Source: Halolamina litorea (lineage in GTDB: Archaea > Halobacteriota > Halobacteria > Halobacteriales > Haloferacaceae). Taken from it: a DNA stretch of 64,000 nt. This document shows positions 1-64,000 of this stretch, in pieces. Below the pieces are notes generated by a model. It was not told the DNA's origin. It did no database searches and worked only from the letters and a program-made list of their open reading frames with translations. The stretch's first letter is position 1. Each line of letters begins with the position of its first letter. The position numbers were made by a program, and so were the translations under genes. Location of the stretch: assembly GCF_026616205.1 (NCBI RefSeq), contig NZ_JANHGR010000002.1:248001-312000 (forward strand), given 5' to 3'.

Positions 1-1
1 G

Positions 2-133
2 GGCGACCTGCTGGGCCACTACTTCGAAGTCTCTGGCCCCGTCTTCGGACGCTACGTGCTCGTCGACGAGTTCGAGCGCCTCGACACGCCGGCCGATCCG
101 GAGAGCGTGCTGATCAAAGCGAGGTCGATCTAA
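2..133 (+). CDS. C-terminal end of a protein, probably replication protein A-like (partial)
   Basis: An open frame enters from the left edge and ends at TAA 131-133, one base before the ATG of the RPA-associated protein. The 43 visible residues run from GDLLGHYFEVSG to VLIKARSI. No domain can be assigned from this tail alone. The call rests on context: in haloarchaea the RPA-associated protein (COG3390) is normally encoded directly downstream of, and co-transcribed with, an OB-fold/zinc-finger single-stranded DNA-binding protein. That family often ends in a short hydrophobic strand followed by a basic tail, as here. The function is inferred from position. Confidence 0.6.
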   Translation, partial: GDLLGHYFEVSGPVFGRYVLVDEFERLDTPADPESVLIKARSI

Positions 134-745
134 ATGTCCAACAACGCCCCCATGCGCGAAGTCGCCCGCCGCGTCTTCGCCGCCGAGTTCAACGACGCCA
201 GCCATACGTTCAAGGAGTCCGACGACGAGCGCGCCCCAGCCTACCAACTCCTCCCGACGGGGGAGAAGGCCAACCGCGTGTTCTTCGTCGGCACCCTGAC
301 CGAGAAGGAGGACATCGGCGAGGACAACGAGTACTGGCGCGGTCGTATCGTCGACCCGACGGGGACGTTCTTCGTCTACGCCGGCCAGTACCAGCCCGAG
401 GCCGCCTCCACGCTGCGTGATCTCGAACCGCCCGCCTACGTCGCCGTCGTCGGCAAACCCCGAACCTACGAGACCGACGACGGCACGGTGAACGTCTCGG
501 TTCGCCCCGAGTCGATCACCGTCGTCGACGCCGCGACCCGGGACCGCTGGGTCGTCGAAACCGCCGAGCGAACGGTCGAGCGCGTCGCCGCATTCGACGA
601 CGAAGGGAACGAGTACGCCCGGATGGCCGCGGACCGCTACGACGACCTCGACCCCGACAACTACCGCGAGTCCGCCATCGAGGCGCTCCGGAGCATGGAC
701 GGCGCCGAGGCCGCCGACGAGGAAGAGGCCGAACCGACGCCGTAG
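134..745 (+). CDS. RPA-associated protein (RPAP, COG3390 family)
   Basis: This 203-residue acidic protein has a single OB-fold-like core at about residues 40-130, with FFVGTLTEKEDIGED, then EYWRGRIVDPTGTFFVYAG and ppAYVAVVGKPRTYE. That is the pattern of the haloarchaeal RPA-associated proteins that bind the RPA single-stranded DNA-binding protein and help in replication and repair. The C-terminal quarter is a low-complexity Glu/Asp/Ala tail. The ATG follows the upstream stop with no gap, so the two genes are surely one transcript. A T-rich run (about 792-797) downstream may end that transcript. The family assignment is firm; which RPA paralogue it partners is not visible. Confidence 0.85.
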   Translation: MSNNAPMREVARRVFAAEFNDASHTFKESDDERAPAYQLLPTGEKANRVFFVGTLTEKEDIGEDNEYWRGRIVDPTGTFFVYAGQYQPEAASTLRDLEPPAYVAVVGKPRTYETDDGTVNVSVRPESITVVDAATRDRWVVETAERTVERVAAFDDEGNEYARMAADRYDDLDPDNYRESAIEALRSMDGAEAADEEEAEPTP

Positions 746-894
746 TCGGCTTCGCCCCCTCACCAGCGGACCGGCCGACCCCGGACTCGCCTTTTTGACG
801 ACCGAGGCGCTAAGTAGCAGCGCACGCGAACGGTTCGCATGACCGGACGCTCTACCCACCGATCGCCCGTCGACCAGCCGCGGCCGGAGGGTCG

Positions 895-2034
895 ATGCGC
901 GTAGCCGTCGTCGGCGGCGGCGCCGTCGGCGTCACCGCGGCCCACGACCTCGCGGCCGCCGGCGTCGACGTGCGCCTCTACGAGCGCGATTCGGAACTGG
1001 GCGACGACCGCACCAGCCCCCGCGAGCAGGTCGAGGGAAGTTCCCACCGTGCGGCCGGGTTGCTCGCGCCCCGCCCCACCGACGCCGTGGGCGCCGAAAT
1101 CGCCACGCGCTCGCTCGACCGCTTCGAGTGGCTGGCTGACCGTGATCACCGCTTCTCCGTCGAGCCGACGCCGCAGGTCACGCTCGTCGGCGCCGACGCC
1201 GAGGACAAACAGGCCGCGCTCCGCGAACAGGTCGCCGAGGCCCGCGAGCAGGGCGTCGACGTGGGCTGTCACGAGCCTGCCGAGATCGCCGACCGCTTCC
1301 CCGAGGTGGACTTCTCGGGTGTCGGCCTCGCGGCCGTGACCGAGCGCGCGGCGTACGTGACACCCGGGCCGGGCGCGTACGTCGCGGCCATGGCCGACCA
1401 AGCGCGCGAGGCCGGTGTCGACTGCTGGACGGGCGTCGAAGCCAGTCTCTCCCACGAGGGGGATGGCCCCCGTGTCGACAACGAGCGCTTCGACGCCGTG
1501 ATCGTCGCCGCCGGCGGCTGGAGCAAGCGCGTGCTGGCGCCGACGGGCATCCAACTGCCGATCAAGCCATACCGCGTACAGGCGCTCGTCTCCGAGGCCG
1601 ACTACGCCGGGCCGATGGTCCACGACGCCGAGGCGGGGGTCTACTTCCGCCCCCACCCCTCGGGGCTGCTGGCCGGCGACGGAACGGTCCCCGAGGAGAT
1701 CGACCCCGACGGCTGGGAGCCCACCGGCGACGATTGGTTCGTCGAGGGCGCACTCGACGCCGTGCGCAGCCGAACCGGCCACGACGCCGACGCCGACGCC
1801 GCGTGGGCCGGGATCGCCACGGCGACCCCCGATCGGGAGCCGCTGCTCGGGGCCGTCGAGTCGGACCTCTACGTCGCCACGGGCTGGCAGGGCCACGGGT
1901 TCCTGCGTGCGCCGGGGACGGGCGAGGCGATCGCCGACCTCGTCCTCGGGGAGCGCGACCCGATCGAACGCTACGACCCCGGCCGGTTCACCGGGGTCCC
2001 CGAGTTCGCCGTCGAAGAAGGGATGTCGATCTGA
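895..2034 (+). CDS. FAD-dependent oxidoreductase, D-amino-acid/glycine oxidase (DAO) family
   Basis: A 379-residue flavoprotein. The N-terminus is a Rossmann dinucleotide fold (VVGGGAVGVTAAHDLAAAGVDVRLYER, residues 4-30) and a second FAD contact (AAGGWSKRVL) lies near residue 205. The C-terminal block (GWQGHGFLRAPGTGEAIADLVLGE) is the flavin-binding signature of the DAO superfamily that includes glycine oxidase ThiO, DadA and sarcosine oxidase. The reaction would be oxidative deamination of an amine or amino acid. The substrate cannot be read from the sequence. It is flanked by a 149-bp gap upstream and a convergent Hsp20 gene whose stop lies 1 bp beyond, so it is probably monocistronic. Confidence 0.85.
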   Translation: MRVAVVGGGAVGVTAAHDLAAAGVDVRLYERDSELGDDRTSPREQVEGSSHRAAGLLAPRPTDAVGAEIATRSLDRFEWLADRDHRFSVEPTPQVTLVGADAEDKQAALREQVAEAREQGVDVGCHEPAEIADRFPEVDFSGVGLAAVTERAAYVTPGPGAYVAAMADQAREAGVDCWTGVEASLSHEGDGPRVDNERFDAVIVAAGGWSKRVLAPTGIQLPIKPYRVQALVSEADYAGPMVHDAEAGVYFRPHPSGLLAGDGTVPEEIDPDGWEPTGDDWFVEGALDAVRSRTGHDADADAAWAGIATATPDREPLLGAVESDLYVATGWQGHGFLRAPGTGEAIADLVLGERDPIERYDPGRFTGVPEFAVEEGMSI

Positions 2035-2035
2035 G

Positions 2036-2488
2036 CTACGCGTCGCCCGCGTCGTCGGGGTCGTCCTCCGCTTCCGCCTCGTCGGCAGAGATCGGCACCT
2101 CGGTGCCGCTCGCGTCCTTGGGGATTCTGACTTCGAGGGTCCCGTTGTCGGTGAGCGTCGCGTCGGCGCCCTCGGCGTCGACCAGCGCGTCCGGCGGCAG
2201 TTTCGCGCGCCCTGACAGCGCCAGCCCGCGGCCGGGGAACCGCGTCTCGAAATCCTCGTGGAACGCCCGGAAGCGGTCCGCACGCACCTGTACCTCGCCG
2301 TCTACGAAGCGCACCTGCACGTCCGAGGGTTCGACGCCGGGGGCGTCGAAGACGACGAGGTAGGCGTCCTCGCTCTCGAGCAGGTCGTAGGGCAGGGGTT
2401 TCCGCTCTTGCATCCGGCTCACGCCGCGACCCACCCGCTCCATCACCGCGTCGACGGCCGAGCCGCCGATGTCACTCAGGTCCGTCAT
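2036..2488 (-). CDS. Hsp20/alpha-crystallin family small heat-shock protein
   Basis: A 150-residue protein with an alpha-crystallin domain at about residues 30-125: YDLLESEDAYLVVFDAPGVEPSDVQVRF, then the strand preceding FPGRGLALSGRAKLP, and the closing TLTDNGTLEVRIPK that matches the family's A-x-x-x-n-G-v-L-x-v-x-x-P signature. It is expected to be a cytoplasmic holdase chaperone. The open frame continues upstream, but the ATG at 2488 is preferred because it forms an ATGA overlap with the zinc-finger gene just before it, which suggests translational coupling. A very acidic tail (about 20 residues) follows the domain. Confidence 0.85.
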   Translation of the reverse strand: MTDLSDIGGSAVDAVMERVGRGVSRMQERKPLPYDLLESEDAYLVVFDAPGVEPSDVQVRFVDGEVQVRADRFRAFHEDFETRFPGRGLALSGRAKLPPDALVDAEGADATLTDNGTLEVRIPKDASGTEVPISADEAEAEDDPDDAGDA

Positions 2489-2640
2489 AGTTCGATCTCT
2501 TCGAGGCTCCCGCCGCCACAGAGGGGGCAGGAGAGGTCCTCGACGCTGTGGTCGTCGGCGATGTCGTACGTGTAGTGGTTCTCGAACATGTCCAGCTCGC
2601 AGTCGTCGCTCGTACACTTGACCTCCTTCGTGGCGGGCAT
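2485..2640 (-). CDS. Small CPxCG-type zinc-finger protein (51 aa)
   Basis: A 51-residue protein, MPATKEVKCTSDDCELDM at the start and LSCPLCGGGSLEEIEL at the end. Two cysteine pairs (CTSDDC and CPLC) can hold one zinc ion. Haloarchaeal genomes carry many such micro-proteins and most lack a known function. The ATG at 2640 is chosen over an in-frame upstream one because conserved family members begin near MPATKE and the upstream translation is Pro/Arg-rich filler. It overlaps the hsp20 start by ATGA, so the two are probably co-expressed. A link to stress or protein quality control is only inferred from that pairing. Confidence 0.75.
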   Translation of the reverse strand: MPATKEVKCTSDDCELDMFENHYTYDIADDHSVEDLSCPLCGGGSLEEIEL

Positions 2641-2746
2641 CGTACCCCGACGTTGGAGCGCCGGCGGCTTAAACGGGGCGGGCACCGGAGTCGACGCGGG
2701 TGGTTCACCCACAAAGTCGAAGCCCCTGCCCGCCGAAAACCGGGGT

Positions 2747-3103
2747 ATGGCCAAGCCGCGGATGGTGTACGACGACGACTGTGGGTTCTGTACGTGGTGT
2801 GCGGCGCTGGGCGTCCGGTTCGGCGACGTGGAGCCGGTCGGCTTCGCGGAACTCTCGCCCGACCAGAAAGCCCGACTGCCCGAGGGCTGGCAGGAGTCGG
2901 CGCACCTACTGACCGATGACGCGGTCTACTCCGGCGGGGCGGCGATCCAGGGCGTGTTGGTCAGGATGAGCGTCGTCTTCGTCGGCGCGTTCTGGCTACT
3001 GGAGAAAGTACCGGGCTACGACCGCCTTCGGGAGCGGCTCTACCGCTGGGCTGCCGACCGGCGTGACTGGTGGGGGAGGCTCGTCAGTCGGGACGGCCTA
3101 TAG
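2747..3103 (+). CDS. DCC-family thiol-disulfide oxidoreductase-like protein (DUF393)
   Basis: 118 residues. The start MVYDDDCGFCTWC carries the D-x-x-C-x-x-C signature of the DCC/DUF393 (YuxK) family, a thioredoxin-fold group predicted to act as thiol-disulfide oxidoreductases. A second half rich in aromatic residues (GAFWLLEKVPGYDRL, YRWAADRRDWWG) matches the family's C-terminal helices. The ATG at 2747 is chosen because the DxxC motif normally lies at the extreme N-terminus. An in-frame ATG at 2588 would add 53 unrelated residues antisense to the zinc-finger gene. Its 3' end overlaps the convergent gene by 6 bp. Confidence 0.8.
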   Translation: MAKPRMVYDDDCGFCTWCAALGVRFGDVEPVGFAELSPDQKARLPEGWQESAHLLTDDAVYSGGAAIQGVLVRMSVVFVGAFWLLEKVPGYDRLRERLYRWAADRRDWWGRLVSRDGL

Positions 3104-3439
3104 CTCGTCGCGCACTTCCGCGAGCACGCTCCGACAGGTCGCGCGGTCACGGAGCGGCGCCCCGGCGAGGTACTCCGAGAGCAGTTCTCGGACCAGCAGC
3201 AGCGACTCGCGGTCGAGACACAGCGCGTCCTCGCTTTCGAGTCGTGTGAGCAGCTCCACGGCGGTTTCGCTCTCCGCTTCCATCCCCGCGTCGTCGCCGA
3301 CTGGCGCCGTCGACGGGCCGGCGTCGGCCCCGCCCTCGGCGCGCCGATCGAGATACTGCAGCAGCGCGGTGTGGAGGACCCACTGTTCCTCGTCGCCGAG
3401 ATCGAGGCGGGCGCCATCGTCGTGTTTCGGGTCAGCCAT
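3098..3439 (-). CDS. Hypothetical acidic protein (113 aa)
   Basis: A 113-residue protein beginning MADPKHDDGARLDLGDEEQWVLHTALLQYLD. It contains two predicted amphipathic helical stretches (residues 18-34 and 58-95, with ALCLDRESLLLVRELLSEYLAG) joined by an acidic Gly/Ala linker. I recognise no family. The composition is typical of haloarchaeal cytoplasmic proteins, and repeated leucines suggest helix packing or dimerisation. It may be co-transcribed with nothing: the phosphotransferase gene upstream on the same strand ends only 56 bp before, so a shared transcript is possible. The start is the ATG at 3439; the longer frame upstream is antisense shadow. Confidence 0.6.
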   Translation of the reverse strand: MADPKHDDGARLDLGDEEQWVLHTALLQYLDRRAEGGADAGPSTAPVGDDAGMEAESETAVELLTRLESEDALCLDRESLLLVRELLSEYLAGAPLRDRATCRSVLAEVRDEL

Positions 3440-3494
3440 CGGCCTTGTCCTCTGTCCGGCATCCACACGGGTATAGTTACGCATGGGGTAACTG

Positions 3495-4508
3495 TCAGGT
3501 CCGCTGCTCGGCGAGGCGGTCCCGGAGAGCGGTCGCCATCGTCCGGGCGCGTCGGGCGACGGCGTGAGATGGGTCCCGGTTCCCGCGCTGGAGGTGCAGC
3601 GACCGGAGGTACGAGAGGCCGTTGCAGAGGACGTACGCCTCCCGACGCCGGTCGAACCCCGCCGGCAGCGGGCGGACCGACTCGTACGCCTCCCGGAAGA
3701 CGCGCTCGGGCACCCCGTGGTCGGCACCGGGACCGAAGACGGGCATGACCGTCCGGAGGTAGTCCCAGCCGGCCGGCGCCGCCAGCGCGTGTTCGAAGTC
3801 GATGACCGCCGCGATTTCGTCCCCCTCGCCGCCGAGCGCGACGTGCACGCCGTCGCCGCTGCTGCGGACGGCGACGTGCACTTGATCGGCGCCCTTGCCG
3901 ATCGCGACGTGTTCCCCGAAGTAGTTCCCGTGACAGAGCACCGCGTCACCGGCCGTGTCGAACAGGTCGCGCTCCTCGCGGGCCCACGCGAGCACCTCGC
4001 CCGCGAGGCCGCCGTAGCCCACTTCCGCCAGATAGCGCGCCCGGTCTTCGAGCATCGCGAGCAGGGTGTCGCTCCAGCGCGGATCGCTGTCGATCGGTGG
4101 CGTCGCGGGGTCGTCGACGGCGCTCGCGGGCTGGAGGGCCCCCGTCCAGCCGATCTCCGCCGTCTCGGCGTGTAGCGTCGCCAGTCCCCGGCCCAACGCC
4201 CGGATACGCGCTTCGTCCCGCGGCGGCGCGTCCTCGGGGACGGCGTCCATCCAGCGCGCGACGAGGTGGTCGTCGCCGACCGCGAGGGGTTCGGGGACGG
4301 GGACGCTCGTGGCCTCGCCGACGTACTGCATCGCCGCGGCCTCGGCGCCGAGGTCCGCTTCGGGGTGCGTTTCGACCTTGCAGACCGCCCGCTCGCCCTT
4401 GAGGCGCACCTCGTAGGTGGCGTGTGGGCGGACGCGGTGCAGTTCGCGGACGATCTCGTAGTCGGTGGTGTGTGTCGTCAGGGCGTCGTGGATCGCTGTT
4501 TCGGACAT
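3495..4508 (-). CDS. Aminoglycoside phosphotransferase/choline kinase-fold protein with altered catalytic loop
   Basis: 337 residues with the APH/protein-kinase-like fold. The N-lobe carries the ATP lysine region (ERAVCKVETHPEADLGAEAAAM). The C-lobe has CHGNYFGEHVAI where active members have H-G-D-x-x-x-x-N, and then AVIDFEHALAAPAGWDYL, the DFG-like metal-binding segment, which is intact. The catalytic Asp is therefore replaced by Asn, and the Asn of the same loop by His. It may be a pseudokinase or use altered chemistry. The ATG at 4508 is the first that gives family-like sequence. The substrate is unknown, and the neighbours do not suggest one. Confidence 0.75.
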   Translation of the reverse strand: MSETAIHDALTTHTTDYEIVRELHRVRPHATYEVRLKGERAVCKVETHPEADLGAEAAAMQYVGEATSVPVPEPLAVGDDHLVARWMDAVPEDAPPRDEARIRALGRGLATLHAETAEIGWTGALQPASAVDDPATPPIDSDPRWSDTLLAMLEDRARYLAEVGYGGLAGEVLAWAREERDLFDTAGDAVLCHGNYFGEHVAIGKGADQVHVAVRSSGDGVHVALGGEGDEIAAVIDFEHALAAPAGWDYLRTVMPVFGPGADHGVPERVFREAYESVRPLPAGFDRRREAYVLCNGLSYLRSLHLQRGNRDPSHAVARRARTMATALRDRLAEQRT

Positions 4509-4605
4509 GATGGCGCCGCGTGACGGGCGGCGGCCGGCCGGAACGGTGCTGCGGCTCCGGCCGGGAGAAGACGTGTGAACGGTCGGTGAACGGTTTGAAA
4601 AACGT

Positions 4606-4694
4606 ACCGACCTACTCGAAGGCCGCGATCCCCGTCGCTGACGGCGACCGCGGCAGGGCTCGAACCGACCTACTCGAAGGCCGCGATCCCCGTC
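4606..4694. repeat. 31-bp direct repeat: duplicated 3' end of the glutaryl-CoA dehydrogenase gene
   Basis: An identical 31-bp block occurs at 4606-4636 and 4664-4694 (period 58 bp). The right copy lies in the gcdH gene and contains its last eight codons, TAG stop and 6 bases beyond. The left copy is the same piece, including the stop, lying downstream in the intergenic region. The 27 bp between are unique. This is a partial tandem duplication of a gene end. Confidence 0.85.
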
Positions 4695-5833
4695 AGATCC
4701 TCGCCCAGGATGAGTGTGTGGATGTCGTGGGTGCCCTCGTAGGTGTACACCGTCTCCATGTTCGCCATGTGGCGCATCGGCGAGTGGTCGGCGACGATAC
4801 CGTTGCCGCCGAGCATCTCGCGGGCGACCGGCGCCTGCTCGCGGGCCACCCGGACGTTGTTGCGCTTGGCCATCGAGACGTGCTGGGGCCGGAGGTCGCC
4901 GCGCTCTTTCAGGTCCGCCAGACGGTAGGCGAGCAACTGCGCGGTCGTGATCTGGGTCGCCATCTCCGCCAGTTTCTGCTGCTGGAGTTGGAAGCGCCCG
5001 ATCGGGCCGCCGAACTGCTCGCGGTCGATGGCGTACTCCCGTGCGGTCTCGAAGCAGTCCCGCGCGGCGCCGACGGCGCCCCACGCGATGCCGTAGCGCG
5101 CTTGGGTCAGACAGGAGAGCGGCCCCTTCATCCCGGTGACGCCCGGCAGCACGGCGTCCTCGGGTACGTGGGCGTTCTGGAGCGCGATCTCGCCGGTGAT
5201 CGACGCCCGCAGCGAGAGCTTCTCGTCGATCTTGTTCGTGGTCACGCCGTCGGTGTCGGTCTCGACGAGGAACCCGCGGACCGGGTTCCCCTCCGCCGAG
5301 CGGTCCTTCGCCCAGACGACCGCCACGTCGGCGATCGGGGAGTTGGTGATCCACGTCTTCGAGCCGTTGAGCACGTACTCGTCGCCCTCCTTCACCGCGT
5401 ACGTCTCCATCGCGCTGGGGTTCGAGCCGTGTTCGGGCTCGGTCAGGCCGAAACAGCCCACCGCCTCGCCGGCGCCGAGTTTCGGCAGCCAGCGTTCCTT
5501 CTGGGCCTCGCTCCCGAACGCGTGGATCGGGTACATGACCAGCGCGCCCTGCACGGAGGCCATCGAGCGCAGCCCCGAGTCGGCCGCTTCGAGTTCCTGC
5601 ATCAACAGGCCGTAGGCCGTCTCGGAGACGTTCGGTGAGCCGTACCCGTCGAGGTTGGGCGCGTAGAAGCCCAGCTCGCCCATCTTCGGGATCAGATCCG
5701 TCGGGAAGGTCCCGTCGAGCCAGTGCTGGCCGATGTCGCCCCGGACCTCCGAGTCGACGAAGTCACGCGCGGTGTCGCGGATGAGTCGTTCCTCCTCGCC
5801 GAGGTCCGCCTCGAGTCCGACGTAGTCGAGCAT
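4670..5833 (-). CDS. gcdH: Glutaryl-CoA dehydrogenase (acyl-CoA dehydrogenase family)
   Basis: 387 residues, the usual length of the family. Residues along the whole chain follow glutaryl-CoA dehydrogenase more closely than other acyl-CoA dehydrogenases: LRSMASVQGALVMYPI, GCFGLTEPEHGSNPS, LNGSKTWITNSPIAD, and QARYGIAWGAVGAA. The catalytic base is Glu366 in TYEGTHDIHTLILG. The enzyme oxidises and decarboxylates glutaryl-CoA to crotonyl-CoA in lysine/tryptophan or aromatic breakdown and passes electrons to ETF. No other pathway gene is adjacent. The Fe-S membrane oxidoreductase at 15.6-17.7 kb could be the route from ETF to quinone. Substrate specificity is inferred by similarity; a short-chain acyl-CoA substrate cannot be excluded. 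Confidence 0.88.
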   Translation of the reverse strand: MLDYVGLEADLGEEERLIRDTARDFVDSEVRGDIGQHWLDGTFPTDLIPKMGELGFYAPNLDGYGSPNVSETAYGLLMQELEAADSGLRSMASVQGALVMYPIHAFGSEAQKERWLPKLGAGEAVGCFGLTEPEHGSNPSAMETYAVKEGDEYVLNGSKTWITNSPIADVAVVWAKDRSAEGNPVRGFLVETDTDGVTTNKIDEKLSLRASITGEIALQNAHVPEDAVLPGVTGMKGPLSCLTQARYGIAWGAVGAARDCFETAREYAIDREQFGGPIGRFQLQQQKLAEMATQITTAQLLAYRLADLKERGDLRPQHVSMAKRNNVRVAREQAPVAREMLGGNGIVADHSPMRHMANMETVYTYEGTHDIHTLILGEDLTGIAAFE

Positions 5834-5917
5834 GGCGGCCGTGTGTCCGGAGTCGGCAAAAGCGGTTCGCTATCCGTGGTCACACACGGCGGCGCGTACT
5901 GCGAGTCCCGCCGCCGG

Positions 5918-6637
5918 TCAGGCGCTCGCTTCGGCGTCGAGGTCGTCGGCGACCCCTCGTGCGTACCGCGTGAAGTTCTCGAACAGCCGCTTGGCCTCAC
6001 ACGCCGCCTCGTAGTTCGCTGGCGTGATGTCGGCCAGCACGGCATCGACGCGCTCGTCGCCGATCTGATCGCGCTTGCCCTCGGTCACTTCCTCGGCGGT
6101 CGCCACGTCGTACTCGGGGTGGAACTGCACGCCCCACGCGTGGCCCGCGCGGAACGCGTGGACGCCGTACTCGTTCTCCGCGAGCAGTTCGGCCTCGGAT
6201 GGGAGGTCGACGACGGCGTCGCCGTGGGTGGTGAAGGCGGTGAATTCGTCGCCGAGGTCCCCGAGCAGTTCGTCGTCGGCCGCTTCGGGCCGGCGCTCGA
6301 TCGCGTTGTAGCCGATCTCGAAATCGTCCATCCCCGCCACGCGGCCGCCGAGGGCTTCGGCGAGCACCTGGTGGCCGTAACAGACCCCGAGGATCGGAAC
6401 GCCGCGCTCGTGGGCCTCGGCGACCCAGTCGATCAGCGCCGGGATCCACGCCTCGTCCCAGTAGACCGACGAGCGGGAGCCGGTGATGACGACACCGTCG
6501 AAGGCGTGGTCGGCGGGCAGTTCGCCCTCGGTGGCGTCGAACTCGGCGAGGTCGGCGTCGAGTTCCCGCCGGAAGTTCCGGCTGGTGTTCTCGTCGCCGT
6601 GGGCGGCGTTGAGGAGCGCGAAACGGAGTCTGCTCAT
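5918..6637 (-). CDS. Class I glutamine amidotransferase-like protein (GMP synthase GATase-type)
   Basis: 239 residues. The triad of class I glutamine amidotransferases is visible: nucleophile Cys in ILGVCYGHQVLAEALGG (near residue 95) and the His-x-Glu of WGVQFHPEYD (near residue 180). The oxyanion strand GVVITGSRSSVY precedes the nucleophile. It is free-standing and not fused to a synthetase, like the COG0518 proteins annotated as GMP synthase-like amidotransferases; peptidase activity on gamma-glutamyl compounds is an alternative. The start at 6637 (MSRLRFALLNAAHGDEN) fits the conserved first strand. The phosphoribosyltransferase gene ends 42 bp upstream on the same strand, so a nucleotide-metabolism operon is plausible but not shown. 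Confidence 0.85.
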   Translation of the reverse strand: MSRLRFALLNAAHGDENTSRNFRRELDADLAEFDATEGELPADHAFDGVVITGSRSSVYWDEAWIPALIDWVAEAHERGVPILGVCYGHQVLAEALGGRVAGMDDFEIGYNAIERRPEAADDELLGDLGDEFTAFTTHGDAVVDLPSEAELLAENEYGVHAFRAGHAWGVQFHPEYDVATAEEVTEGKRDQIGDERVDAVLADITPANYEAACEAKRLFENFTRYARGVADDLDAEASA

Positions 6638-6678
6638 ACCGGAAGCTTGGGGCGGGCGCGGAAAGAAGCTTCGCGGGC

Positions 6679-7389
6679 TCAGGCGTTGCCGTCCTCGGAG
6701 ACGAGCCGCCACGCATCGCCCTCCTCGGCGAGGTAGCCCCGGTGGACCATCTCGTCGAGTACCTCCTCCAGCCGGTCGGGCTGGGCGATCTCCATCTCGA
6801 TCCGGTCGATCCCGTGGTGCTCGGCGAGCAGCGCGCGGATCGCCTCCTCGTCGAAGACCTCGGCCCCGTCCTCCTGGGCCATCGCACCCGAGAGCAGGTC
6901 GACCATGTCCTCGATGAAGTTCCACGGGTAGACGACCCACGTCCACTCCGCCAGTCGCTCGCCGACGTAGTCCGGGTCGAACTCGGAAGTGTCGAGCAGT
7001 TGGAGCGTGGCGGTCCGGACCGAGCCGGCACCGCGCTCGCGGACGTACTCGTCGGCGCGCTTGATCGAGCCGCCGGTGTCGGCGATGTCGTCGATGATCA
7101 GCACGTCCTTGCCCTCGACGCTTCCCTCGGGCATCGGGTAGCGCACCTCGGCGCTGTCGGACTTCTGTGCGGCGCCGACGTAGTGTTCCATCTTCAGGCT
7201 CGTCAGGTCGTCGAGGCCGAGGAAGTCACAGATACACCGGCCGGCGAACCAGCCGCCGCGGGCCAGCGCGACGACTACGTCCGGCTCGAAGGAGTCCTCG
7301 CGCACGTCGTCGGCCACGTCCCGACACAGCCCGTAGATGTACTCCCAGTCGGTGATCGTACAGTCGAAATCCTCGGGGAGATCACTCAT
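6679..7389 (-). CDS. Phosphoribosyltransferase (COG2236-type)
   Basis: 236 residues. The PRPP-binding signature of type I phosphoribosyltransferases is intact: VLIIDDIADTGGSIKRA at about residues 95-111, with the N-terminal VVVALARGGWFAGRCICDFL loop. The C-terminal 80 residues (from WTWVVYPWNFIEDM onward) form an extension with a winged-helix-like look (EEVLDEMVHRGYLAEEGDAWRLV), common in archaeal COG2236 members. The base substrate (hypoxanthine, xanthine or other) is not readable. The start ATG at 7389 has a TTAA-containing promoter-like element about 25 bp upstream. It is followed by the GATase gene, which may point to purine salvage. Confidence 0.83.
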   Translation of the reverse strand: MSDLPEDFDCTITDWEYIYGLCRDVADDVREDSFEPDVVVALARGGWFAGRCICDFLGLDDLTSLKMEHYVGAAQKSDSAEVRYPMPEGSVEGKDVLIIDDIADTGGSIKRADEYVRERGAGSVRTATLQLLDTSEFDPDYVGERLAEWTWVVYPWNFIEDMVDLLSGAMAQEDGAEVFDEEAIRALLAEHHGIDRIEMEIAQPDRLEEVLDEMVHRGYLAEEGDAWRLVSEDGNA

Positions 7390-7518
7390 CGCTCGGCGAA
7401 TCGGGCGGGCCGCAGTTAAGGGTTCAGAAGCCCGCACGAGGGGCGTGTCAGCGCGGACGACCGGACCGGCCGGAGTCGACCCCGCCCTTTTTGCGTCGGC
7501 GTGGGAACCCCCTAACAG

Positions 7519-8340
7519 ATGTTGGAGTTGGAACACGGCTTCCGGGTCGTCGACGTCCATACCCGGTTGGACCCCGACGAGGAGGCCGTTGCCGTCCGCG
7601 GGCGCCAGGTCTCGCCCGAGCGGCTGGAGCGGGAGATGCACCAAGCGGGTGTCGAGCGCGCGGCGGCCTCGCCCGGGCGGACCCCCCGCGGGGAGGGCTA
7701 CCTCCGCGCGAACAACGCCGTCGCGCGGCTGAGCATCGACCGCCCGATCATCGCGTTCGCCCGACTCGGCGGCCCGCGGAGCGTCAAGCGCGTCGTCGGC
7801 CCGCTGGTCAACGCCGTCTCGCGCCCGCGGTCCCACCACACCACCGCCGGCGACGTGGAGCAGTACGCCTACGACGACCGCTACCACGGTTTCACGCTGG
7901 ACCCCGCCCACGACGGGCTCCCCACGGAGCCAGTCCTCGACGAACTCGCCGCGACCGACGACCCCGTGGTCGTCCACGGCGGCGAGCAGTACCCCCCGAG
8001 TGCCGTCGCCGAGACGCTCCTCGACCGGGGGTTCCCGGTCGTGTTGAGTTCCTTCGGTGGCTACCCGCTCAACGAGGACCTGATGCGCTCGGCGCTCGAC
8101 CTGCTTGGCGAGTACGACGACCTCTACCTCGACACGGCGTACGTCCCTGACCGGGACGTGCTGGAAAAGGGGCTGCTCGAACACCCCGACCGGATCCTGT
8201 TCGGCAGCGGCGCGCCGTCGGTCCACCCGAACGTCGGCGTCATGGAGATCCTCACCCTCGACGTGCCCGAGGATGCGATGCGCCGGGCGTTCACGAAGAA
8301 CCCCGCGCGGGTGGTCCCCGGGCTGTTGCCGGACCTGTGA
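7519..8340 (+). CDS. Metal-dependent hydrolase-like protein (amidohydrolase-2 fold), metal site partly lost
   Basis: 273 residues with a TIM-barrel amidohydrolase layout: first strand VVDVHTRLDP, a long insertion, then PVVVHGGEQYPPS, PVVLSSFGGYPLNEDLM, DLYLDTAYV, ILFGSGAPSVHPN, and the helix FTKNPARVV (family usually N-A-x-R-l). The usual H-x-H of strand 1 is H-T-R, and the catalytic Asp of the G-S-D-x-P motif is Gly. Only some metal ligands survive, so it may be inactive or have a different centre. It is divergent from the phosphoribosyltransferase gene and ends 20 bp before a 36-bp minisatellite. Confidence 0.72.
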   Translation: MLELEHGFRVVDVHTRLDPDEEAVAVRGRQVSPERLEREMHQAGVERAAASPGRTPRGEGYLRANNAVARLSIDRPIIAFARLGGPRSVKRVVGPLVNAVSRPRSHHTTAGDVEQYAYDDRYHGFTLDPAHDGLPTEPVLDELAATDDPVVVHGGEQYPPSAVAETLLDRGFPVVLSSFGGYPLNEDLMRSALDLLGEYDDLYLDTAYVPDRDVLEKGLLEHPDRILFGSGAPSVHPNVGVMEILTLDVPEDAMRRAFTKNPARVVPGLLPDL

Positions 8341-8347
8341 GTCTCTG

Positions 8348-8525
8348 AGGCGGCTGACTATCGCCGCCATCCACTTCCGACACCGGCGGCTGCCCGTCGC
8401 CGCCATCCACTTCCGACACCGGCGGCTGCCCGTCGCCGCCATCCACTTCCGACACCGGCGGCTGCCCGTCGCCGCCATCCACTTCCGACACCGGCGGCTG
8501 CCCGTCGCCGCCTCCTACTTTCGCC
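8348..8525. repeat. 36-bp minisatellite: four perfect tandem copies with degenerate ends
   Basis: Perfect copies lie at 8361-8396, 8397-8432, 8433-8468 and 8469-8504. A shortened, diverged copy continues at 8505-8525, and a half copy (aggcggctgacta) lies at 8348-8360. Each unit has a 6-bp inverted repeat (GCCGCC ... GGCGGC) around a 16-nt loop. The length is a multiple of three and no frame contains a stop. The diverged right-hand unit overlaps the last codons and the TAG stop (8515-8517) of the glycosyltransferase gene, so the array seems to have expanded from that gene end. Units are contiguous with no spacers. Confidence 0.95.
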
Positions 8526-9438
8526 AATCGTACACGGCAACCGCCCGCTCGCGCTCCAAGGAGAGTCCGTTCGGGTTTCGTGCGGGCGTCCGGTCCCGGG
8601 CCCGCGCCGTGAGGCCGTCTGCGCTCCCACGGGCCATCCCGGTCACGACGCCCCGGCCGTTGCTGAACCACGACGTCGGCGTCCCGTCGCCCCCCAACAC
8701 CGCCCGTGCGGCGTCGGCGGCGTCGGCGGCCGCGTGTGAGAGGGTCCGGCGCGCGACGGTCGGCCGCGGGCCGTAGTTCTTCGTCAGCCGGTAGCTGAGC
8801 GAGCGGTACTTCCAACTCCGGTCGTGTTCGTCCGGCCCGTGGGGCTGTGGGCCCCCGGGTGCGGCGTCCTCGCTCCGTGTCGCCGCCATCGAATCGAGCC
8901 ACGCGACCTCGTTTCCGGCGCCCGCGAGTCGGTGGGCGGCGTCCCGTGCGCCCCCGACAGCGAGGTACTCGTCGAAGCCGTCGAGGGTGTGACGCAGCGT
9001 CGCCGCCCGGAACGCGACGTTGTCCCCGCTGAAGTAGGTCACCTCGCGACCGGCGATCGTTCGGCGTTCCGGCTCCGTGGCCGAGTCCCCGCGTTCGCCG
9101 TGGCTGATGGGGCCGCTGACCGCACTCGCCGCCGCGAGCCCGTCCCGGATCGCGTCGGCCCAGCCCTCGGCGATCCGGAGGTCGAACCCGAGCAGGGCGA
9201 TCGCGTCGCCGCTGGCGACGGCGGTCCCGGCGTTGCGGGCGACGTTGATACAGCGGTCGGCGATCTCCACCAGCACGTCCACGTCGTCGCGCTCTCGCAC
9301 CATCCCGGTGGTGCCGTCCGCCGAGGGGCCGTTGACGACGACCACCTCCGCGCCGGGCGCCCGGGCCGCCAGCGAGTCGAGGCTGGCCGCGAGGCGGTCC
9401 CGGCCGTTGAGCGTCGGGACCACTACCGAGAGATCCAT
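8515..9438 (-). CDS. Family 2 glycosyltransferase
   Basis: 307 residues with a GT-A fold N-terminal domain. It starts MDLSVVVPTLNGRDRLAASLDSL, then VVVVNGPSADGTTGMVRE (UDP-sugar-binding strand), NVARNAGTAVASGDAIALLGFDLRI where the family's metal-binding D-x-D region sits but reads GFDLRI, and YFSGDNVAFRAATLRHTLDGFDEYLAVGGARDAAHRL for the acceptor site. The atypical metal motif makes the donor uncertain. The last 120 residues are basic and lack predicted membrane segments. Probable role: glycan or S-layer glycosylation, inferred only from family. Its 3' end is fused into the 36-bp repeat array, where the stop codon TAG takes the place of a repeat TGG. Confidence 0.8.
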   Translation of the reverse strand: MDLSVVVPTLNGRDRLAASLDSLAARAPGAEVVVVNGPSADGTTGMVRERDDVDVLVEIADRCINVARNAGTAVASGDAIALLGFDLRIAEGWADAIRDGLAAASAVSGPISHGERGDSATEPERRTIAGREVTYFSGDNVAFRAATLRHTLDGFDEYLAVGGARDAAHRLAGAGNEVAWLDSMAATRSEDAAPGGPQPHGPDEHDRSWKYRSLSYRLTKNYGPRPTVARRTLSHAAADAADAARAVLGGDGTPTSWFSNGRGVVTGMARGSADGLTARARDRTPARNPNGLSLERERAVAVYDWRK

Positions 9439-9523
9439 ACCCGACTCTCACCGGGGCGAAACTTAAAACGTGGTCGGCCGCGCCTGCCGAACCCTTACGT
9501 CCTACCGGCGCGAGCGGCCGAAC

Positions 9524-9916
9524 GTGATACCTGAGTCTCACGTCGACATCTTCGAGTCCGAATCGTTCGCGCACTTCTCGACGATCGGTCCCGACGGCGT
9601 CCCGCACGTCACCCCCGTCTGGGTCGACCACGAGGACCGTGAGTACGTGCTGGTCAACACCGCCCGCGGCCGCCGAAAGGAGAAGAACGTCCGGCACAAC
9701 CCCAAAGTCGGCCTCTCGGTCACCGACCCCGACGACGGCTACCGCTACGTCGCCGTCCGCGGCGAGGCCGAGATGACCGAGGAGGGCGCCAAGGACCATA
9801 TCGACAAACTCGCCCAGCGCTACTTCGGACAGGAGGAGTACCCACACCACGGTGAGGAGTCCGGCCCGCGCGTGCTCATCAAGATCCCGACCGAGCGAAT
9901 CATGACGAGCGGCTGA
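9524..9916 (+). CDS. Pyridoxamine 5'-phosphate oxidase-fold protein, probably F420-dependent
   Basis: 130 residues, split beta-barrel of the PPOX family: FAHFSTIGPDGVPHVTPVWV (residues 12-31), YVLVNTARGRRKEKNVRHNPKVGLSVTDP, and YRYVAVRGEAEMT. This layout matches the PPOX-class F420-dependent enzymes that are abundant in haloarchaea and actinobacteria. The GTG at 9524 is preferred because the family begins immediately before the first helix (IPESHVDIFESE). An in-frame ATG at 9470 would add unrelated residues. It is divergent from the glycosyltransferase gene across 85 bp. The cofactor (F420 rather than FMN) is an inference from family trends. Confidence 0.82.
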   Translation: MIPESHVDIFESESFAHFSTIGPDGVPHVTPVWVDHEDREYVLVNTARGRRKEKNVRHNPKVGLSVTDPDDGYRYVAVRGEAEMTEEGAKDHIDKLAQRYFGQEEYPHHGEESGPRVLIKIPTERIMTSG

Positions 9917-10027
9917 CTAGTCGACGCCCCTCGATGGGTCCCTGACGGCCTGCACGGCCAGCGCCGACCGCCCTGTCGGCGTCGCCGCCCCCGGTTCGGC
10001 AAGCAGTACGGTTTTAGTGTTCGGCCC

Positions 10028-10750
10028 GTGACTGCCGATAGCGTGAAAGGGAAGGAGTGGTACCAGGCCGACGATGTCGCCGAGGAGTACGACGCAAAGC
10101 GGTTCTCCCGCGGCGGCCGCCTGATCGACCGCCGGGAGAAGCAGGCAGTACTCGATGCGATCGGCCCCGTCGAGGACCGGAGCGTACTGGAGATCGCCTG
10201 CGGTACCGGCCGGTTTACCGTGATGATGGCCGAACGCGGCGCGGATATCGTCGGACTGGACATCTCCGAGGCGATGCTGGCCCAGGGGCGGGCGAAGGCC
10301 CACAAGGCCGGCGTCGACGACCACGTGGAGTTCATGCGCGGCGACGCCGCGCGGCTCCCCTTCCCCGACGATCACTTCGACACGGTGGTGGCGATGCGCT
10401 TCTTCCACCTCGCACCCACCCCGCGGAAGTTCATGGCCGAGATGGCCCGCGTCTCGAAGGAACAGGTCTTTTTCGACACGTTCAACGACTTCAGCACGCG
10501 GGTGCTCTACAACCGGCTGCTGCCGATGGGCTCACACCTCTACGGCCGCGACGAGGTCCACGATCTGCTCGACTCCGCGGGCCTCGAACTGGCCGACGCG
10601 GAACACGACTTCGTCCTGCCCTACGGCTTCTACCGCAAGATACCCGACGCGATGGCCGGGCAGTTCCGCCGCCTCGACACCGCCATCGGCGGCTCCTCGC
10701 TCGGGGAGAAGCTCTGCTCGGTCTCCTGGTGGAACGCCCGCGTCGAGTAG
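10028..10750 (+). CDS. Class I SAM-dependent methyltransferase
   Basis: 240 residues. The SAM-binding core is clear: motif I VLEIACGTGRFTVMMAERGADIVGLDIS (residues 53-80), then VEFMRGDAARLPFPDDHFDTVVAMRFFHLAPTP, the region of motifs II and III of the Methyltransf_11 family. An N-terminal WYQADDVAEEYDAKRFS helix is typical of UbiE-like and small-molecule methylases. Quinone or lipid methylation is possible but not shown. The start is GTG 10028, where a TTTTAG element lies about 15-20 bp upstream; GTG 10043 is an alternative. It abuts the TRAM gene tail-to-tail with no gap. Confidence 0.83.
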   Translation: MTADSVKGKEWYQADDVAEEYDAKRFSRGGRLIDRREKQAVLDAIGPVEDRSVLEIACGTGRFTVMMAERGADIVGLDISEAMLAQGRAKAHKAGVDDHVEFMRGDAARLPFPDDHFDTVVAMRFFHLAPTPRKFMAEMARVSKEQVFFDTFNDFSTRVLYNRLLPMGSHLYGRDEVHDLLDSAGLELADAEHDFVLPYGFYRKIPDAMAGQFRRLDTAIGGSSLGEKLCSVSWWNARVE

Positions 10751-11161
10751 CTACTCCTCGAGTATCTCGCCGACCGCGAAGTTCGACTTCACTTCCGAGA
10801 CCTCGATCTTCACCCGCTCGCCCACTTCCGCGCCGGGGACGATGATCACGTAGCCGCGCTCGACGCGAGCGATGCCGTCGCCCTGTTTGCCGATGTCCTC
10901 GACTTCGACGTAGCGGACCTCGCCGCGCTCGACCGGCGGCTGTGGCTCGCCATCGGCCGCCCGCTGGCTCGTCGTCGACTGCGTCGCCCCGTCGCCGTCG
11001 CCGCCGTTCGTGTCGCCGTTGATCAGGGCCACTCGGTAGGTATCCCCGGAGGAGAGCGACCCGCGCTCGATCTCGCGTTTCGGTACCTCGACGACGTACC
11101 GCTCGCCTTCTTCCCGGACCGTCGCACTGAACAGACAGAGGAGTTCGTCGGAGATTTCCAT
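10751..11161 (-). CDS. TRAM domain-containing RNA-binding protein
   Basis: 136 residues. The C-terminal 60 residues form a TRAM domain: RGEVRYVEVEDIGKQGDGIARVERGYVIIVPGAEVGERVKIEVSEVKSNFAVGEIL. The G-x-G-D-G-I-A turn and the G-A-x-x-G-E-x-V-x-V-x-I strand are diagnostic. The N-terminal part (MEISDELLCLFSATVREEGERYVVEVPKREIERGSL) resembles a short beta-rich cap found in many haloarchaeal TRAM proteins, and a 30-residue disordered linker rich in Gly/Asp/Thr joins the two. Small archaeal TRAM proteins bind RNA and have been compared with cold-shock proteins. The target RNA is unknown. Confidence 0.88.
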   Translation of the reverse strand: MEISDELLCLFSATVREEGERYVVEVPKREIERGSLSSGDTYRVALINGDTNGGDGDGATQSTTSQRAADGEPQPPVERGEVRYVEVEDIGKQGDGIARVERGYVIIVPGAEVGERVKIEVSEVKSNFAVGEILEE

Positions 11162-11244
11162 AGCTAAGACTCGGATACGACCAGTCGGCCCTGCGTAATA
11201 TGTGTACCGCTCTCACGGGGCTCGTGAACGCCGCTGTCCCCCGA

Positions 11245-11928
11245 CTACCGCCCGACCGGCGTCCCGTCGGGCCGCTTGGCGCCCTCGGAGTCGTGGACGA
11301 CGACGTCGCCGTCGCCGACGCTCGCGGGCTCGTACTGCTCGCGGAGCGCGATGGCCTCCTCCAGTTCCCGGATCGCCCGCTCTTTCAGCGCGGCCGCGAG
11401 CTCCTCGGCCTCCTCGCGGGGGATGTCGCGACCCAACCCCTCACACTCGTGGGCCCGAACGAGACCCTCGCTGTCGACGGGTTCCCCGGCGGGCTCGGCG
11501 GTGCCGTCGAGGGCGACGCTGAAGGGGTAGGTCTCACAGATAAGCGGCCGGCTCTCGTGGACCGTACACGCCCCGAGCCCGTCCTCCTCGGCGTAGAACG
11601 CGCAGTCGCCGCAGGCGTCGTTCTGCAGCGCCCACTCGAACGTCTCGCCCTCGGGACCGTCCTCGCCCTCCGAGAGGCCGTAGGGCATCGGGCGGGCCAC
11701 GTCGCGCCACTCCCGTTCCTCCCCCGCGCCGTCGCCGGCCTCCTGCAGCCGACGGACCTCGTCGGGAAACACTGTCGCCGTGTGGGGTTCCGTTTCGCCC
11801 GACTCGGTCTCCTCCCGCGTACAGCAGGCGCCACAGCGCGTACACTCGAAGCCGATCGACTCGATCGCGTCTGCCAACTCGGCCTCGTCGAGCGCGCGCG
11901 CCCGGTCGAGTTCCTGCGTCAGGGACAC
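11245..11928 (-). CDS. YkgJ-family cysteine cluster protein
   Basis: 227 residues. The cysteine pattern of the YkgJ/CxxCxxCC family (UPF0153) is complete: FECTRCGACCTREE at about residue 28, then CGDCAFYAEEDGLGACTVHESRPLICETYPF, with four more cysteines and one further at HECEGLG. Members are predicted to bind a metal or Fe-S cluster; the cellular role is unknown. The C-terminal third is helical and charged (EEAEELAAALKERAIRELEEAIALREQYEP) and is likely outside the cluster. It sits 84 bp downstream of the TRAM gene start and points the same way as it. The function is family-level only. Confidence 0.85.
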   Translation of the reverse strand: MSLTQELDRARALDEAELADAIESIGFECTRCGACCTREETESGETEPHTATVFPDEVRRLQEAGDGAGEEREWRDVARPMPYGLSEGEDGPEGETFEWALQNDACGDCAFYAEEDGLGACTVHESRPLICETYPFSVALDGTAEPAGEPVDSEGLVRAHECEGLGRDIPREEAEELAAALKERAIRELEEAIALREQYEPASVGDGDVVVHDSEGAKRPDGTPVGR

Positions 11929-12052
11929 GGTCGGACTCGGCGCCCGGTTCGGAAAACGTCGTCGCCGCGTCGCGGCCCCCCCGGATCCACGGCCGCGAGC
12001 AGGTAACGCGCGGCGACCCTCGAGACGATGGTGGTCTCGCGGCCGTTCCCGG

Positions 12053-12868
12053 CTACGATCGCCCGACGCGACCGTGTGCTGGGTCCCACGTCACCGACCC
12101 TTCGACGGCCAGCTTCTCGACGTGAGCCAGCACGGTCGCCCGCGCGAGGTCCCGGACGCCGGTGAGGTCCTTCTCGTAGGCGGCGTCGAGCACGGCGTCG
12201 ATGTCGGCGGCGCCGCCCCGGACCGCCGAACGCACCGATCGCTCCCGCCGGAGTCTGTGAGCGATCAGCCGTTCGAGGCTCTCTCGCGGCGTGGGGCCGT
12301 CGCTGCCCGTCCCCGCCACCATCGTCGGCCCGTGGCCGGGAAGCAGTCGATCGGGGTTCCGCGCCCACAGTCGCCTGAGCGCGGTGAGGTACGCCCGCAG
12401 GTCGCCCTCGGGCGCGCCGACGACGACGCTCCCCTCGGCGACGGCGAGGTCCCCGGAGATCACGCCCCCGTCGGGGAGTTCGAACGCGACGTGATCGACC
12501 GCGTGTCCGGGTGTGTCGAGCACCGTCACCGCGCCGGCGCCGGTGGTGATCTCGCTCTCCTCCCCGATCCGTCGGTCGGCGTCGACGCCCGTCGCGGCGG
12601 CGAAGCGGTCGGGTCGGCGAGCGAGTAGTTCGGCGCCCGTTTCCGCGGCGTAGTCGGCGACGGCGCCGACGTGGTCCGGGTGGGTGTGTGTCAGCGCGAT
12701 CGTGCCGATTTCGCGTTCGTCGACGAGCGCGTCGAGTTCGGCAGTTCGGCCCGCAGGGTCGACCAGGAGCGCCGGGTCGTCGCCGACGAGGTAGGCGTTG
12801 GTCGCCCCCGTCGGTGCTCGGGTCTCGACAGGGACGGAGACGCGCTCGACCGGCGTTCGACCGCTCAT
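12053..12868 (-). CDS. Metallo-beta-lactamase-fold hydrolase
   Basis: 271 residues. The dinuclear zinc site of MBL-fold hydrolases is present: THTHPDHVGAV (residues 59-69) supplies the H-x-H-x-D-H motif, VLDTPGHAVDHVAF the third His, GVISGDLAV the bridging Asp, and LLPGHGP the final His. The glyoxalase II/LACTB2-like layout is followed by a C-terminal winged-helix-like region (ARATVLAHVEKLAVEGSVTWD). Hydrolysis of a thioester, nucleic acid or other ester is possible. Its ATG shares one base with the stop of the radical SAM gene upstream, so the two are translated together and may act in one pathway. Confidence 0.85.
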   Translation of the reverse strand: MSGRTPVERVSVPVETRAPTGATNAYLVGDDPALLVDPAGRTAELDALVDEREIGTIALTHTHPDHVGAVADYAAETGAELLARRPDRFAAATGVDADRRIGEESEITTGAGAVTVLDTPGHAVDHVAFELPDGGVISGDLAVAEGSVVVGAPEGDLRAYLTALRRLWARNPDRLLPGHGPTMVAGTGSDGPTPRESLERLIAHRLRRERSVRSAVRGGAADIDAVLDAAYEKDLTGVRDLARATVLAHVEKLAVEGSVTWDPAHGRVGRS

Positions 12869-14589
12869 CAGTCCGCGCGGCCGCTCGGCTCGAACGTCCG
12901 GGTCACGTCGACCTCGGCGTCGCCGACGGTAGCGAACCGGGAGAGGTCCACCTCAGCCACCTCGTCGACCTCCGCGACCGACTCGTAGGGCCGGGAGACG
13001 ACGATGTCGCCCGCTCGGCCGCTGCTGACGCCCGGGATCGTCGTCAGTTCGTCCATCGACGCCGCGTTCACGTCGAGCGGGTAGGGGACGCCCGTCACCG
13101 AGCGGTAGCCGTGGTCGACGATGGCCACGTCGATGGCCCGACCCAGTTCGCGTTCGCCGGGGATGCCGACCAGCAGCGGGTAGGTACCCAACTGCCGGCC
13201 GAACGTCTTGCCGTCCTGATGGTACTCCAGATGGACGTTCGGCAGGACGGTGCCGGGCGGCGCGACGCGCTGGAGCATCGGGTTGTCGACCTGCTCCCGG
13301 ACGGCCTTCTTGTAGTCCTGGAACTGCGCCTTGTGTTCCTTGGCGATATCCGCCCCCGTGTCACCCATCTCGGTGCCGGCGAAGGCCATCACCTGCCGGA
13401 TGTTGATCCGGCGGAGCATCAGCCCCTCGTCGTACACCTGCCGCAAAAAGCGGCGGTTGTGGTCGTACGTCTCCGGCCGTTCCCCTTGGAGGCCGTGGAC
13501 GAGGTTGATTCCCGGCAGCAGCTTCGGCAGGCGGTTCTCGGCGGGCCGCCAGCCGCCGGCTTCGTTGACGATCCGGACCGCCTCCAGACACTCCTCGGCG
13601 GTGACGAGGAGGTTGTTCTGCTCCTGCACCACGGGATCGGCGCTTTCGAGGCCGAACGCGGCGGTGTCGCCGGGCGTGTTGTGCTCGGCGATGATCTCGA
13701 TGGCCTCCTTCGAGGCCTCGGGGTAGTCCGTGATCGTCACGGGGTTCATGTTGTCGAGGTGGAGCGTCCCGAGGTCGGGCGCCACCTCGCGGATGCCGCC
13801 GTAGAGCTCCTGCAGCGCGTCGGGGTTGGGGGCCTCGCCGTCGCCGCCGAACGCGAGGATGTCGGCCTGTCGGCCGAGTCGGAAGTGCTCGACGCCGTGA
13901 TCGGAGAGCCGGTCGACCTCCTCGACGACGGAGCCGGGGGTCCGGAACGCGGGGTTACCGTACAGCGGCTCCGTACAGAACGAACAGCGGTACGCACAGC
14001 CCCGCGAGGTCTCGAGTTCGGCGATGAGGTAGTCGGGGTGGTTGGGGTGCTGTTCGACGACGAACGCGCCCTTGGAGGCCCAGCGGTCCAGTTCCTCGTT
14101 GTCCCGCATCCGGTTGTTGAACCCTTCGAGCCCGGAGTCGACGAGGTCGTAGGCGGCGGCCTCGATGTCGCCCTTGGCGACGAACTCGTAGTCGAGGTCC
14201 TTGCGCTCCATGTCCTGTGCGCCGGCGTTCTCCTCGCCGACGCCGAAGCGGACGGGGCCGCCCAGCAGGGTGACGCCGTCGGCGGTCCACGCCAACTCCT
14301 TCACCTCGTCTGGCTCGGCGGGGGTGCCGCCGACGTACTTCCCGGGGACGGTCATGCCGCCGACGTAGACGAACAGATCGGCGTCGGCCACGTCGCCCCA
14401 CTTCATCCGGTCCTCCCGGAGTTCGTCGATGGTGTGGTAGGTGATCGACTCTTCGGGGACGCCGGCGTCGACGAGCGCGCCGGCGGTGAATCGGGGGTAC
14501 GTCGAGATGTAGGGGGGTACCCCGAAGTGGGCCGGCTCGTCGACGTAGCCGTCGACGATGGTGACGGAGAGCGAACCGGGGTCGGTCAT
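12868..14589 (-). CDS. Radical SAM protein with N-terminal B12-binding-like region and C-terminal helix-hairpin-helix (COG1031-type)
   Basis: 573 residues. The N-terminal 180 residues resemble a cobalamin-binding-like Rossmann domain (VTIVDGYVDEPAHFGVPPYIS, LFVYVGGMTVPGKYVGG). The radical SAM cluster is ETSRGCAYRCSFCTEPLYG with C-x3-C-x2-C near residue 195-205. The barrel continues through LHLDNMNPVTIT and FGLESADP. The last 80 residues carry a helix-hairpin-helix (LDVNAASMDELTTIPGVSSGRAGDIV), a DNA/RNA-contact motif. It matches the archaeal COG1031 group of uncharacterised Fe-S oxidoreductases, so the substrate is unknown. The HhH suggests nucleic acid or tRNA. It leads an operon with the MBL hydrolase gene. 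Confidence 0.85.
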   Translation of the reverse strand: MTDPGSLSVTIVDGYVDEPAHFGVPPYISTYPRFTAGALVDAGVPEESITYHTIDELREDRMKWGDVADADLFVYVGGMTVPGKYVGGTPAEPDEVKELAWTADGVTLLGGPVRFGVGEENAGAQDMERKDLDYEFVAKGDIEAAAYDLVDSGLEGFNNRMRDNEELDRWASKGAFVVEQHPNHPDYLIAELETSRGCAYRCSFCTEPLYGNPAFRTPGSVVEEVDRLSDHGVEHFRLGRQADILAFGGDGEAPNPDALQELYGGIREVAPDLGTLHLDNMNPVTITDYPEASKEAIEIIAEHNTPGDTAAFGLESADPVVQEQNNLLVTAEECLEAVRIVNEAGGWRPAENRLPKLLPGINLVHGLQGERPETYDHNRRFLRQVYDEGLMLRRINIRQVMAFAGTEMGDTGADIAKEHKAQFQDYKKAVREQVDNPMLQRVAPPGTVLPNVHLEYHQDGKTFGRQLGTYPLLVGIPGERELGRAIDVAIVDHGYRSVTGVPYPLDVNAASMDELTTIPGVSSGRAGDIVVSRPYESVAEVDEVAEVDLSRFATVGDAEVDVTRTFEPSGRAD

Positions 14590-14662
14590 GGACGGGCTTG
14601 TCGGTGGAGGGGTAAAACGCGTGTGGTGCGGGTCGTGAGCGGTTCAGACACAGCAACAGTCC

Positions 14663-15523
14663 TCAGACGTAGATGTACCCCTCGCGCTCGTCGTACCGAC
14701 CTCGCTCCACCGCGAACCCCGACTCGACCGCCCGCAGTGCCGCCGCCGCAGCGACGACGGCGTCCAGCGCGTCGCCGCCGGTGTTCTCGACGACGGTCTC
14801 GCGGTCCGCGTCGTCGACGGTCAGGTCCGCCGCCGCGAGCAGGCCATCGAGGTTCCGCCGTCGAGCCTCCCGTTCCGCCTCACTCGCGCCCTTGTAGTTG
14901 CGTCGCTGGAGTCCAAGCCGACCCAGCACGCCCGCCGGATAGGTCTCAAGCAGCGTCAGCGGCGCCTCGAACGACTGCTCCTGCATCGGCGCCACCGTGG
15001 CGACCGCCTCCCCGCCGTCACTCCCGCGGACCAGCGGCGCCAGCACGTCCCGGACGCCGTAGTACGTGATCGTGCTCCCGATGAAGCCGTACGGCGAACT
15101 CGCCCCGACGGGACCGTCGGTCTCGCGTTTCAGGAACGCCCGCTCGCCGCCGGTCGCCTCCCGGGTTCGCTGTTTCCCCCAATCCTCGAACCCATCGGGG
15201 TCCGCACAGTCGGCCGGCGGGAACGAATCGAGGAACGCCCCCCAGTCCGCTGGCGGGTCGTCGACGGCGTCGAGGAGCGTCGACGGCAGCCCGAAGGAGA
15301 AGTCGAGCCCCACGGCGGCGGGCTCGCGCTCGCGGAGCCAGTCGACGAGGCCGGCGTGGGTTTCTGCTTGGCCGGACACGTCGCCGTCGAGGACCGACTT
15401 CGCGGTCCCGAGCGTCCCGATGTCGAGTCCGTCGTCGGTCAGTCGGCCGCCGGCGATCCAGACGTTCCGTTCGGCGTCCGTCGCGCCGCTGAAGTCGACG
15501 CCGTAGACGAACTCGGGAGTCAT
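14663..15523 (-). CDS. DUF429 family protein (predicted RNase H-like nuclease fold)
   Basis: 286 residues. The start VYGVDFSGATDAERNVWIAGG gives the first acidic strand of the RNase H-like DUF429 family, and AAVGLDFSFGLPSTLL gives the second (D-x-S/P-x-G). The C-terminal GGDALDAVVAAAAALRAVE contains the third acidic residue (D in D-A-x-x-x-A). All three acidic positions are present, so a nuclease or phosphoester function is plausible, but no member role is established to my knowledge. It is 74 bp downstream of the radical SAM gene start and transcribed the same way. Confidence 0.82.
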   Translation of the reverse strand: MTPEFVYGVDFSGATDAERNVWIAGGRLTDDGLDIGTLGTAKSVLDGDVSGQAETHAGLVDWLREREPAAVGLDFSFGLPSTLLDAVDDPPADWGAFLDSFPPADCADPDGFEDWGKQRTREATGGERAFLKRETDGPVGASSPYGFIGSTITYYGVRDVLAPLVRGSDGGEAVATVAPMQEQSFEAPLTLLETYPAGVLGRLGLQRRNYKGASEAEREARRRNLDGLLAAADLTVDDADRETVVENTGGDALDAVVAAAAALRAVESGFAVERGRYDEREGYIYV

Positions 15524-15565
15524 AGATCTCCTTCGGCCCGCCCGCGAAAAGGGGTACCGCCCGCG

Positions 15566-17728
15566 TCAGTCCGCGCTCGCCGCGGTCGTGCCGTCGTCGG
15601 CGCCGACCGAGGCCAGTTCGCCCTGCGAATCGAGGGCTTCCTCCAGCAGTTCGGCCACGTCGACGATCTCGAGGTCGTCCTCGAAGCCGCCGGTCTTGCG
15701 GCCGTCCTCGAACATCGTCGTACACATCGGGCAGGCAACGACGAACTTCTCGATCTCGCCGGCCGCGGCGGTGTCCTCGACGCCCTCGCGGAGGCGCTCC
15801 TCGCTGGGTTTGGGCTCGTCGTCGAACTCCATCCAGAGGCCGCCGCCGCCGCCGCCACAGCAGAACGAGTCGTCGCGGCTGCGGGGCATCTCGTGGAGCT
15901 CACAGCCCGTCGCCTCGATCAGGCTGCGGGGTGCCTCGTACTCGCCGTTGTACCGGCCGAGGTGACACGGGTCGTGATAGGTGACGGTGTAGTCGAGGTT
16001 CGCACCCGAGAGGTCGAGCCGGCCGGCGTCGACGAGGTCCGAGACGACCTGCGTCCAGTGGAACACGCCGATCTCGCCGTCGGCGTTCCACTCCTCGTCG
16101 TAGTCAAAGGGCATCACGGGGTCGTCGGCGAACTCCGCGAAGTCGAGTTCCGGGTACTCGTTCTTGATCGTGTTGAACGAGTGGGGGTCCGTACAGACGA
16201 TCTGGTCGAACTCACACTCCTCGAAGGACTCGACGTGGTGGCCCGCCAGTTCGAGGTAGAGGAACTCCTCGCCGGTCCGGCGGATGTCGTTGCCGTCGTA
16301 CTTCTCGTCGTCGAACAGGATGCCGAAGCTCACGTCGGCGGCCTCGAAGACCCGGGCCAGTGCCCGGGCGACCTTCTTGTTCCGGTCGTCGAAGCTCGGG
16401 TAGTCGCCGACGTACCAGAGGTAGTCGACTTCCTCCTCGCGGGCGTCGGTGACCTCGAAGTCGAGGTCGTCGGACCAGTCGCCGCGCTTGCGGTTGGGGT
16501 CGCCGAACGTGTTGCCCTTCTGCATCACGTCCTGATACACGTCCTGCATCTCGCTGTTCACTTGGCCGGTGTCGACGAGCTGGCGGTTCATCTTCGTGAA
16601 GCTCGTCAGGTGCTCGATGTCGACGGGGCAGGCGTCCATGCAGGCCATACAGGAGAGACAGGACTCCATCGTGCCCGCGTCGATGACCGACTCGCCGCCG
16701 TCGGCGACGATGTCGATCTCCTCGCCGCCGGCGTCGAGGTCCTCGCGGTAGCTCTTCAGGTCGAGGATCACGTCGCGCGGGTCGAGGTCCCGTCCGGAGG
16801 CGTTGGCCGGACAGACCGACGAACAGCGCCCACACTTCGTACAGGCGTCCTGATCCAGCGTCTCGCTCCAGGTGAAGGAGTCGATGGACTCGGCGCCAGT
16901 GTCGGCGTCGAGGTCCGCCGGAACCGAGGGGAGGCGGGCGCCTGCCTTGTCGTCGCTGACGACGACGTTGGCGAAACTGGAGATCATGTGGAACGGCTTG
17001 GCGTAGGGGACGAACGCCACGAAGCCGAACGCGATCAGCGAGTGGGACCACCAGCCCCACCAGTAGAGCGACTCGGCGCCGGCGGCGTCGATACCGACCG
17101 CTTGGACGACCATCCCGACGAAGTAGCCGACGAAGCTCACCGTCTCGAACTCGGGGAAGCCAGTCGCGCGGATGCGCAGGCCTTCGAGCACGTAGCCGCC
17201 GACGCCCAGCACGAACAGCGTCCAGACGAAGGCGTCGTCCTCCAGACTCGTGTGTTTGCCCCAGAGCCGGCCGTCACGCTCGCCGTAGCGCCGGTAGATG
17301 GCCATACCGACGCCGACGACGAACAGCAGCCCCATCGCGTCCATCACCAGCGAGTAGGCGAGGTAGAACTCCCCCTCGAAGAAGGAGGTGCCCATCACGG
17401 TGCGGTAGACGTCGATGTCGAACCCGAGGATGGTCGTCCCGATCAGCAGCGTGAGGAACCCCCAGAGGATGAAGGCGTGCATCACGCCGGCGTAGCGGTC
17501 GCGGTCGAACTGCTTGCGGTTCGAGAGCACCGTTCCGGCGGCGTCGACGACGCGGCCCGGCAGGTCGTCGAGCCGCGGGAACGGGTCCTCCTTGGCCCGC
17601 GCGTAGCGCTGGAAACGCTCGTAGACGCCGACGGCGAACACCAGGATCGCCGCCGCCGCGAGGAAGTAGAAGGCCGCCTTCCCCGTCGGCGATATCGTCC
17701 AGAACGTCTCGCGCGTCTGTGCGATCAT
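15566..17728 (-). CDS. Membrane Fe-S oxidoreductase (NarI-like + 2[4Fe-4S] + CCG domains), candidate ETF:quinone oxidoreductase
   Basis: 720 residues in three parts. Residues 1-260 hold about six membrane helices of NarI type with histidines placed for heme b (YAGVMHAFILWGF, WWSHSLIAFGF, KPFHMI). Residues about 290-375 carry two ferredoxin-like clusters (CTKCGRCSSVCP and CLSCMACMDACP). The C-terminal part has two CCG domains. The second is intact (YHDPCHLGRY, SFCCGGGGGG, ACPMCTTMF); the first has lost its cysteines (EKYDGNDIRR, CTDPHSFNTIKNEYP). This is the layout of HdrD-like/FadF-type proteins, several of which move electrons from ETF to menaquinone. A partner for the GcdH-type enzymes is inferred. 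Confidence 0.8.
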   Translation of the reverse strand: MIAQTRETFWTISPTGKAAFYFLAAAAILVFAVGVYERFQRYARAKEDPFPRLDDLPGRVVDAAGTVLSNRKQFDRDRYAGVMHAFILWGFLTLLIGTTILGFDIDVYRTVMGTSFFEGEFYLAYSLVMDAMGLLFVVGVGMAIYRRYGERDGRLWGKHTSLEDDAFVWTLFVLGVGGYVLEGLRIRATGFPEFETVSFVGYFVGMVVQAVGIDAAGAESLYWWGWWSHSLIAFGFVAFVPYAKPFHMISSFANVVVSDDKAGARLPSVPADLDADTGAESIDSFTWSETLDQDACTKCGRCSSVCPANASGRDLDPRDVILDLKSYREDLDAGGEEIDIVADGGESVIDAGTMESCLSCMACMDACPVDIEHLTSFTKMNRQLVDTGQVNSEMQDVYQDVMQKGNTFGDPNRKRGDWSDDLDFEVTDAREEEVDYLWYVGDYPSFDDRNKKVARALARVFEAADVSFGILFDDEKYDGNDIRRTGEEFLYLELAGHHVESFEECEFDQIVCTDPHSFNTIKNEYPELDFAEFADDPVMPFDYDEEWNADGEIGVFHWTQVVSDLVDAGRLDLSGANLDYTVTYHDPCHLGRYNGEYEAPRSLIEATGCELHEMPRSRDDSFCCGGGGGGLWMEFDDEPKPSEERLREGVEDTAAAGEIEKFVVACPMCTTMFEDGRKTGGFEDDLEIVDVAELLEEALDSQGELASVGADDGTTAASAD

Positions 17729-17824
17729 ACCTCAGTAGCTGCGCCGCCGCCGGCAAAATGCTGCCGACTGCCGACGACCGACAGCGGGCGAACGGTGAAG
17801 TGCTCGCCGGCCGACATCCGGGCC

Positions 17825-18373
17825 GTGCCCCTCCACCCCCGCCGCGCGGCCGCCCCGCTACTCGCCGCGCTGTTCCCGCTCCTCTGGCTCCTGAACCGCG
17901 AACGATCTCTCGGCGCGGCAGGGATCGCACCGGACCTCCTGCGCACCGCGCTCCTCGTCGTCGCCGCCGTCGTCGTCGCCGTCACGGTCGCCGCCGTTCT
18001 CACACCGCGACTCCCCGAGCCGTCGTCGCTCCCCGGCCCCCTCCGACCGATCGTCGCCCCCGCCGACGCCGTGCTGGCCATCGTCGGAACCCTCACGGCT
18101 GCACTCGGTCTGTTCGTCCTCCTCGGCATTCTCCTCCCGTCGCCGCTCGACCCCGTCGCCGTCGCTCTGGGCGTCCTGCTCGGCTGGCCGCTCTCCCTCA
18201 CGTGGAGCCTCACGGTGGTCGTCGGGAACGCCCTGCTCCCGGCGTCCGCGTACTTCCCCGCCGAACTGCTGGCCACCGTCCTCGGCACGGCCCTCTCGGC
18301 GCTGTGGCTGTTCGTGCTCGCTGGCTGGCTCGCCCGGCTCGTCGGTCGGGAGGCCGTTCAGAGGAACGTGTAG
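17825..18373 (+). CDS. Hypothetical polytopic membrane protein
   Basis: 182 residues with five or six predicted membrane spans: AAAPLLAALFPLLWLL, LLRTALLVVAAVVVAVTVAAVL, APADAVLAIVGTLTAALGLFVLLGILL, PVAVALGVLLGWPLSLTWSLTVVVGNALL, and ELLATVLGTALSALWLFVLAGWLA. No family recognised. The start is GTG 17825 (MPLHPRRAAAPL), giving a basic cytoplasmic N-terminus before the first span. GTG 17795 is an alternative. It overlaps the 3' end of the convergent biotin T-component gene by 16 bp and is divergent from the Fe-S oxidoreductase gene across 96 bp. Confidence 0.65.
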   Translation: MPLHPRRAAAPLLAALFPLLWLLNRERSLGAAGIAPDLLRTALLVVAAVVVAVTVAAVLTPRLPEPSSLPGPLRPIVAPADAVLAIVGTLTAALGLFVLLGILLPSPLDPVAVALGVLLGWPLSLTWSLTVVVGNALLPASAYFPAELLATVLGTALSALWLFVLAGWLARLVGREAVQRNV

Positions 18374-19062
18374 GCCGCCAACCCAACAGCCAGCGCCAGC
18401 GCCGGCGCGTCGACGCCGCCGACGGCCAGCCGGGGGAGCGTCGCGTTCCACGAGAAACAGCGCGCCGAGAGCGCCGTCGCCAGTCGGTCGGAACGGGCGA
18501 ACGCTCGCCGGAGTCCCGCGGCGCCGACGCTCGTGAGTCGCTCCTGCGTCGGCCGCTGGTCGCCGAGCCGCGCTTTCTCGGCGTCGCGGATCGCCGCGAG
18601 GTCCTGTCGGAGCAACGGGAGAAAGCGGAACACCAGCCCCACGCCGGCGCCGAGCAGCCGCCCCGGCTTCCCCGGGATCGCCCACTGGACCGCCGCGCGG
18701 GACTCCCGCGCCGACGTGGTCCGCACGCAGCCCGCGGCGACGGCGACGATCAGGAGGGTTCGATAGCTCGCCAACAGCGGATCGACGGCGGCCCCCAAAT
18801 CGATCCAGGGCGGCCCGAGCGTCACCAGTTCGAACAGCACCGCCGCGGCCAGCAGCGGGAGGAGGTAGCGGAAATCGTGGAGCACCGATCCGGGGTGGAG
18901 CCGTGCGCTCCAGAGCGCTGCGGCAGTCACGCCCGTCAGAACCGTCAGCCCACGCGGGTCGGTGTGGGCGAACGCTGCGGCGGCGAAGGCGAGTTGCACG
19001 CCGAGCTTGGTTCGCGGGTCGAGTCGGTGTGCGAGCGTGTCGCCAGGGGCGTAGCCGAGCAT
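18358..19062 (-). CDS. bioN: Energy-coupling factor transporter T component (CbiQ/BioN family)
   Basis: 234 residues with about five membrane helices (FAAAAFAHTDPRGLTVLTGVTAAALW, LLPLLAAAVLFELVTLG, YRTLLIVAVAAGCV, GAGVGLVFRFLPLLRQDL and the last span). The coupling helix region between residues 145 and 205 has FRFLPLLRQDLAAIRDAEKARLG and ALSARCFSWN, corresponding to the A-R-G motifs that touch the ATPase. It is the third gene of bioY-ATPase-T, starting 3 bp after the ATPase stop. With BioY as substrate-binding subunit, the transported vitamin is biotin. The gene name follows this context rather than sequence-specific marks. Confidence 0.83.
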   Translation of the reverse strand: MLGYAPGDTLAHRLDPRTKLGVQLAFAAAAFAHTDPRGLTVLTGVTAAALWSARLHPGSVLHDFRYLLPLLAAAVLFELVTLGPPWIDLGAAVDPLLASYRTLLIVAVAAGCVRTTSARESRAAVQWAIPGKPGRLLGAGVGLVFRFLPLLRQDLAAIRDAEKARLGDQRPTQERLTSVGAAGLRRAFARSDRLATALSARCFSWNATLPRLAVGGVDAPALALAVGLAAYTFL

Positions 19063-19065
19063 CGG

Positions 19066-19803
19066 TCAGGCCCGCTCGAAGCCGTCGGGCACGCGAATGC
19101 CGTACTCGGGGAGGTCGTCGACCGCCTCGGCCGGATCGGCGTCGACGACGACCACGCCGTCGTCGAGACAGACCACGCGCTCGGCGTCGCCCAGCAGGTC
19201 CCGGAGGTCGTGGGTGACGACGATCAGGCCGGTCCCGTCGGCGTGGAGGTCGCGCAGGCGGTCGAGCAGTCGGTCGCGCGCGGGTGCGTCGAGCCCGGTG
19301 AACGGCTCGTCCAGCACGAGATAGGCGGGCTCCATCGCCAGCGCGCCCGCCACCGCGAGGCGCTCGCGCTCGCCGCCCGAGAGCGTCTCGATCCGGTCGT
19401 CCTCGCGGCCGTCGAGGCCGACGGCCGAGAGCGCCCGTTCCGCCCGGCGGTCGATCTCGCCGTGGCCGAGGCCGAGGTTCTCCGGGCCGAAGCGTACGTC
19501 GCCGCCGACGGTCGCCGCGACGAACTGGTCGCGGGGGTCCTGAAACGCCATCCCGACGGTCGTGCGGGCTGCCACGGGGTCATCGCTCGCGTCGACGCCG
19601 TCGACGAGGACGCGGCCCGAGTCGGGTTCGAGCAGGCCGTTCAGGTGCCGGACGAGCGTCGACTTTCCGGAGCCGTTCGAGCCACAGAGCACGAGGAACT
19701 GGCCGTCCGGTACCGTGAGCGAGACGCCGTCGACGGCGGGGTCGGCGCGCTCGTCGCCATCGCCGTCGCCGTACCGGTGGGTCACCGAGTCGAGTTCGAG
19801 CAC
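19066..19803 (-). CDS. bioM: Energy-coupling factor ATPase (BioM/CbiO type)
   Basis: A 245-residue ABC ATPase: Walker A GSNGSGKST near residue 40, Q-loop FQDPRDQF, signature LSGGERERLAVAGAL, Walker B YLVLDEPF, D-loop TGLDAP and switch VTHDL. The Q-loop F-Q-D-P and closing VCLDDGVVVVD match the ECF CbiO/BioM group. GTG 19803 is chosen: it lies 1 nt after the bioY stop and gives MLELDSVTHRYG, the family's usual beginning. ATG 19836 would overlap bioY by 32 bp and add MFDRTKSARPD. It powers biotin uptake with BioY and the T component. Confidence 0.88.
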   Translation of the reverse strand: MLELDSVTHRYGDGDGDERADPAVDGVSLTVPDGQFLVLCGSNGSGKSTLVRHLNGLLEPDSGRVLVDGVDASDDPVAARTTVGMAFQDPRDQFVAATVGGDVRFGPENLGLGHGEIDRRAERALSAVGLDGREDDRIETLSGGERERLAVAGALAMEPAYLVLDEPFTGLDAPARDRLLDRLRDLHADGTGLIVVTHDLRDLLGDAERVVCLDDGVVVVDADPAEAVDDLPEYGIRVPDGFERA

Positions 19804-19804
19804 G

Positions 19805-20389
19805 TCAGGTCGCGCTGATTTCGTCCGATCGAACAATCCCCACGGCGGCGGCGACCTTCACCGCTTCAGCGGGAACGAACGCGAGGCCGGCGCCGACGAC
19901 GGCGGCGACGAGGCTCGTGTCGAGGTAGTACCAGTAGACCGGAACGCCGAAGCCGTAGATGACGACCACGCCGGCGGCCATCGCGCCCACCAGCCGCGCG
20001 AGCGAGGCGCCCTCGGGATCGACGAGGCCGTCGGTGCCGTGGATCAGCGCGCCGATCAGGGCGGCGGCGACGGGGTAGGAGAGCAGGTAGCCGCCCGTCG
20101 GGCCGAACAGTTGGCCGAGGCCGGCGGCGCCGCCCGAGAAGACGGGAGCGCCGAGCACGCCGGCCAGCAGGTAGAGCGCCATCGCGAAGCCGCCCCACGC
20201 CGGGCCGAGGAAGATGCCGGCGAGGAACACGCCGAGCACCTGTGCGGTGACCGGGACCGCGGGGTTCAGCGGGTTCGGGAACGAGACGAACGCGAACGCC
20301 CCCATCAGCGCCGCCAGCAGCGCCGCGCGGGCGAGGTTCGCGGCCACGTCGTCGCCGACGAGGTCCACGGAGTCGGATGCGGTTGCCAT
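19805..20389 (-). CDS. bioY: Biotin transporter BioY (ECF S component)
   Basis: 194 residues with six predicted helices and the BioY hallmarks: VSFPNPLNPAVPVTAQVLGVFLAGIFLGPAWG (the P-V-T-x-Q-x-x-x-v-x-l-aG block), ALYLLAGVLGAPVFSGG, and QLFGPTGGYLLSYPVAAALIG (G-P-T-G-G-Y). These residues form the biotin site. It is the first gene of the biotin uptake operon. The ATG lies 28 bp from a TATA-like element (CGTTAAGG on this strand), which sits inside a BirA-like palindrome, implying repression by biotin-loaded BirA. The start gives a short polar N-terminus MATASDSVDLVGDD before helix 1. Confidence 0.93.
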   Translation of the reverse strand: MATASDSVDLVGDDVAANLARAALLAALMGAFAFVSFPNPLNPAVPVTAQVLGVFLAGIFLGPAWGGFAMALYLLAGVLGAPVFSGGAAGLGQLFGPTGGYLLSYPVAAALIGALIHGTDGLVDPEGASLARLVGAMAAGVVVIYGFGVPVYWYYLDTSLVAAVVGAGLAFVPAEAVKVAAAVGIVRSDEISAT

Positions 20390-20403
20390 ACACGACCGTT
20401 CCC

Positions 20404-20431
20404 GTAAACCGACCTTAACGCTACGGTTTAC
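20404..20431 (-). promoter_or_regulatory. BirA-like operator overlapping the bioY promoter
   Basis: A perfect 8-bp inverted repeat GTAAACCG / CGGTTTAC is separated by 12 bp (equivalently GTAAACC-N14-GGTTTAC). The halves match the inner seven bases of the known BirA box TTGTAAACC...GGTTTACAA. The spacer contains the CTTAACG element (20414-20420) that reads as the TATA box of bioY on the minus strand, 28 bp from its ATG. Binding here would block the basal transcription factors. Confidence 0.8.
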
Positions 20432-20482
20432 AGATGGGCCCACCCACACCCTTATTCGGCCGTAGCCCCTCGTACCGGGCCG

Positions 20483-21145
20483 ATGGACGAGCAAACCGAG
20501 GAGCTACGGGACCTGTTCGTCGAGACCACCGGCGAGGAGTCGGTGACGGAGGGGCAGACCGCCGAGCGCGGCGACCTCGCCGACGCGACGACGCCCGAGG
20601 ACGCCGACGAACGGGTCCGCGAACTGATCGCCCGGATGCGTGAGCGCTACGCGTTCGAGTCGGGGCTGGATGACGAGGCGCTGGGCCGGGTCGTGACGGG
20701 CTTCTACGCCGACGAGAGCGACGCCGAGATCGCCGACGCGGTCGACGCGGACGAAGCGACGGTGTTCCTCGCCCGGGCCGACCTCCATCTGATCCGCGAT
20801 TCGGACCGCGACGCGCCGTTCCCGCTCGACGACCTCCGGGCGCTGATCGTCGACGACGTGCCCATGGACGAGCGGGCCGACCGCCTCGACGTTCGCGGAA
20901 GCGACGCTTCCGCGAGCCAGACAGAAGCGGACGCTTCTGTCGCTGCCGACGCCGAGGCGACCGTCGAACACTACTCACAGGTGGTCGAGGCCGACCGCCG
21001 TTCGACCCGCGCGAACGACCGCTTCACCGACGAGTTCGCCGACCTCCTCACCGACGCCGACCTCCGGGAGAGCCACACCGGCGACGCCCACCAGTCCGGG
21101 TTGGAGGAGGCCGCCGAGGACATCGAGACGAACACCCAACTGTAG
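20483..21145 (+). CDS. cmi4: Cmi4-like haloarchaeal protein (conditioned medium-induced protein 4)
   Basis: 220 residues, very acidic. The start MDEQTEELRDLFVETTGEESVTEGQ and the following ERGDL resemble the haloarchaeal proteins annotated conditioned medium-induced protein 4; the name reflects an expression screen and no biochemical role is known to me. Residues 60-110 have a helix-turn-helix look (DDEALGRVVTGFYADESDAEIADAVDADEATVFLARADLHL), as in some transcription or regulatory proteins. Residues 137-153 are encoded by two perfect DNA palindromes. The TATA-like CTTATTC (about 20450-20456) precedes the ATG by about 30 bp. Recognition is by recall, so moderate confidence in the name. Confidence 0.65.
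   Translation: MDEQTEELRDLFVETTGEESVTEGQTAERGDLADATTPEDADERVRELIARMRERYAFESGLDDEALGRVVTGFYADESDAEIADAVDADEATVFLARADLHLIRDSDRDAPFPLDDLRALIVDDVPMDERADRLDVRGSDASASQTEADASVAADAEATVEHYSQVVEADRRSTRANDRFTDEFADLLTDADLRESHTGDAHQSGLEEAAEDIETNTQL
20893..20941 (+). repeat. Two adjacent perfect palindromes inside the cmi4-like gene
   Basis: Palindrome 1: arms TCGCGGAAGC (20893-20902) and GCTTCCGCGA (20906-20915), 3-nt loop. Palindrome 2: arms GACAGAAGCG (20920-20929) and CGCTTCTGTC (20932-20941), 2-nt loop. They share a GAAGCG...CGCTTC core. They stay in frame and encode a Ser/Ala/Asp/Glu-rich linker between residues 137 and 153. Nothing else in the gene is palindromic to this degree. Confidence 0.9.
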
Positions 21146-21181
21146 CCGCTTTTCAAGTACGATGGCGGGACCAGCCCGCCC

Positions 21182-21895
21182 GTGTCCGACACCGTCGCCG
21201 CAAGCGACCTCGGCCGCGCCGCGTACTGCCCGCGACAGCTCTACTACGCCCGCAACCGCGACGACCGGGAGCCACCCGTCGAGGTGATCGAGCGCCGCGA
21301 AATCGCCTTCCGCTACCCCGACCTCCGCGGGGCGAGCGACGACGTACTCGGGGACCTCCCGCTCGCAGTTACCCCCGCGGAGTACCGCGAGAACCTCGAC
21401 CGCCTCGCCGCCGGCGACCTGTGGGGCCGACTCGTCGATCCCGCCGAGCGGAACGCGCTCCTGACGGGGAAGGACTGCCGCGGCGTCGCGCACAAACTGC
21501 TCGCCGGTAGCGACGCCGCCGGTTCGTCCCGGGGCGGCGCCGATCGGGCCGATGGCGACCCCCCGATACCCGTCCTCGTCTCCGGAGGTGTGCCGCCGCC
21601 CGAGGGCGTCTGGGAGCCACAGTCGGTTCGCGCGGTCGCGCTGGCGAAGGCGCTCGCGTGGGAGCGCGGCCGCGAGGTCCCCCGCGCCGTCGTCGAGTAC
21701 CCCGCGGTCGGCGTGGTCCGCTCGGTCCGTCTCACTGTTCGGAAGAAAGCCCGCTACCGCGAAACCCTCCGGACGGTCCGCAGCCTCGACGGCCCGCCCT
21801 CCCGCATCCACGATGACCAGAAGTGCGGCGCCTGTGAGTACCGGGACAGTTGCGGGACGAAAACGCGCTCGCTCAAGTCGCTGCTGGGGTTCTGA
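21182..21895 (+). CDS. Solitary Cas4-like protein with Fe-S cysteines, nuclease motif apparently lost
   Basis: 237 residues. The N-terminal RAAYCPRQLYYAR supplies one cysteine and the C-terminal KCGACEYRDSCG three more, the four-Cys Fe-S arrangement of Cas4/AddB-like RecB nucleases. Between them the usual E-x-K of the PD-(D/E)XK core should follow a strand. The best aligned segment reads PVLVSGGVPPPEGVW, without Glu or Lys. The helix VRAVALAKALAWERG and the strand VVEYPAVGVVRSVRL still fit. No cas genes or CRISPR array are in the window. The start is GTG 21182 (MSDTVAASDLGRAAYC). A DNA-binding or repair accessory is possible; loss of catalysis is an inference from eye alignment. Confidence 0.72.
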   Translation: MSDTVAASDLGRAAYCPRQLYYARNRDDREPPVEVIERREIAFRYPDLRGASDDVLGDLPLAVTPAEYRENLDRLAAGDLWGRLVDPAERNALLTGKDCRGVAHKLLAGSDAAGSSRGGADRADGDPPIPVLVSGGVPPPEGVWEPQSVRAVALAKALAWERGREVPRAVVEYPAVGVVRSVRLTVRKKARYRETLRTVRSLDGPPSRIHDDQKCGACEYRDSCGTKTRSLKSLLGF

Positions 21896-21902
21896 GCCTC
21901 GG

Positions 21903-22487
21903 TCAGTGCTCGTCGAGCCACGCCTCGACCTCGTCGGCGCCCTCACCGCGACGGTGAATCTCGCCGCTGCCGGGGTCGACGACGGTGCTCTCGCCGCCCG
22001 GGAGGACGCCGCCGTCGACGACGGCGCCGACGCCCTCGCGGATCGACTCGTCGAGGTCGTCGAGGTCCGTGACGTTCGCCTCGCCGCTGGGGTTCGCGCT
22101 GGTCGCGGTGATCGGCGCGAACTCCTCCAACAGGTCGAGTGCGAGGTCGTGGTCGGGGATGCGGATGCCGACGCGGTCCCGCCCGGCCGTGAGCACGTCC
22201 GGGACGTGGCCCTGCCGCTCGAGCACGACCGTCACCGGGCCGGGGAGGAACGCCCGCATGAACTCCTCCTCGCGTTCGGTGGCGACCACGTGTTCGAGCG
22301 CCGCGTCCACGTCGGGAACCGCCATCGAGAGCGGTTCGTCACGGGAGCGGCCCTTGAGGTCGTACACCCGCTCGACGGCGTCGGCGGCGATGGCGTCGGC
22401 GCCGAGGCCGTAGACGGTGTCGGTCGGGTAGACCGCCAGTTCGCCCATCGCGAGCATACTGGTGGCCTGAATCATGTCGTCGCGCAT
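21903..22487 (-). CDS. L-threonylcarbamoyladenylate synthase (Sua5/YrdC/YciO family)
   Basis: 194 residues. The YrdC domain spans the protein: VYPTDTVYGLGADA (the conserved P-T-x-T-x-Y-G-L), YDLKGRSRDEPLSMAV (K-x-R), FLPGPVTVVLERQG (P-G-P-x-T) and VGIRIPDHDLALDLL then ITATSANPSGEA (S-A-N-x-S-G). This is the enzyme that makes threonylcarbamoyl-AMP for the t6A modification of tRNAs reading ANN codons. It lacks the C-terminal Sua5 domain, so it is the YrdC-length form. The start at 22487 gives MRDDMIQATSM; the internal ATG at 22475 is possible. The Cas4-like gene ends 7 bp before its stop, tail to tail. Confidence 0.9.
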   Translation of the reverse strand: MRDDMIQATSMLAMGELAVYPTDTVYGLGADAIAADAVERVYDLKGRSRDEPLSMAVPDVDAALEHVVATEREEEFMRAFLPGPVTVVLERQGHVPDVLTAGRDRVGIRIPDHDLALDLLEEFAPITATSANPSGEANVTDLDDLDESIREGVGAVVDGGVLPGGESTVVDPGSGEIHRRGEGADEVEAWLDEH

Positions 22488-22580
22488 ACCCGGGCTGGGT
22501 GACGCGGGCGAAAAAAGCGCGCGGTCGGAGCCGGAACCGGCGACCCACCGACGCGGTTGACAGTCACCGCGTCGTCGGTC

Positions 22581-23084
22581 CTACAGCTCGTCGAGCGCAG
22601 CCTCGATCTCGTCGTAGTCGGGGAAGTCGGGCCACTCGGTGGCGACCCAGGCGTACTGGATCGTCCGGTCCCCGTCGATCAGGAAGACGGCGGGTCGGTG
22701 CTCGGTGATCCCGGCCATCCCGTCGAGGTCGTGTTCGATCCCGTACTGCTCGGCGACGCCGGCGCCGGGGTCGGAGAACAGTCGCGCGTCGACGCCACGC
22801 TCGTCGAGGAGGGTGGCGTGTTCGTACGGCGTCGAGATCGACAGGCCGACCACGTCGAGGTCGTCGGTCCAGCCGCGGTCGTCGATCTCGTTCCAGACGT
22901 AGGTGGCCGGGAACGCGCCGTCCATCGGGTGGGCGACCAGCAGCACCGGCCCGTCGTCGGTCAGGGAGGCGAGCGAGCGGTCCTCCCAGAACTCCTCGTT
23001 AACGAGCGGGCGGGTGAAGTCGGGCGCGGTCTCGCCGACGTCGGGGTGGTCGGCTGCGGGCAGGTCGACGACGTCGAACTCCAT
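22581..23084 (-). CDS. Redoxin/peroxiredoxin-fold protein without any cysteine
   Basis: 167 residues, AhpC/TSA-like fold: GETAPDFTRPLVN at the start, LLVAHPMDGAFPATYVWNEI at the active-site helix, LDVVGLSISTPYEHATLLDERG, and PAVFLIDGDRTIQYAWV before the end. The peroxidatic Cys of P-x3-(T/S)-x2-C is replaced: the segment reads MDGAFPATYVW, and there is no Cys anywhere. It cannot act as a normal peroxiredoxin. It overlaps the glutaredoxin-like gene upstream by one base (stop/start), so the two are probably co-translated. It may have a binding or scaffolding role, or use a different residue. Confidence 0.78.
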   Translation of the reverse strand: MEFDVVDLPAADHPDVGETAPDFTRPLVNEEFWEDRSLASLTDDGPVLLVAHPMDGAFPATYVWNEIDDRGWTDDLDVVGLSISTPYEHATLLDERGVDARLFSDPGAGVAEQYGIEHDLDGMAGITEHRPAVFLIDGDRTIQYAWVATEWPDFPDYDEIEAALDEL

Positions 23085-23341
23085 CAGGCCTCACCCCCGT
23101 AGGTCTTCTCGAGGTACTCGACGATGTTGCCCGACTCGGACATGGTGAGCCCCGTGTTCTCGTCGACGATGGCCGGGACCGAGCGCTTGCCGCTGATGCG
23201 CTTGACCACGTTCCGATCGGAGTGCATCGGCTCGACGAACCGCGACTGGTAATCGAGGTCGTACTCGTCGAGTTTGGTAACCACCCGCTCACAGAACGGA
23301 CAGGCTTGCAGGCGGTAGAGCGTGATCGCTGGCTCGGACAT
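23084..23341 (-). CDS. Glutaredoxin/thioredoxin-like protein (GST N-terminal type)
   Basis: 85 residues, a compact thioredoxin fold. The active site CPFC occurs at residues 14-17 (LYRLQACPFCERVVTKLDEYDLDY). The cis-Pro strand is RSVPAIVDENTGLTM, followed by SESGNIVEYLEKTYG, the hallmark of the glutaredoxin/GST N-terminal domain. The start at 23341 (MSEPAITLY) is chosen because a longer in-frame ATG would add 27 Arg/Pro-rich residues. It is likely a small dithiol reductant. The pairing with the Cys-less redoxin is unusual: here the active cysteines sit only in this partner. Confidence 0.85.
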   Translation of the reverse strand: MSEPAITLYRLQACPFCERVVTKLDEYDLDYQSRFVEPMHSDRNVVKRISGKRSVPAIVDENTGLTMSESGNIVEYLEKTYGGEA

Positions 23342-23496
23342 GGGCCGTCGTTGGCGGCCCCGGCGCCTAAAGCCGTCGGCGACGGCACAGCTCGCGGGGC
23401 GGCGACGGCTCCTCGATGGCACAGACGGCCGAAAACGTGACGTATGCGGCCGGGAGGGGAACGCTTAATCCGGCCCCCGAACAAGCGAGAGTGGAA

Positions 23497-24891
23497 ATGG
23501 GCTTGCTTCCCCCGGTCGCTTCCGCCCTTAGCAGGGGCGTTCTGCAGACTGCCTCGCGCGATGCCGACCCGCTCACCACCGCGTTGGGCGTCGCTCTCCT
23601 GATCATACTCATCGGGTTCTCCGCGTTCTTCTCCTCCTCGGAGATCGCGATGTTCTCGCTGGCGAGCCACCGCATCGACGCACTCGTCGAGGAGGGCGTC
23701 CCAGGGGCGTCGCGGGTCAAGGAACTAACCGACGACCCTCACCGGCTGCTGGTGACGATCCTCGTCGGCAACAACATCGCCAACATCGCCATGTCCTCCA
23801 TCGCGACGTGGCTGTTCGGCTTCTACATGACGCAGGGACAGGCCGTGCTCGCGGCGACGTTCGGTATCACGACGGTTGTGTTGCTGTTCGGCGAGAGCGC
23901 GCCGAAGTCCTACGCCGTCGAGAACACCGAGTCGTGGGCGCTCCGGATCGCCCGGCCGCTGCGCTACAGCGAGCGCCTGCTGCTCCCGCTGATCGTCGTC
24001 TTCGACTACCTCACGCGCATGATCAACCGCGTTACCGGCGGTGGCTCGGCCATCGAGGACTCCTACGTCACCCGCGACGAGATCCAGAACATGATCCAGA
24101 CCGGGGAGCGCGAAGGGGTCATCGACGAGGAGGAGCGCGAGATGCTCCAGCGCATCTTCCGGTTCAACCAGACGATCGCCAAGGAGGTCATGACCCCCCG
24201 GCTGGACATGACCGCGGTCCCGAAGGACGCCACCGTCGAGGAGGCCATCGAGGAGTGTGTCCAGTCGGACCACGAGCGCGTGCCAGTGTACGAGGGCAAC
24301 CTCGACAACATCATCGGCGTCGTCAACATCCGGAACCTCGTGCGGGCAGCCCACTACGGCGAGGGCGAACCCACGCTCGCTGACCTCGTCCAGCCGACGC
24401 TGCACGTCCCCGAGTCGAAGAACGTCGACGAACTGCTCCAGGAGATCCAGGACAACCGCCTCCGGATGGTGATCGTCATCGACGAGTTCGGCACCACGGA
24501 GGGGCTGATCACGATGGAGGACATGGTCGAGGAGATCGTCGGCGACATCCTCGAGGGCGACGAGGAGGAGGCCATCGAGTTCGTCGACGACGACACCGCC
24601 ATCGTTCGCGGCGAGGTCAACATCGACGAGGTCAACGAGGCGCTCGGCCTCGACCTGCCCGAAGGCGAGGAGTTCGAGACGCTCGCGGGGTTCATCTTCA
24701 ACCGCGCCGGCCGACTGGTCGAGGAGGGCGAGGAGATCACCTACGACGGCGTCCGCATCCAGGTCGAGGACGTGGACACCACCCGGATCAAGCGCGCTCG
24801 GGTGACCATCACCGAGGAGCACTACGCGACCAGCGACCCCGATAACGACACCGACGAGGAGTCCGTCGACGCCGACGCCGACGCGGAGTAG
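23497..24891 (+). CDS. CNNM/CorC-family transporter with CBS domains (hemolysin family)
   Basis: 464 residues. The N-terminal CNNM (DUF21) membrane domain has ALGVALLIILIGFSAFFSSSEIAMFSL, a second span near LLVTILVGNNIANIAMSSIATWL, and further helices ending before residue 200. Then come two CBS motifs (VMTPRLDMTAVPKDATVEEAIEEC and LQEIQDNRLRMVIVIDEFGTTEGLITMEDMVEEIVGDI) and a CorC_HlyC domain (AIVRGEVNIDEVNEALGLDLP ... ETLAGFIF). Members export Mg2+ or related divalent cations. The ATG at 23497 lies about 31 bp after CTTAATC (23464-23470), a promoter-like element. An in-frame ATG at 23416 is less likely because it precedes that element. Confidence 0.9.
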   Translation: MGLLPPVASALSRGVLQTASRDADPLTTALGVALLIILIGFSAFFSSSEIAMFSLASHRIDALVEEGVPGASRVKELTDDPHRLLVTILVGNNIANIAMSSIATWLFGFYMTQGQAVLAATFGITTVVLLFGESAPKSYAVENTESWALRIARPLRYSERLLLPLIVVFDYLTRMINRVTGGGSAIEDSYVTRDEIQNMIQTGEREGVIDEEEREMLQRIFRFNQTIAKEVMTPRLDMTAVPKDATVEEAIEECVQSDHERVPVYEGNLDNIIGVVNIRNLVRAAHYGEGEPTLADLVQPTLHVPESKNVDELLQEIQDNRLRMVIVIDEFGTTEGLITMEDMVEEIVGDILEGDEEEAIEFVDDDTAIVRGEVNIDEVNEALGLDLPEGEEFETLAGFIFNRAGRLVEEGEEITYDGVRIQVEDVDTTRIKRARVTITEEHYATSDPDNDTDEESVDADADAE

Positions 24892-24898
24892 TCTCTAG

Positions 24899-24906
24899 AC
24901 TTTTAT
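24899..24906 (+). promoter_or_regulatory. TATA-like box of the histidine kinase gene (leaderless start)
   Basis: ACTTTTAT lies 24-31 bp before GTG 24930. The distance places transcription start at or next to the start codon, typical of haloarchaeal leaderless mRNAs, and supports the GTG choice. No Shine-Dalgarno sequence is present. Confidence 0.6.
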
Positions 24907-24929
24907 CGGTTCTCGACGTACGTCTGTTC

Positions 24930-26192
24930 GTGTCTTCGACCTTTCCCTCGCCCTCGGCGGTACTGGCGGCCGTCGAGGATCTCGGCCCGCCCGGCTCCCC
25001 GGTGACGGCCACGGAGGTGGCCGAGCGGCTCGACTGTGGAGCCGACCCGGCCCGCTCGCGGCTCGACGCGCTCGCCGTGGACGGCTCGTTAGCCCGTCGG
25101 ACCGTCGACGGAACGCCTGTCTGGTGGCGCCCCCAGCGCTCTGCCTCCGACGAAGCGGGCTTCTCACGGGACCGTGAACGTCTCGACTTCGTCGTCGAGA
25201 ACTCCCCGCTCGTCCTGTTCGGCCTCGATACGGGCCTCCGATACACGTGGGTCGAGAACCCGCACCCGGACTTCGAGGAGGCGTCCGTCGTCGGCAAACG
25301 CGACGAGGACCTGCTCCCCCCGGCGGCCGCCCGAGCGGTGTCCGCGCCCAAGCGCCGAGCACTCGAGACTGGCGAACGGGTCCGCGAGGAGGTAAGCTAC
25401 GAACTCCCGAGCGGTCCGGTCACCTACGACCTGACGATCGAGCCGTTCCGGGACGAAGCCGGCGATATCGCCGGGCTCGCGTGTCTCTCCTTCGACGTGA
25501 CTGAACGCAAGCAGAACGAGCGCGAACTGGAGCGTCGCACCGCGGAGTTGGAGGCGCTGAACCGGCTGATCCGTCACGACATTCGGAACGATATGGCGGT
25601 AATGCTCGGCTGGGCGGAGACGCTCGAAGACCACGTCGACGACGAGGGCCGGCAGTCACTCGACCGGATACTCCGGAGTGGGCGACACGTCGTCGACCTG
25701 ACCGAGGGCGCCCGTGACGCCATCGAGGCGCTGGTCGGCGGGAGTGACGCCGATCTCGAACCGACCCCGCTCTCCCAGACGCTCCACACCGAGATCGATC
25801 TCCTCAGGGAAGCGTATCCGGCCCTGACCGTCGAAGTCGACGACGTCCCCGACGTGTCGGTCCACGCCGACGCGATGCTCGGCTCCGCGTTCAAGAACGT
25901 CCTCGACAACGCCGTCCGGCACTCAGACCGGGACCACCCCACCGTCGAGGTCGGCTGTTCGCTCGACCCGTCGCTCGTCGAACTCCGGATCAGCGACGAC
26001 GGCCCGGGGATCCCGGACGACCGGAAGGAGTCGGTGTTCGAGAAAGGCAACCGAGGGGAGCACAGCACCGGCACCGGGATCGGCCTCTACGTCGTCCGAA
26101 CGCTCGTCGACCGCTACGGCGGCGACGTATGGATCGAGGACAACGAGCCGCGGGGAGCGACGTTCGTGGTCAGGCTCCCGCGAGCGGACTGA
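24930..26192 (+). CDS. PAS-domain sensor histidine kinase
   Basis: 420 residues, soluble. Residues 1-70 hold a winged-helix-like N-terminus (TATEVAERLDCGADPARSRLDALAVDGSLARRTVDGTPVWWRP). A PAS domain follows at about 85-190 (FVVENSPLVLFGLDTGLRYTWVENP ... LACLSFDVTERKQNERELERR). The kinase core has the phosphorylated His in LIRHDIRNDMAV (near residue 215), N-box FKNVLDNAVRHSD, G1 SDDGPGIPD and G2 GTGIGLYVVRTL. The domain order winged helix-PAS-kinase is common in haloarchaea. No response regulator is beside it. The signal is unknown. GTG start supported by the leaderless TATA box. Confidence 0.87.
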   Translation: MSSTFPSPSAVLAAVEDLGPPGSPVTATEVAERLDCGADPARSRLDALAVDGSLARRTVDGTPVWWRPQRSASDEAGFSRDRERLDFVVENSPLVLFGLDTGLRYTWVENPHPDFEEASVVGKRDEDLLPPAAARAVSAPKRRALETGERVREEVSYELPSGPVTYDLTIEPFRDEAGDIAGLACLSFDVTERKQNERELERRTAELEALNRLIRHDIRNDMAVMLGWAETLEDHVDDEGRQSLDRILRSGRHVVDLTEGARDAIEALVGGSDADLEPTPLSQTLHTEIDLLREAYPALTVEVDDVPDVSVHADAMLGSAFKNVLDNAVRHSDRDHPTVEVGCSLDPSLVELRISDDGPGIPDDRKESVFEKGNRGEHSTGTGIGLYVVRTLVDRYGGDVWIEDNEPRGATFVVRLPRAD

Positions 26193-26238
26193 TCGGTCTG
26201 GTCCTCTTCGTTGGCTCCCACGCGACCTCGCCCCTTCG

Positions 26239-27543
26239 TCAGGGACTCAGTCGCTGTCGATCCCTCGGGAACAGAACGGCTTCACGGATGTTCTCCAGCC
26301 CGAGCATCGTCATCACCAGCCGCTCGGCGCCCATCCCCCACCCGGCGTGGGGCGGCATGCCGTACTTGAACATCTTCGTGTAGTACTCGAACTGCTCGGG
26401 GTCGAGCCCCTGCTGTTCGAACCCTTCGACCAGCTTCTCGTGGCGGTGCTCGCGCTGCCCACCCGAGACCAGCTCCATCCGGGGGTGCATCATGTCGAAC
26501 CCCGTCGAGAGCGTCTCGTCGTCGTCCTCGTCCATGATGTAGAACGGCTTGACCTCGCTGGGCCAACTGGTGATGAAGTAGAACGTCCCCACGTCCTCGC
26601 CGAGCGCGCGCTCGGCCTCCGTCGAGAGGTCGTCGCCGAAGACGAGCTGTTCGTCGAGCGCGCCGGTGGCGTTGACCCGCTCGATCGCCTCCTCGTAGCT
26701 CAGCCGCGGGAAGTCGCCCGCCGGCACCTCGAACGTCTCGGCGAGGCCCAGCGCGTCCAGCTGCTCCTCGCAGTTCTCGGCGACGGCCTCGTAGACGGCG
26801 ACGACGATCTCCTCGGCGGCGTCCATCGCTTCGTGCTGGTCGGCGAAGGCAGACTCGAAGTCGATCGAGGTCGCCTCGTTCAGGTGTCGCGGCGTGTTGT
26901 GCTCCTCGGCGCGGAAGATCGGCCCGATCTCGAACACCGTCTCCAGCCCGGAGCCGGCCATCAGCTGCTTGAACAGCTGCGGGCTCTGGTTCATGAACGC
27001 CTCCCTCCCGAAGTAGGTGATCGGGAACAGCTCCGTGCCGCCCTCGGTGCCGGTGGCGACGATCTTCGGCGTCGTGATCTCGGTGGCGTTCAGGTCGCGG
27101 AACGCCTCCCGAGCCGCCCGCAGCACCTCGGCGCGGATCTCGAAGATCGCCTTGACCTCGGGCTTGCGTAGGTCGAGCGTGCGGTTGTCCAACCGGGTCG
27201 GGAGTTCGGCGTCGACCTTCCCGGAGGGGTCGAGCGGCAGTTCGGGGTCGGCCTCGGAGATGACCTCGATCGACTCGGGAACGAGTTCGAACCCTGTCGG
27301 CGCGCGCGGCTCCTCTTTCACGTCGCCGGTGACGCTGACGACGGACTCGCGGTGGACGCCGAGGCCGGTCTCGACGAGGTCCTCGTCCATCTCGTCTTTC
27401 TCCAGTTTGATCTGGAGTTTGCCGCTCGTGTCCCGGAGGATGAGGAACGCGATACCGCCGAGGTCACGGATCTCGTGGACCCAGCCGGCAACCGTCGCCG
27501 ACTCGCCGGCCGTTACGTCCGCCGCGTACGTTCGGTTCTGCAT
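26239..27543 (-). CDS. aspS: Aspartyl-tRNA synthetase, archaeal type (probably non-discriminating, AspRS/tRNA-Asn)
   Basis: 434 residues, the short archaeal AspRS length without the bacterial insertion. N-terminal OB anticodon-binding domain ([29 protein letters not shown]), then class II motifs: motif 2 in [27 protein letters not shown] and motif 3 in [28 protein letters not shown] at the C-terminus. The PFYIM and SGGQREHRH segments match archaeal enzymes. With gatB also in this window, tRNA-dependent asparagine formation is plausible, and then AspRS would charge tRNA-Asn too; this is inferred. A GCTTAAAC box (27567-27574) lies 27 bp from the ATG. Confidence 0.95.
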
Positions 27544-27566
27544 ACACGTCAGTAGTCCCGCATAGT

Positions 27567-27574
27567 GCTTAAAC
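27567..27574 (-). promoter_or_regulatory. TATA-like box of aspS
   Basis: On the minus strand this reads GTTTAAGC, centred about 27 bp upstream of the ATG at 27543, in keeping with a leaderless or near-leaderless transcript. It lies in the 123-bp gap between aspS and the GGGP synthase gene end. Confidence 0.6.
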
Positions 27575-27666
27575 GCCGTGTTCGGTGGGGGAAGCGGCTA
27601 GCTGTGGGGGAACACGAGCCGATACCGGGGGAGGATGCGGCTGCGGTCGACCGGGTTCGGTCCGCG

Positions 27667-28368
27667 TCAGGCCTCTTTCGCGCCCCGAACCGTCTCGGCG
27701 ACGGCGTCGACGCCCTCGTCGTGGAGCAGGTCGCCGACGACGACGGTATCGGCGTGTTCGGCCATCCCGCGGGCGCTCTCGTAGTCGCCGATCCCGCCGC
27801 CGTAGAACAGCGTCGCGTCCTCGACTTCCTCGGCCGCGGCGGCGACGACCTCCGGGTCGCCGTAGGTGCCGGAGTACTCCAGATAGACGATGTCTTGGCC
27901 GAACATGCGCTCGGCGACGCCGGCGTAGGAGGCGACCTCCTCGGCGCTCAGGTCACAGTCGGCCTCGGTGTAGGTCGCCACGGAGGCCTCGGGGTTCAGG
28001 ACGATGTAGGCCTCGGTGTGGGTGTTGGCCCAGTCGAGGTCGTCGTCGATCCGGGCCCACTCCTTGTGGGCGCCGGTGATCCAGAACGGGTCGCCCGCAT
28101 TGAGCACCGTGGGGACGAGGTAGCCGTCGAGGGCGTCGTGCTCGATGACGACGCCGGGGTTCGAGGGCTCCTGGTAGATGGGCACGTCGTGGGCGGCGCA
28201 GGCGTCGACGACGCGCTGCATCTTCTCGCTGGTCATGTCCATCGTGCCGCCGATCTCGAGGGCGTCGGTGCCCGTCGCGGCCACGTCTTCGAACGTCTCG
28301 CCGTCCAGCAGTTCCTTGTCGGGGTCCACCTTCAGGACGTGGTCCCACGATGCCCACGGGCCGGTCAT
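27667..28368 (-). CDS. Geranylgeranylglyceryl phosphate synthase
   Basis: 233 residues. The GGGPS/PcrB-type TIM barrel is clear: [41 protein letters not shown] at the start, [51 protein letters not shown], and [33 protein letters not shown] for the phosphate-binding loops. It makes the first ether bond of archaeal membrane lipids, joining sn-glycerol-1-phosphate and geranylgeranyl diphosphate. The start ATG at 28368 is consistent with the family. It lies downstream of aspS on the same strand, and an aspS/GGGPS operon is possible given the 123-bp gap. Confidence 0.93.
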
Positions 28369-28461
28369 GGAGTGCGAATCTTCGGTGCTCGGGTAAAAAG
28401 GGCGCGGACCGCGGCTTGGTCCGTGGAACCAGGTGCGGTTCGTGGTTCGGGCCGCGTCCGC

Positions 28462-29433
28462 TTACGTCTCGATCACGGTGCCGCTCGCGCCGACCGCGTA
28501 GGCCTTCGTACCCCGGACGACTGCATGGAGGTTCTCGTCGGTCGGCGCCTTCGCCGCCGCCCAGTCGCTCCCCTCGAACACCGCGCCGCCGGCGCCGACG
28601 GCGACCCGCTTCCCCTCGGTCGTCACGCCGTTCAGTCGCGCGTCGCCGAGGTTCGTCTCGTCCCACATCTCGCCGTTGTAGGTCCGGACCGTCCCGCGGC
28701 CGCCGACGACCGTGACGTCGTCGCTCCCGTCGCTCGCGAGGTCGTGGTAGGTCGCATCGGCGTCCTCGATGCCGATCTCGTTCCAGGTCTCACCGTCGTC
28801 GGTGGCGAAGACGGCCCCGTTGGTGTCGATCAGGTGACCCGCCTGCGCGCCCCGCACGTCGACCGCCGGGATGGCCGACCCGCTTCCGGGGGTCGTGTCG
28901 CTCCACGTCTCGCCGCCGTCGGTCGAACGGTAGACGTGGCCCGACTGATCGGTCACGAACACGGTCGCCTCGCCGGCGTCGCCGGCCACCGCGAGGCCGT
29001 CGAAGTTGCCGGTCCGGTCGCCCGGCGCGGAGCGGTCCGTCGCGCCGTCGCCCGAGCCGAACAGCAGTTCGCCGGCCTCGACGTCGTAGACCCCCAGCGC
29101 GCCGCTGGCGCCCGCGAACCACAGCGCCCGGCCGTCGCCGGTCGCGTCGGCGGCGTAGAGGTCGTTCCCGTTCCCGCTGGGGCCGTCTTCGAGCACGGTC
29201 GCCCAACTGCCGTCGCTCCCGCGCTCCAGTACGCGGCCGTTGGTCCCGACCGCGAACGGGGCGCCGGCCGTGAGCGCCACGTCGTGGAGGTCCGCCGTCG
29301 TGTCCGTGTCGGCCGTCGTCCAACCGCCACCGGAGAGCAGGCCGTCGCCGAACAGGCTGGCGGCGCCGCCGACCGTCGCCACGCCCCCGATCCCCGCGAC
29401 CGCCTGCCGTCGGCTGATCTCGATCTCGTCCAT
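28462..29433 (-). CDS. Secreted beta-propeller-like protein (YCF48/BNR repeats), Tat signal
   Basis: 323 residues. The start MDEIEISRRQAVAGIGGVATVGGAASLFG is a Tat signal: S-R-R-Q then a hydrophobic run. The mature part repeats blocks of about 45 residues with BNR/Asp-box motifs: STDGGETWSDT, TDDGETWNEIG, and FVTDQSGHVYRS, VVGGRGTVRTYNGEMWDETNLG. It resembles YCF48/photosystem II assembly-factor or WD40-like propellers, which in archaea often face outside. The ligand is unknown. The start at 29433 is chosen over one at 29514 because the longer form would push the twin-arginine motif 27 residues inward. Confidence 0.78.
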   Translation of the reverse strand: MDEIEISRRQAVAGIGGVATVGGAASLFGDGLLSGGGWTTADTDTTADLHDVALTAGAPFAVGTNGRVLERGSDGSWATVLEDGPSGNGNDLYAADATGDGRALWFAGASGALGVYDVEAGELLFGSGDGATDRSAPGDRTGNFDGLAVAGDAGEATVFVTDQSGHVYRSTDGGETWSDTTPGSGSAIPAVDVRGAQAGHLIDTNGAVFATDDGETWNEIGIEDADATYHDLASDGSDDVTVVGGRGTVRTYNGEMWDETNLGDARLNGVTTEGKRVAVGAGGAVFEGSDWAAAKAPTDENLHAVVRGTKAYAVGASGTVIET

Positions 29434-29525
29434 GGCTGATCGAACGCTCGATTCCCGGAAGAAAATGGCGGCCGTTCGGTCCCGGACCAGTTCGCTTATC
29501 CAGACGCCGACCACGACTGTGGGGT

Positions 29526-29984
29526 ATGCGATCGAACTACGTGCCCTCCCGCGCGGTGCTCGCCGGCGGCGCCGCGACGGTCCTCTGGATCGGCACCGTA
29601 CTGGCCGTCCACACCGCCGGCTCGGCGTCGATCGTCGAGGCGCTCAACAACGTCGAGGACGTTTCGGGCTGGCTCATGGTCGGGGGCGTCCCCGGCGGCT
29701 TCGTGACCGGCGCCGTCGCCGACGACTACGCGCCGCTGCTGAAGGAGGGCTTCATGGCCTCCGTCGGCGGCGCGGCGGCGCTGGTGACGGCCATCGGTTG
29801 CTACGGGATCGCGCTCTCGATCTCGCGGGGCTACGGCGCTGACTCGCTGCTCTCCTTTATGTTCACGGGGCCGACGACGTTCACGTTCTTCCTCCTGACG
29901 CCGCTGTTGGCGATGGAAGGCGTGCTCGGGGCGCTGGTGGCGGATGCGGTCCGTGGGCGACTCAGGAAGCGCGGCGTGGTGTAG
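29526..29984 (+). CDS. DUF5518 family membrane protein
   Basis: 152 residues with four predicted helices: AVLAGGAATVLWIGTVLAVHTAG, WLMVGGVPGGFVTGAVA, GFMASVGGAAALVTAIGCYGIALSI, and FTFFLLTPLLAMEGVLGALVADAV. The Gly-rich second segment (GGVPGGFVTGAVADDYAPLLKEG) is typical of DUF5518, a haloarchaeal family of unknown role. The ATG at 29526 has no clear TATA box. It is the last gene before the EVE-McrBC island: its stop is 2 bp before the end of the divergent zinc-ribbon gene. Confidence 0.75.
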   Translation: MRSNYVPSRAVLAGGAATVLWIGTVLAVHTAGSASIVEALNNVEDVSGWLMVGGVPGGFVTGAVADDYAPLLKEGFMASVGGAAALVTAIGCYGIALSISRGYGADSLLSFMFTGPTTFTFFLLTPLLAMEGVLGALVADAVRGRLRKRGVV

Positions 29985-29985
29985 T

Positions 29986-30195
29986 TCAGAAGCGACTTCC
30001 CATCGACGCTGCCCGGTCCCATACTTCGTCCCGGTTCCCGACCTCAGCAATCCTGATTCGCCCCGCTCGTCGCTCGAAGCCACAATCGGGGCATTCGTAG
30101 TAGACCGCCCAACCGTCTCCCTCGGATTTCGTTCCGAACCAGAGTCGACAGCCACAGTCCGGGCAGCCTGCCGAATCGTGTCGAACCATCTGCAT
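29986..30195 (-). CDS. Small zinc-ribbon protein
   Basis: 69 residues from ATG 30195 (MQMVRHDSAGCPDCGCRLWF); ATG 30189 or 30219 are also possible. It has two CPDCG knuckles, GCPDCGCRLWFG and YYECPDCGFERRAG, the zinc-ribbon pattern of transcription-type or RNA-polymerase-like ribbons, followed by a short basic tail. It is divergent from the McrB-like gene across about 90 bp and convergent with DUF5518. Because it lies inside the island of unusual composition, it may belong to the restriction-like module, for example as a regulator. That link is only positional. Confidence 0.7.
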   Translation of the reverse strand: MQMVRHDSAGCPDCGCRLWFGTKSEGDGWAVYYECPDCGFERRAGRIRIAEVGNRDEVWDRAASMGSRF

Positions 30196-30271
30196 GGTCG
30201 GTCTTTCCCGCGCCTTCATACCTGAGTTCCGGGCAGCCGTTCTGACGTGTGGGTTTTTCTGTCGGCCAACA

Positions 30272-30278
30272 GGAGGTG
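30272..30278 (+). promoter_or_regulatory. Shine-Dalgarno sequence before the McrB-like gene
   Basis: GGAGGTG ends 6 bp before ATG 30285. A perfect ribosome-binding site is rare in this mostly leaderless genome. It decides the start against an in-frame GTG at 30249 and suggests an untranslated leader. Confidence 0.75.
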
Positions 30279-30284
30279 TGCGTA

Positions 30285-31841
30285 ATGGGTTACGACGGGC
30301 CGGACATCTACCGGGCGCCGTTCGGGAACGACGCCGCGCTGGAGAACTTCGAGCGGACGGTTCTCGGGGGCATCGACGCCGCCGATATCGACGCGACCGT
30401 GGATCGGGAACTGACGGGGACGGTCCGACTCTGGGGGACGAAAGCGTCCGTCGAGAGTTCGTGGCGGAACGTGGACCCCGGCGACTTCCTCATCTTCTAC
30501 CGCGACGGCAAGTACGAGTACGCTGCCGAAGTTCTCGATACGGAGCGGAACGAGGGGCTCGGGCGCGAAACCTGGCCGAACCACGAGGAAGGTTCCCCGT
30601 GGGTCTGCATCATCTATCTCGACGAACCGACCGAACTCGGCGTCGATTCCGCGGAGATCCACGACCTCGCGGGCTACAACATGACCCACACGATGGGGTT
30701 CAGCCCGCTCAACGACATGGGGATCGGCGGTATTCGTGGCCGCTGGGGCTCTGTTGAGGCGTTCGCTACCGGGGACAGCCCTATCGTGGCCGACAACGAG
30801 GAACCGTCGACGGTACCGGACCTCGACGTTCGATCGACGCCCGACGTGTCCATCCCGAAGTCGGTGCTCGACGACCTCTACTTCCCGGGTGAGGAAGCAG
30901 CTGAGATCGCCGATCAGGTTAGCGCCGCGGTCAACGCCGGGAAACACGTGGTCTTCACCGGCCCACCCGGGACAGGCAAAACCGAGATCGCGCGTCGCGT
31001 CGCCGACCACCTCGTGAATACCCATCCGACGCACTACTCCGGCGCCGAGATGACGACGGCGACGGCCGACTGGTCGACGTTCGAGACCGTCGGCGGCTAC
31101 ATGCCCGAAGAGGATGGCGACGGCGACCTCTCGTTCGTCCCGGGCCAGGTGCTCAGGCGGTTCAAACGAGACGGCGTCCAGCGGAACGAACCGCTGATCG
31201 TCGACGAGATCAACCGCGCGGACATCGACAAATCGTTCGGCCAACTGTTCACCCTGCTCTCCGGTCAAGGCGTCACGCTCCCGTACACCCGCGACGGCGA
31301 GGAGATCGAGATCGTTCCCGGTACCGAGTCCGACGGCACCCACGACGCCAACGAGTACGTCATGCCGGCCTCGTGGCGGCTGTTCGCCACCATGAACAGC
31401 TACGACAAGGCATCGCTCTACGAGATGTCCTACGCGTTCATGCGTCGGTTCGCGTTCGTTCACGTCGACGCGCCGGACCTCTCGACCGGCGCGCCGGCGG
31501 ACCTCGTTCGACCCTATGCGTCGGTTTGGGGGATCGAGACCGAAGAGCGAACGCTCGCCGACGTTGGTCGTATCTGGCGGGTCATGAACACGACCGTCGA
31601 CGGCCGGAAGATCGGTCCCGCGATCGTCGAGGACATGCTCCGCCACGTCTCCTACTCAGAGCTCACGCACGAGGCCGCACTCACCCGTGCAGTCGCGGAC
31701 TACCTCTTCCCGCAGTTGGAGGGTGTCGCTCGACGGGAAGCCATCGTCTCGGAACTGCTCGGGCTCGACTGTCTCGACGAGGGCAGACTGGCACGGCTCG
31801 CAGGGGACGTGCTGCAGGTCAGGATCGCCGACGCACGATGA
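30285..31841 (+). CDS. McrB-like AAA+ ATPase with N-terminal EVE-like domain
   Basis: 518 residues. Residues about 5-150 form an EVE/PUA-like fold (TGTVRLWGTKASVESSWRNVDPGDFLIFYRDGKYEYAAEVLDT), a reader of modified bases in other restriction systems. The McrB-type AAA+ core has Walker A GPPGTGKTE (226-234), Walker B LIVDEINRADIDKSF (304-318), and ATMNSYDKASLYEMSYAFMRRF (368-389) with Arg387/388 as the sensor/Arg-finger pair. It probably forms a translocating ring that activates the nuclease encoded by the overlapping next gene. Target modification is unknown. The start is set by the Shine-Dalgarno sequence at 30272. Confidence 0.88.
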   Translation: MGYDGPDIYRAPFGNDAALENFERTVLGGIDAADIDATVDRELTGTVRLWGTKASVESSWRNVDPGDFLIFYRDGKYEYAAEVLDTERNEGLGRETWPNHEEGSPWVCIIYLDEPTELGVDSAEIHDLAGYNMTHTMGFSPLNDMGIGGIRGRWGSVEAFATGDSPIVADNEEPSTVPDLDVRSTPDVSIPKSVLDDLYFPGEEAAEIADQVSAAVNAGKHVVFTGPPGTGKTEIARRVADHLVNTHPTHYSGAEMTTATADWSTFETVGGYMPEEDGDGDLSFVPGQVLRRFKRDGVQRNEPLIVDEINRADIDKSFGQLFTLLSGQGVTLPYTRDGEEIEIVPGTESDGTHDANEYVMPASWRLFATMNSYDKASLYEMSYAFMRRFAFVHVDAPDLSTGAPADLVRPYASVWGIETEERTLADVGRIWRVMNTTVDGRKIGPAIVEDMLRHVSYSELTHEAALTRAVADYLFPQLEGVARREAIVSELLGLDCLDEGRLARLAGDVLQVRIADAR

Positions 31842-33178
31842 AGCGCGAGGCACTCATCGAAGGACTGTCGACGGAGATCCTCGCGTACGTGATGCACGGA
31901 TCGTTCCCGGAACAACAGATCGTCGGCGAACTCCGCCCTGACGGTCTCGATGGGCGGTTCGAGGACTACGAGAGCCTGATCCGCCTCCACTTCGTACTCC
32001 GACCCGACGTGGTCCGGTTCGTCGAACGGCTTCCCCAGCGACTCCGCAGCATCAAGACCGAGACCGAGAACGTCTCCCGAACGACCCGGGGGCAGGTGGA
32101 CGGACGGATCGACTGGAGCCGAACCGTCCGGGAGCGCTACGCGAGGAACCCGAACGACCGGTCGCTGTTCGTCTGTGAGAGTCGCTCGGAGGACTACGAC
32201 ACCGACGAGAACGTCGTTCTCAAGCGGCTGCTTGCGCTGATCAACGACACACTCGCCGACTGTGCGGACCTGTTCGAGCGGGAGTACGACTGGGTGACCG
32301 ACCGTTGGCAGGAGAACCTCAACCTCGTCGACGCTCTCCGGAGTATCGTCAAGCGGAACGTCCACGTCACTCGTATCCGCGAGCCGGCGGCGTACGAACC
32401 GACCGACCGGATGCTCCAGCGGACGGCCTCTTCTCGGGGCGATGTCTATCGCGAGGCAGCCCGACTGCTCGGCGAGTACCGCCGAAGTCTCGCGGCCGAC
32501 GAGGGCGCGATCGCGGACTTGCTCGAACGGACCGCCGTCACGCCCGACGACGACGAGACGCTCCTGGAACTGTACGTGCTGTTCCAGTACGTCTCGGCTA
32601 TCGAGTCCCTCGACGACGAGGCGTTTACGATCCGGACGATCGAGTCGGGGTCACAGGAAGTCGCTCGGCTCGAACGGGACGACGCCGAACTGATCCTCTA
32701 CCACGACAGCTCTGCCCGCGACCGGGGCCTCTCGTTCGTCCCTGAGGAGTTCGAGCGATCCCGTGGAGAGCTTTCCCGCGCTGGTCTCGTCCAGCGGGAG
32801 GCGCAGTCGGTCGCGGAGACCTACTTCGAGGACCGCGAACTTCGCCGTTCGACCGGCCGCCCGGACGTGATCGTGCTGGAAATCCGAGAGGGCGGTAGCC
32901 GGGAGTACCTCGTGACCGAGGTCAAGAACTCCACCAACTACGACACCGTCAGGTCGGGGATCAAGGAGACGCTGGAGTACCTCGCGTTCCTCCGGCAGAA
33001 CGACGACCTGGTGTTCGACGACGACCGTCCGTTCGGCAGCGGCTGGAACGGCGTGCTCGTGATTCAGGACCTCGACGGCGAGGAGACCGCCGATCTCGAC
33101 GATCAAGAATCGATCCGGATACTCCAAGCGTCCGAGGTCGAGGACCGGCTCACCCGAGTGTTGAAAAACGTCCTCTGA
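31838..33178 (+). CDS. McrC-type PD-(D/E)XK nuclease subunit
   Basis: 446 residues. The McrC middle region reads QVDGRIDWSRTVRERYARNP ... DTDENVVLKRLLALI (residues 86-135), the McrC/DUF2357-like signature with the E-N pair. The nuclease core is at the C-terminal end: helix with Glu244, RPDVIVLEIREGG (Asp343), and VTEVKNST (Glu361, Lys363), giving D...ExK. The ATG at 31838 overlaps the McrB-like stop by ATGA, so the two proteins are co-translated as in McrBC. An N-terminal helical module of about 80 residues precedes the signature. No methylase lies nearby, so it would be a modification-dependent (type IV) enzyme rather than type I-III. Confidence 0.86.
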   Translation: MKREALIEGLSTEILAYVMHGSFPEQQIVGELRPDGLDGRFEDYESLIRLHFVLRPDVVRFVERLPQRLRSIKTETENVSRTTRGQVDGRIDWSRTVRERYARNPNDRSLFVCESRSEDYDTDENVVLKRLLALINDTLADCADLFEREYDWVTDRWQENLNLVDALRSIVKRNVHVTRIREPAAYEPTDRMLQRTASSRGDVYREAARLLGEYRRSLAADEGAIADLLERTAVTPDDDETLLELYVLFQYVSAIESLDDEAFTIRTIESGSQEVARLERDDAELILYHDSSARDRGLSFVPEEFERSRGELSRAGLVQREAQSVAETYFEDRELRRSTGRPDVIVLEIREGGSREYLVTEVKNSTNYDTVRSGIKETLEYLAFLRQNDDLVFDDDRPFGSGWNGVLVIQDLDGEETADLDDQESIRILQASEVEDRLTRVLKNVL

Positions 33179-33193
33179 ACAGCGTTCGTCTCC

Positions 33194-35707
33194 CTAATCC
33201 GCCTTCGCCTGCCAGTCCCGCACCGAGCCCGCACTCACTCCGTCCACGTTCTCCGCGAGGTCGTCGGGGTCGGCCTCCTTCAGCCCCTCGACGTCCTCGA
33301 CGCCGGCCGCCGACAGCTTCTCGGCGGTCTTCTCGCCGATCCCCTCGACGGTCTCCAGTTCGGAGCCGGCCTCCCGGGCCTGGAACTCCCGGTAGTTGCA
33401 GATCGGACAGCCCAGATCCCACGGCTCGTCGTCGTCGCCGTGGACTTCGAGGTGCGGGAGGTCGTGTTCCTCACAGATCTCGTCGGTGACCTCGATCTCG
33501 CCGCGGCGGGGCAGCGGGAGCGAGTAGTCACAGTCGGGGTAGCGCGTACAGCCCACGAGCCGCGAGCCCGAGCGTAGTTGCTTGATCGCCAGTTCGCCGC
33601 CCTCTTCCTCGCCGCACTCGGGACAGGCGCCGATGACCCGGTCCTCCTCCTCGTCGGCTTCCTCGGCCTTACAGAGCGGGCAGCCGTGGACGAACGTCTT
33701 GCGCCCGGCGAGCATCTTCACCTCGTTCAGGCCGTGGTCCTCACACACCTCGTCGAGGATCAGCGGCTTGCCCGTCGAGGGCAGCGGCAGCGTGTACTCA
33801 CAGTCGGGATAGCCGTCACAGCCGACGAAGTAGCTGCCGTAGCGGGATTTCCGCACCAGCAGGTCCTCGCCACATTCCGGACAGGGGCCGATGATCTTGT
33901 CGGCCTTCATCGACTTCCGCAGGTGGTCGCCCACGTCCTCGCGGGATTCTCGGAGTTCCTCGAAGACGACTTCGAGCATCTCGCGGGACTCCTCGGTCAC
34001 CTCGTCGAACCCCTTCTCGCCGGCGGCGATGGCGCGCATGTCGGCCTCCAACTGCGCGGTCATCTCCTCGCTGACGATGCGGTCGGCGAACTCCTCGGCG
34101 GCCTCGACGACCGCACGGGCCAGTTGGGTCGGTCGGGGGGGGTCGCCCTCGACGTAGTTCCGGTCGTAGAGCTTTTCGATGGTGTTGTGCCGGGTGGACT
34201 TCGTCCCGACGCCCATCTCCTCCATCGTCTCGATCAGGCGCGACTGGCCGTAGCGACGGGGCGGCTGGGTCTGCTTGGCGTCGAGGTGGACGTTGCTGAC
34301 CGCCAGTTCCTCGCCGGTCTCCACGTCGGGAACCACGGTCTCGTCGGCCGAGGAGTAGGGGTAGACCGAGTGGTACCCCTCCTCCAGCAGGCGCTTGCCG
34401 TTGGCCTTCAGCGAGAGGCCACGCTCGCCGCCCGAGGGGAGGTCGACCTCCCCATCAACACCCGCCACCACGCGCAGGTGTTCCCACGTCGCCGCGGGCG
34501 CACAGGTGGCGAAGAAGCGCCGAACGACCAGTTCGTACACCTCCCACTCGTCGTCGTCGAGGTCGGTCGGCATCTCGCCGGTCGGGTGGATCGGCGGGTG
34601 GTCGGTGGTCTCCTCGTCGCCCTCGGTCGGGGTGATCTCGTCCTGTTCGAGCAGTTCCTCGACGCTGTCGCCGAAGAACGTCTCTGAGAACGACTTCAGT
34701 AGCTCCTCGGGGTCGAGGTCGTCGGGGTAGACGGTGTTGTCCGTCCGCGGGTAGGTCATGTAGCCCGCGGTGTAGAGGTCCTCGGCGATGCTCATCGCGC
34801 GCTGAGCCGAGTAGCCGAGCGAACTCGCCGCGCGGATGAACTGCGTCGTGTTGAACGGCGCCGGTGGCTCGTCGGTCCGGGTCCGGCGGTTGACCTCCTC
34901 GACGGCCGCCGATTCGGCGTCGGCGAGTGCTTCGTTGGCGTTCTCCGCGGCGGCTTCCTCCCAGATGCGCCGGGCTTCGGTGCCGTCGTCGTCGAGGTAG
35001 AAGTACTGGGCCTCGAAGCCGGCGCCGGCCTCCTTCGTCAGGTCGGCGAACAGCTCCCAGTAGTCGTCGGGGTCGAACGCCTCGATCTCGCGCTCGCGGT
35101 CGACCAACAGCTTCAGCGTCGGCCCCTGCACCCGGCCGACGGAGATGAAGTCCTCGCCGAGTTGGCCCGCCGAGAGCGAGAGGAACCGCGTGAGTGCGGC
35201 GCCCCAGACGAGGTCGACGGTCTGTCGGGCCTCGCCGGCGGCGGCGAGGTCGAAGTCGAGTTCGCCGGTGTTGTTGAACGCCTCGGTCACCTCGCGCTCG
35301 GTGATCGAGGAGAAGCGCGCCCGCTCGATGGGCACCGACTCGTCCACGCCGCGGACGATGTCGAACGCCTCCTTCCCGATCAGTTCGCCCTCGCGGTCGT
35401 AGTCCGTGGCGATGACCACGCGGTCGGCGTCGCGGGAGAGGCGGCGGAGCGCGGCGACGATGGCCTCCTGAGTCGGTTCGGTGTCGATCGGGGCGCGGAT
35501 CAGTTCGTGGGGCTCGACGTCCCGCCAGTCGTCGTACTCCGGCGGGAAGTCGACGCCGACGACGTGGCCCGAGAGGCCGATCACCCGCTTGCCCCCCCAG
35601 CCGTAGACGTTGACGCCGTTGACCCGGTCGGCGTCGGCGGTCCCGTCGCTGAGGATGTCGGCGATACGACGGGCCGCATTGTCCTTCTCGGTGACGATGA
35701 GTTCCAT
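33194..35707 (-). CDS. topA: DNA topoisomerase I (type IA)
   Basis: 837 residues. Toprim domain at the N-terminus (MELIVTEKDNAARRIADIL; acidic triad in VVIATDYDREGELIGKEAFD near residue 110), then the type IA body with the active-site Tyr in GYMTYPRTDNTVYP near residue 315. The C-terminal 200 residues hold four Cys clusters (CPECGEDLLVRKS ... CDGYPDC, CEDHG ... CPLC, CPECGEEEG ... CTRYPDC, CEEHDL ... CPIC) and end in a helix-hairpin-helix (ETVEGIGEKTAEKLSAAGVEDVEGLKEADP). It relaxes negative supercoils. The zinc-HhH tail is usual for haloarchaeal enzymes. A CCTAAACG box lies about 30 bp upstream of the start. Confidence 0.95.
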   Translation of the reverse strand: MELIVTEKDNAARRIADILSDGTADADRVNGVNVYGWGGKRVIGLSGHVVGVDFPPEYDDWRDVEPHELIRAPIDTEPTQEAIVAALRRLSRDADRVVIATDYDREGELIGKEAFDIVRGVDESVPIERARFSSITEREVTEAFNNTGELDFDLAAAGEARQTVDLVWGAALTRFLSLSAGQLGEDFISVGRVQGPTLKLLVDREREIEAFDPDDYWELFADLTKEAGAGFEAQYFYLDDDGTEARRIWEEAAAENANEALADAESAAVEEVNRRTRTDEPPAPFNTTQFIRAASSLGYSAQRAMSIAEDLYTAGYMTYPRTDNTVYPDDLDPEELLKSFSETFFGDSVEELLEQDEITPTEGDEETTDHPPIHPTGEMPTDLDDDEWEVYELVVRRFFATCAPAATWEHLRVVAGVDGEVDLPSGGERGLSLKANGKRLLEEGYHSVYPYSSADETVVPDVETGEELAVSNVHLDAKQTQPPRRYGQSRLIETMEEMGVGTKSTRHNTIEKLYDRNYVEGDPPRPTQLARAVVEAAEEFADRIVSEEMTAQLEADMRAIAAGEKGFDEVTEESREMLEVVFEELRESREDVGDHLRKSMKADKIIGPCPECGEDLLVRKSRYGSYFVGCDGYPDCEYTLPLPSTGKPLILDEVCEDHGLNEVKMLAGRKTFVHGCPLCKAEEADEEEDRVIGACPECGEEEGGELAIKQLRSGSRLVGCTRYPDCDYSLPLPRRGEIEVTDEICEEHDLPHLEVHGDDDEPWDLGCPICNYREFQAREAGSELETVEGIGEKTAEKLSAAGVEDVEGLKEADPDDLAENVDGVSAGSVRDWQAKAD

Positions 35708-35794
35708 TCAGTACCGGAACTAGGCCGTTCCGGGGCCTAAACGTTTCGCGGTCCCCGATCGCAAGGCAGTTGCCCGCAGGCGCGAAGCCCCAGT

Positions 35795-36208
35795 ATGAGC
35801 GATGACGACCTCTCGCGGCGGACACTCCTGAGCCGTGCGGGCGTCGCCGCGGCGGCGACGACGGCCCTCGCGGGCTGTTCGGGCGGGGAATCGACCGAGA
35901 CCGAGGACTTCGACGGCGAGATCGTCGAGGTCGGCCCCGACGCGCGCAATATCTTCTCCCCGGGAACGGGTGACCCGCTCCGGATCCCGGCCGGCACCGC
36001 GGTCCGCTGGGTCTGGCGCTCGGCCAACCACAACGTCGCCGTCCGTGACCAGCCCGACGACGCCGAGTGGGGTGGCGACCCCGACATCCACCACTCCGGG
36101 CACACCTACGACTTCACCTTCGAGGTCCCCGGCGAGTACCACTACGTCTGTGAACCCCACGAGGGGATGGGGATGGTCGGCGACGTGATCGTCGAATCCA
36201 GCGAGTAA
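35795..36208 (+). CDS. Halocyanin-like type 1 copper protein (lipoprotein, Tat)
   Basis: 137 residues. The signal MSDDDLSRRTLLSRAGVAAAATTALAGCSGG is a twin-arginine signal (SRRTLL) ending in a lipobox TALAGC, so it is membrane-anchored by a lipid on Cys32. The mature part is a cupredoxin: SANHNVAV gives the first His ligand and YHYVCEPHEGMGM the Cys, His and Met. It would carry electrons outside the cell, as halocyanin does, possibly to a terminal oxidase. No respiratory gene is adjacent. The 87-bp gap from topA is divergent. Confidence 0.9.
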   Translation: MSDDDLSRRTLLSRAGVAAAATTALAGCSGGESTETEDFDGEIVEVGPDARNIFSPGTGDPLRIPAGTAVRWVWRSANHNVAVRDQPDDAEWGGDPDIHHSGHTYDFTFEVPGEYHYVCEPHEGMGMVGDVIVESSE

Positions 36209-36349
36209 CCGCCCGACGGCGAAGCCGAACTGAGCGGACCGACAGCCGTTGCGACCGGACCGATAAACCTCATAACGAGATATCGAACGCCGTTCGGACG
36301 GGTGTTCTGCGGCCGGAGGGACTTTCTCGGCGGCTCGCGTCACGTCTCC

Positions 36350-36742
36350 ATGGAGCGACCCTCGCTCGGCCCCGTCGACCGGGAGTCCTACTGGGGCTGG
36401 GTGGCGTCGGCGCTGTTCCTGTTGCTCCCGGTCGATCTGTTCACGACGCTGCTCTGTGCGGCGGTCGTCGGCCCCGACGCCGAGTCGAACCCGTGGATGG
36501 CGTGGCTGCTGGCCCAACCGCCGTCGCTGCTGGTCGCCGTCCACGTCGCCGTCGGCGTCGCCGCCGTCGCCGGCTTCGCCGCCTACGAGGCCGTCTCGCG
36601 GCGGTCGGAGCGGTTCGGCGCCGTCATGCTCCGGGCGGCGCGGCTCTATCTGGTGCTCCTGACCACCGCAGGGTTCCTGATCTTCCTCAACAACCTCGGG
36701 GTGTTGCTGTTCCGCCGCAGTTTCCTGCCGGCGCTTGGCTGA
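36350..36742 (+). CDS. Hypothetical membrane protein (DUF5658-like)
   Basis: 130 residues with three predicted helices: WGWVASALFLLLPVDLFTTLLCAAVVG, PSLLVAVHVAVGVAAVAGFAAYEAV and LYLVLLTTAGFLIFLNNLGVLLF. The first helix carries VDLFTT, followed by GPDAESNPWMAWLL, a pattern (D-x-x-T, then E-x-N-P) shared with small DUF5658-type proteins. The role is unknown. The ATG at 36350 is preferred; a GTG at 36302 would add 16 residues and lies closer to ATAAACC (36262-36268), so it remains possible. It ends next to the convergent hydrolase gene. Confidence 0.68.
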   Translation: MERPSLGPVDRESYWGWVASALFLLLPVDLFTTLLCAAVVGPDAESNPWMAWLLAQPPSLLVAVHVAVGVAAVAGFAAYEAVSRRSERFGAVMLRAARLYLVLLTTAGFLIFLNNLGVLLFRRSFLPALG

Positions 36743-38155
36743 TCAGTGTTTTCGGAGTCGCCAGCGGTCGAGCAACAGCGACACTTCGCCGTTCTCGACC
36801 CGGAACTCGGCGGGCTCGCGCCGCCCCTCGCTGGTGACGTACTCGTAGCGATAGACCGTGTCCGCCCGCCGCGACTCCGCCTCGACGGGCTCTTGGGGTA
36901 ACAGCGGCAGTTCGCTTTCGTTCAACGGGTGCTCGAAACTCGCCTGCAGGGCGTTCCCCGCCCGCTCGACGCTCGCGCTCATCACGCCCTCGTAGGCGCT
37001 GTACTTCCCACAGAGCCGGGCGTGGCGCCGACGCCGGCGGAAGAACGGAAGCGACTCGGGGTCCTCGCCGAGCGCCGCCGCCAGCACGCCCTCGCCGACG
37101 ACGCCGAGCGGGAACGCCGGCGACGTGTTCGAGGCCAGCGCGACGCCGAGCCCCTCGTTGGGGAGGAAGCCGAGGTACGCCGAGGAGACCGTCAGCGACC
37201 CGGAGTGACCGAGCAGCGTGCGGTCGCCGAGGAACCCCTCGTCGCGGAACCAGCCGTAGCCGTACTCCCGGTCGTCGGTGCCGCCGTCGACGGCGCGGCC
37301 CGGTACGTCGACGTAGCCGACGTGGGCCCGGGCGAGCGTGTTCGCGTCGAGCAAGTGCGCTCCGTCGACCTCCCCGCCGTTCAGGTGCAGTCGGAGGTAC
37401 CGCGTGAGGTCGGCGACCGAGGAGAGCACGCCGCCGGTGGCCTGGCCCAACTCCCGGGTCGGCAGCGACGACGCCACGAGCTCGCCGTCGTCGGTCCGGC
37501 GGTACTGGGTCATGTGGTCGTCGGCCATCGAGAACTCGTGGTCGTCGAACGTCGAGCGATCCATCCCCAGGGGCTCGAAGACGTGTTCGGTCACGTACTC
37601 GTCGAACGGCCGGCCGGTCAGGGTCTCGATGGCCTCGCCGAGCAGCGCGTAGCCCGCGTTGCAGTACGCGAAGCGCTCGCCCGGCGGGTCGGTGCGCTCG
37701 CCGTCGGCGCCGTCGACGTGCGCGAAGAAGTCCTCGTCGTCGCCCAGCGGGATCCCCGGGTCGGGCAGGCGCAGTCGGCGCGCGAGCAGCGTCTCGCTCA
37801 CGCCGAGGGAGGGGAGTCCCGAGGAGTGGGTCAGCAGGTGATGCAGCGTCGGCTCCGGCCGGTCGAACTGGACGGGAACGTACGCGGAGATCGCGTCGTC
37901 GAGCGAGCAGATCCCGCTCTCGGCCAACTGCAGCAGGGCGACGCCGGCGAAGGATTTCGTACAGGAGGCGATCCCGTAGAGCGTCTCGGGGGTCGCCGGC
38001 CGGTTCCCCGCGAGGTCGCGGGAGCCGAAGCCGTCGGCGAAGACGACCCCGTCGGCGTCGGTCACGGCGACGCTCAGCCCGGGGAGGCCCTCCTCGCGCA
38101 CGACCCGGCGACAGAGGCGGGCGATCTCGCGGTCGGCGGCGTCGTCGATAGGCAT
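36743..38155 (-). CDS. Serine hydrolase, beta-lactamase/penicillin-binding fold (class C-like)
   Basis: 470 residues. The serine-type site is clear: SCTKSFAGVALL (S-x-x-K, residue 64 region), the Y-x-N motif in AYCNAGYALLGEAI, and the H-x-G motif in LGHSGSLTVSS. The fold is that of the AmpC/D-alanyl-D-alanine carboxypeptidase-like esterases (LLTHSSGLPSLG). Archaea lack murein, so an esterase, peptidase or D-amino-acid hydrolase role is more likely than beta-lactam resistance. No signal peptide is visible, so it is probably cytoplasmic. The C-terminal 130 residues form an extra beta-rich domain (lipocalin-like in related proteins). ATG 38155 is chosen over 38293. Confidence 0.85.
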   Translation of the reverse strand: MPIDDAADREIARLCRRVVREEGLPGLSVAVTDADGVVFADGFGSRDLAGNRPATPETLYGIASCTKSFAGVALLQLAESGICSLDDAISAYVPVQFDRPEPTLHHLLTHSSGLPSLGVSETLLARRLRLPDPGIPLGDDEDFFAHVDGADGERTDPPGERFAYCNAGYALLGEAIETLTGRPFDEYVTEHVFEPLGMDRSTFDDHEFSMADDHMTQYRRTDDGELVASSLPTRELGQATGGVLSSVADLTRYLRLHLNGGEVDGAHLLDANTLARAHVGYVDVPGRAVDGGTDDREYGYGWFRDEGFLGDRTLLGHSGSLTVSSAYLGFLPNEGLGVALASNTSPAFPLGVVGEGVLAAALGEDPESLPFFRRRRRHARLCGKYSAYEGVMSASVERAGNALQASFEHPLNESELPLLPQEPVEAESRRADTVYRYEYVTSEGRREPAEFRVENGEVSLLLDRWRLRKH

Positions 38156-38239
38156 ACCCCCGCTCGGGGGGCCGGGTCGAAGAATGTGGGGGTCGCCGCC
38201 TCCCGTAGCTCTTTGGCTCGGCGACACACAGCAACGGCC

Positions 38240-38983
38240 ATGCCCGAGACCGACGACGACCTGTTCACGATGACGTGGGAGGAGGCCGAACACGCCTTCG
38301 AGGACGCCGACGCCGCGCTACTCGGCACCGGCAGCATCGAACAGCACTCCGTCCACCTGCCCGTCTCGGTGGACACCCTCCGCGCCGAACACCTGACCGA
38401 GGAACTCGTCGACGCCGCCGACGACGCCGGCCTGCAGTTCGTCCGCCTCCCCACGCTCCCCTACGGGATGAGCGAGCACCACATGAACTTCCCCGGGACG
38501 ATCACGCTCGACCCGGCCACCTACGAGGACGCCATCGTCGACATCGGCGAGAGCCTCGCGCGCCACGGCGTCGAACGGTTCGTGATCGTGAACTGCCACG
38601 GCGGCAACCGCGAACCCCTCTCGCAGGCCGCCGACCGACTCGTCCGTACCCACGACCTCGCGACCCACTTCGTCCACTGGACTGACTTCGCCCGCGAGCA
38701 CCTGAAGGGCGTGTTCGGCGAGGGCTGGGGCCACGCCGGCGACCACGAGACCAGCGTGATCGAACACTACCGGCCGGACCTCGTCAAGCAGGAGAAAAAG
38801 GAGCCACAGAACGCCAAGGCGATGCCCGAGACGGTGAGTTACGGCTACTTCGACCGTGTGACCGACCTCGGTGGGCTGGGCGACCCGACCAACTCCGACG
38901 CCGAGGCAATGGCCGCGGCGGTCGACCACGGCACCGAGCAGATCCTTGAGGCGCTCACGCGCGACATCGACGCCGGTTGGTAG
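38240..38983 (+). CDS. Creatininase family amidohydrolase (candidate ArfB-like deformylase)
   Basis: 247 residues of the creatininase/MftE/ArfB family: LLGTGSIEQHSVHLPVSVDTLRAEHL (E and His metal ligands), LPYGMSEHHMNFPGTITLDPATY (the H-x-x-F-P-G-T motif), FVIVNCHGGNREPLSQAA (N-x-H-G-G-N) and HAGDHETSVIEHYRPDLV (A-G-x-x-E-T-S). All four motifs are intact, so it should be an active metal-dependent amidase. In archaea, ArfB acts in F420/riboflavin synthesis; creatininase itself is another possibility. No F420 gene is nearby, so the substrate is open. It is divergent from the beta-lactamase-fold gene across 84 bp. Confidence 0.85.
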   Translation: MPETDDDLFTMTWEEAEHAFEDADAALLGTGSIEQHSVHLPVSVDTLRAEHLTEELVDAADDAGLQFVRLPTLPYGMSEHHMNFPGTITLDPATYEDAIVDIGESLARHGVERFVIVNCHGGNREPLSQAADRLVRTHDLATHFVHWTDFAREHLKGVFGEGWGHAGDHETSVIEHYRPDLVKQEKKEPQNAKAMPETVSYGYFDRVTDLGGLGDPTNSDAEAMAAAVDHGTEQILEALTRDIDAGW

Positions 38984-39003
38984 GTACGTCGGAGCGGCGC
39001 AAG

Positions 39004-39207
39004 CTATCGCCGCTTGGCGATCTCGCGGACGACCAGCACCCCCACGACGGCGACACCGACCAGCAGCGCTGCGGCGCCGGCCGAGAGGCGACCCCCAGTC
39101 GCGGCCCCGTAGAGGGCGACGACGGTGAACCCCGCGACCATCGCGCCGGTGAACAGCAGCGCGAGCAGCATCAGCGCCTCCCGAACCGTCTCCGGTGGGC
39201 TCACCAT
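39004..39207 (-). CDS. Small two-helix membrane protein
   Basis: 67 residues, MVSPPETVREALMLLALLFTGAMVAGFTVVALYGAATGG, then ALLVGVAVVGVLVVREIAKRR. Two membrane helices and a basic C-terminus, no family recognised. The ATG at 39207 lies 5 bp after the stop of the S9 peptidase gene upstream on the same strand, so it is likely co-transcribed with it. It may be a small accessory or an unrelated gene of unknown role. Confidence 0.65.
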   Translation of the reverse strand: MVSPPETVREALMLLALLFTGAMVAGFTVVALYGAATGGRLSAGAAALLVGVAVVGVLVVREIAKRR

Positions 39208-39211
39208 CGGC

Positions 39212-41038
39212 TCAGACGTGCTCCTCGAGGAAGGCGGCGATGCGCTCGAACTCCTCGATCAGGTTCTCGCGGTCGGTCGTGTGGTGTCCCTCGTCCTCGA
39301 AGATGCAGGTCTCGACGGGGATCCCGCGGGCCTCGACGGCCTCGGCGATCTGTTCGGCCTCGCCGACGGGCACGCGGGGGTCGTTCGCGCCGTGCTGGAT
39401 GAACAGCGGACACTGGATCCTGTCCACGTCGTGGATCGGCGAGATCCGTTCGAGCAGTTCGGGGTCGTCGAGGCTGCCGTACTCGGCGGCGCGGTGGCTG
39501 CGGCGCCACTCGCCGGTGTTCTCGAGGAACGTCTGGAAGTCGGCGATGCCGACGAAGTCCACCGCGGCGGCCCAGAGGTCGGGGTACTGCGTGATCGCCG
39601 AGAGCACCATGAAGCCGCCGTAGGAGCGACCGTAGACGACGAGGCTATCGGTGTCGGCGGCGGGCTGGTCTTCCAGCCACTCGGTGGCGTACTTGATGTC
39701 CTTCACGGAGTCGAGGCGCTGCTCCTGATCGTCGAGATGGGTGTACTCCTTGCCGTAGCCCGAAGAGCCCCGGACGTTGGGTTCGAGCACCGCGTAGCCC
39801 TGGTTCAGGAAGTACTGCTTGGTCGGGTAGAACCACGGCTGTCGCTGGTGTTCCGGACCGCCGTGGATGTCGACCATCACGGGCACTTCGCCGTCGCTGC
39901 CGTCCGCGTCGACGCCCGGCGGGAGCGTCCAGTAAGCGGGGATCTCGCGACCGTCGAACGTCTCGTAGCGGATCGTCTCCGAACGGAGGAACTGCTCCTC
40001 CGGAATGCCCAGCGTGCCGGGAGTGGTCCAGCGTTCGGTCTCGCCCGATACGGCGTCCATCGCGTAGATCGAGTGTGGGTGGTCGTCGGCGCTGAACGCG
40101 AGCGCCGCGCGCTCGCCGCCGGGCCCGAGTTCGACGCCGGCGACGACGCCCTCGGGGAGGTCGGGTTCGACCGTCTCGACGATCTCGGTCCCGTCGGCGG
40201 TGAGGGTGCCGACGTGGGTCTCCGAGTAGCCGTCGACGTTCAGCGTGTACGCCGCCCGGCCGCTCCCGGCGTCGATCCGGAGCGAGTCGACGTTCCACTC
40301 GTCCGGTCCCTGTTCGATCGTCTCCACCGTGTCCGCCCCGTCGCCCCCTTGCGCTGTGGCGTTGATCCGGCCGACGTAGGCCGTCTCGGCGCCGTAGTCG
40401 GTCACGACGTAGAGGTCGCCGTCGGGACCGAACGCGACGTGGTGGTAGCGTGCCTCCTCGCCGGTGTCGGTGAGTCGCTCGGCCTCGCCGGTGTCGATAT
40501 CCAGCCAGTAGAGCACCTGGTCGGAACTGGAGTTCGACTCCTGCAGGATCAGCGCGTCGCCGTCGGGGTGCCACGCGGCGACGCCGACGAAGCCGCCCGG
40601 CCCCTCCCAGACCAGCTTTGGGGTCGGGTCGGCACGCCCCTGCACGTACACGTCGAAGGTGTCGCCCTGCCGGCGGTTCGCGGCGAAGGCGAAGCGCTCG
40701 CCGTCGGGGCCCCAGCCGCCCCAGAGGTGTTTGGCCTCGGGGTCGTTCGTGAGCGGCACCTCCTCGCCGGTGTCGAGGTCGTAGCGGTAGAGTTGATCGC
40801 GCTCGTTGCTCCCCTCGTCCATCCCGAACATCAACTCCTCCCGGGTCGGCGAGGCGTCGACGAACGAGACGCGTTCATCGTGGGCGGTCAGGCGCTCGGG
40901 CCACGCGCCCGGCTCCGAGAGCCGGTAGACCTGCGGCGTGCCGGTCGTGTCCGAGAGGAAGGCGAGGTCCCCGCCGACGGTGAACGTCGGCGTGTCGGTG
41001 CTGTCGATGCTGAGGTAGCGGGCGACGCCGTACTCCAT
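39212..41038 (-). CDS. S9 family peptidase (prolyl oligopeptidase/acylaminoacyl peptidase-like)
   Basis: 608 residues. The N-terminal 350 residues are a beta-propeller with recurring short blocks (YRLSEPGAWPERLT, LYRYDLDTGEEVPLTN, VYVTDYGAETAYVG, IYAMDAVSGETERWT). The C-terminal alpha/beta-hydrolase domain has the nucleophile Ser472 in VYGRSYGGFM, Asp553 in HGANDPRVPVG and His585 or 586 in DEGHHTTDREN. It cleaves short peptides or acyl peptides in the cytoplasm; no signal peptide is present. The start at 41038 gives MEYGVARYLSIDSTD. The next gene, on the same strand, starts 5 bp after its stop. Confidence 0.9.
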   Translation of the reverse strand: MEYGVARYLSIDSTDTPTFTVGGDLAFLSDTTGTPQVYRLSEPGAWPERLTAHDERVSFVDASPTREELMFGMDEGSNERDQLYRYDLDTGEEVPLTNDPEAKHLWGGWGPDGERFAFAANRRQGDTFDVYVQGRADPTPKLVWEGPGGFVGVAAWHPDGDALILQESNSSSDQVLYWLDIDTGEAERLTDTGEEARYHHVAFGPDGDLYVVTDYGAETAYVGRINATAQGGDGADTVETIEQGPDEWNVDSLRIDAGSGRAAYTLNVDGYSETHVGTLTADGTEIVETVEPDLPEGVVAGVELGPGGERAALAFSADDHPHSIYAMDAVSGETERWTTPGTLGIPEEQFLRSETIRYETFDGREIPAYWTLPPGVDADGSDGEVPVMVDIHGGPEHQRQPWFYPTKQYFLNQGYAVLEPNVRGSSGYGKEYTHLDDQEQRLDSVKDIKYATEWLEDQPAADTDSLVVYGRSYGGFMVLSAITQYPDLWAAAVDFVGIADFQTFLENTGEWRRSHRAAEYGSLDDPELLERISPIHDVDRIQCPLFIQHGANDPRVPVGEAEQIAEAVEARGIPVETCIFEDEGHHTTDRENLIEEFERIAAFLEEHV

Positions 41039-41108
41039 AGCGGGTGTGGTAGCGGTTCGGCCAAAGGCGTTCGGGCACGGGCCGGCGCTGCCGGGTCGGC
41101 GACGCCGT

Positions 41109-41834
41109 TCACTCGGTGACGCCGCGCAGCGTCTCGGCCACCGCCGTCGGCGCCGCGAGGAACGGCGCGTGGCCGGTCTCGAGGGAGTGGACCGCGTCGC
41201 AGCCGACCGCCTCGTACATCGACCGCTGGAACGCCACCGGTAGCGCTCGGTCCTCGGTACACTCGATGTAGACCCGCGGGACCGCCCCGTAGCGCTGCTC
41301 GCTGAGGGAGACGGGGACGTGCCGCGGCGCCGCCGGCTCCGGGCGGAGCCGCGACCGGGCGAACGCGGCGTCGCGCTCGCTGCAGTCCTGGTAGAAGGTG
41401 TCGTCGGCGCCCGCCCCCTCGAACGTGACGACGCCGCGCTCGTCGTCGACGACGATGTGCTCGGGCACGGCCGAGTCGAACGCGCCGGCGTCGAGGTCGG
41501 TGAGCGACTGCCCGTCGCCCGGGAGGAACGCGGCGAGGTAGACGACGGCCGCGACGGCGTCGGCGTGGCGCTCGGCGACCTGAGTCACGACGTGGCCGCC
41601 CATGCTGTGCCCGACGAGTACGACTTCCCCGACGGCGGCGTCGACGGCCGTCCCGACCCGATCAACGTAGCGCTCGAAGGTGGCCGCCTCGACCCCTGCC
41701 GGGTCGCTGCCGTGGGCAGGGAGTTCCACCGCGACGGCCTCGTGTTCCTCCCGCAGCGCCGGGAGGACGCGCGCCCAGCACCACGCGCCGTGCCACGAGC
41801 CGTGCACCAGGACGAACGTCTTTGTATGGGTCAC
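41109..41834 (-). CDS. Alpha/beta hydrolase (esterase/hydroxynitrile lyase-like)
   Basis: 241 residues. The strand LVHGSWHGAWCW (oxyanion H-G), the nucleophile elbow VLVGHSMGGHVVT, and a C-terminal LETGHAPFLAAPTAVAETL that supplies the catalytic His. This layout resembles the small plant-type esterase/hydroxynitrile-lyase branch of the fold. The acid is likely in ECTEDRALP, just before the His segment. The start GTG 41834 (MTHTKTFVLVHG) is chosen; the longer frame upstream would add 42 residues of low-complexity sequence. The substrate is unknown. It is divergent from the MATE gene across 164 bp. Confidence 0.83.
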   Translation of the reverse strand: MTHTKTFVLVHGSWHGAWCWARVLPALREEHEAVAVELPAHGSDPAGVEAATFERYVDRVGTAVDAAVGEVVLVGHSMGGHVVTQVAERHADAVAAVVYLAAFLPGDGQSLTDLDAGAFDSAVPEHIVVDDERGVVTFEGAGADDTFYQDCSERDAAFARSRLRPEPAAPRHVPVSLSEQRYGAVPRVYIECTEDRALPVAFQRSMYEAVGCDAVHSLETGHAPFLAAPTAVAETLRGVTE

Positions 41835-41968
41835 GTTGTCGTCCTCCAAGGTCGGTTCGCGCCCGTATTCAACGTTGGGGGACGCCGTCGGCGGGGCGGC
41901 CGGCGTTCGCTCGAGGACGCCACCGGACGGCGACCGAGAACCCCCCTGATTCGACCGCAACGGCGGGG

Positions 41969-41974
41969 TTTATC
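41969..41974 (+). promoter_or_regulatory. TATA-like box of the MATE gene
   Basis: TTTATC is centred 27-28 bp before GTG 41999, consistent with a leaderless start at that codon rather than at the ATG at 42026. Confidence 0.6.
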
Positions 41975-41998
41975 GGCTCCCGAACCGACCCCCGTAGC

Positions 41999-43420
41999 GT
42001 GAGTGGTAACGATTCCCGCGTCGACATGACGACCGGCGCGATCACCCCGAAGCTGTTCGCCCTCTCGTGGCCGTTGGTACTCGGCAACCTCGTCCAGACC
42101 GCGTACAACCTCGCGGACATGTTCTGGGTCGGCCGCGTCAACGCCGAGGCCGTCGCCGCCGTCTCGTTGATGTTCCCGACCTCGTGGATGTTCGTCTCCG
42201 TCGCCATGGGGATCACCGCAGCGTCCGTCGCGCTGGTCTCTCAGTACGTCGGGGCCGGGAAACAGCGGGAGGCCGACCACGCGGTGGGACAGACGGTCCT
42301 GCTGACGGTCGGGATGGGGCTGGCGCTCGCGGCTGTCGGCTTCCTCGTTCGGGAGCCACTCGTCAGCCTCGTCGGCGCGCGCGGGCTGGTCTACGACTAC
42401 TCGTTGGCCTACCTCGAGCCGATCCTGCTGGCGATCCCCTTCACGTTCCTCTTTTTCGCCTTCCGTGCGGTCCTCCGAGCCGCCGGCGACGTGCGGACGG
42501 CGATGTGGCTGGTGGTCATCTCCGCCGGCGTCAACGTCGTCCTCGACCCGATCCTCATCCTCGGCTGGGGGCCGGCCCCGGAACTGGGCGTTCAGGGCGC
42601 CGGGATCGCGACGCTGATCTCGCGGATACTCGTCGCGCTGGTGGGACTCGGCGTGTTGCTCCACGGCGGCTGGGGGGTCAAACTCCGCGTCCCCGACCTC
42701 GCCCCCGACCGCGAGGTGCTGACGGATCTGGTCCGGATCGGCGCCCCCGGCTCCGGCGACGGGCTCGCGCGGTCGTTCGCGGCGGTGTTCTTCGCCGCAC
42801 TCGTCGCCCGGTTCGGCCCGATCGCGACGGCGGCCTACGGCATCGGCATCCGGCTGATGTCGGTCTCCTGGACCGTCTCCGGCGCCGTCGGGCAGGCGAC
42901 GGCCACCGGCGTCGGCCAGAACCTCGGGGCGAAAACCCCGGAGCGCGCCGAGGAGGTGGCGTGGAAGGCGACCGGCGCCACGATGGCGTTCCTGTTCGCC
43001 GCCGGCGCACTGGTGTTCGTCTTCCCCGCCGCCGCCGTTGGCGTGTTCATCGACGAACAGGCGGTGATCGACGAGGGCGTGACCCTGCTCCGGATCGTCT
43101 CGCCGTTCTGGGCGTTCATGGGCGGGCTGATGGTCGTTCAGGGGGCGTTCCGGGGTGCCGGCCAGACCACGCAGGCGATGGTGCTCTCGCTGGCCTCGCG
43201 GTGGGTGTTCCGCGTCCCCGTCGCGTGGCTGCTCGCGTACTACCTCTCGTGGGGCGTTGACGGCCTCTGGTGGGCGCTGGTGTTCTCCGGGATCGTGACG
43301 TTCGTCATCGGCGCCGCGTGGTTCAACCGTGGTCACTGGCGGGAGGGTGTCGTCGACACGGAACCAGACGTGGACGACCCAGAGATGCCCGACTCGGCCG
43401 CCGTCGCCGGCGAGGACTGA
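41999..43420 (+). CDS. MATE family multidrug/sodium exporter
   Basis: 473 residues with 12 predicted helices. The start MSGNDSRVDMTTGAITPKLFALSWPLVLGNLVQTAYNLADMFWVGRVNAEAVAAVSL is the MATE opening (P-l-x-x-x-n-x-x-x-x-x-x-n-x-D-x-x-x-v-g). The second half repeats the theme: RIGAPGSGDGLARSFAAVFFAALVARFG and VGQATATGVGQNLGAKTPERAEEVAW. It exports drugs or metabolites in exchange for Na+ or H+. A polar Asp/Glu-rich tail (VDTEPDVDDPEMPDSA) is cytosolic. No local regulator. GTG at 41999 is supported by a TATA box. Confidence 0.93.
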   Translation: MSGNDSRVDMTTGAITPKLFALSWPLVLGNLVQTAYNLADMFWVGRVNAEAVAAVSLMFPTSWMFVSVAMGITAASVALVSQYVGAGKQREADHAVGQTVLLTVGMGLALAAVGFLVREPLVSLVGARGLVYDYSLAYLEPILLAIPFTFLFFAFRAVLRAAGDVRTAMWLVVISAGVNVVLDPILILGWGPAPELGVQGAGIATLISRILVALVGLGVLLHGGWGVKLRVPDLAPDREVLTDLVRIGAPGSGDGLARSFAAVFFAALVARFGPIATAAYGIGIRLMSVSWTVSGAVGQATATGVGQNLGAKTPERAEEVAWKATGATMAFLFAAGALVFVFPAAAVGVFIDEQAVIDEGVTLLRIVSPFWAFMGGLMVVQGAFRGAGQTTQAMVLSLASRWVFRVPVAWLLAYYLSWGVDGLWWALVFSGIVTFVIGAAWFNRGHWREGVVDTEPDVDDPEMPDSAAVAGED

Positions 43421-43476
43421 GCCGGCGCGTCGCGTCTCTGCCCAGGATTTTTCTCTCGGGGGATCGATCCGCGCGT

Positions 43477-44181
43477 GTGCGCCCTCCAACACGACGCCAA
43501 CTCTCCGTTATCCTCGCACTCCTGCTGGTCACGGTCCCCATCTGGGCCCCGCCTCTCGACGTGACCGGTCCCGACTACCGCTACGTGGTCGCCGAACTCT
43601 CCGCCGAGCAGGACGGTGAACTGGCCGTCGACCTCCCGGACGGCGGCTACATCGCCGATATCGAGGACCTCGACTGCGTCGACCGTTCGTTCGACTTCCC
43701 CCGGCGATGCCTCTACGACGGCGGCGCCATCGACGGCAACGTGACTGGGGTGAACCCCGGAATCGTCGGCGTCACCGGGCCGTCGGCCGGCGACGAACTC
43801 ACCCGCCGGTCGGGCGCCGGGTACGTCGTGCTCGGCGACACCGTCTACCGCCGATCCGCGACGTTCGTCGCCGCCAACGAGTCGGTCGGTATGACGGTCG
43901 AACTCGGCGTCGACCGCGTCGACGCGGCGACGGCGCTCGAGGACGTGGCGCGGGACCGGCAGTACGTCTCGGACGCGGCCCAGCGGGCGATCCGGGAGGG
44001 ATCGATCACCACGAACGAACCGATGGCGGACGCGAACGCGGTGCTCGCCGTCGACGACGGCTACTACGTCGTCTACCGGGACGGTCGCCCGACGTCGCTC
44101 TCGGAGAAGCCGGGGGTCGAGCGTGCGCTCGAAGCCCTCTCGGTCGTCGCGGGTGCGGGGCTCCTGCTCCGGCGGGGCTAA
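43477..44181 (+). CDS. Hypothetical exported or membrane-anchored protein
   Basis: 234 residues. The N-terminus MRPPTRRQLSVILALLLVTVPIWAPPLDV has a basic stretch then a hydrophobic helix, like a signal anchor. The middle part (residues 35-200) is a polar extracellular-type domain with two Cys pairs (DLDCVDRSFDFPRRCLY) that could be a disulfide. The end LEALSVVAGAGLLLRRG is a second membrane anchor. I recognise no family. GTG 43477 is supported by a GATTTTT box (43446-43452) about 28 bp upstream. Conserved-looking GLPTSL-type motifs were not identified. Confidence 0.62.
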   Translation: MRPPTRRQLSVILALLLVTVPIWAPPLDVTGPDYRYVVAELSAEQDGELAVDLPDGGYIADIEDLDCVDRSFDFPRRCLYDGGAIDGNVTGVNPGIVGVTGPSAGDELTRRSGAGYVVLGDTVYRRSATFVAANESVGMTVELGVDRVDAATALEDVARDRQYVSDAAQRAIREGSITTNEPMADANAVLAVDDGYYVVYRDGRPTSLSEKPGVERALEALSVVAGAGLLLRRG

Positions 44182-44227
44182 GCGCGTTCGAGGGGGTTCG
44201 ACCCTCGTCCGGGCCGGCCGAGCCGAC

Positions 44228-45466
44228 TCAGTCCTCAGCCGGCGGCTGCTGCTCGGAGAAGCGGCGCATCGCCGCGAACCCGCGTTCCAGGTCCGCCAGC
44301 AGGTCGTCGACGGCCTCGACGCCGACGGACATTCGCACGAGCGTGTCCGTGATGCCCAGTTCCTCGCGTTCCGCTTTCGGGATGGGCTCGTGGGTCATCC
44401 CGGCCGGTAGCTCGACGAGGGACTCGACGCCGCCGAGCGACACCGCGAGCGTGAACGTCGAGAGCGCCTCGAGGAACGCCGCGGCGTCGTCCATGTCGCC
44501 CTCGAGTTCGAAGGAGAGCACCCCGCCGTAGCCCGCCATCTGCTGCTTCGCGAGTTCGTGCTGCGGGTGGCTCTCCAGCCCGGGGTAGTGGACTGTTTCG
44601 ACCAGCGGGTGCCCCTCGAGGAACGTCGCGATCTCGCTGGCGTTGGCCTCGTGCTGTCGCATCCGCATCGGGAGGGTCTTGCTCCCGCGGAGGGTGAGGT
44701 AGGCGTCGAACGGCGCCATCGCGTTGCCCAGGAGGACGCGCTGGAGGTGGTAACACTCCGCCGCGAGATCGTCGTCGTCCAGCACGAGCGCGCCGCCGAT
44801 GGAGTCGGAGTGGCCGTTGAGGTACTTCGTCGTGCTGTGGGCGACGACGTCCGCACCCAACTCCAACGGGTTCTGGAGGAACGGCGAGAGGAACGTGTTG
44901 TCGACACCCAACAGCGCGTCGCCCGCGTGGGCGATGTCGGCGATGGCGTCGAGGTCACAGAGCCGGAGCAGCGGGTTCGTCGGCGTCTCCATGTACACCA
45001 GCTTCGTCTCGGGTCGCATCGCGTCGGCGACGTTCCCGGCGTCGGTGGCGTCGACGAAGGACACGTCGACGCCGAGGCGGTCGCGGAACAGCGATTCGAG
45101 CATCCGTCGAGTGCCGGCGTAGAGGTCGTCGAACGCGACGATGTGGTCGCCCGGCGTCACCGTCGCGAAAAAGAGCGTCGAGATGGCAGCGGTGCCGGAG
45201 GCGAACGCGAGCCCGTGGGCGCCACCTTCCAGCGCCGCGAGCCGCTTCTCGGCGGCGTGGCGCGTCGGGTTCGAGAGCCGGCCGTAGAGGAACTCGCCCT
45301 CCTCGGGGTCGGCCTCGTCGAGTTTGAACTCCGAATCGATGCCGGGGACGGCGTACGTCGAGGTCAGGTGGATCGGCGAGACCACGTCGCCGACGTCGGA
45401 ACTCGCCGGGTCCTCGCCCCACGAGACAGCCCGAGTCGCAAAGCGGTGATCGTCTCGTTCTCCCAT
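44228..45466 (-). CDS. Trans-sulfuration family PLP enzyme (cystathionine gamma-synthase/lyase, O-acetylhomoserine sulfhydrylase type)
   Basis: 412 residues. The fold type I Cys/Met-metabolism PLP family is clear: YGRLSNPTRHAAEKRLAALEGGAHGLAFASGTAAISTLF, MRPETKLVYMETPTNPLLRLCDL (the E-T-P-x-N-P cofactor block), LGVDNTFLSPFLQNPLELGADVVAHSTTKYLNGHSDSIGG (K in S-x-T-K-Y for PLP) and SLGGVESLVELPAGMTH. Cystathionine gamma-synthase and lyase, and acylhomoserine sulfhydrylase, cannot be told apart reliably by eye. The upstream gap holds an AATAAACC box and CCCGTA direct repeats, so methionine or cysteine control is possible. Confidence 0.88.
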   Translation of the reverse strand: MGERDDHRFATRAVSWGEDPASSDVGDVVSPIHLTSTYAVPGIDSEFKLDEADPEEGEFLYGRLSNPTRHAAEKRLAALEGGAHGLAFASGTAAISTLFFATVTPGDHIVAFDDLYAGTRRMLESLFRDRLGVDVSFVDATDAGNVADAMRPETKLVYMETPTNPLLRLCDLDAIADIAHAGDALLGVDNTFLSPFLQNPLELGADVVAHSTTKYLNGHSDSIGGALVLDDDDLAAECYHLQRVLLGNAMAPFDAYLTLRGSKTLPMRMRQHEANASEIATFLEGHPLVETVHYPGLESHPQHELAKQQMAGYGGVLSFELEGDMDDAAAFLEALSTFTLAVSLGGVESLVELPAGMTHEPIPKAEREELGITDTLVRMSVGVEAVDDLLADLERGFAAMRRFSEQQPPAED

Positions 45467-45490
45467 GTTTCCGCTTCTGGCTGTATCTCG

Positions 45491-45530
45491 AATAAACCTT
45501 CCCGTAAGGCGGTAATACGCCCGTATAAGC
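45491..45530 (-). promoter_or_regulatory. Promoter region of the trans-sulfuration gene with CCCGTA direct repeats
   Basis: AATAAACC (45491-45498), reading GGTTTATT on the minus strand, lies 28 bp from the ATG at 45466 and is the likely TATA box. Just upstream, CCCGTA occurs at 45501-45506 and 45520-45525 (19 bp apart, each followed within six bases by AGGCG or AAGCG), plus a GGCG...CGCC inverted repeat between them. A regulator pair site is possible. Confidence 0.45.
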
Positions 45531-45554
45531 GAAATAACCGGAGCGTATGACCGG

Positions 45555-47042
45555 TCAGGACTCCAGCTCCGTTCGAAGCAGTTCGTTCACCTGCCCCGGG
45601 TCGGCCGAGCCGCCGGTCTTGCTCATCACCTGCCCGACGAGGAAGTTCAGCGCGCCGTCGTCGCCGGACTCGTAGTCGGCGACCGCGTCGGGGTTCTCCT
45701 CGATGGCTTCGACGACGGCCTGTTCGACCTCGCCGCCGCTTGCCTTCCCGAGGTCCTCGGCCTCGATGATCTCGTCGGGGCTCTCGCCCTCGTCGAGCAT
45801 CCGCCGTAGGACGACTTCCTCGGCGTTCTTCGCGGTGAGTTCGTCCTCGGCGACGAGGCGGATCAGGTGCTCGATCTCGTCGAGTCGGTCCGTCACGTCC
45901 GCGATCTCCATGTCGCGGTAGTTGAGTTCGCCGAGGAGGTTGTCGGCGACCCACGTCGCCACGAGGTCCGGGTCGAACTCCGCGGCCAACTCCTCGTAGA
46001 GGTCGGCGACGGACTTCCGGGAGGTGAGCTTCGAGGCGGCCTCCTCGCTGAGACCGTACTCCTCGCCGAAGCGCTCGCGGCGGGCGTCGGGCAGTTCCGG
46101 GATCGGGATGCGCTCCTTCCAGTCCGCCACCTGCAGGGGCGGCAGGTCGGCCTCCCGGAAGTAGCGGTAGTCCTTCTCCGCCTCCTTCGAGCGCATCGAG
46201 ACGGTGACGCCGCGGTTCTCGTCCCAGTGGCGAGTCTCCTGTTCGACCTCGCGGCCGCGCTTGACCGCGTTCTTCTGGCGGGTGACCTCGTACGCCAGCG
46301 CCTGTTCGGCGCCCTTGTGGCTGGAGATGTTCTTGACCTCGGTGCGGTTGGCCTCGCCCAGCACGTCCTCGTCGATGGCGCCGTCCTCGCCGACCTCGTC
46401 GGCCGGCACGAGCGAGATGTTGGCGTCGACGCGGAGGCTGCCGTCCCGGGTGGCGTCGAAGACGCCGAGGTACTCGAGTACCTCCTCCAGTTTGGCGAGG
46501 AACGCGCGGGTCTCGGCCGGCGAGCGGAAGTCCGGCCGGGTGACGATCTCCATCAGCGGCGTGCCGGCGCGGTTGTAGTTCACCAGCGTGTAGTCGGCGG
46601 TGTCGATGTTGCCGCCCTGGTGCTGGATGCTGCCGGGGTCCTCCTCCAGGTGGGCCCGGCGGATGCTGATGGTGTTGCGCTCGCCCTCGACGCGGACTTC
46701 GAGTTCGCCGTCGGCACAGATCGGCGCGTCGTACTGGGTGAGTTGGAACCCCTTCGGCAGGTCGGGGTAGAAGTAGTTCTTCCGGTGGAACGTCGTCTCC
46801 TCGGGGATGTCGGCGTCGAGGGCCTTACCGATCTTGACGGCGGACTCGACGGCGCCCTCGTTGAGCACCGGCAGCGCGCCGGGCAGCCCCAGACAGACGG
46901 GGCAGGTTCGGCTGTTGGGCTCCTCGTCGTCGTCGGCGTCAGTCGAGCAGTTACAGAAGATCTTCGTGTCCGTCTCCAGCTGAACGTGGACCTCCAGCCC
47001 GATGACGGCCGCGAGTTCCCGGTCCGCGAGCGCCTGACTCAT
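45555..47042 (-). CDS. gatB: Asp-tRNA(Asn)/Glu-tRNA(Gln) amidotransferase subunit B
   Basis: 495 residues. The GatB catalytic cradle includes VIGLEVHVQLETDTKIFCNCSTDADDDEEPNSRTCPVCLGLPGALPVLN (residues 12-60) with zinc-type cysteines, YFYPDLPKGFQLTQYD, and RAHLEEDPGSIQHQ. The C-terminal YqeY-like helical domain ends the protein (FLVGQVMSKTGGSADPGQVNELLRTEL). With GatA and GatC it converts misacylated tRNA. In archaea the enzyme makes Asn-tRNA(Asn), consistent with a non-discriminating AspRS in the same window. gatA and gatC are not here, so the subunits are split across the chromosome. Confidence 0.96.
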   Translation of the reverse strand: MSQALADRELAAVIGLEVHVQLETDTKIFCNCSTDADDDEEPNSRTCPVCLGLPGALPVLNEGAVESAVKIGKALDADIPEETTFHRKNYFYPDLPKGFQLTQYDAPICADGELEVRVEGERNTISIRRAHLEEDPGSIQHQGGNIDTADYTLVNYNRAGTPLMEIVTRPDFRSPAETRAFLAKLEEVLEYLGVFDATRDGSLRVDANISLVPADEVGEDGAIDEDVLGEANRTEVKNISSHKGAEQALAYEVTRQKNAVKRGREVEQETRHWDENRGVTVSMRSKEAEKDYRYFREADLPPLQVADWKERIPIPELPDARRERFGEEYGLSEEAASKLTSRKSVADLYEELAAEFDPDLVATWVADNLLGELNYRDMEIADVTDRLDEIEHLIRLVAEDELTAKNAEEVVLRRMLDEGESPDEIIEAEDLGKASGGEVEQAVVEAIEENPDAVADYESGDDGALNFLVGQVMSKTGGSADPGQVNELLRTELES

Positions 47043-47122
47043 TACGAATCGATTCCCGTGGTTCGTGGTTAAGCGTGTCGGGACTCAAGCGCCGCAACGG
47101 GTGACCGTTCCCGTGGCGCCAC

Positions 47123-47887
47123 TCAGTACACCAGTTCCCCGGAGATGAACTTCCGGGTGCGCTCGTCGGTGGGGTCCTCGAAGATGGTCTCCGTCGGGCC
47201 GACCTCGGTGAACCCGTCGCCGAGCAGCACGCCGACGCGGTCGGCGACGCGCTCGGCTTGGTGCATGTCGTGGGTGGCGACGACGACGCCGATACCGCGG
47301 TCGCGGGCCGCCGCGATGGCCTCCTCGATCAGCCCGGTGTTCCGGGGGTCGAGGTCGGACGTGGGCTCGTCGAGCAGCAGGAACTCCGGTTCGTACGCGA
47401 GCGCTCGCGCGAAGGAGACCCGCTGGGCCTCGCCCCCAGAGAGGGAGTCGGCTTCCTGATCCAGTTTGTCGCGCAGGCCGACCACGTCCAACGCCTCCTC
47501 GACGGCCGGCGGCGTCGGCGACGAGCGAACGACCGAACGGAGTTGCTCCCGTGCCCGCTCGGGCCACGACCGTCGGACCCGCAGGCCGTACTCGACGTTG
47601 CGTGCGACGGTGCCGTCGAACAGGCTGGCCTCTTGAAACACCATCCCGACCCGCCGGCGGAGCGCCAGCCGCTCGGCCTCGTCGACGCGCCACGCGCCCT
47701 CGCCGTCGAGTTCGACCTCGCCCTCGCTCGGTTCGAGGAACAGGGCCATGATCCGGAGCAGGGTCGTCTTCCCGACACCCGAGGGGCCGATGATTCCCAC
47801 CACCTCGCCCGGCTCAACGGAGAGCGAGGCACCCTCGACGACGGGCTCGGCGTCGTAGCTGTGTGTGACGTTCGAGAGCCGGATCAT
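47123..47887 (-). CDS. tupC: Tungstate/molybdate-type ABC transporter ATPase
   Basis: 254 residues. Walker [10 protein letters not shown] at about residue 33, Q-loop [20 protein letters not shown], signature [15 protein letters not shown], Walker [14 protein letters not shown], and switch [20 protein letters not shown]. The phosphate/tungstate group (PstB/TupC) shows the same [10 protein letters not shown] block. The last 30 residues ([25 protein letters not shown]) end as in TupC. It overlaps the permease gene by 4 bp (ATGA). With the binding protein upstream it forms the tungstate uptake operon. Confidence 0.88.
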
Positions 47888-48597
47888 CGGTTCACCGCCT
47901 CCGTGTCGCCGAGTCGGACGACGACGGCGTTGACCGTCAGCACCAGCCCTACGAGCACCGCCCCGAGCACCATCGCGGTGTCGTAGCGTCCCTGTCGGGC
48001 TTCGAGTTGGATCGCGGTCGTCAGCGTCCGGGTCTTGGAGATGCCGTCGGCGCCGGTGATGTTCCCGCCGACGATGAGCACCGAGCCGACCTCGCTGATC
48101 GCGCGGCCGAACCCCGCGAGGACGGCCGTGGCGATGCCGTAGCGGGCCTCCTTTATCACGACCAGCGCCACGTCGAGACGCGTCCCGCCGAGCGCGCGGG
48201 CGGCGTCCCGGACGTTCTCGTCGACGCCCGTGATGGCCGCGAGGCTGATGGCGGTGATCGGCGGCGTCGCCAGCACGAACTGCGAGATGATCATCGCCTC
48301 CTTCGTGAAGATGAGGTTCAGCGCACCCAGCGGCCCTTGGTTCGAGACCGCAAAGAGGACGAGCAGGCCGACGACGACGCTCGGAAAGCCCATCCCGGTG
48401 TTGATGACCGACTTCACGAACTGCTTGCCCGGGAACTCGGTAAAGCCCATGAGGATGGCGACGGGGATGCTGAACAGCGTACTCAGGGCTACCGCGATCA
48501 CGCTCACGTACAGCGAGACGTAGATGATGCTCCGCACGTACCCGTCCGAGAAGGGGAGGTCGAGTAGCGGGAGTAGCTGTACCGGATCGGGCAACAC
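47884..48597 (-). CDS. tupB: Tungstate-type ABC transporter permease
   Basis: 237 residues with five or six membrane helices. The ABC permease coupling motif is E-A-A-x-x-x-G type, here [30 protein letters not shown] near residues 130-155, which touches the ATPase. The helix [31 protein letters not shown] and the long loop [29 protein letters not shown] match TupB. It is sandwiched by the ATPase (4-bp overlap) and the binding protein (2-bp gap), and a membrane pore function is certain at the family level. Confidence 0.87.
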
Positions 48598-48599
48598 GC

Positions 48600-49541
48600 T
48601 TACTCGCTATCGGAGTCGCTACTCCAACCTTCCGGAACGTACTGCTGGAAGTCCGGGTCCTCCGAGAGCGCCCGCGGGTAGAACAGCTGTTCGCCGTTCA
48701 TCTCGTAGTTCGAGATGGCGTCCTGCGCGCCGGGGCTGGTGATCCAGCCGATGTACGCCATCGCGAGGTCGTAGTTCGCGTCCTCGTGGACGGCGGGGTT
48801 GACCGCCATGATCCCGTAGGGGTTGGCGAGAACCTCCGGCCCGCCCTCGATCGGCCCCTGTACCAGAATGGTGAGGTCGATCTCCGAGCGCTGGGAGATG
48901 TACGTCCCGCGGTCGGAAAGCGTGTAGGCGCCCTGCTGGTTCGCGTTGTTGAGCGCCTCGCCCATCCCGGCGCCGATCTCCTGGTACCAGTCGCCACCGG
49001 GCTCGACGCCCGCGGCGTCCCAGAGGTTCAGTTCCTTCGTGTGCGTCCCGGAGCTGTCGCCACGGGAGACGAACGTCGCCTCGGCCTCGGCGATGGTGGT
49101 CAGCGCCGCTGTCGCCGACTCCATCCCTTCGATCCCGGCCGGGTCGTCGTCGGGCCCGACGATGACGAAGTCGTTGAACATCAGGTCCCGGCGGTTGATC
49201 CCGTAGCCGTTGCGCATGAACTCGTCCTCGAGCCCGCGTGCGTGGACCATCACGATGTCCGAGTCACCGTTGCGCGCCGTCTCCAGCGCCGCGCCTGTCC
49301 CCTGCGCGACGGCGTCGACGGTCACGCCGTACATCTCCTCGAACTGCGGGTGGATCTCGTCGAGCAGGCCCGTGTCGTAGGTACTCGTCGTCGTCGTGAG
49401 CGTGAGCGTCTCGCCGCTGACGCCCGCGCCGCCCTCGCCCTCGGTCCCGGCCCCCGTGAGCTGTGTGCAGCCGGCGGTGCTCGCGATGGCGGCGAGTCCG
49501 ACGCCCTGCAAGTACGTCCTCCGTTGCATCACTCTCGGCAT
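48600..49541 (-). CDS. tupA: Tungstate-type substrate-binding lipoprotein
   Basis: 313 residues. The N-terminus [30 protein letters not shown] is a twin-arginine-like signal with lipobox (STAGC), so it is lipid-anchored outside. The TupA/WtpA-like start of the mature domain is [27 protein letters not shown], the T-T-T-S-T-x-x-T-G-L-L block of tungstate-binding proteins. Further marks are [23 protein letters not shown] and [17 protein letters not shown]. It captures oxyanion for TupBC. Molybdate is possible as a second ligand. The start at 49541 is preferred over a longer ORF; an internal ATG at 49529 is an alternative. Confidence 0.88.
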
Positions 49542-49717
49542 AACGCCCTCGACGGAAAAGGGTTCCTCTCCCTGACACGCGTTTCGCCGGCGGCCCCCGT
49601 TGCCGGTAACGAATCCGCGGGAAGTCGGGTTGTTGAATCCGGTTGCGTTCACGAGCGAGCGGATTCCTGACGATCCGTTATCGCTCCCGCGACGTGCCGG
49701 CACGCGAACGGGAAATC

Positions 49718-49724
49718 CTTTAAA
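49718..49724 (+). promoter_or_regulatory. TATA-like box of the Mrp antiporter operon
   Basis: CTTTAAA is centred about 34 bp before a short ORF at ATG 49755 (18 residues, stop TGA 49809-49811) and 87 bp before the preferred mnhE start GTG 49808. The short ORF ends in a GTGA overlap with that start. Confidence 0.55.
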
Positions 49725-49754
49725 GCACGTGTGTGAACCAATAGCCGACTACTG

Positions 49755-49811
49755 ATGCCACTCGATCCCGTCAGTTCGGTGTGCCGTCCGTCGGTGGGGT
49801 GGTCGCCGTGA
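49755..49811 (+). CDS. Possible 18-residue leader peptide before mnhE
   Basis: ATG 49755 opens an 18-codon frame (MPLDPVSSVCRPSVGWSP) that stops at TGA 49809-49811, sharing bases with GTG 49808, the likely start of mnhE. The ATG follows the CTTTAAA box at about the distance expected for the first translated codon. A coupled leader could tune the operon. It may equally be chance: the peptide resembles no known attenuator. Confidence 0.3.
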   Translation: MPLDPVSSVCRPSVGWSP

Positions 49812-50887
49812 CCGGTTCGGGGCTGCTCGTGCCGGTCGCGGAGTCGGCCAGCCTCCGGGACACCGTCACGTACGCGGTGGAACAGGCGCTCGAGGGCGCC
49901 GACGAGGGCGGATCGCCGGCGTCGATCCACTTCGTCTACCCGCTCCCCGAGCGCGTCTCGTTCGGCGACCGCACCCGGCGGACCGACGACGCCAGAGCGC
50001 TGCTCGAGCGTGTCGGTTCGTGGGCCGATGCGGACGCCGGTGACGAGGAACTCGTGGTGGAGACCGCGCTGCTCGCCACCCACGAGTACCTCTCGACGCC
50101 CGACGACTACGCCGACGCGCTCGTCCGCTACGCCCAGCGCGAGGGCCTCACCCGTGCGGTGTTCGATCCGGGGTACGACCCCATCGGCTCGACGCCGCTG
50201 CTCCCGTCGCTCGAAGCGGAGGTCCGCCGTGCCGGCCTCGACGTCGACGAGGCGCCGGTCACGGCCGAACAGCAGGAGGCACAACTGGTCCGGCGCGGGA
50301 CGCTCACCCAGTTCTTCGCGCTCTTCGGCACGTCCTACCTGTTCTACCTGCTGCTGGCGGGTTCGCTCAAACCGTTCGAACTCGCGACCGGCGCGATCAC
50401 CGCCGGCATCGTCGCCGTCTCGCTGTGGCGCGTCTCGCTGACCTCGCCGGTCGACCCGAGTCGCTCGATCGGCCGCATCGCGCGGTTCGCGCTGTACGTC
50501 CCGTTCCTGCTCTGGGAAGTCATCAAGGCGAACTTCGAGATCGCCTACATCGTGCTCCACCCGGACCTCCCGATCGACCCGGAGGTCGTCGAACTCGACG
50601 CCGCCGTCTGGTCGGCGCTCCCGGTGACGACGCTCGCAAACAGCATCACGCTCACGCCGGGGACGCTCACCGTCGACGTGGAGCGGAGCCACCTCGTGGT
50701 CCACAGCCTCACCGGCGGCGCCCGCGAGGAACTGTTCGCCGGCACGCTCGAACGCGCGGTCCGGTTCGTCTTCTACGGCCGCGCCGCCGCCCGCATCCCG
50801 AGCCCGCTGGAGCGCCGGCAGGCCGAGGAACAGGCCGCGGAGGCCGCCGAGGAAGCCGCAGACACCGATACGGAGGAGACCGAATGA
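49808..50887 (+). CDS. mnhE: Mrp-type Na+/H+ antiporter subunit E with N-terminal USP-like domain
   Basis: 359 residues from GTG 49808; GTG 49781 would add nine. Residues 1-170 resemble a universal-stress-like nucleotide fold (LLVPVAESASLRDTVTYAVEQALEGADE, IHFVYPLPERV, GLTRAVFDPGYDPIGSTPLLPSLEAE). The MrpE part follows from about 175: LTQFFALFGTSYLFYLLLAGSL, IGRIARFALYVPFLLWEVIKANFEIAYIVLHPDLPIDPEVVEL and TTLANSITLTPGTLTVDVERSHLVVHSL. The USP fusion is a haloarchaeal variation on bacterial MrpE. It is the first gene of the Mrp operon and overlaps mnhF by ATGA. Confidence 0.88.
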   Translation: MTGSGLLVPVAESASLRDTVTYAVEQALEGADEGGSPASIHFVYPLPERVSFGDRTRRTDDARALLERVGSWADADAGDEELVVETALLATHEYLSTPDDYADALVRYAQREGLTRAVFDPGYDPIGSTPLLPSLEAEVRRAGLDVDEAPVTAEQQEAQLVRRGTLTQFFALFGTSYLFYLLLAGSLKPFELATGAITAGIVAVSLWRVSLTSPVDPSRSIGRIARFALYVPFLLWEVIKANFEIAYIVLHPDLPIDPEVVELDAAVWSALPVTTLANSITLTPGTLTVDVERSHLVVHSLTGGAREELFAGTLERAVRFVFYGRAAARIPSPLERRQAEEQAAEAAEEAADTDTEETE

Positions 50888-51156
50888 TCGAACAGATACT
50901 ACTGGGCGCCGCGACGGCGTTCGTGCTCGTCTCGCTGGTCGGCGTCTACCGGACCGTCACCGGGCCGACGATGCCCGACCGCGTCATCGCCATCAACTTC
51001 ATCGGCTCGAACGTCGTGATCGTGATCGCGCTGATCGCCGCCGCCATCGGCGAGCCGGGCGCCCTCGACATCGCGCTGGTGTACGCCCTGCTGAACTTCC
51101 TGCTCAGCATCTCGATCTCGAAGTTCCAGGTCGACAGCGAGGAGGGGGTCCTATGA
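50884..51156 (+). CDS. mnhF: Mrp-type antiporter subunit F
   Basis: 90 residues with three helices: QILLGAATAFVLVSLVGVYRTVTGPTMPDRVIAINFIGSNVVIVIALIAAAIGEPGALDIALVYALLNFLLSISISKF. The R-T-V-x-G-P-T-x-x-D-R-V block is the MrpF hallmark. A short charged tail ends the protein. It lies in the tightly coupled operon between E and G with ATGA overlaps at both ends. Its partners are needed for a working complex, which exchanges Na+ for H+ across the cell membrane. Confidence 0.9.
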   Translation: MIEQILLGAATAFVLVSLVGVYRTVTGPTMPDRVIAINFIGSNVVIVIALIAAAIGEPGALDIALVYALLNFLLSISISKFQVDSEEGVL

Positions 51157-51464
51157 CGCCACGCGAGATCCTCGTGTTGGTGCTCGCCGTCGGCGGCGTC
51201 TTCTTCGCCGTCGTCGCCGCGGTCGGGCTGATCCGGCTGCCGGACGTGTACTCGCGAGCCCACAGCTCCTCGAAGAGCGAGACGCTGGGCGCCGTCCTGG
51301 CGCTGAGCGCCGTCGCCGTCAGCTACGGGATCGGCCTCGAGGCGCTCAAAGTCGTCTTCCTGCTGACGTTCATGTTCCTGACCAACCCCACTGCCGCCCA
51401 CGCGATCACCCGGGCGGCCCGCGAGCGGGGCATCGAGCCGTGGACCACGGAGGACGACCGATGA
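51153..51464 (+). CDS. mnhG: Mrp-type antiporter subunit G
   Basis: 103 residues with three helices. The MrpG signature is FFAVVAAVGLIRLPDVYSRAHSSSKSETLGAVLALSAVAVSYG, where G-L-I-R-L-P-D-x-Y-x-R-x-H is diagnostic, then KVVFLLTFMFLTNPTAAHAITRAARERG. It overlaps both neighbours by ATGA. It is part of the membrane arm rather than the ion-translocating core. Confidence 0.92.
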   Translation: MTPREILVLVLAVGGVFFAVVAAVGLIRLPDVYSRAHSSSKSETLGAVLALSAVAVSYGIGLEALKVVFLLTFMFLTNPTAAHAITRAARERGIEPWTTEDDR

Positions 51465-51997
51465 CGGTCGCGCTCGAAATCGCGCTGTTGGCGCTGGTCG
51501 TCAGCGCCGCCGTCGCCACCGCCGTGCTGCGAAGCGTGTTGAGTTCCGTCGTCGCCTTCGGTGCCTACAGCCTCGGTATCGCGATCATCTGGGTGTTCCT
51601 CCGTGCTCCCGACGTGGGGCTCACCGAGGCCGCCGTCGGTGCCGGCATCATGACCGTCCTGTTCCTGCTCACTATCGTGAAAACCGACCTCCCGACCGTC
51701 GAACGGACCTTCGAACGGATCGACCTCCGGGCCGCCGGAGTCGCACTCGCGCTCGTGCTCGCGCTGTCGACAACCCTGTTCGCCCTCCCCGCGGTGGGCG
51801 ACGCGGGCTCGGCGGTCGCGAGCGACGACGTGACGAACTACTACCTCGACAACGCCTACGAGGAGACCGAGGTCAAAAACGCCGTGACCGCCGTGCTCGC
51901 GGCCTACCGTGGCTTCGACACGATGGGTGAGGCCGTCGTGGTCTACTCGGCGGGCGTGGGACTGCTCGTCGTCCTCAACCGGGAGGTGTTCGGATGA
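51461..51997 (+). CDS. DUF4040-type Mrp subunit (MbhD/MrpA C-terminal-like)
   Basis: 178 residues with about five helices. The segment SSVVAFGAYSLGIAIIWVFLRAPDVGLTEAAVGAGIMTVLFLLTI is the DUF4040/MrpA-C hallmark (A-P-D-V-x-l-T-E-A-x-v-G). In bacterial Mrp this domain is fused to the end of MrpA; here it is a free gene, as in archaeal-type clusters. A second part has YYLDNAYEETEVKNAVTAVLAAYRGFDTMGEAVVVYSAGVGLLVVL, which resembles the following MrpA/MrpB junction domain (DUF4040 plus MbhE-like). It overlaps mnhG and mnhB by ATGA. Confidence 0.87.
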   Translation: MTVALEIALLALVVSAAVATAVLRSVLSSVVAFGAYSLGIAIIWVFLRAPDVGLTEAAVGAGIMTVLFLLTIVKTDLPTVERTFERIDLRAAGVALALVLALSTTLFALPAVGDAGSAVASDDVTNYYLDNAYEETEVKNAVTAVLAAYRGFDTMGEAVVVYSAGVGLLVVLNREVFG

Positions 51998-52464
51998 GCG
52001 ACGCGCCGGAGTCGACCGGCCGCCAGTCGACCTACGTCGGGAGCCCCATCATCATGGCCACCGTCCGGGTGGTGATGCCGTTCGTGTTCACGTTCGGCCT
52101 GTTCGTGATGTTCCACGGGGCCGACTCCTCCGGGGGCGGCTTCCAGGGCGGCGTCATCGTCGGCACCGTCGTGTTGATGCTCGGCATCGCGTTCGGCATC
52201 GACCCGACCCGCGAGTGGATCGGGCCGCGACTGCCGGTCGTACTGGTCGGCGTCGGTGTGCTCGCGTTCCTCTTTACGGGGTTCGGGAGCGTGCTGCTCG
52301 GCGCCGGCTTCCTCGAGTACTCGGTCTACCACGACCTCGGCATCCCCCACGCGACGAAGTACGGGATCGAGTTCGTGGAACTGGCCATCGGCGTCATCGT
52401 GGCCGGCATCGTCACCGGCCTGTTTTTCACCATCGCCGCGGGAGTCGGGGGTGACACCGAATGA
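51994..52464 (+). CDS. mnhB: Mrp-type antiporter subunit B
   Basis: 156 residues with four helices. The MrpB hallmark is IIMATVRVVMPFVFTFGLFVMFHGADSSGGGFQGGVIVGTVVLMLGIAFG (P-x-x-x-x-x-x-x-x-x-x-H-G-x-x-x-x-G-G-G-F-Q-G-G). The later helices contain FLEYSVYHDLGIPHATKYGIEFVELAIGVIVAGIVTGLFF, also typical. It overlaps the DUF4040 gene and mnhC by ATGA. The HG-x4-GGGFQGG loop is thought to be essential in the complex. Confidence 0.92.
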   Translation: MSDAPESTGRQSTYVGSPIIMATVRVVMPFVFTFGLFVMFHGADSSGGGFQGGVIVGTVVLMLGIAFGIDPTREWIGPRLPVVLVGVGVLAFLFTGFGSVLLGAGFLEYSVYHDLGIPHATKYGIEFVELAIGVIVAGIVTGLFFTIAAGVGGDTE

Positions 52465-52814
52465 TCGACCTGCTCGCGTCCCGGAGCTACTTCCTCGTCG
52501 CGTTCCTGCTGTCGGGGATCGGGACGTACATGCTGATCGGCAACGGGAACCTGATCAAGAAGGTGATCGGGATGAACGTGTTCCAGACGGGGATCTTCCT
52601 CTTTTTCATCGCCTCGGCGTTCGTCAAGGGAGGGAGCCCCCCGTTGCTGACCGCACCCGAACCCTACGTCAGCCCGCTGCCACACGTGCTGATCCTGACG
52701 GCCATCGTCGTCGGGGTCAGCCTCACCGCGGTGGCGCTGGGGCTGATCGTCCGCATCTACGACGTGTACGGCTCGCTGGACGCCGCAGAGATCGAGGTGG
52801 TCGCCGATGAGTGA
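52461..52814 (+). CDS. mnhC: Mrp-type antiporter subunit C (NuoK-like)
   Basis: 117 residues with three helices, homologous to complex I NuoK. LVAFLLSGIGTYMLIGNGNLIKKVIGMNVFQTGIFLFFI is the MrpC helix 1-2 with the N-L-I-K-x-v-I-G-x-n block, then LLTAPEPYVSPLPHVLILTAIVVGVSLTAVALGLIVRIYDVYG (P-x-P-x-x-L-x-L-T-A-I-V-v). It overlaps mnhB by ATGA and the first D-type subunit by 8 bp. Function as part of the proton path is inferred from NuoK. Confidence 0.93.
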   Translation: MIDLLASRSYFLVAFLLSGIGTYMLIGNGNLIKKVIGMNVFQTGIFLFFIASAFVKGGSPPLLTAPEPYVSPLPHVLILTAIVVGVSLTAVALGLIVRIYDVYGSLDAAEIEVVADE

Positions 52815-54261
52815 CCTCCCCGCCATGCTGGTGGCGTTCCCGATGCTGTTCTCGGTGCTCGTCCTGCTGGCCGGGCTGGTCCGGCAGGACAGCGGCTGGC
52901 CGGTCGCGGCCGTCGGCGCCGCTGTCCAAGTCGTCGCGGCCGCCGTTCTCGCCAACCGCGCCTTCGAGGAGACCGTCACCTACGTCGTCGGCGGCTTCTC
53001 GGCACCGTTCGGCATCGAACTGGTCGTCGACGGCCTCTCGGCGACGATGGCCGTCCTCGTCGCCGTCGTCGCCCTCGCGGTGCTCGCGTACTCCCGTGTC
53101 GCTGGCCCGCGCTCGAACGCGTTCTACGCCGTCTACCTCCTGCTCGTCGGTGGGCTGACGGGCATGAGCATCACGGGGGACATCTTCAACATGTACGTGT
53201 TCCTCGAGATCACGGGGCTTGCGGCCTACGCGCTGGTCGCAAGCGGCGAGGGCGGCCGCTCGGCGCTGGCCGCGCTCAAGTACCTGATCGTGGGCACCAT
53301 CGGCGCCAGCCTGTTCCTGCTCGGGATCGGCTACGCCTACGTCGCCACGGGGACCCTGAACATGGCCGACCTCTCGGCGCAGTTGCTCGAAGTCGGCTAC
53401 GGCGACCCGCTCGTGCAGGCCTCCTTCGCCCTGCTGGTGATCGGCCTGTTCGTCAAGGTCGCCGTCTTCCCGCTGCACGCGTGGCAGCCGGACGCCTACG
53501 CCGGCGCGCCCGACTCCGTGAGCGCGTTCATCTCGGCGCTGGTGTCGACGGTCGCCGCCTACGCGCTGATCCGGATCGTGTTCACGGTGTTCACGATCGA
53601 CTTCCTGCAGGCCAACCCCGAGGCACGCTCGCTGCTCGCTGCCGGCGCGGTGGTGAGCATCGTCTTCGGGAGCGTCCTCGCGGTCTCCCAGACGGAGATC
53701 AAACGGATGCTCGCGTACTCCTCGGTGTCCCAGTTCGGCCTCGTCGTCGGCGCCGTCGCCGTCGCGAACGAGACGGCGCTGCTCGGCGCGACGATCCACC
53801 TCGTCGGCCACGCCGTGATGAAGGGGGGACTCTTCCTCGCTGCGGGGCTGATCGCGACCGCCACGGGCGCCCGGACCGTCGACGACTACGCGGGGCTCGT
53901 CCAGCGGCTCCCCCTCGGGGCGGGTGCGTTCGGCGCGCTCGTGCTGGGGATGGTCGGCGTCCCGCCGGCGGTCGGCTTCGTCGGCAAGTGGTACGTCGCC
54001 CTCGGCGCCGTCGAGGCCGAGTCGTGGCCGCTCGCGGTCGTGATCCTCGCGAGCACGCTGCTGACGCTCGCGTACTTCGCGCGCATCCTCGAACGGATGT
54101 TCTTCCGTGAGCCCGCGAGCACCGACGCCGGGTCGGCGCAGGTCTCGCTCGGCATGAAGGCCACCGTCGTCGTCGCCGCGCTCGCGGCGGTCGTCCTCGG
54201 GATGCTCGCCTTCGAGTACGGACAGCTCCTCGAACCAACCGTCGCCGAACTACTCGCATAA
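52807..54261 (+). CDS. mnhD: Mrp-type antiporter subunit D, first copy
   Basis: 484 residues, 14 helices of the NuoL/M/N proton antiporter family. The key helix has MYVFLEITGLAAYALVASGEGGRSALAALKYLIVGTIGASLFLLGIGYAY with Glu near residue 136 and Lys near 158. Later, FVKVAVFPLHAWQPDAYAGAPDSVSAFISALVSTVAAYALIRI (P-x-x-x-W-l-P-D-A-x-x-x-A-P) is diagnostic, as is TEIKRMLAYSSVSQFGLVVGAVAV. It is one of three tandem D-type subunits. The following gene starts on the stop (TAATG). Confidence 0.92.
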   Translation: MSDLPAMLVAFPMLFSVLVLLAGLVRQDSGWPVAAVGAAVQVVAAAVLANRAFEETVTYVVGGFSAPFGIELVVDGLSATMAVLVAVVALAVLAYSRVAGPRSNAFYAVYLLLVGGLTGMSITGDIFNMYVFLEITGLAAYALVASGEGGRSALAALKYLIVGTIGASLFLLGIGYAYVATGTLNMADLSAQLLEVGYGDPLVQASFALLVIGLFVKVAVFPLHAWQPDAYAGAPDSVSAFISALVSTVAAYALIRIVFTVFTIDFLQANPEARSLLAAGAVVSIVFGSVLAVSQTEIKRMLAYSSVSQFGLVVGAVAVANETALLGATIHLVGHAVMKGGLFLAAGLIATATGARTVDDYAGLVQRLPLGAGAFGALVLGMVGVPPAVGFVGKWYVALGAVEAESWPLAVVILASTLLTLAYFARILERMFFREPASTDAGSAQVSLGMKATVVVAALAAVVLGMLAFEYGQLLEPTVAELLA

Positions 54262-55964
54262 TGGAATCACTCAGACCTCTCGCGGCAGTGCTCGTCACGG
54301 CAGCCGCCATCATCCCGATCCTCGCGTCGCGCGGGCGGCCGAACCTCCGGGAGGGATGGACGCTGCTCGCAGCAGTCACGAACCTCGTCATCGTCGCCAG
54401 CATGGTGCCGGGCGTCCTGAACGGGACGACCTACGAGACGACGATCGGGACGTTCGTCCCCGGCGTGGAGTTCAGCCTGCAGGCCGACGCCCTCGGCGTG
54501 CTGTTCGGCCTGCTCGCCAGCCTGCTCTGGCTGGTCACGAGCTTCTACAGCATCGGGTACATGCGCGGCCTCGACGAGCACGACCAGACCCGCTACTTCG
54601 CGGCGTTCGCGGCCAGCGTCGCCTCGGCGGTCGGGATCGCCTTCGCGGCGAACCTGTTGATGCTGTTCGTGTTCTACGAACTGCTCACCGTCGCCACCTA
54701 TCCGCTGGTCAGTCACGACGAGACCGACGAGGCCCGCGCGGCCGGTCGGAAGTACCTCACCTACACCTTCGGGGGCGGCGTCGCCGTCCTCGCGGGGTCG
54801 GTGATGGTCTACTGGCTGACCGGCACCACCGCGTTCACGCCCGGTGGCATCGCCGCCCTCGCCGGCGCCGATCCGCTGTACGCCCGCGTCGCGTTCGGCC
54901 TGCTGATCACCGGCTTCGGCGTCAAGGCGGCGCTGATGCCGCTGCACTCCTGGCTGCCCGACGCGATGGTTGCGCCGACGCCCGTCTCCGGCCTGCTCCA
55001 CGCGGTCGCGGTCGTGAAGTCCGGCATCTTCGGGATCGCTCGCGTCATCCTCGACACCTACGGGCCCGAGACCGTCGCTCAGATCGGTATGGGCATCCCG
55101 CTGGCGGCGCTCGCCGCGTTCACGCTGGTGACCGCGAGCGTCATCGCGCTCCGGCAGGACAACCTCAAGCGCCGGCTCGCGTTCTCGACGGTGAGCCAGC
55201 TCTCCTACATCGTGCTCGGCCTGGCCGTCGGCGCCGCCGCGGCGCCCGGGGCGGCCGCCCGCTACGCGCTGATCGGCGGGCTGTTGCACATCCCCGCCCA
55301 CGCGTTCATGAAGCTCACCCTGTTCTTCTGTGCGGGGGCGATCCACGTCGAGACCCACACCGACGACATCAGCGACATGGCCGGCATCGGCAAGCGGATG
55401 CCGCTGACGATGACCGCCTTCGGCGTCGCCGCGCTGGGGATGGCCGGCATCCCGGTCATCGCCGGCTTCGTCAGCAAGTACTTCCTGCTGATCGGCACCG
55501 TCTCGGCGGGATACCTCGCCTTCACGGGCGCGCTGTTGCTCTCGGGCATCCTCAACATCGCGTACTTCTGGCCGGTCGTCTACGCCGCCTTCTTCGAGTC
55601 GAAGGAGGGGACCGACGCCAAGCCGCTGATCGAGAACCCGATCGGCGGCCGCCTCTTCGGCGACGACGCCGAGGAACTGGCGACCGACGGCGGGCACGTC
55701 GACGATGACGATACCGACGACGCTGACGACCACGACGAACACGGTTACGCCGACGACCACGAGGGCGACCACGGCGACCACCACGGCCACGGCGGCGACT
55801 GGGACGTCCGCGGCTGGGCCGGGCAGGAGTCGACGTGGTTCATGCTCGGGCCCATCCTCTTTGCGGCCTCGGGCTCGATCCTCCTCGGCGTCGTTCCCGA
55901 CGCCGCGGTGTTCCTCAGGATCGTCCGTGAGGTCGTCTTCGCGGTCACGGGGGTGCGGGTCTGA
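54261..55964 (+). CDS. Mrp-type antiporter subunit D, second copy, with His/Asp-rich loop
   Basis: 567 residues of the same proton-translocating family. Diagnostic parts: LLMLFVFYELLTVATYPLVSHDETDEARAAGRKYLTYTFGGG, GFGVKAALMPLHSWLPDAMVAPTPVSGLLHAVAVVKSGIFGI (H-S-W-L-P-D-A-x-x-A-P) and QDNLKRRLAFSTVSQLSYIVLG. Between the last two helices an insert near residues 475-510 is almost only Asp, His, Glu and Gly (DDADDHDEHGYADDHEGDHG and on), a potential metal-binding loop outside the core fold. It shares stop/start bases with both D-type neighbours. Confidence 0.9.
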   Translation: MESLRPLAAVLVTAAAIIPILASRGRPNLREGWTLLAAVTNLVIVASMVPGVLNGTTYETTIGTFVPGVEFSLQADALGVLFGLLASLLWLVTSFYSIGYMRGLDEHDQTRYFAAFAASVASAVGIAFAANLLMLFVFYELLTVATYPLVSHDETDEARAAGRKYLTYTFGGGVAVLAGSVMVYWLTGTTAFTPGGIAALAGADPLYARVAFGLLITGFGVKAALMPLHSWLPDAMVAPTPVSGLLHAVAVVKSGIFGIARVILDTYGPETVAQIGMGIPLAALAAFTLVTASVIALRQDNLKRRLAFSTVSQLSYIVLGLAVGAAAAPGAAARYALIGGLLHIPAHAFMKLTLFFCAGAIHVETHTDDISDMAGIGKRMPLTMTAFGVAALGMAGIPVIAGFVSKYFLLIGTVSAGYLAFTGALLLSGILNIAYFWPVVYAAFFESKEGTDAKPLIENPIGGRLFGDDAEELATDGGHVDDDDTDDADDHDEHGYADDHEGDHGDHHGHGGDWDVRGWAGQESTWFMLGPILFAASGSILLGVVPDAAVFLRIVREVVFAVTGVRV

Positions 55965-57724
55965 TGGAGCCCATCGTCCCGCCCTTTGTCCCGGTGATCG
56001 TCGCCGCGCTCCTGCTGCCGTTCCTCGGCCGGAAGGCCGGCCACGCGTTCGCGGGCCTCGCCACCTTCGCGGTGGTCCCGTACGTCTGGCTCGTGGACTC
56101 AGGTGCCCACTTCACGGAGTTCGACCTGTTCGGCTTCGAGACGGTGATCTTCAACGTGGACCCGTTCTCGACGCTGATGGGGCTGATCTTCGCGTTCATC
56201 GGCGCCGCGGGGGTGCTCTACTCCTACTACAGCGACGCAGAGGCGATCCAGACGGCGTTCGCGCTCTCCTACGTCGCGAGCAGTCTCGGCGCCGTCTTCG
56301 GCGGTGACTGGCTCACGCTGATCTTCTTCTGGGAGCTGATGGCCGTCACCAGCACGCTGTTGGTCTGGCACTACGGCGGCAAGGCGGTGCGGGCCGGCTT
56401 CCGCTACGCCATCCTGCACGGCATCGGCGGCACGCTGCTGCTCGGTGCGGTGATCTGGCACTACGCGGAAGTGGGCTCGTTCCTCTTCAGCGACGCCAGC
56501 GGCCTCGCCGGTCCCGTCGCGCCGGTGCTCGGCGCCATCGGCGTCGGCGTCAACGTCGGCTTCATCGGCCTCCACGCGTGGCTGCCCGACACCTACCCGC
56601 GACCGCACATCGCGGCCAGCGTCTTCCTCTGTGTCTACACGACCAAGACCGGCGTCTACGGGATGTACCGCGTCTTCCCCGACGACGGCAACATCGCCGT
56701 CGCCTACATGGGCGGCCTGATGGCCGTCTTCGGGGCAACGATGGCGCTGTTCCAGAACGACATGCGCCGCCTGCTCTCCTACCACATCCAGTCGCAGGTG
56801 GGCTACATGGTCGCCGGCGTCGGCATCGGCGGCGCACTGGCACAGGCCGGCGCGTTCGCCCACGTGTTCAACCACATCCTCTACAAGGGGCTGCTGTTCA
56901 TGGCCGCCGGCGTGGTGATCTACCGCACCGGCGAGTCGAGCCTGAAGAAGCTCGGCGGGCTCGCAAAGGAGATGCCGATCACCGCGGGGACGTTCACCGT
57001 GGCGGCGCTGTCGATCGCCGGCTTCCCCGGCTTCAACGGCTTCGTGAGCAAGGGAATCGTGATCTCGGCGAGCCACTACGACTTCGTGAAGGGCCCCCTC
57101 GTCATCGGGGACTTCTACACGCTCGAACTGCTGCTCCTGATCGGCGGCGTCGGGACGTTCATGTCGTTCATCAAGTTCGGCTACTACGCCTTCTTCCACG
57201 GCGAGTACGACGGCGAGGTGAAGGACGCCAACCGCGGCCAGTCGGTCGCGATGATCTCGGTCGCGGCGCTCTGTGTGTTCTACGGGATCTCCGACGGCTC
57301 GCTGTTCAGCCTGCTTCCCTACGACGTGACCGACGAGGCCGTCGTCTCCCACGTCTACCACACCTACACCGTCCCTCACTTGATCGAGGGGGTCGCCCTC
57401 GCCGTACTGGGGCTGATCGGCTTCCGTCTCGTCAAAAAGCCCCTCTCCGGGCTCGGGAAGGTGCCCGACGTGGACAAGCTCTACAACCCGGCGACGTTCT
57501 ACGGCACGCGCTATCTGGTCGTGGGCGTCACCGAACTCTACGCCCGCGTCGACGACGCCGCGGTCGCGCTGGCCAAGCGCTCGGTCAGCACCGCAAAGAA
57601 CCCCGAAGCCGCCCTCGCCGCGGCGACGGGTCGGGAGTCGATCCGGACCAAGGCTGGCATCGAGCGCAGCCTCATGCTCGTCCTGCTGGCGCTGGTCGCG
57701 GCGGTCGCGCTGCTGCTCTCGTAG
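55964..57724 (+). CDS. Mrp-type antiporter subunit D, third copy
   Basis: 586 residues, NuoL/MrpA-D-like, longest of the three. It has WLTLIFFWELMAVTSTLLVWHYGGKAVRAGFRYAILHGIGGTLLLGAV with the E and K/R charge pair, VNVGFIGLHAWLPDTYPRPHIAASVFLCVYTTKTGVYGM (H-A-W-L-P-D-x-x-P-x-P), and QNDMRRLLSYHIQSQVGYMVAGVGIG. The C-terminal 110 residues (from KPLSGLGKVPDVDKLYNPATFYG) contain a lateral helix and a final membrane segment. It is the last gene of the operon; the SDR gene downstream is convergent. Confidence 0.9.
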   Translation: MEPIVPPFVPVIVAALLLPFLGRKAGHAFAGLATFAVVPYVWLVDSGAHFTEFDLFGFETVIFNVDPFSTLMGLIFAFIGAAGVLYSYYSDAEAIQTAFALSYVASSLGAVFGGDWLTLIFFWELMAVTSTLLVWHYGGKAVRAGFRYAILHGIGGTLLLGAVIWHYAEVGSFLFSDASGLAGPVAPVLGAIGVGVNVGFIGLHAWLPDTYPRPHIAASVFLCVYTTKTGVYGMYRVFPDDGNIAVAYMGGLMAVFGATMALFQNDMRRLLSYHIQSQVGYMVAGVGIGGALAQAGAFAHVFNHILYKGLLFMAAGVVIYRTGESSLKKLGGLAKEMPITAGTFTVAALSIAGFPGFNGFVSKGIVISASHYDFVKGPLVIGDFYTLELLLLIGGVGTFMSFIKFGYYAFFHGEYDGEVKDANRGQSVAMISVAALCVFYGISDGSLFSLLPYDVTDEAVVSHVYHTYTVPHLIEGVALAVLGLIGFRLVKKPLSGLGKVPDVDKLYNPATFYGTRYLVVGVTELYARVDDAAVALAKRSVSTAKNPEAALAAATGRESIRTKAGIERSLMLVLLALVAAVALLLS

Positions 57725-57773
57725 CCCCCTTCGGCTCTTTCTCGGCCCTTTCCCCTCCCGACGACGCTCCCGC

Positions 57774-58601
57774 TCAGTCGGCGGCTTGCCCGCCGTCGAT
57801 GGGGAGCGTGTGGCCGGTGATGTAGGAGGCGTCGTCAGAACAGAGGAACGCCACGGCGCCGGCCATCTCCTCGGGGTCGGCGATGCGGTCCATCGGCACC
57901 TCGCGCATCGCCGAGGTGTCGTAGTCGGCCAGCAGCGTCCGGACAACGGTCTTGAGCAGCCTCACGACCCGCCCGACCCGATCCCGGAGCGAGGAGCCAC
58001 CGCCGCCGACGACTCCCGACTGGATGTTGGTCCGCGTCGGGCCGGGTGCGATGGCGTTCACCCGGACGCCCCGCGTGGCGTACTCGAGGGCGACGGACTT
58101 CGTCAGGCCGACGACGCCGTGTTTGCTCGCCGAATAGCTTGAGAGGCCGCCCATGCCGACGAGTCCGGCCTCGGAGGCCGTGTTGACGATGGCGCCGCCG
58201 CCGTTCTCGACCATGACCGGCAGTTCGGCCTTCATGCACGCCCAGACGCCCTTGAGGTTGATGTCGACGATGCGGTCCCACTGGGCCTCCTCGATGCCGG
58301 TCGTCTCAACGAAGCCCGTGAGGATGCCCGCGTTGTTGTGTGCGATGTCGAGGCCGCCGTAGCTTTCGACCGCCACGTCGACCATCTGCTCGACCGAGGC
58401 CGTATCGGACACGTCGACTTCGACGAACGTCGCTGCCCCGCCGGCGTCCTCGATCAGGTCGACCGTCTCGCGGCCGCCATCGGCGTCGATGTCGGCGACG
58501 ACGACGTTCGCGCCCTCCTCAGCCAACCGCAGGGCCGACGCGCGGCCGATACCCGAGGACGCCCCGGTTACGACCGCCGTCCGCCCGTCGAACCGTTCCA
58601 T
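57774..58601 (-). CDS. Short-chain dehydrogenase/reductase (SDR) family oxidoreductase
   Basis: 275 residues. Classical SDR: VVTGASSGIGRASALRLAEEGANVVVADID (T-G-x3-G-x-G, Asp39-type for NAD), NNAGIL, catalytic Ser in IVNTASEAGLVGMGG, Tyr/Lys in SYSASKHGVVGLTKSVALEYATRGVRVNAIAPGPTRTN (Y-x3-K). The C-terminus ends AVAFLCSDDASYITGHTLPIDGGQA, as in family members. An insert around residue 200-225 (GGGGSSLRDRVGRVVRLLKTVVRTLLAD) is unusual and could be a membrane-touching or lid helix. Substrate unknown. The Asp after the second strand suggests NAD(H) rather than NADP(H). Confidence 0.9.
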   Translation of the reverse strand: MERFDGRTAVVTGASSGIGRASALRLAEEGANVVVADIDADGGRETVDLIEDAGGAATFVEVDVSDTASVEQMVDVAVESYGGLDIAHNNAGILTGFVETTGIEEAQWDRIVDINLKGVWACMKAELPVMVENGGGAIVNTASEAGLVGMGGLSSYSASKHGVVGLTKSVALEYATRGVRVNAIAPGPTRTNIQSGVVGGGGSSLRDRVGRVVRLLKTVVRTLLADYDTSAMREVPMDRIADPEEMAGAVAFLCSDDASYITGHTLPIDGGQAAD

Positions 58602-58685
58602 GTCGTCTACATGACTCGTCCGTCGACATAGGCCTTCCCACGGGCTCCTCGCGGCGCCGACGACACCCGCTCCCGACAGCGCCCG

Positions 58686-60854
58686 TCAGTCCCCGCGAGG
58701 GAGTTCGACCGTGACCACCGTCCCCTCGGGTTCGCGCTCGGCGAAGTTGAGGCTCCCCCCCGAGTGGCTCACGACCAGGTAGACCAACCAGAGCCCCAGC
58801 CCCTGACCGTGGTTGACGACGGTCTCTGCGTCCGCGTCCGCGAGCACCTCGCTCTCCATCTCCGGGATGCCGGGGCCGTCGTCCGCGACGTGCACGCGGA
58901 CGGCCTCCTCCCCGGCCTCGACGGTGACCTCGACGGTCGGCGACGCGCTGTCGTTGTGGATGATGGCGTTCCGGACCAGTTCCGCCAGCGCCGTCGACAG
59001 TTGGGGCACCGCCTCGACGGATACGGAACCGGGCCCCGACAGCGTCACGCTCGCGGCGGGGTACTGCTCGCGGACGTCGGCGACGGTCGACCCGAGCAGC
59101 CCCATCAGGTCCGTCGTCGTCGGCTCGGGGTCCTGCCTGAGGAAGTTCGTGATCACGTGTTCCTTCTCCATGTTCCGCAGGAGCGTCAGGCCCGTCCGTT
59201 CGATGGTGTCGGCGTAGGCGGCCACCGACGGATCTCCCTCCTCCCGGACCGAGTCAGCGAGGCCGTTCACGACGTTCATCTTGTTCCGGACGTTGTGTCT
59301 GAGGTACCGGTCCAGGATCTGGAGCTGCCGGTCCCGGACCTGCGCGTCGGTCACGTCCTGCTGGAACCCGATGTAGTTGACCACGGTTCCGTCCTCGTCG
59401 CGCACCGGGGCGACGTCGAGTCGGTTCCAGAACGCGGAGCCGTCGGCGCGGTAGTTCCGGATCGTCACCGAGACGGGCTCCTCGGCCTCGATCTTCCGGC
59501 GGAGCCTGGCGACTGTTTCCGGGTCCGTGTCCTCACCCTGTAGGAACCGACAGTTCCGGCCGATCGCTTCCTCCCGGCCGTACCCTGTCAGTTCGACGAA
59601 CTGGTCGTTGACGTAGATCAGGGGGTTGTCCTCCTGTGCCGGGTCGGTCAGCGCGATCCCGACCGGCGCCTCGTCGACGGCGTTTTTCATCCGGAGCAAC
59701 TGCCGTTCACGCTCCTTGCGGTCGGTGATCTCCTGGACCGTCCCCCGGATGCGAACCACCTCCCCGTCTTCACGCTGGGGCTCCCCGCGGGTGCGGATCC
59801 ATCGCTGCTCGCCGTCGTCGCCGACGAGTCGGAGTTCGAGGTCGTAGGGGACGCCCTCCTCGACCGCCCGCTCGAAGGCGGCCTCTATCACCGGCCGGTC
59901 CTCCGGGTGGTAGCACTCGATGCTCCGCTCGGGGGTGAGGTCCGCGTCATCGGGGAGGCCGTGGATCCGCTTGACCTCCCGTGTCCCCCAGTGTTCCTCG
60001 GCACGAAGGTCGTACTCCCACGCGCCGACGTTCGCGATGTCCCCCGCCTTCCGGAACAGGTCGATCTGCCGTTCGAGTTCCTGCGCTTGGGTGCGCCGTA
60101 CGGTGATGTCCTCGATCACGGCGACGACGTATGCGATCCCGTCGGACTCGTCCCGGATCGGCGCCATGTTCACCGACACCCACATGTCGTCGTGGTCCGG
60201 GCGCGAGACGACGTGCTCGAACCCGTAGACGGGGCTGTCGGTTTCGCGGACGCGCTTGAACGGGAGTTCCTCGGTCGGCACCGGGGTCCCGTCCGCCGAC
60301 AGGGCCGTCCAGCGGTCGTTGTCGTACTTCCGGCCGATGAGGTCCGTCGGATCGAGGCCGACCACCTCCCCGGCGCGCGTGTTCGCTCGGATCACCGTGC
60401 CGTCGGGTTCGAGCACCAGCTTCGCCAGCGGGCTCGACTCGAACACCAGTTCCGTCAGCTTCCGTTCGGCCTCCAGATCCCGTGAGAACTCCCGCATCCG
60501 GAGGAGGTTCTCGATGCGGGCGGCGAGTTCGGCCTTCTGCATCGGGACGCGGAACAGGGAGTCGACGTGCTCTCGGAGCCCCGACTCGCTCGGCGCCGTC
60601 GAGGGGCCGCCCTCCAACAGCAGCGCCACCGGGGCGAACACCGGCGACTGTTCCGTGCGCCACTCCTCGAAGCGCTCGCCGGACCGTTCCACGGCGGCGG
60701 CGTCGATGATGCAGAGGTCCGTTCCGTCTGGAACGGGCCCCGAGAACTCGACGACCTCACAGTCGGTCAGGAGCTTCGTCAGCAGCTCCCGGTTCCGGTC
60801 GCGCGCGATGTCGAGGGCGATCCTCGGAGGCGACGACGTACGGCTCGGATCCAT
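58686..60854 (-). CDS. PAS-PAS-LOV sensor histidine kinase with receiver-like N-terminus
   Basis: 722 residues. Residues 1-110 are a receiver-like fold (RIALDIARDRNRELLTKLL, DLCIIDAAAV). PAS1 is at about 130-255 and PAS2 (PAS_3 type: NVGAWEYDLRAEEHWGTREV, YHPEDRPVIEAAFERA) at 265-385. A LOV domain at 385-505 has the flavin Cys435 in GRNCRFLQG, NYRADGSAFWNRLDVAPV (Asn467, Asn477) and GFQQDVT. The kinase core follows: His520 in RYLRHNVRNKMNVV, ELVRNAIIHND, DDGPGIP, GQGLGLWLV. It lies 5 bp after the KaiC-like gene in the same operon. Blue-light sensing is inferred from the complete LOV motif. Confidence 0.88.
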   Translation of the reverse strand: MDPSRTSSPPRIALDIARDRNRELLTKLLTDCEVVEFSGPVPDGTDLCIIDAAAVERSGERFEEWRTEQSPVFAPVALLLEGGPSTAPSESGLREHVDSLFRVPMQKAELAARIENLLRMREFSRDLEAERKLTELVFESSPLAKLVLEPDGTVIRANTRAGEVVGLDPTDLIGRKYDNDRWTALSADGTPVPTEELPFKRVRETDSPVYGFEHVVSRPDHDDMWVSVNMAPIRDESDGIAYVVAVIEDITVRRTQAQELERQIDLFRKAGDIANVGAWEYDLRAEEHWGTREVKRIHGLPDDADLTPERSIECYHPEDRPVIEAAFERAVEEGVPYDLELRLVGDDGEQRWIRTRGEPQREDGEVVRIRGTVQEITDRKERERQLLRMKNAVDEAPVGIALTDPAQEDNPLIYVNDQFVELTGYGREEAIGRNCRFLQGEDTDPETVARLRRKIEAEEPVSVTIRNYRADGSAFWNRLDVAPVRDEDGTVVNYIGFQQDVTDAQVRDRQLQILDRYLRHNVRNKMNVVNGLADSVREEGDPSVAAYADTIERTGLTLLRNMEKEHVITNFLRQDPEPTTTDLMGLLGSTVADVREQYPAASVTLSGPGSVSVEAVPQLSTALAELVRNAIIHNDSASPTVEVTVEAGEEAVRVHVADDGPGIPEMESEVLADADAETVVNHGQGLGLWLVYLVVSHSGGSLNFAEREPEGTVVTVELPRGD

Positions 60855-60859
60855 CGGTG

Positions 60860-62335
60860 CTACTCGCTCGGCGGGTCGTCGGCACCGGCGCCGACGGGTT
60901 CGGCGATCCCGGTCAGGATCCCGTGATAGCCGGCGAGTGGCTCACCCACCGATAGCCCGGTCCCGGACCTGATCTCGAGGCCCCGCATCGAGTTCTCGAA
61001 GTCGCTGTAGCGCTTCTTCAGGACGCCGATGGCCTTCTCGAGGCGCCCGTCGGTTTCGAGGTAGCGCAGGAAGACGATGTTGTCCGCCAGGTAGCTGATC
61101 TGGTGAGCCGTCGGCGAGAACTCGCCCGTCACGTACTGCACCTCCTCGATGAGTACGACGGTCACGCCCATCCGCTTGAGGTAGCGACAGAGCGCGTGCA
61201 GCTCCCGGGTGAGCGCCGCCGCCGAGTCGTCGCCCCGCAGTCCCTGTCGGTAGCCCACGATGCCGTCGAGCATGACGAACTCGACGCCGCGGTCCTCGAC
61301 TGCCTCCCTGACGTCGGCGGCGAACTCGTCGGGGCTCCGGGTGAGCGCCTCGACTTCCTCGACCTCGAGGCCGCCGTCGGCGACGTAGCCCTCGACGTCC
61401 ATGCCCAGGTTCGCCGCGCGGTAGAGGTAGTCGGGGCGGAGTTCCTCGAAGAGGTAGACGATCCCCCGCTGTCCACGCTCGGCGGCCGCCCGGACGAACT
61501 GTGTGCCCGTCGTCGTCTTCCCGACGCCGGAGGGCCCCGAGACGACCGTCACGGAGCCGCGCTCGATCCCCCCGCCGAGCAGTTCGTCGAGTTCGGGGAT
61601 GTCTGACGGGAGCTGTGTCCGCTCGTAGTCCCGGTAGTGGTCGCCCGGCACGAGCTTGGGATACACCCGTCCGCCGGTACCGGGGTGGATGCGGAAGGTG
61701 TGTCTCCCGGCGGCGAACTCGGACCCTCGGTACTTCGTCACCTCGAGGGTCCGTTGGTTGGTCGTTCGCTCCACGTCGATGACGCTGTTCCCGAGGAACT
61801 GGAGGTCGTCCTCCTCGTCGGTGCCGGGCGATTGGGCGGTACAGACCGTCGTGACGCCGCGGTCGGTGAGGGCGTTGAACAGCGCGGAGATCTTCCGACG
61901 GAACTGGAAGCCGTCGGGGAGCAGCGACCGGAGCTCCGACAGCGGGTCGATGACGAGCCGGTCGACGTCGCTCGTCTCGAGTTCCCCCGCGACCCGGTCC
62001 AGCAAGTCCTCCCCGTCGACCTGTTCGGTGGGGAAGACGGTGTAGGACTCGTCGGCGAAGAACTGCTCGCCGCTCGGGCTGAGGTCGAGCACGCGGACGT
62101 CCGAGAGGTCGATGCCGAGCGCGGCCGCGTTGCGTCGGAGCTCGTGCTCCCGCTCCTCGAAGCCAACGTAGAGGCCGTCCCCGCCCGCGGCGAGGAACTG
62201 CAGGGCGAGGATCGTCTTCCCGGTTCCGTGTCCCCCGTAGACGATGGTGGTCTGTCCTTCCGGAACCCCCCCGTACAACACGTCGTCGAGCCCCGGCGTG
62301 CCGGACGGGATCTTCGAAAGATCCTCCGCGTTCAT
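60860..62335 (-). CDS. KaiC-like double RecA-fold ATPase
   Basis: 491 residues in two KaiC domains. Domain 1: IPSGTPGLDDVLYGGVPEGQTTIVYGGHGTGKTILALQF (Walker A GGHGTGKT at 34-41) then VGFEEREHEL (paired catalytic Glu) and RLVIDPLSELRSL. Domain 2: [36 protein letters not shown] (Walker [10 protein letters not shown]) then YLFEELRPDYL and VEFVMLDGIVGYRQGL. The final 60 residues (AIGVLKKRYSDFENSMRGLEI) are the KaiC-type closing strands. Haloarchaeal KaiC-like proteins pair with sensor kinases; here the kinase is the next gene, 5 bp away. No KaiA or KaiB is near, so it is not a full clock. GCATAAATT (62358-62366) gives a leaderless promoter. Confidence 0.92.
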   Translation of the reverse strand: MNAEDLSKIPSGTPGLDDVLYGGVPEGQTTIVYGGHGTGKTILALQFLAAGGDGLYVGFEEREHELRRNAAALGIDLSDVRVLDLSPSGEQFFADESYTVFPTEQVDGEDLLDRVAGELETSDVDRLVIDPLSELRSLLPDGFQFRRKISALFNALTDRGVTTVCTAQSPGTDEEDDLQFLGNSVIDVERTTNQRTLEVTKYRGSEFAAGRHTFRIHPGTGGRVYPKLVPGDHYRDYERTQLPSDIPELDELLGGGIERGSVTVVSGPSGVGKTTTGTQFVRAAAERGQRGIVYLFEELRPDYLYRAANLGMDVEGYVADGGLEVEEVEALTRSPDEFAADVREAVEDRGVEFVMLDGIVGYRQGLRGDDSAAALTRELHALCRYLKRMGVTVVLIEEVQYVTGEFSPTAHQISYLADNIVFLRYLETDGRLEKAIGVLKKRYSDFENSMRGLEIRSGTGLSVGEPLAGYHGILTGIAEPVGAGADDPPSE

Positions 62336-62357
62336 GGGGTGTCTCTCTACCGGATTA

Positions 62358-62366
62358 GCATAAATT
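62358..62366 (-). promoter_or_regulatory. TATA-like box of the KaiC-like/LOV kinase operon
   Basis: AATTTATGC on the minus strand, 23-31 bp upstream of the ATG at 62335, consistent with a leaderless operon start. Confidence 0.6.
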
Positions 62367-62453
62367 GCCGGGCCATTCGGACCCGACCCCCCGGACCGGG
62401 GTAGTTCGCTATCCTCGCATGCGGTTTATCGATCGCCCCGTCCCCGTCCGTGG

Positions 62454-62460
62454 CTTTATA
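62454..62460 (+). promoter_or_regulatory. TATA-like box of the coiled-coil/smc operon
   Basis: CTTTATA centred about 26-27 bp upstream of ATG 62484; a clear haloarchaeal leaderless-type promoter, and no Shine-Dalgarno sequence follows. The KaiC promoter points the other way within the same 148-bp gap. Confidence 0.7.
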
Positions 62461-62483
62461 CAGGTGGCCTCGGTAATCCGCCC

Positions 62484-62858
62484 ATGAGCAACCGAGCCGA
62501 CGACCTCGAGTCGCAAGTCGCGGACCTCCAAGCAACCGTCGACGGGCTGACCGAGGAACTCGTCGAGACCAAAGAGCGGGTCCGCCAACTCGAGCAGACG
62601 ACCAAGGAACTCGAGGCGGAGGCCGAGGCGGCGAAGAACCAGTCCCAGCAGCGCGTGACGGCGACCCAGAGCCAAGGCGAGAGTCGGAGTACGGCACAGG
62701 AGCAGGCCGACGCCCGCGGCACCGACGAGCGACGTGACGCCGAGTTCGTCGCCAACCGCGACACCACCGAGGAGGCCGCTCAGGAGGCAGAGCCGGCCGC
62801 CACCGAGACCGAGGAGGACTCCGACGACGACGACGGCGACGACATCATCGTCGCGTAA
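62484..62858 (+). CDS. Coiled-coil protein upstream of smc
   Basis: 124 residues. Residues 4-55 are a canonical coiled coil with heptad leucines (DDLESQVADLQATVDGLTEELVETKERVRQLEQTTKELEAEAEAAKNQ). The rest is low-complexity: Gln/Thr/Ser/Ala then a very acidic end (EEDSDDDDGDDIIVA). It ends 6 bp before the smc ATG, so the two are co-transcribed, a conserved haloarchaeal arrangement as far as I recall. A role as an SMC partner is inferred only from position; it is not a ScpA/ScpB homologue by sequence. Confidence 0.75.
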   Translation: MSNRADDLESQVADLQATVDGLTEELVETKERVRQLEQTTKELEAEAEAAKNQSQQRVTATQSQGESRSTAQEQADARGTDERRDAEFVANRDTTEEAAQEAEPAATETEEDSDDDDGDDIIVA

Positions 62859-62864
62859 GGTCGC

Positions 62865-64000
62865 ATGCACATTCAGGAACTCGTTCTGGACGATTTCAAG
62901 AGCTTCGGGCGTGAGACCCACATCCCGTTCTACGAGGACTTCACCGTCATCACCGGGCCCAACGGCTCGGGGAAGTCGAACATCATCGACGGGGTGCTGT
63001 TCGCGCTGGGGCTCGCCCGTACGCGTGGCATCCGCGCGGAGAAGCTCACGGACCTGATCTACAACCCCGGCGGCGAGGGAACGACGACCGGCGGCCCCCG
63101 AGAGGCGTCGGTGACGGTCGTGCTGGACAACTCCGACGGCACCCTCACCCGCTCGCAGGTCACCACCGCCGCCGGCAGCGACAACGTCGGCGACGTGGAG
63201 GAGATCACGGTCAAACGCCGCGTGAAAGAGACCGACGACAACTACTACTCCTACTACTACCTCAACGGCCGCTCCACGAACCTCTCGGACATTCAGGACC
63301 TGCTGGCGCAGGCCGGCATCACCCCCGAGGGCTACAACGTCGTCATGCAGGGCGACGTGACCGAGATCATCAACATGACTCCCTACCAGCGGCGGGGGAT
63401 CATCGACGAGATCGCCGGCGTCGCCGAGTTCGACGCGAAGAAGGAGTCGGCCCGCGAGGAACTCGAAGTCGTCGAGGAGCGCGTCGACGAGGCAGACCTC
63501 CGGATCGAGGAGAAGGAGGACCGACTCGACCAGTTGGCCGACGAGCGCGAGACAGCCCTCGAGTACCAGGAGCTCCGCGACGAGCGCGAGGAGTACGAGG
63601 GCTACCTCAGAGCCGCCGAACTGGAGGAGAAGCGCGCGGACCTCGAACGGACCGAGTCGAAGATCGACGACGCCGAGGCCGACCTCGAAGGGAAGCGGGC
63701 CGCCCTCGACGAGGCCGAGGGGAAACTCACCCGGCTCGAGGACGACCTCGACGAACTCGACTCGGAGATCGAGCGGACCGGCGAGGACGAACAGCTCCGG
63801 GTCAAAAGCGAGATCGAGGAGGTCAAAGGCGAGATCGCCCGGCTGGAGGACCGCATCGAGGCCAGCCAGGAGCGCATCGACGAGGCCGACGCCGAGCGCC
63901 GCAGCGCGTTCGTCGACATCGACCGCAAGGAAGAGGAGATCGAGGAACTGGACGACGAGATCCGGAGCCTGAAAGTCGAGAAAGCCAACGTCAAAAGCGA
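62865..64000 (+). CDS. smc: Chromosome segregation protein SMC (5' part, runs off the window)
   Basis: 378 residues are visible and the frame is open at the right edge. The head starts MHIQELVLDDFKSFGRETHIPFYEDFTVITGPNGSGKSNIIDGVLFALGL, with Walker A GPNGSGKSN at about residue 32. It continues through YNPGGEGTTTGG and VVMQGDVTEIINMTPYQRRGIIDEIAGVAEFDAKKESA (residues about 160-200), the conserved start of the coiled coil. From about 200 a long acidic coiled coil begins (DEADLRIEEKEDRLDQLADERETALEYQELRDEREEYE). It is the loop-extruding/condensing ATPase of the chromosome. The ATG at 62865 is just downstream of the small coiled-coil gene. Confidence 0.96.
   Translation, partial: MHIQELVLDDFKSFGRETHIPFYEDFTVITGPNGSGKSNIIDGVLFALGLARTRGIRAEKLTDLIYNPGGEGTTTGGPREASVTVVLDNSDGTLTRSQVTTAAGSDNVGDVEEITVKRRVKETDDNYYSYYYLNGRSTNLSDIQDLLAQAGITPEGYNVVMQGDVTEIINMTPYQRRGIIDEIAGVAEFDAKKESAREELEVVEERVDEADLRIEEKEDRLDQLADERETALEYQELRDEREEYEGYLRAAELEEKRADLERTESKIDDAEADLEGKRAALDEAEGKLTRLEDDLDELDSEIERTGEDEQLRVKSEIEEVKGEIARLEDRIEASQERIDEADAERRSAFVDIDRKEEEIEELDDEIRSLKVEKANVKS

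Follow-up and report, generated by a model that had tools for sequence, protein, structure and literature searches.

A YTH-like sensor and a zinc-ribbon companion in a mobile island of the predicted McrBC restriction type from haloarchaea

Introduction

Several McrBC-type systems have been described that share a motor and a nuclease and differ in the domain by which modified nucleic acid is sensed. In the E. coli McrBC system, the McrB GTPase and the PD-(D/E)xK nuclease McrC work with a DUF3578 sensor, a reader of modified cytosine. Among Type IV architectures, an McrB that bears an EVE-superfamily sensor and is paired with McrC is a common one (PMC11090510, PMC7641849); the EVE-McrB systems of Bell et al. 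2020 (PMC7641849) combine a PUA-superfamily sensor with McrC in both archaea and bacteria. The McrBC system of Thermococcus gammatolerans (YTH-McrB; 6p0f/6ut5) has the same two-protein layout, and its McrB N-domain is given as a YTH-like reader of N6-methyladenine (m6A) in secondary descriptions (PMC7641849, PMC7897488 and PMC11037411). YTH-like and EVE domains are stated to be difficult to distinguish (PMC7641849). PDB entry 6p0g is titled as a complex with m5C DNA, and the m6A assignment of the T. gammatolerans domain therefore rests on those secondary statements.

In haloarchaea, Type IV restriction has been reported for the Mrr protein of Haloferax volcanii, which acts on Gm6ATC DNA (PMC6471742, PMC7230728) and which, unlike the locus considered here, is a single nuclease with an unrelated sensor and without an AAA+ motor. 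The term McrBC is absent from the two archaeal RM surveys consulted. Small zinc proteins of the CPxCG type are known to be encoded beside the genes they control, as exemplified by Brz of Halobacterium, a zinc-finger protein that regulates an adjacent gene (PMC2253796).

Here we analyze a locus in a 64-kb stretch of haloarchaeal DNA (hereafter the window), for which the original prediction, made from the sequence alone, had proposed an EVE-McrB/McrC pair with a divergent zinc-ribbon gene. We consider it probable that the three genes constitute a Type IV McrBC island whose sensor reads m6A, which has a zinc-ribbon protein (ZnR) as companion, moves as a unit and often replaces a Type IIG gene. 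Since McrB proteins with EVE-superfamily sensors are common partners of McrC, the pair itself is not new; in the literature searched we found no description of a conserved zinc-ribbon partner or of Type IIG replacement, neither of which is mentioned in the available portion of the EVE-McrB account (PMC7641849).

Results

Organization of the island

The host genome (G000) comprises 3.02 Mb, and the three genes sit in it between a small membrane-protein gene and topA. The features, in window coordinates, are as follows:

29526..29984, + strand: left flank, small membrane protein, outside the system; adjoins topA in congeners with an empty site
29986..30195, - strand: ZnR, Cys4 zinc-ribbon protein of 69 aa, divergent partner gene; Cys11, Cys14 and Cys35 invariant, Cys38 nearly so; head-to-head with McrB
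30196..30284, no strand: putative divergent promoter region of 89 bp; AT-rich boxes facing either gene, and at 30272 the SD-like GGAGG
30285..31841, + strand: YTH/EVE-type McrB of 518 aa, sensor and AAA+ GTPase
30285..30779, + strand: predicted modified-base sensor at the N-terminus of McrB, residues 1-165, YTH-like PUA-superfamily fold (model, profile match to 6p0f)
30960..30983, + strand: McrB Walker A motif GPPGTGKT
31392..31406, + strand: McrB NxxD signature MNSYD, of McrB-type GTPases (motif definition from PMC11090510)
31838..33178, + strand: McrC-type protein of 446 aa, putative McrB-activating N-part and PD-(D/E)xK nuclease
32864..32926, + strand: McrC catalytic motif D343...E361-x-K363, invariant in 74 McrC homologues
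33194..35707, - strand: right flank, topA, topoisomerase I, outside the system

The originally predicted gene positions are correct: McrB begins with the ATG at 30285 and McrC with the ATG at 31838, within an ATGA overlap (31838-31841). The zinc-ribbon gene, predicted to lie divergently 90 bp upstream, is indeed head-to-head with McrB, the exact gap being 89 bp; its conserved start is 30195, not 30219. The lower GC content originally ascribed to the zinc-ribbon part is also real (61.0% in the ZnR gene) and extends to the whole island (64.3% over 29985-33178 versus 68.9% for the window), which is below every other 3.2-kb stretch sampled. The lack of a nearby methylase, likewise proposed at the outset, was not contradicted by the window genes that were analyzed. 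The left neighbour could not be confirmed as DUF5518, its protein having no Pfam match above the cut-off. The Shine-Dalgarno site GGAGG at 30272, which had been singled out, is present but not conserved in relatives, and was set aside as a noteworthy feature. The 64-kb window contains no tRNA, and the junctions of the island showed no target duplication.

The McrB motor and the McrC nuclease

The AAA+ domain of the McrB protein matches the Pfam AAA_5 model (E 3.5e-15) and combines Walker A (GPPGTGKT at residue 226), Walker B (LIVDE at 304) and the NxxD-type signature (MNSYD at 370), which together place it in the McrB family; among PDB entries it matches McrB of T. gammatolerans and McrB of E. 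coli best. Against the NCBIfam McrB model it scores under the curated cut-off (E 1.4e-12; 47 versus 637 bits) and is therefore not the E. coli equivalog. As a single sequence, the McrC-type protein has no match in Pfam, NCBIfam, PADLOC or the PDB, and its identity emerged only from an alignment of homologues together with a structure model. The best Foldseek matches of its AlphaFold model are the McrC proteins of E. coli and T. gammatolerans (E 3.7e-5, probability 1.00), the model being of middling quality (mean pLDDT 76.9) and the overall rmsd to these matches about 15 A. D343, E361 and K363, which the original prediction had placed in PD-(D/E)xK order, stand without exception in the alignment of 74 homologues, and DUF2357, the model of the McrB-activating N-part, gives weak matches in only 4 of these. 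The gene lies directly 3' of mcrB, and a McrC homologue adjoins McrB in every listed locus. PADLOC returned no McrBC match for the island. The motor, the McrC-like matches of the model and the invariant catalytic residues support the predicted McrBC-type modification-dependent restriction pair.

The zinc-ribbon partner

Despite a poor codon score, ZnR is a real gene, as is evident from the conservation of its protein, which is 72% and 67% identical in congeners and in which C11, C14, E25, W29, C35 and D56 are invariant across 28 homologues, with C38 conserved in over 90%. It has no Pfam or NCBIfam family above cut-off. In 25 of the 28 carrier genomes a ZnR homologue directly adjoins McrB on its upstream side, in divergent orientation; among the remaining three, it lies 1.5 kb upstream in one, downstream of McrC in another and is lacking in the third. 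The association is with the sensor subfamily: ZnR is present at 26/31 loci with this subfamily versus 1/37 related McrBC loci in which the N-domain is of another kind or more divergent. The ZnR-McrB intergenic region spans 77-130 bp in relatives, and in most of them AT-rich TATA-like boxes can be made out by eye near both starts. The suggestion that the zinc ribbon may regulate the pair or form a third component gains from this linkage more than could be known from the single locus. Set against it are solitary ZnR homologues, which are found in mobile regions, in cassettes of small genes next to Type I and other RM genes. We know of no zinc-ribbon partner for the T. gammatolerans McrBC.

The sensor domain

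The sensor was analyzed as residues 1-165 of McrB aligned with 29 homologues (30 sequences). Its structural model (mean pLDDT 89.8) has a YTH-like PUA fold, and the nearest solved structure is the T. gammatolerans McrB (TgMcrB) N-domain 6p0f (VIA-align Z 16.1 over 151 residues at 2.5 A; Foldseek E 4.9e-9), with the next family at Z about 11. Behind TgMcrB, the VIA-align ranking continues with the archaeal EVE-family proteins PH1033 and MJECL36 (Z about 11), after which come YTH domains of eukaryotes (about 10) and, at 9.5, the 5mC-reading EVE domain of VcaM4I. In profile searches of the PDB with the sensor family, TgMcrB (6p0f) was the sole match (E 2.8e-5). The two domains come from different archaeal lineages and are only 18% identical. 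As candidates for an aromatic pocket around the flipped base, W50, W97, W106 and Y111 are invariant across the 30 sensors, and W50 aligns with a Trp of 6p0f. The Pfam EVE model (PF01878) does not match the window protein and finds weak matches in 10 of the 30 sensor homologues (best E 0.023). Profile and fold thus bear out a PUA-superfamily sensor on McrB. The 'EVE' label holds at the superfamily level, EVE and YTH being sister domains, yet these comparisons suggest that it points to the wrong base. We also considered simple sensor swapping and rejected it: the sensors of Natrialbaceae McrB loci had seemed unrelated, and by profile search many of them are weak members of the same superfamily.

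Site occupancy and mobility

We compared seven genomes of the genus at the site between the membrane-protein gene and topA. The trio is present at this site in three; in two (G004 and G006) the site is empty, with the flanking genes 17-18 bp apart. In G001 a Type IIG restriction-methylation enzyme with NPPY and DPAMGSGH motifs stands in place of the trio, its N-terminal part being in a different frame in that assembly, and in G005 the site is taken by a DUF433/DUF5615-like pair (toxin-antitoxin). More widely, 43 of 147 relatives have an McrC homologue, and the genes flanking the ZnR side mostly differ across 24 loci, in 5 of which a DUF433-like toxin-antitoxin gene recurs beside McrC. The locus accordingly shows the patchy distribution, empty sites and defence neighbours of a defence system, in agreement with its original description as an insertion island, and the trio is not fixed in every genome at one place. 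Profile search of IMG/VR viral contigs found no relatives of the sensor and phage records contain no ZnR relatives, so that nothing points to known viruses as carriers.

Type IIG remnants behind McrC

Loci of the sensor subfamily often have, at most 600 bp behind McrC, the 3' end of a Type IIG gene (12 of 29 loci); elsewhere in the same loci, 420 kb yielded one Type IIG 3'-end match. The fragments start 5-374 bp behind McrC and are on the McrC strand wherever the strand was checked. The G002 fragment follows the stop codon of McrC by a few nucleotides and shares 93% identity with the Type IIG that G001 has at this site. Whether such remnants are more frequent here than at other McrBC loci hinges on the boundary drawn for the sensor subfamily, and lineage is a confounder; the counts are 12/52 versus 3/17 (p 0.75) with a boundary at E 1e-6 and 13/32 versus 2/37 with a boundary at the score gap. 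Read most simply, these arrangements would mean that the 5' part of a Type IIG gene gave way to the trio.

Distribution of methylases

This sensor, at >=50% identity, is found in 28 of 391 genomes of the class, which were compared with the 363 others. Matches to N6_Mtase (PF02384) are depleted in carriers (15/28 versus 301/363, p 6e-4). Within one family, where lineage matters less, the figures are 4/11 carriers versus 74/85 good-quality genomes (p 6e-4), a few of the added genomes being of uncertain carrier status. No depletion in carriers is seen for C5-cytosine methylases (PF00145; 11/28 versus 177/363, p 0.43), and strong HsdM-type matches taken alone show no significant depletion (5/28 versus 110/363, p 0.20). 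In the host genome there are both an intact C5-cytosine methylase (L266 5413-6738) and a DPPY-type methylase resembling COG1743, while the carrier G002 has Type IIG, D12 and N6_N4 candidate methylases. Strict exclusion of m6A methylases by the island was therefore discarded, and with candidate N6/N4 methylases in both genomes, any recognition of m6A must depend on sequence context.

Discussion

As the modified base, m6A is favoured over 5mC, because the sensor is nearest to the TgMcrB domain, the host keeps a 5mC methylase, and N6-methylase but not C5-methylase matches are depleted in carriers, the genomic part of this evidence being correlational. The first two of these observations also tell against the original proposal that the domain reads modified cytosine. 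A version of that proposal, in which the same McrBC behaves like an EVE-domain system and reads 5mC, 5hmC or 4mC, draws on the PUA-superfamily membership of the sensor, the weak Pfam EVE matches among its homologues, the placing of the EVE-fold proteins PH1033 and MJECL36 next after TgMcrB, and the standing of EVE-McrB as the commonest EVE defence architecture, found in nearly 300 genera (PMC7641849); we hold it to be unlikely in view of the lower score of the VcaM4I EVE domain than of the TgMcrB domain, and of C5-methylases that are intact in the host and undepleted in carriers. We think it more improbable still that the target is a hypermodified viral base (e.g. 7-deazaguanine) or modified RNA instead of a methylated DNA base. 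Eukaryotic YTH folds do read RNA, and McrBC of the CoCoNuT type is predicted to act on it (PMC11090510), but the closest domain of solved structure reads DNA, and no CoCoNuT features were seen in the island, which has NxxD rather than NxD in its McrB and a plain two-gene operon.

The roles of ZnR and of the Type IIG fragments each admit a second reading as well. As small CPxCG zinc proteins regulate adjacent haloarchaeal genes, local regulation is the simplest role for ZnR, and by this analogy it would most likely regulate transcription from the divergent promoter that the two sides share; ZnR differs from the Brz-like proteins in its linkage to a restriction system and in lying outside the Pfam and NCBIfam families above cut-off. 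The tie to one sensor subfamily, and a very weak Pfam match to the restriction alleviation protein Lar (E 0.096), could instead indicate a structural subunit or self-protection factor of the McrBC complex, which is the less probable view, though worth serious attention, given that ZnR is divergent and not co-operonic, that a short shared promoter is typical of local regulators and that Brz provides a precedent for control of an adjacent gene. With regard to the fragments, Type IIG enzymes with the motif seen in G001 are adenine methylases. Since such an enzyme makes m6A, a system attacking m6A would need to replace it rather than coexist with it. The competing view, that the fragments merely reflect shared defence hot spots or a cassette-borne fragment and no conflict over methylation, is to us only a little short of an even chance: other defence-type genes, such as the DUF433-like toxin-antitoxin genes, also recur beside McrC, and two related loci outside the subfamily likewise hold a Type IIG fragment, whereas the common strand and close spacing of the fragments, and the 93% identity of the one in G002 to the Type IIG of its congener, are points in favour of replacement.

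Under the preferred reading, that of an m6A-directed island, the YTH-like N-domain of McrB would flip out and bind the modified base, most likely N6-methyladenine, while the AAA+ domains would assemble into a ring that moves along DNA, driven by GTP. McrC would plug into this ring, stimulate McrB and cut through its PD-(D/E)xK site, and ZnR would act on the promoter between the divergent genes. The island would move as a unit, settle in defence hot spots and often supplant a Type IIG gene whose m6A product would be incompatible with it. We extend this tentatively, as a possibility rather than an expectation, to a haloarchaeal subfamily of m6A-dependent McrBC with a dedicated ZnR regulator, a subfamily that would spread by taking over the chromosomal sites of Type IIG genes whose products make m6A, such that lineages flip between marking with m6A and attacking it.

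Were these proposals correct, they would name m6A as the base for a widespread and uncharacterized haloarchaeal restriction system, add a conserved third gene to it, and offer a natural test of incompatibility between defences that mark DNA and those that attack the mark. The haloviruses HF1, HF2 and phiCh1 carry N6-methyltransferases (PMC7230728), so that m6A-marked targets exist, and these viruses would be natural targets if the island has an antiviral role. By the same token, dam-methylated E. coli plasmids may be restricted in carriers, which would be relevant to genetics in these archaea.

Neighbours of McrBC and homologues of its zinc-ribbon partner

A toxin-antitoxin-type pair of DUF433-like and DUF5615-like genes is a recurrent neighbour of McrBC of the island type, with the DUF433-like gene lying beside McrBC in 5 of the 24 loci of relatives whose flanking genes were compared. 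In the congener G005, this pair occupies the same topA site as the island in the window. The topA genes of G005 and of a second congener, G003, additionally carry an in-frame insert of ~535 aa near residue 505 (1372 versus 837 aa in the window topA, 33194-35707, which is without it), and this topoisomerase I insert is probably an intein.

L117 8509-9104, L116 9336-9910 and L158 6262-6833: DUF433-like and DUF5615-like pairs
L112 1981-6099: topA, 1372 aa (G003)
L158 1414-5532: topA, 1372 aa (G005)
Window 49799-57724: ordinary cluster of genes for an Mrp/Mnh-type sodium-proton antiporter, with matches to MnhE, MbhD/E and Proton_antipo_M

Homologues of the zinc ribbon without McrBC occur within a repeated cassette of small genes (L225-L235), comprising a SWIM-type zinc protein, a winged helix protein and short unknowns; these cassettes lie in mobile regions, adjoining Type I RM and NucS-like genes.

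Methylases and methylase-like proteins of the host

L269 (G000:C1:1498500-1504500): COG1743-like DPPY methylase
L266 5413-6738 (G000:C1): intact C5-cytosine methylase
L267 630-3392 (G000:C1): Eco57I-like protein, 920 aa

The COG1743-like methylase adjoins a PLD/helicase-type protein, an arrangement resembling the archaeal methylase-DUF499-helicase system of Bell et al. 2020 (PMC7641849). The C5-cytosine methylase, together with a neighbouring gene of unknown function, is flanked by integrase-like genes. With VTDAP at the expected place of the catalytic motif NPPY, the Eco57I-like protein is possibly a methylase-like protein without catalytic activity; it has a counterpart in G002, another congener.
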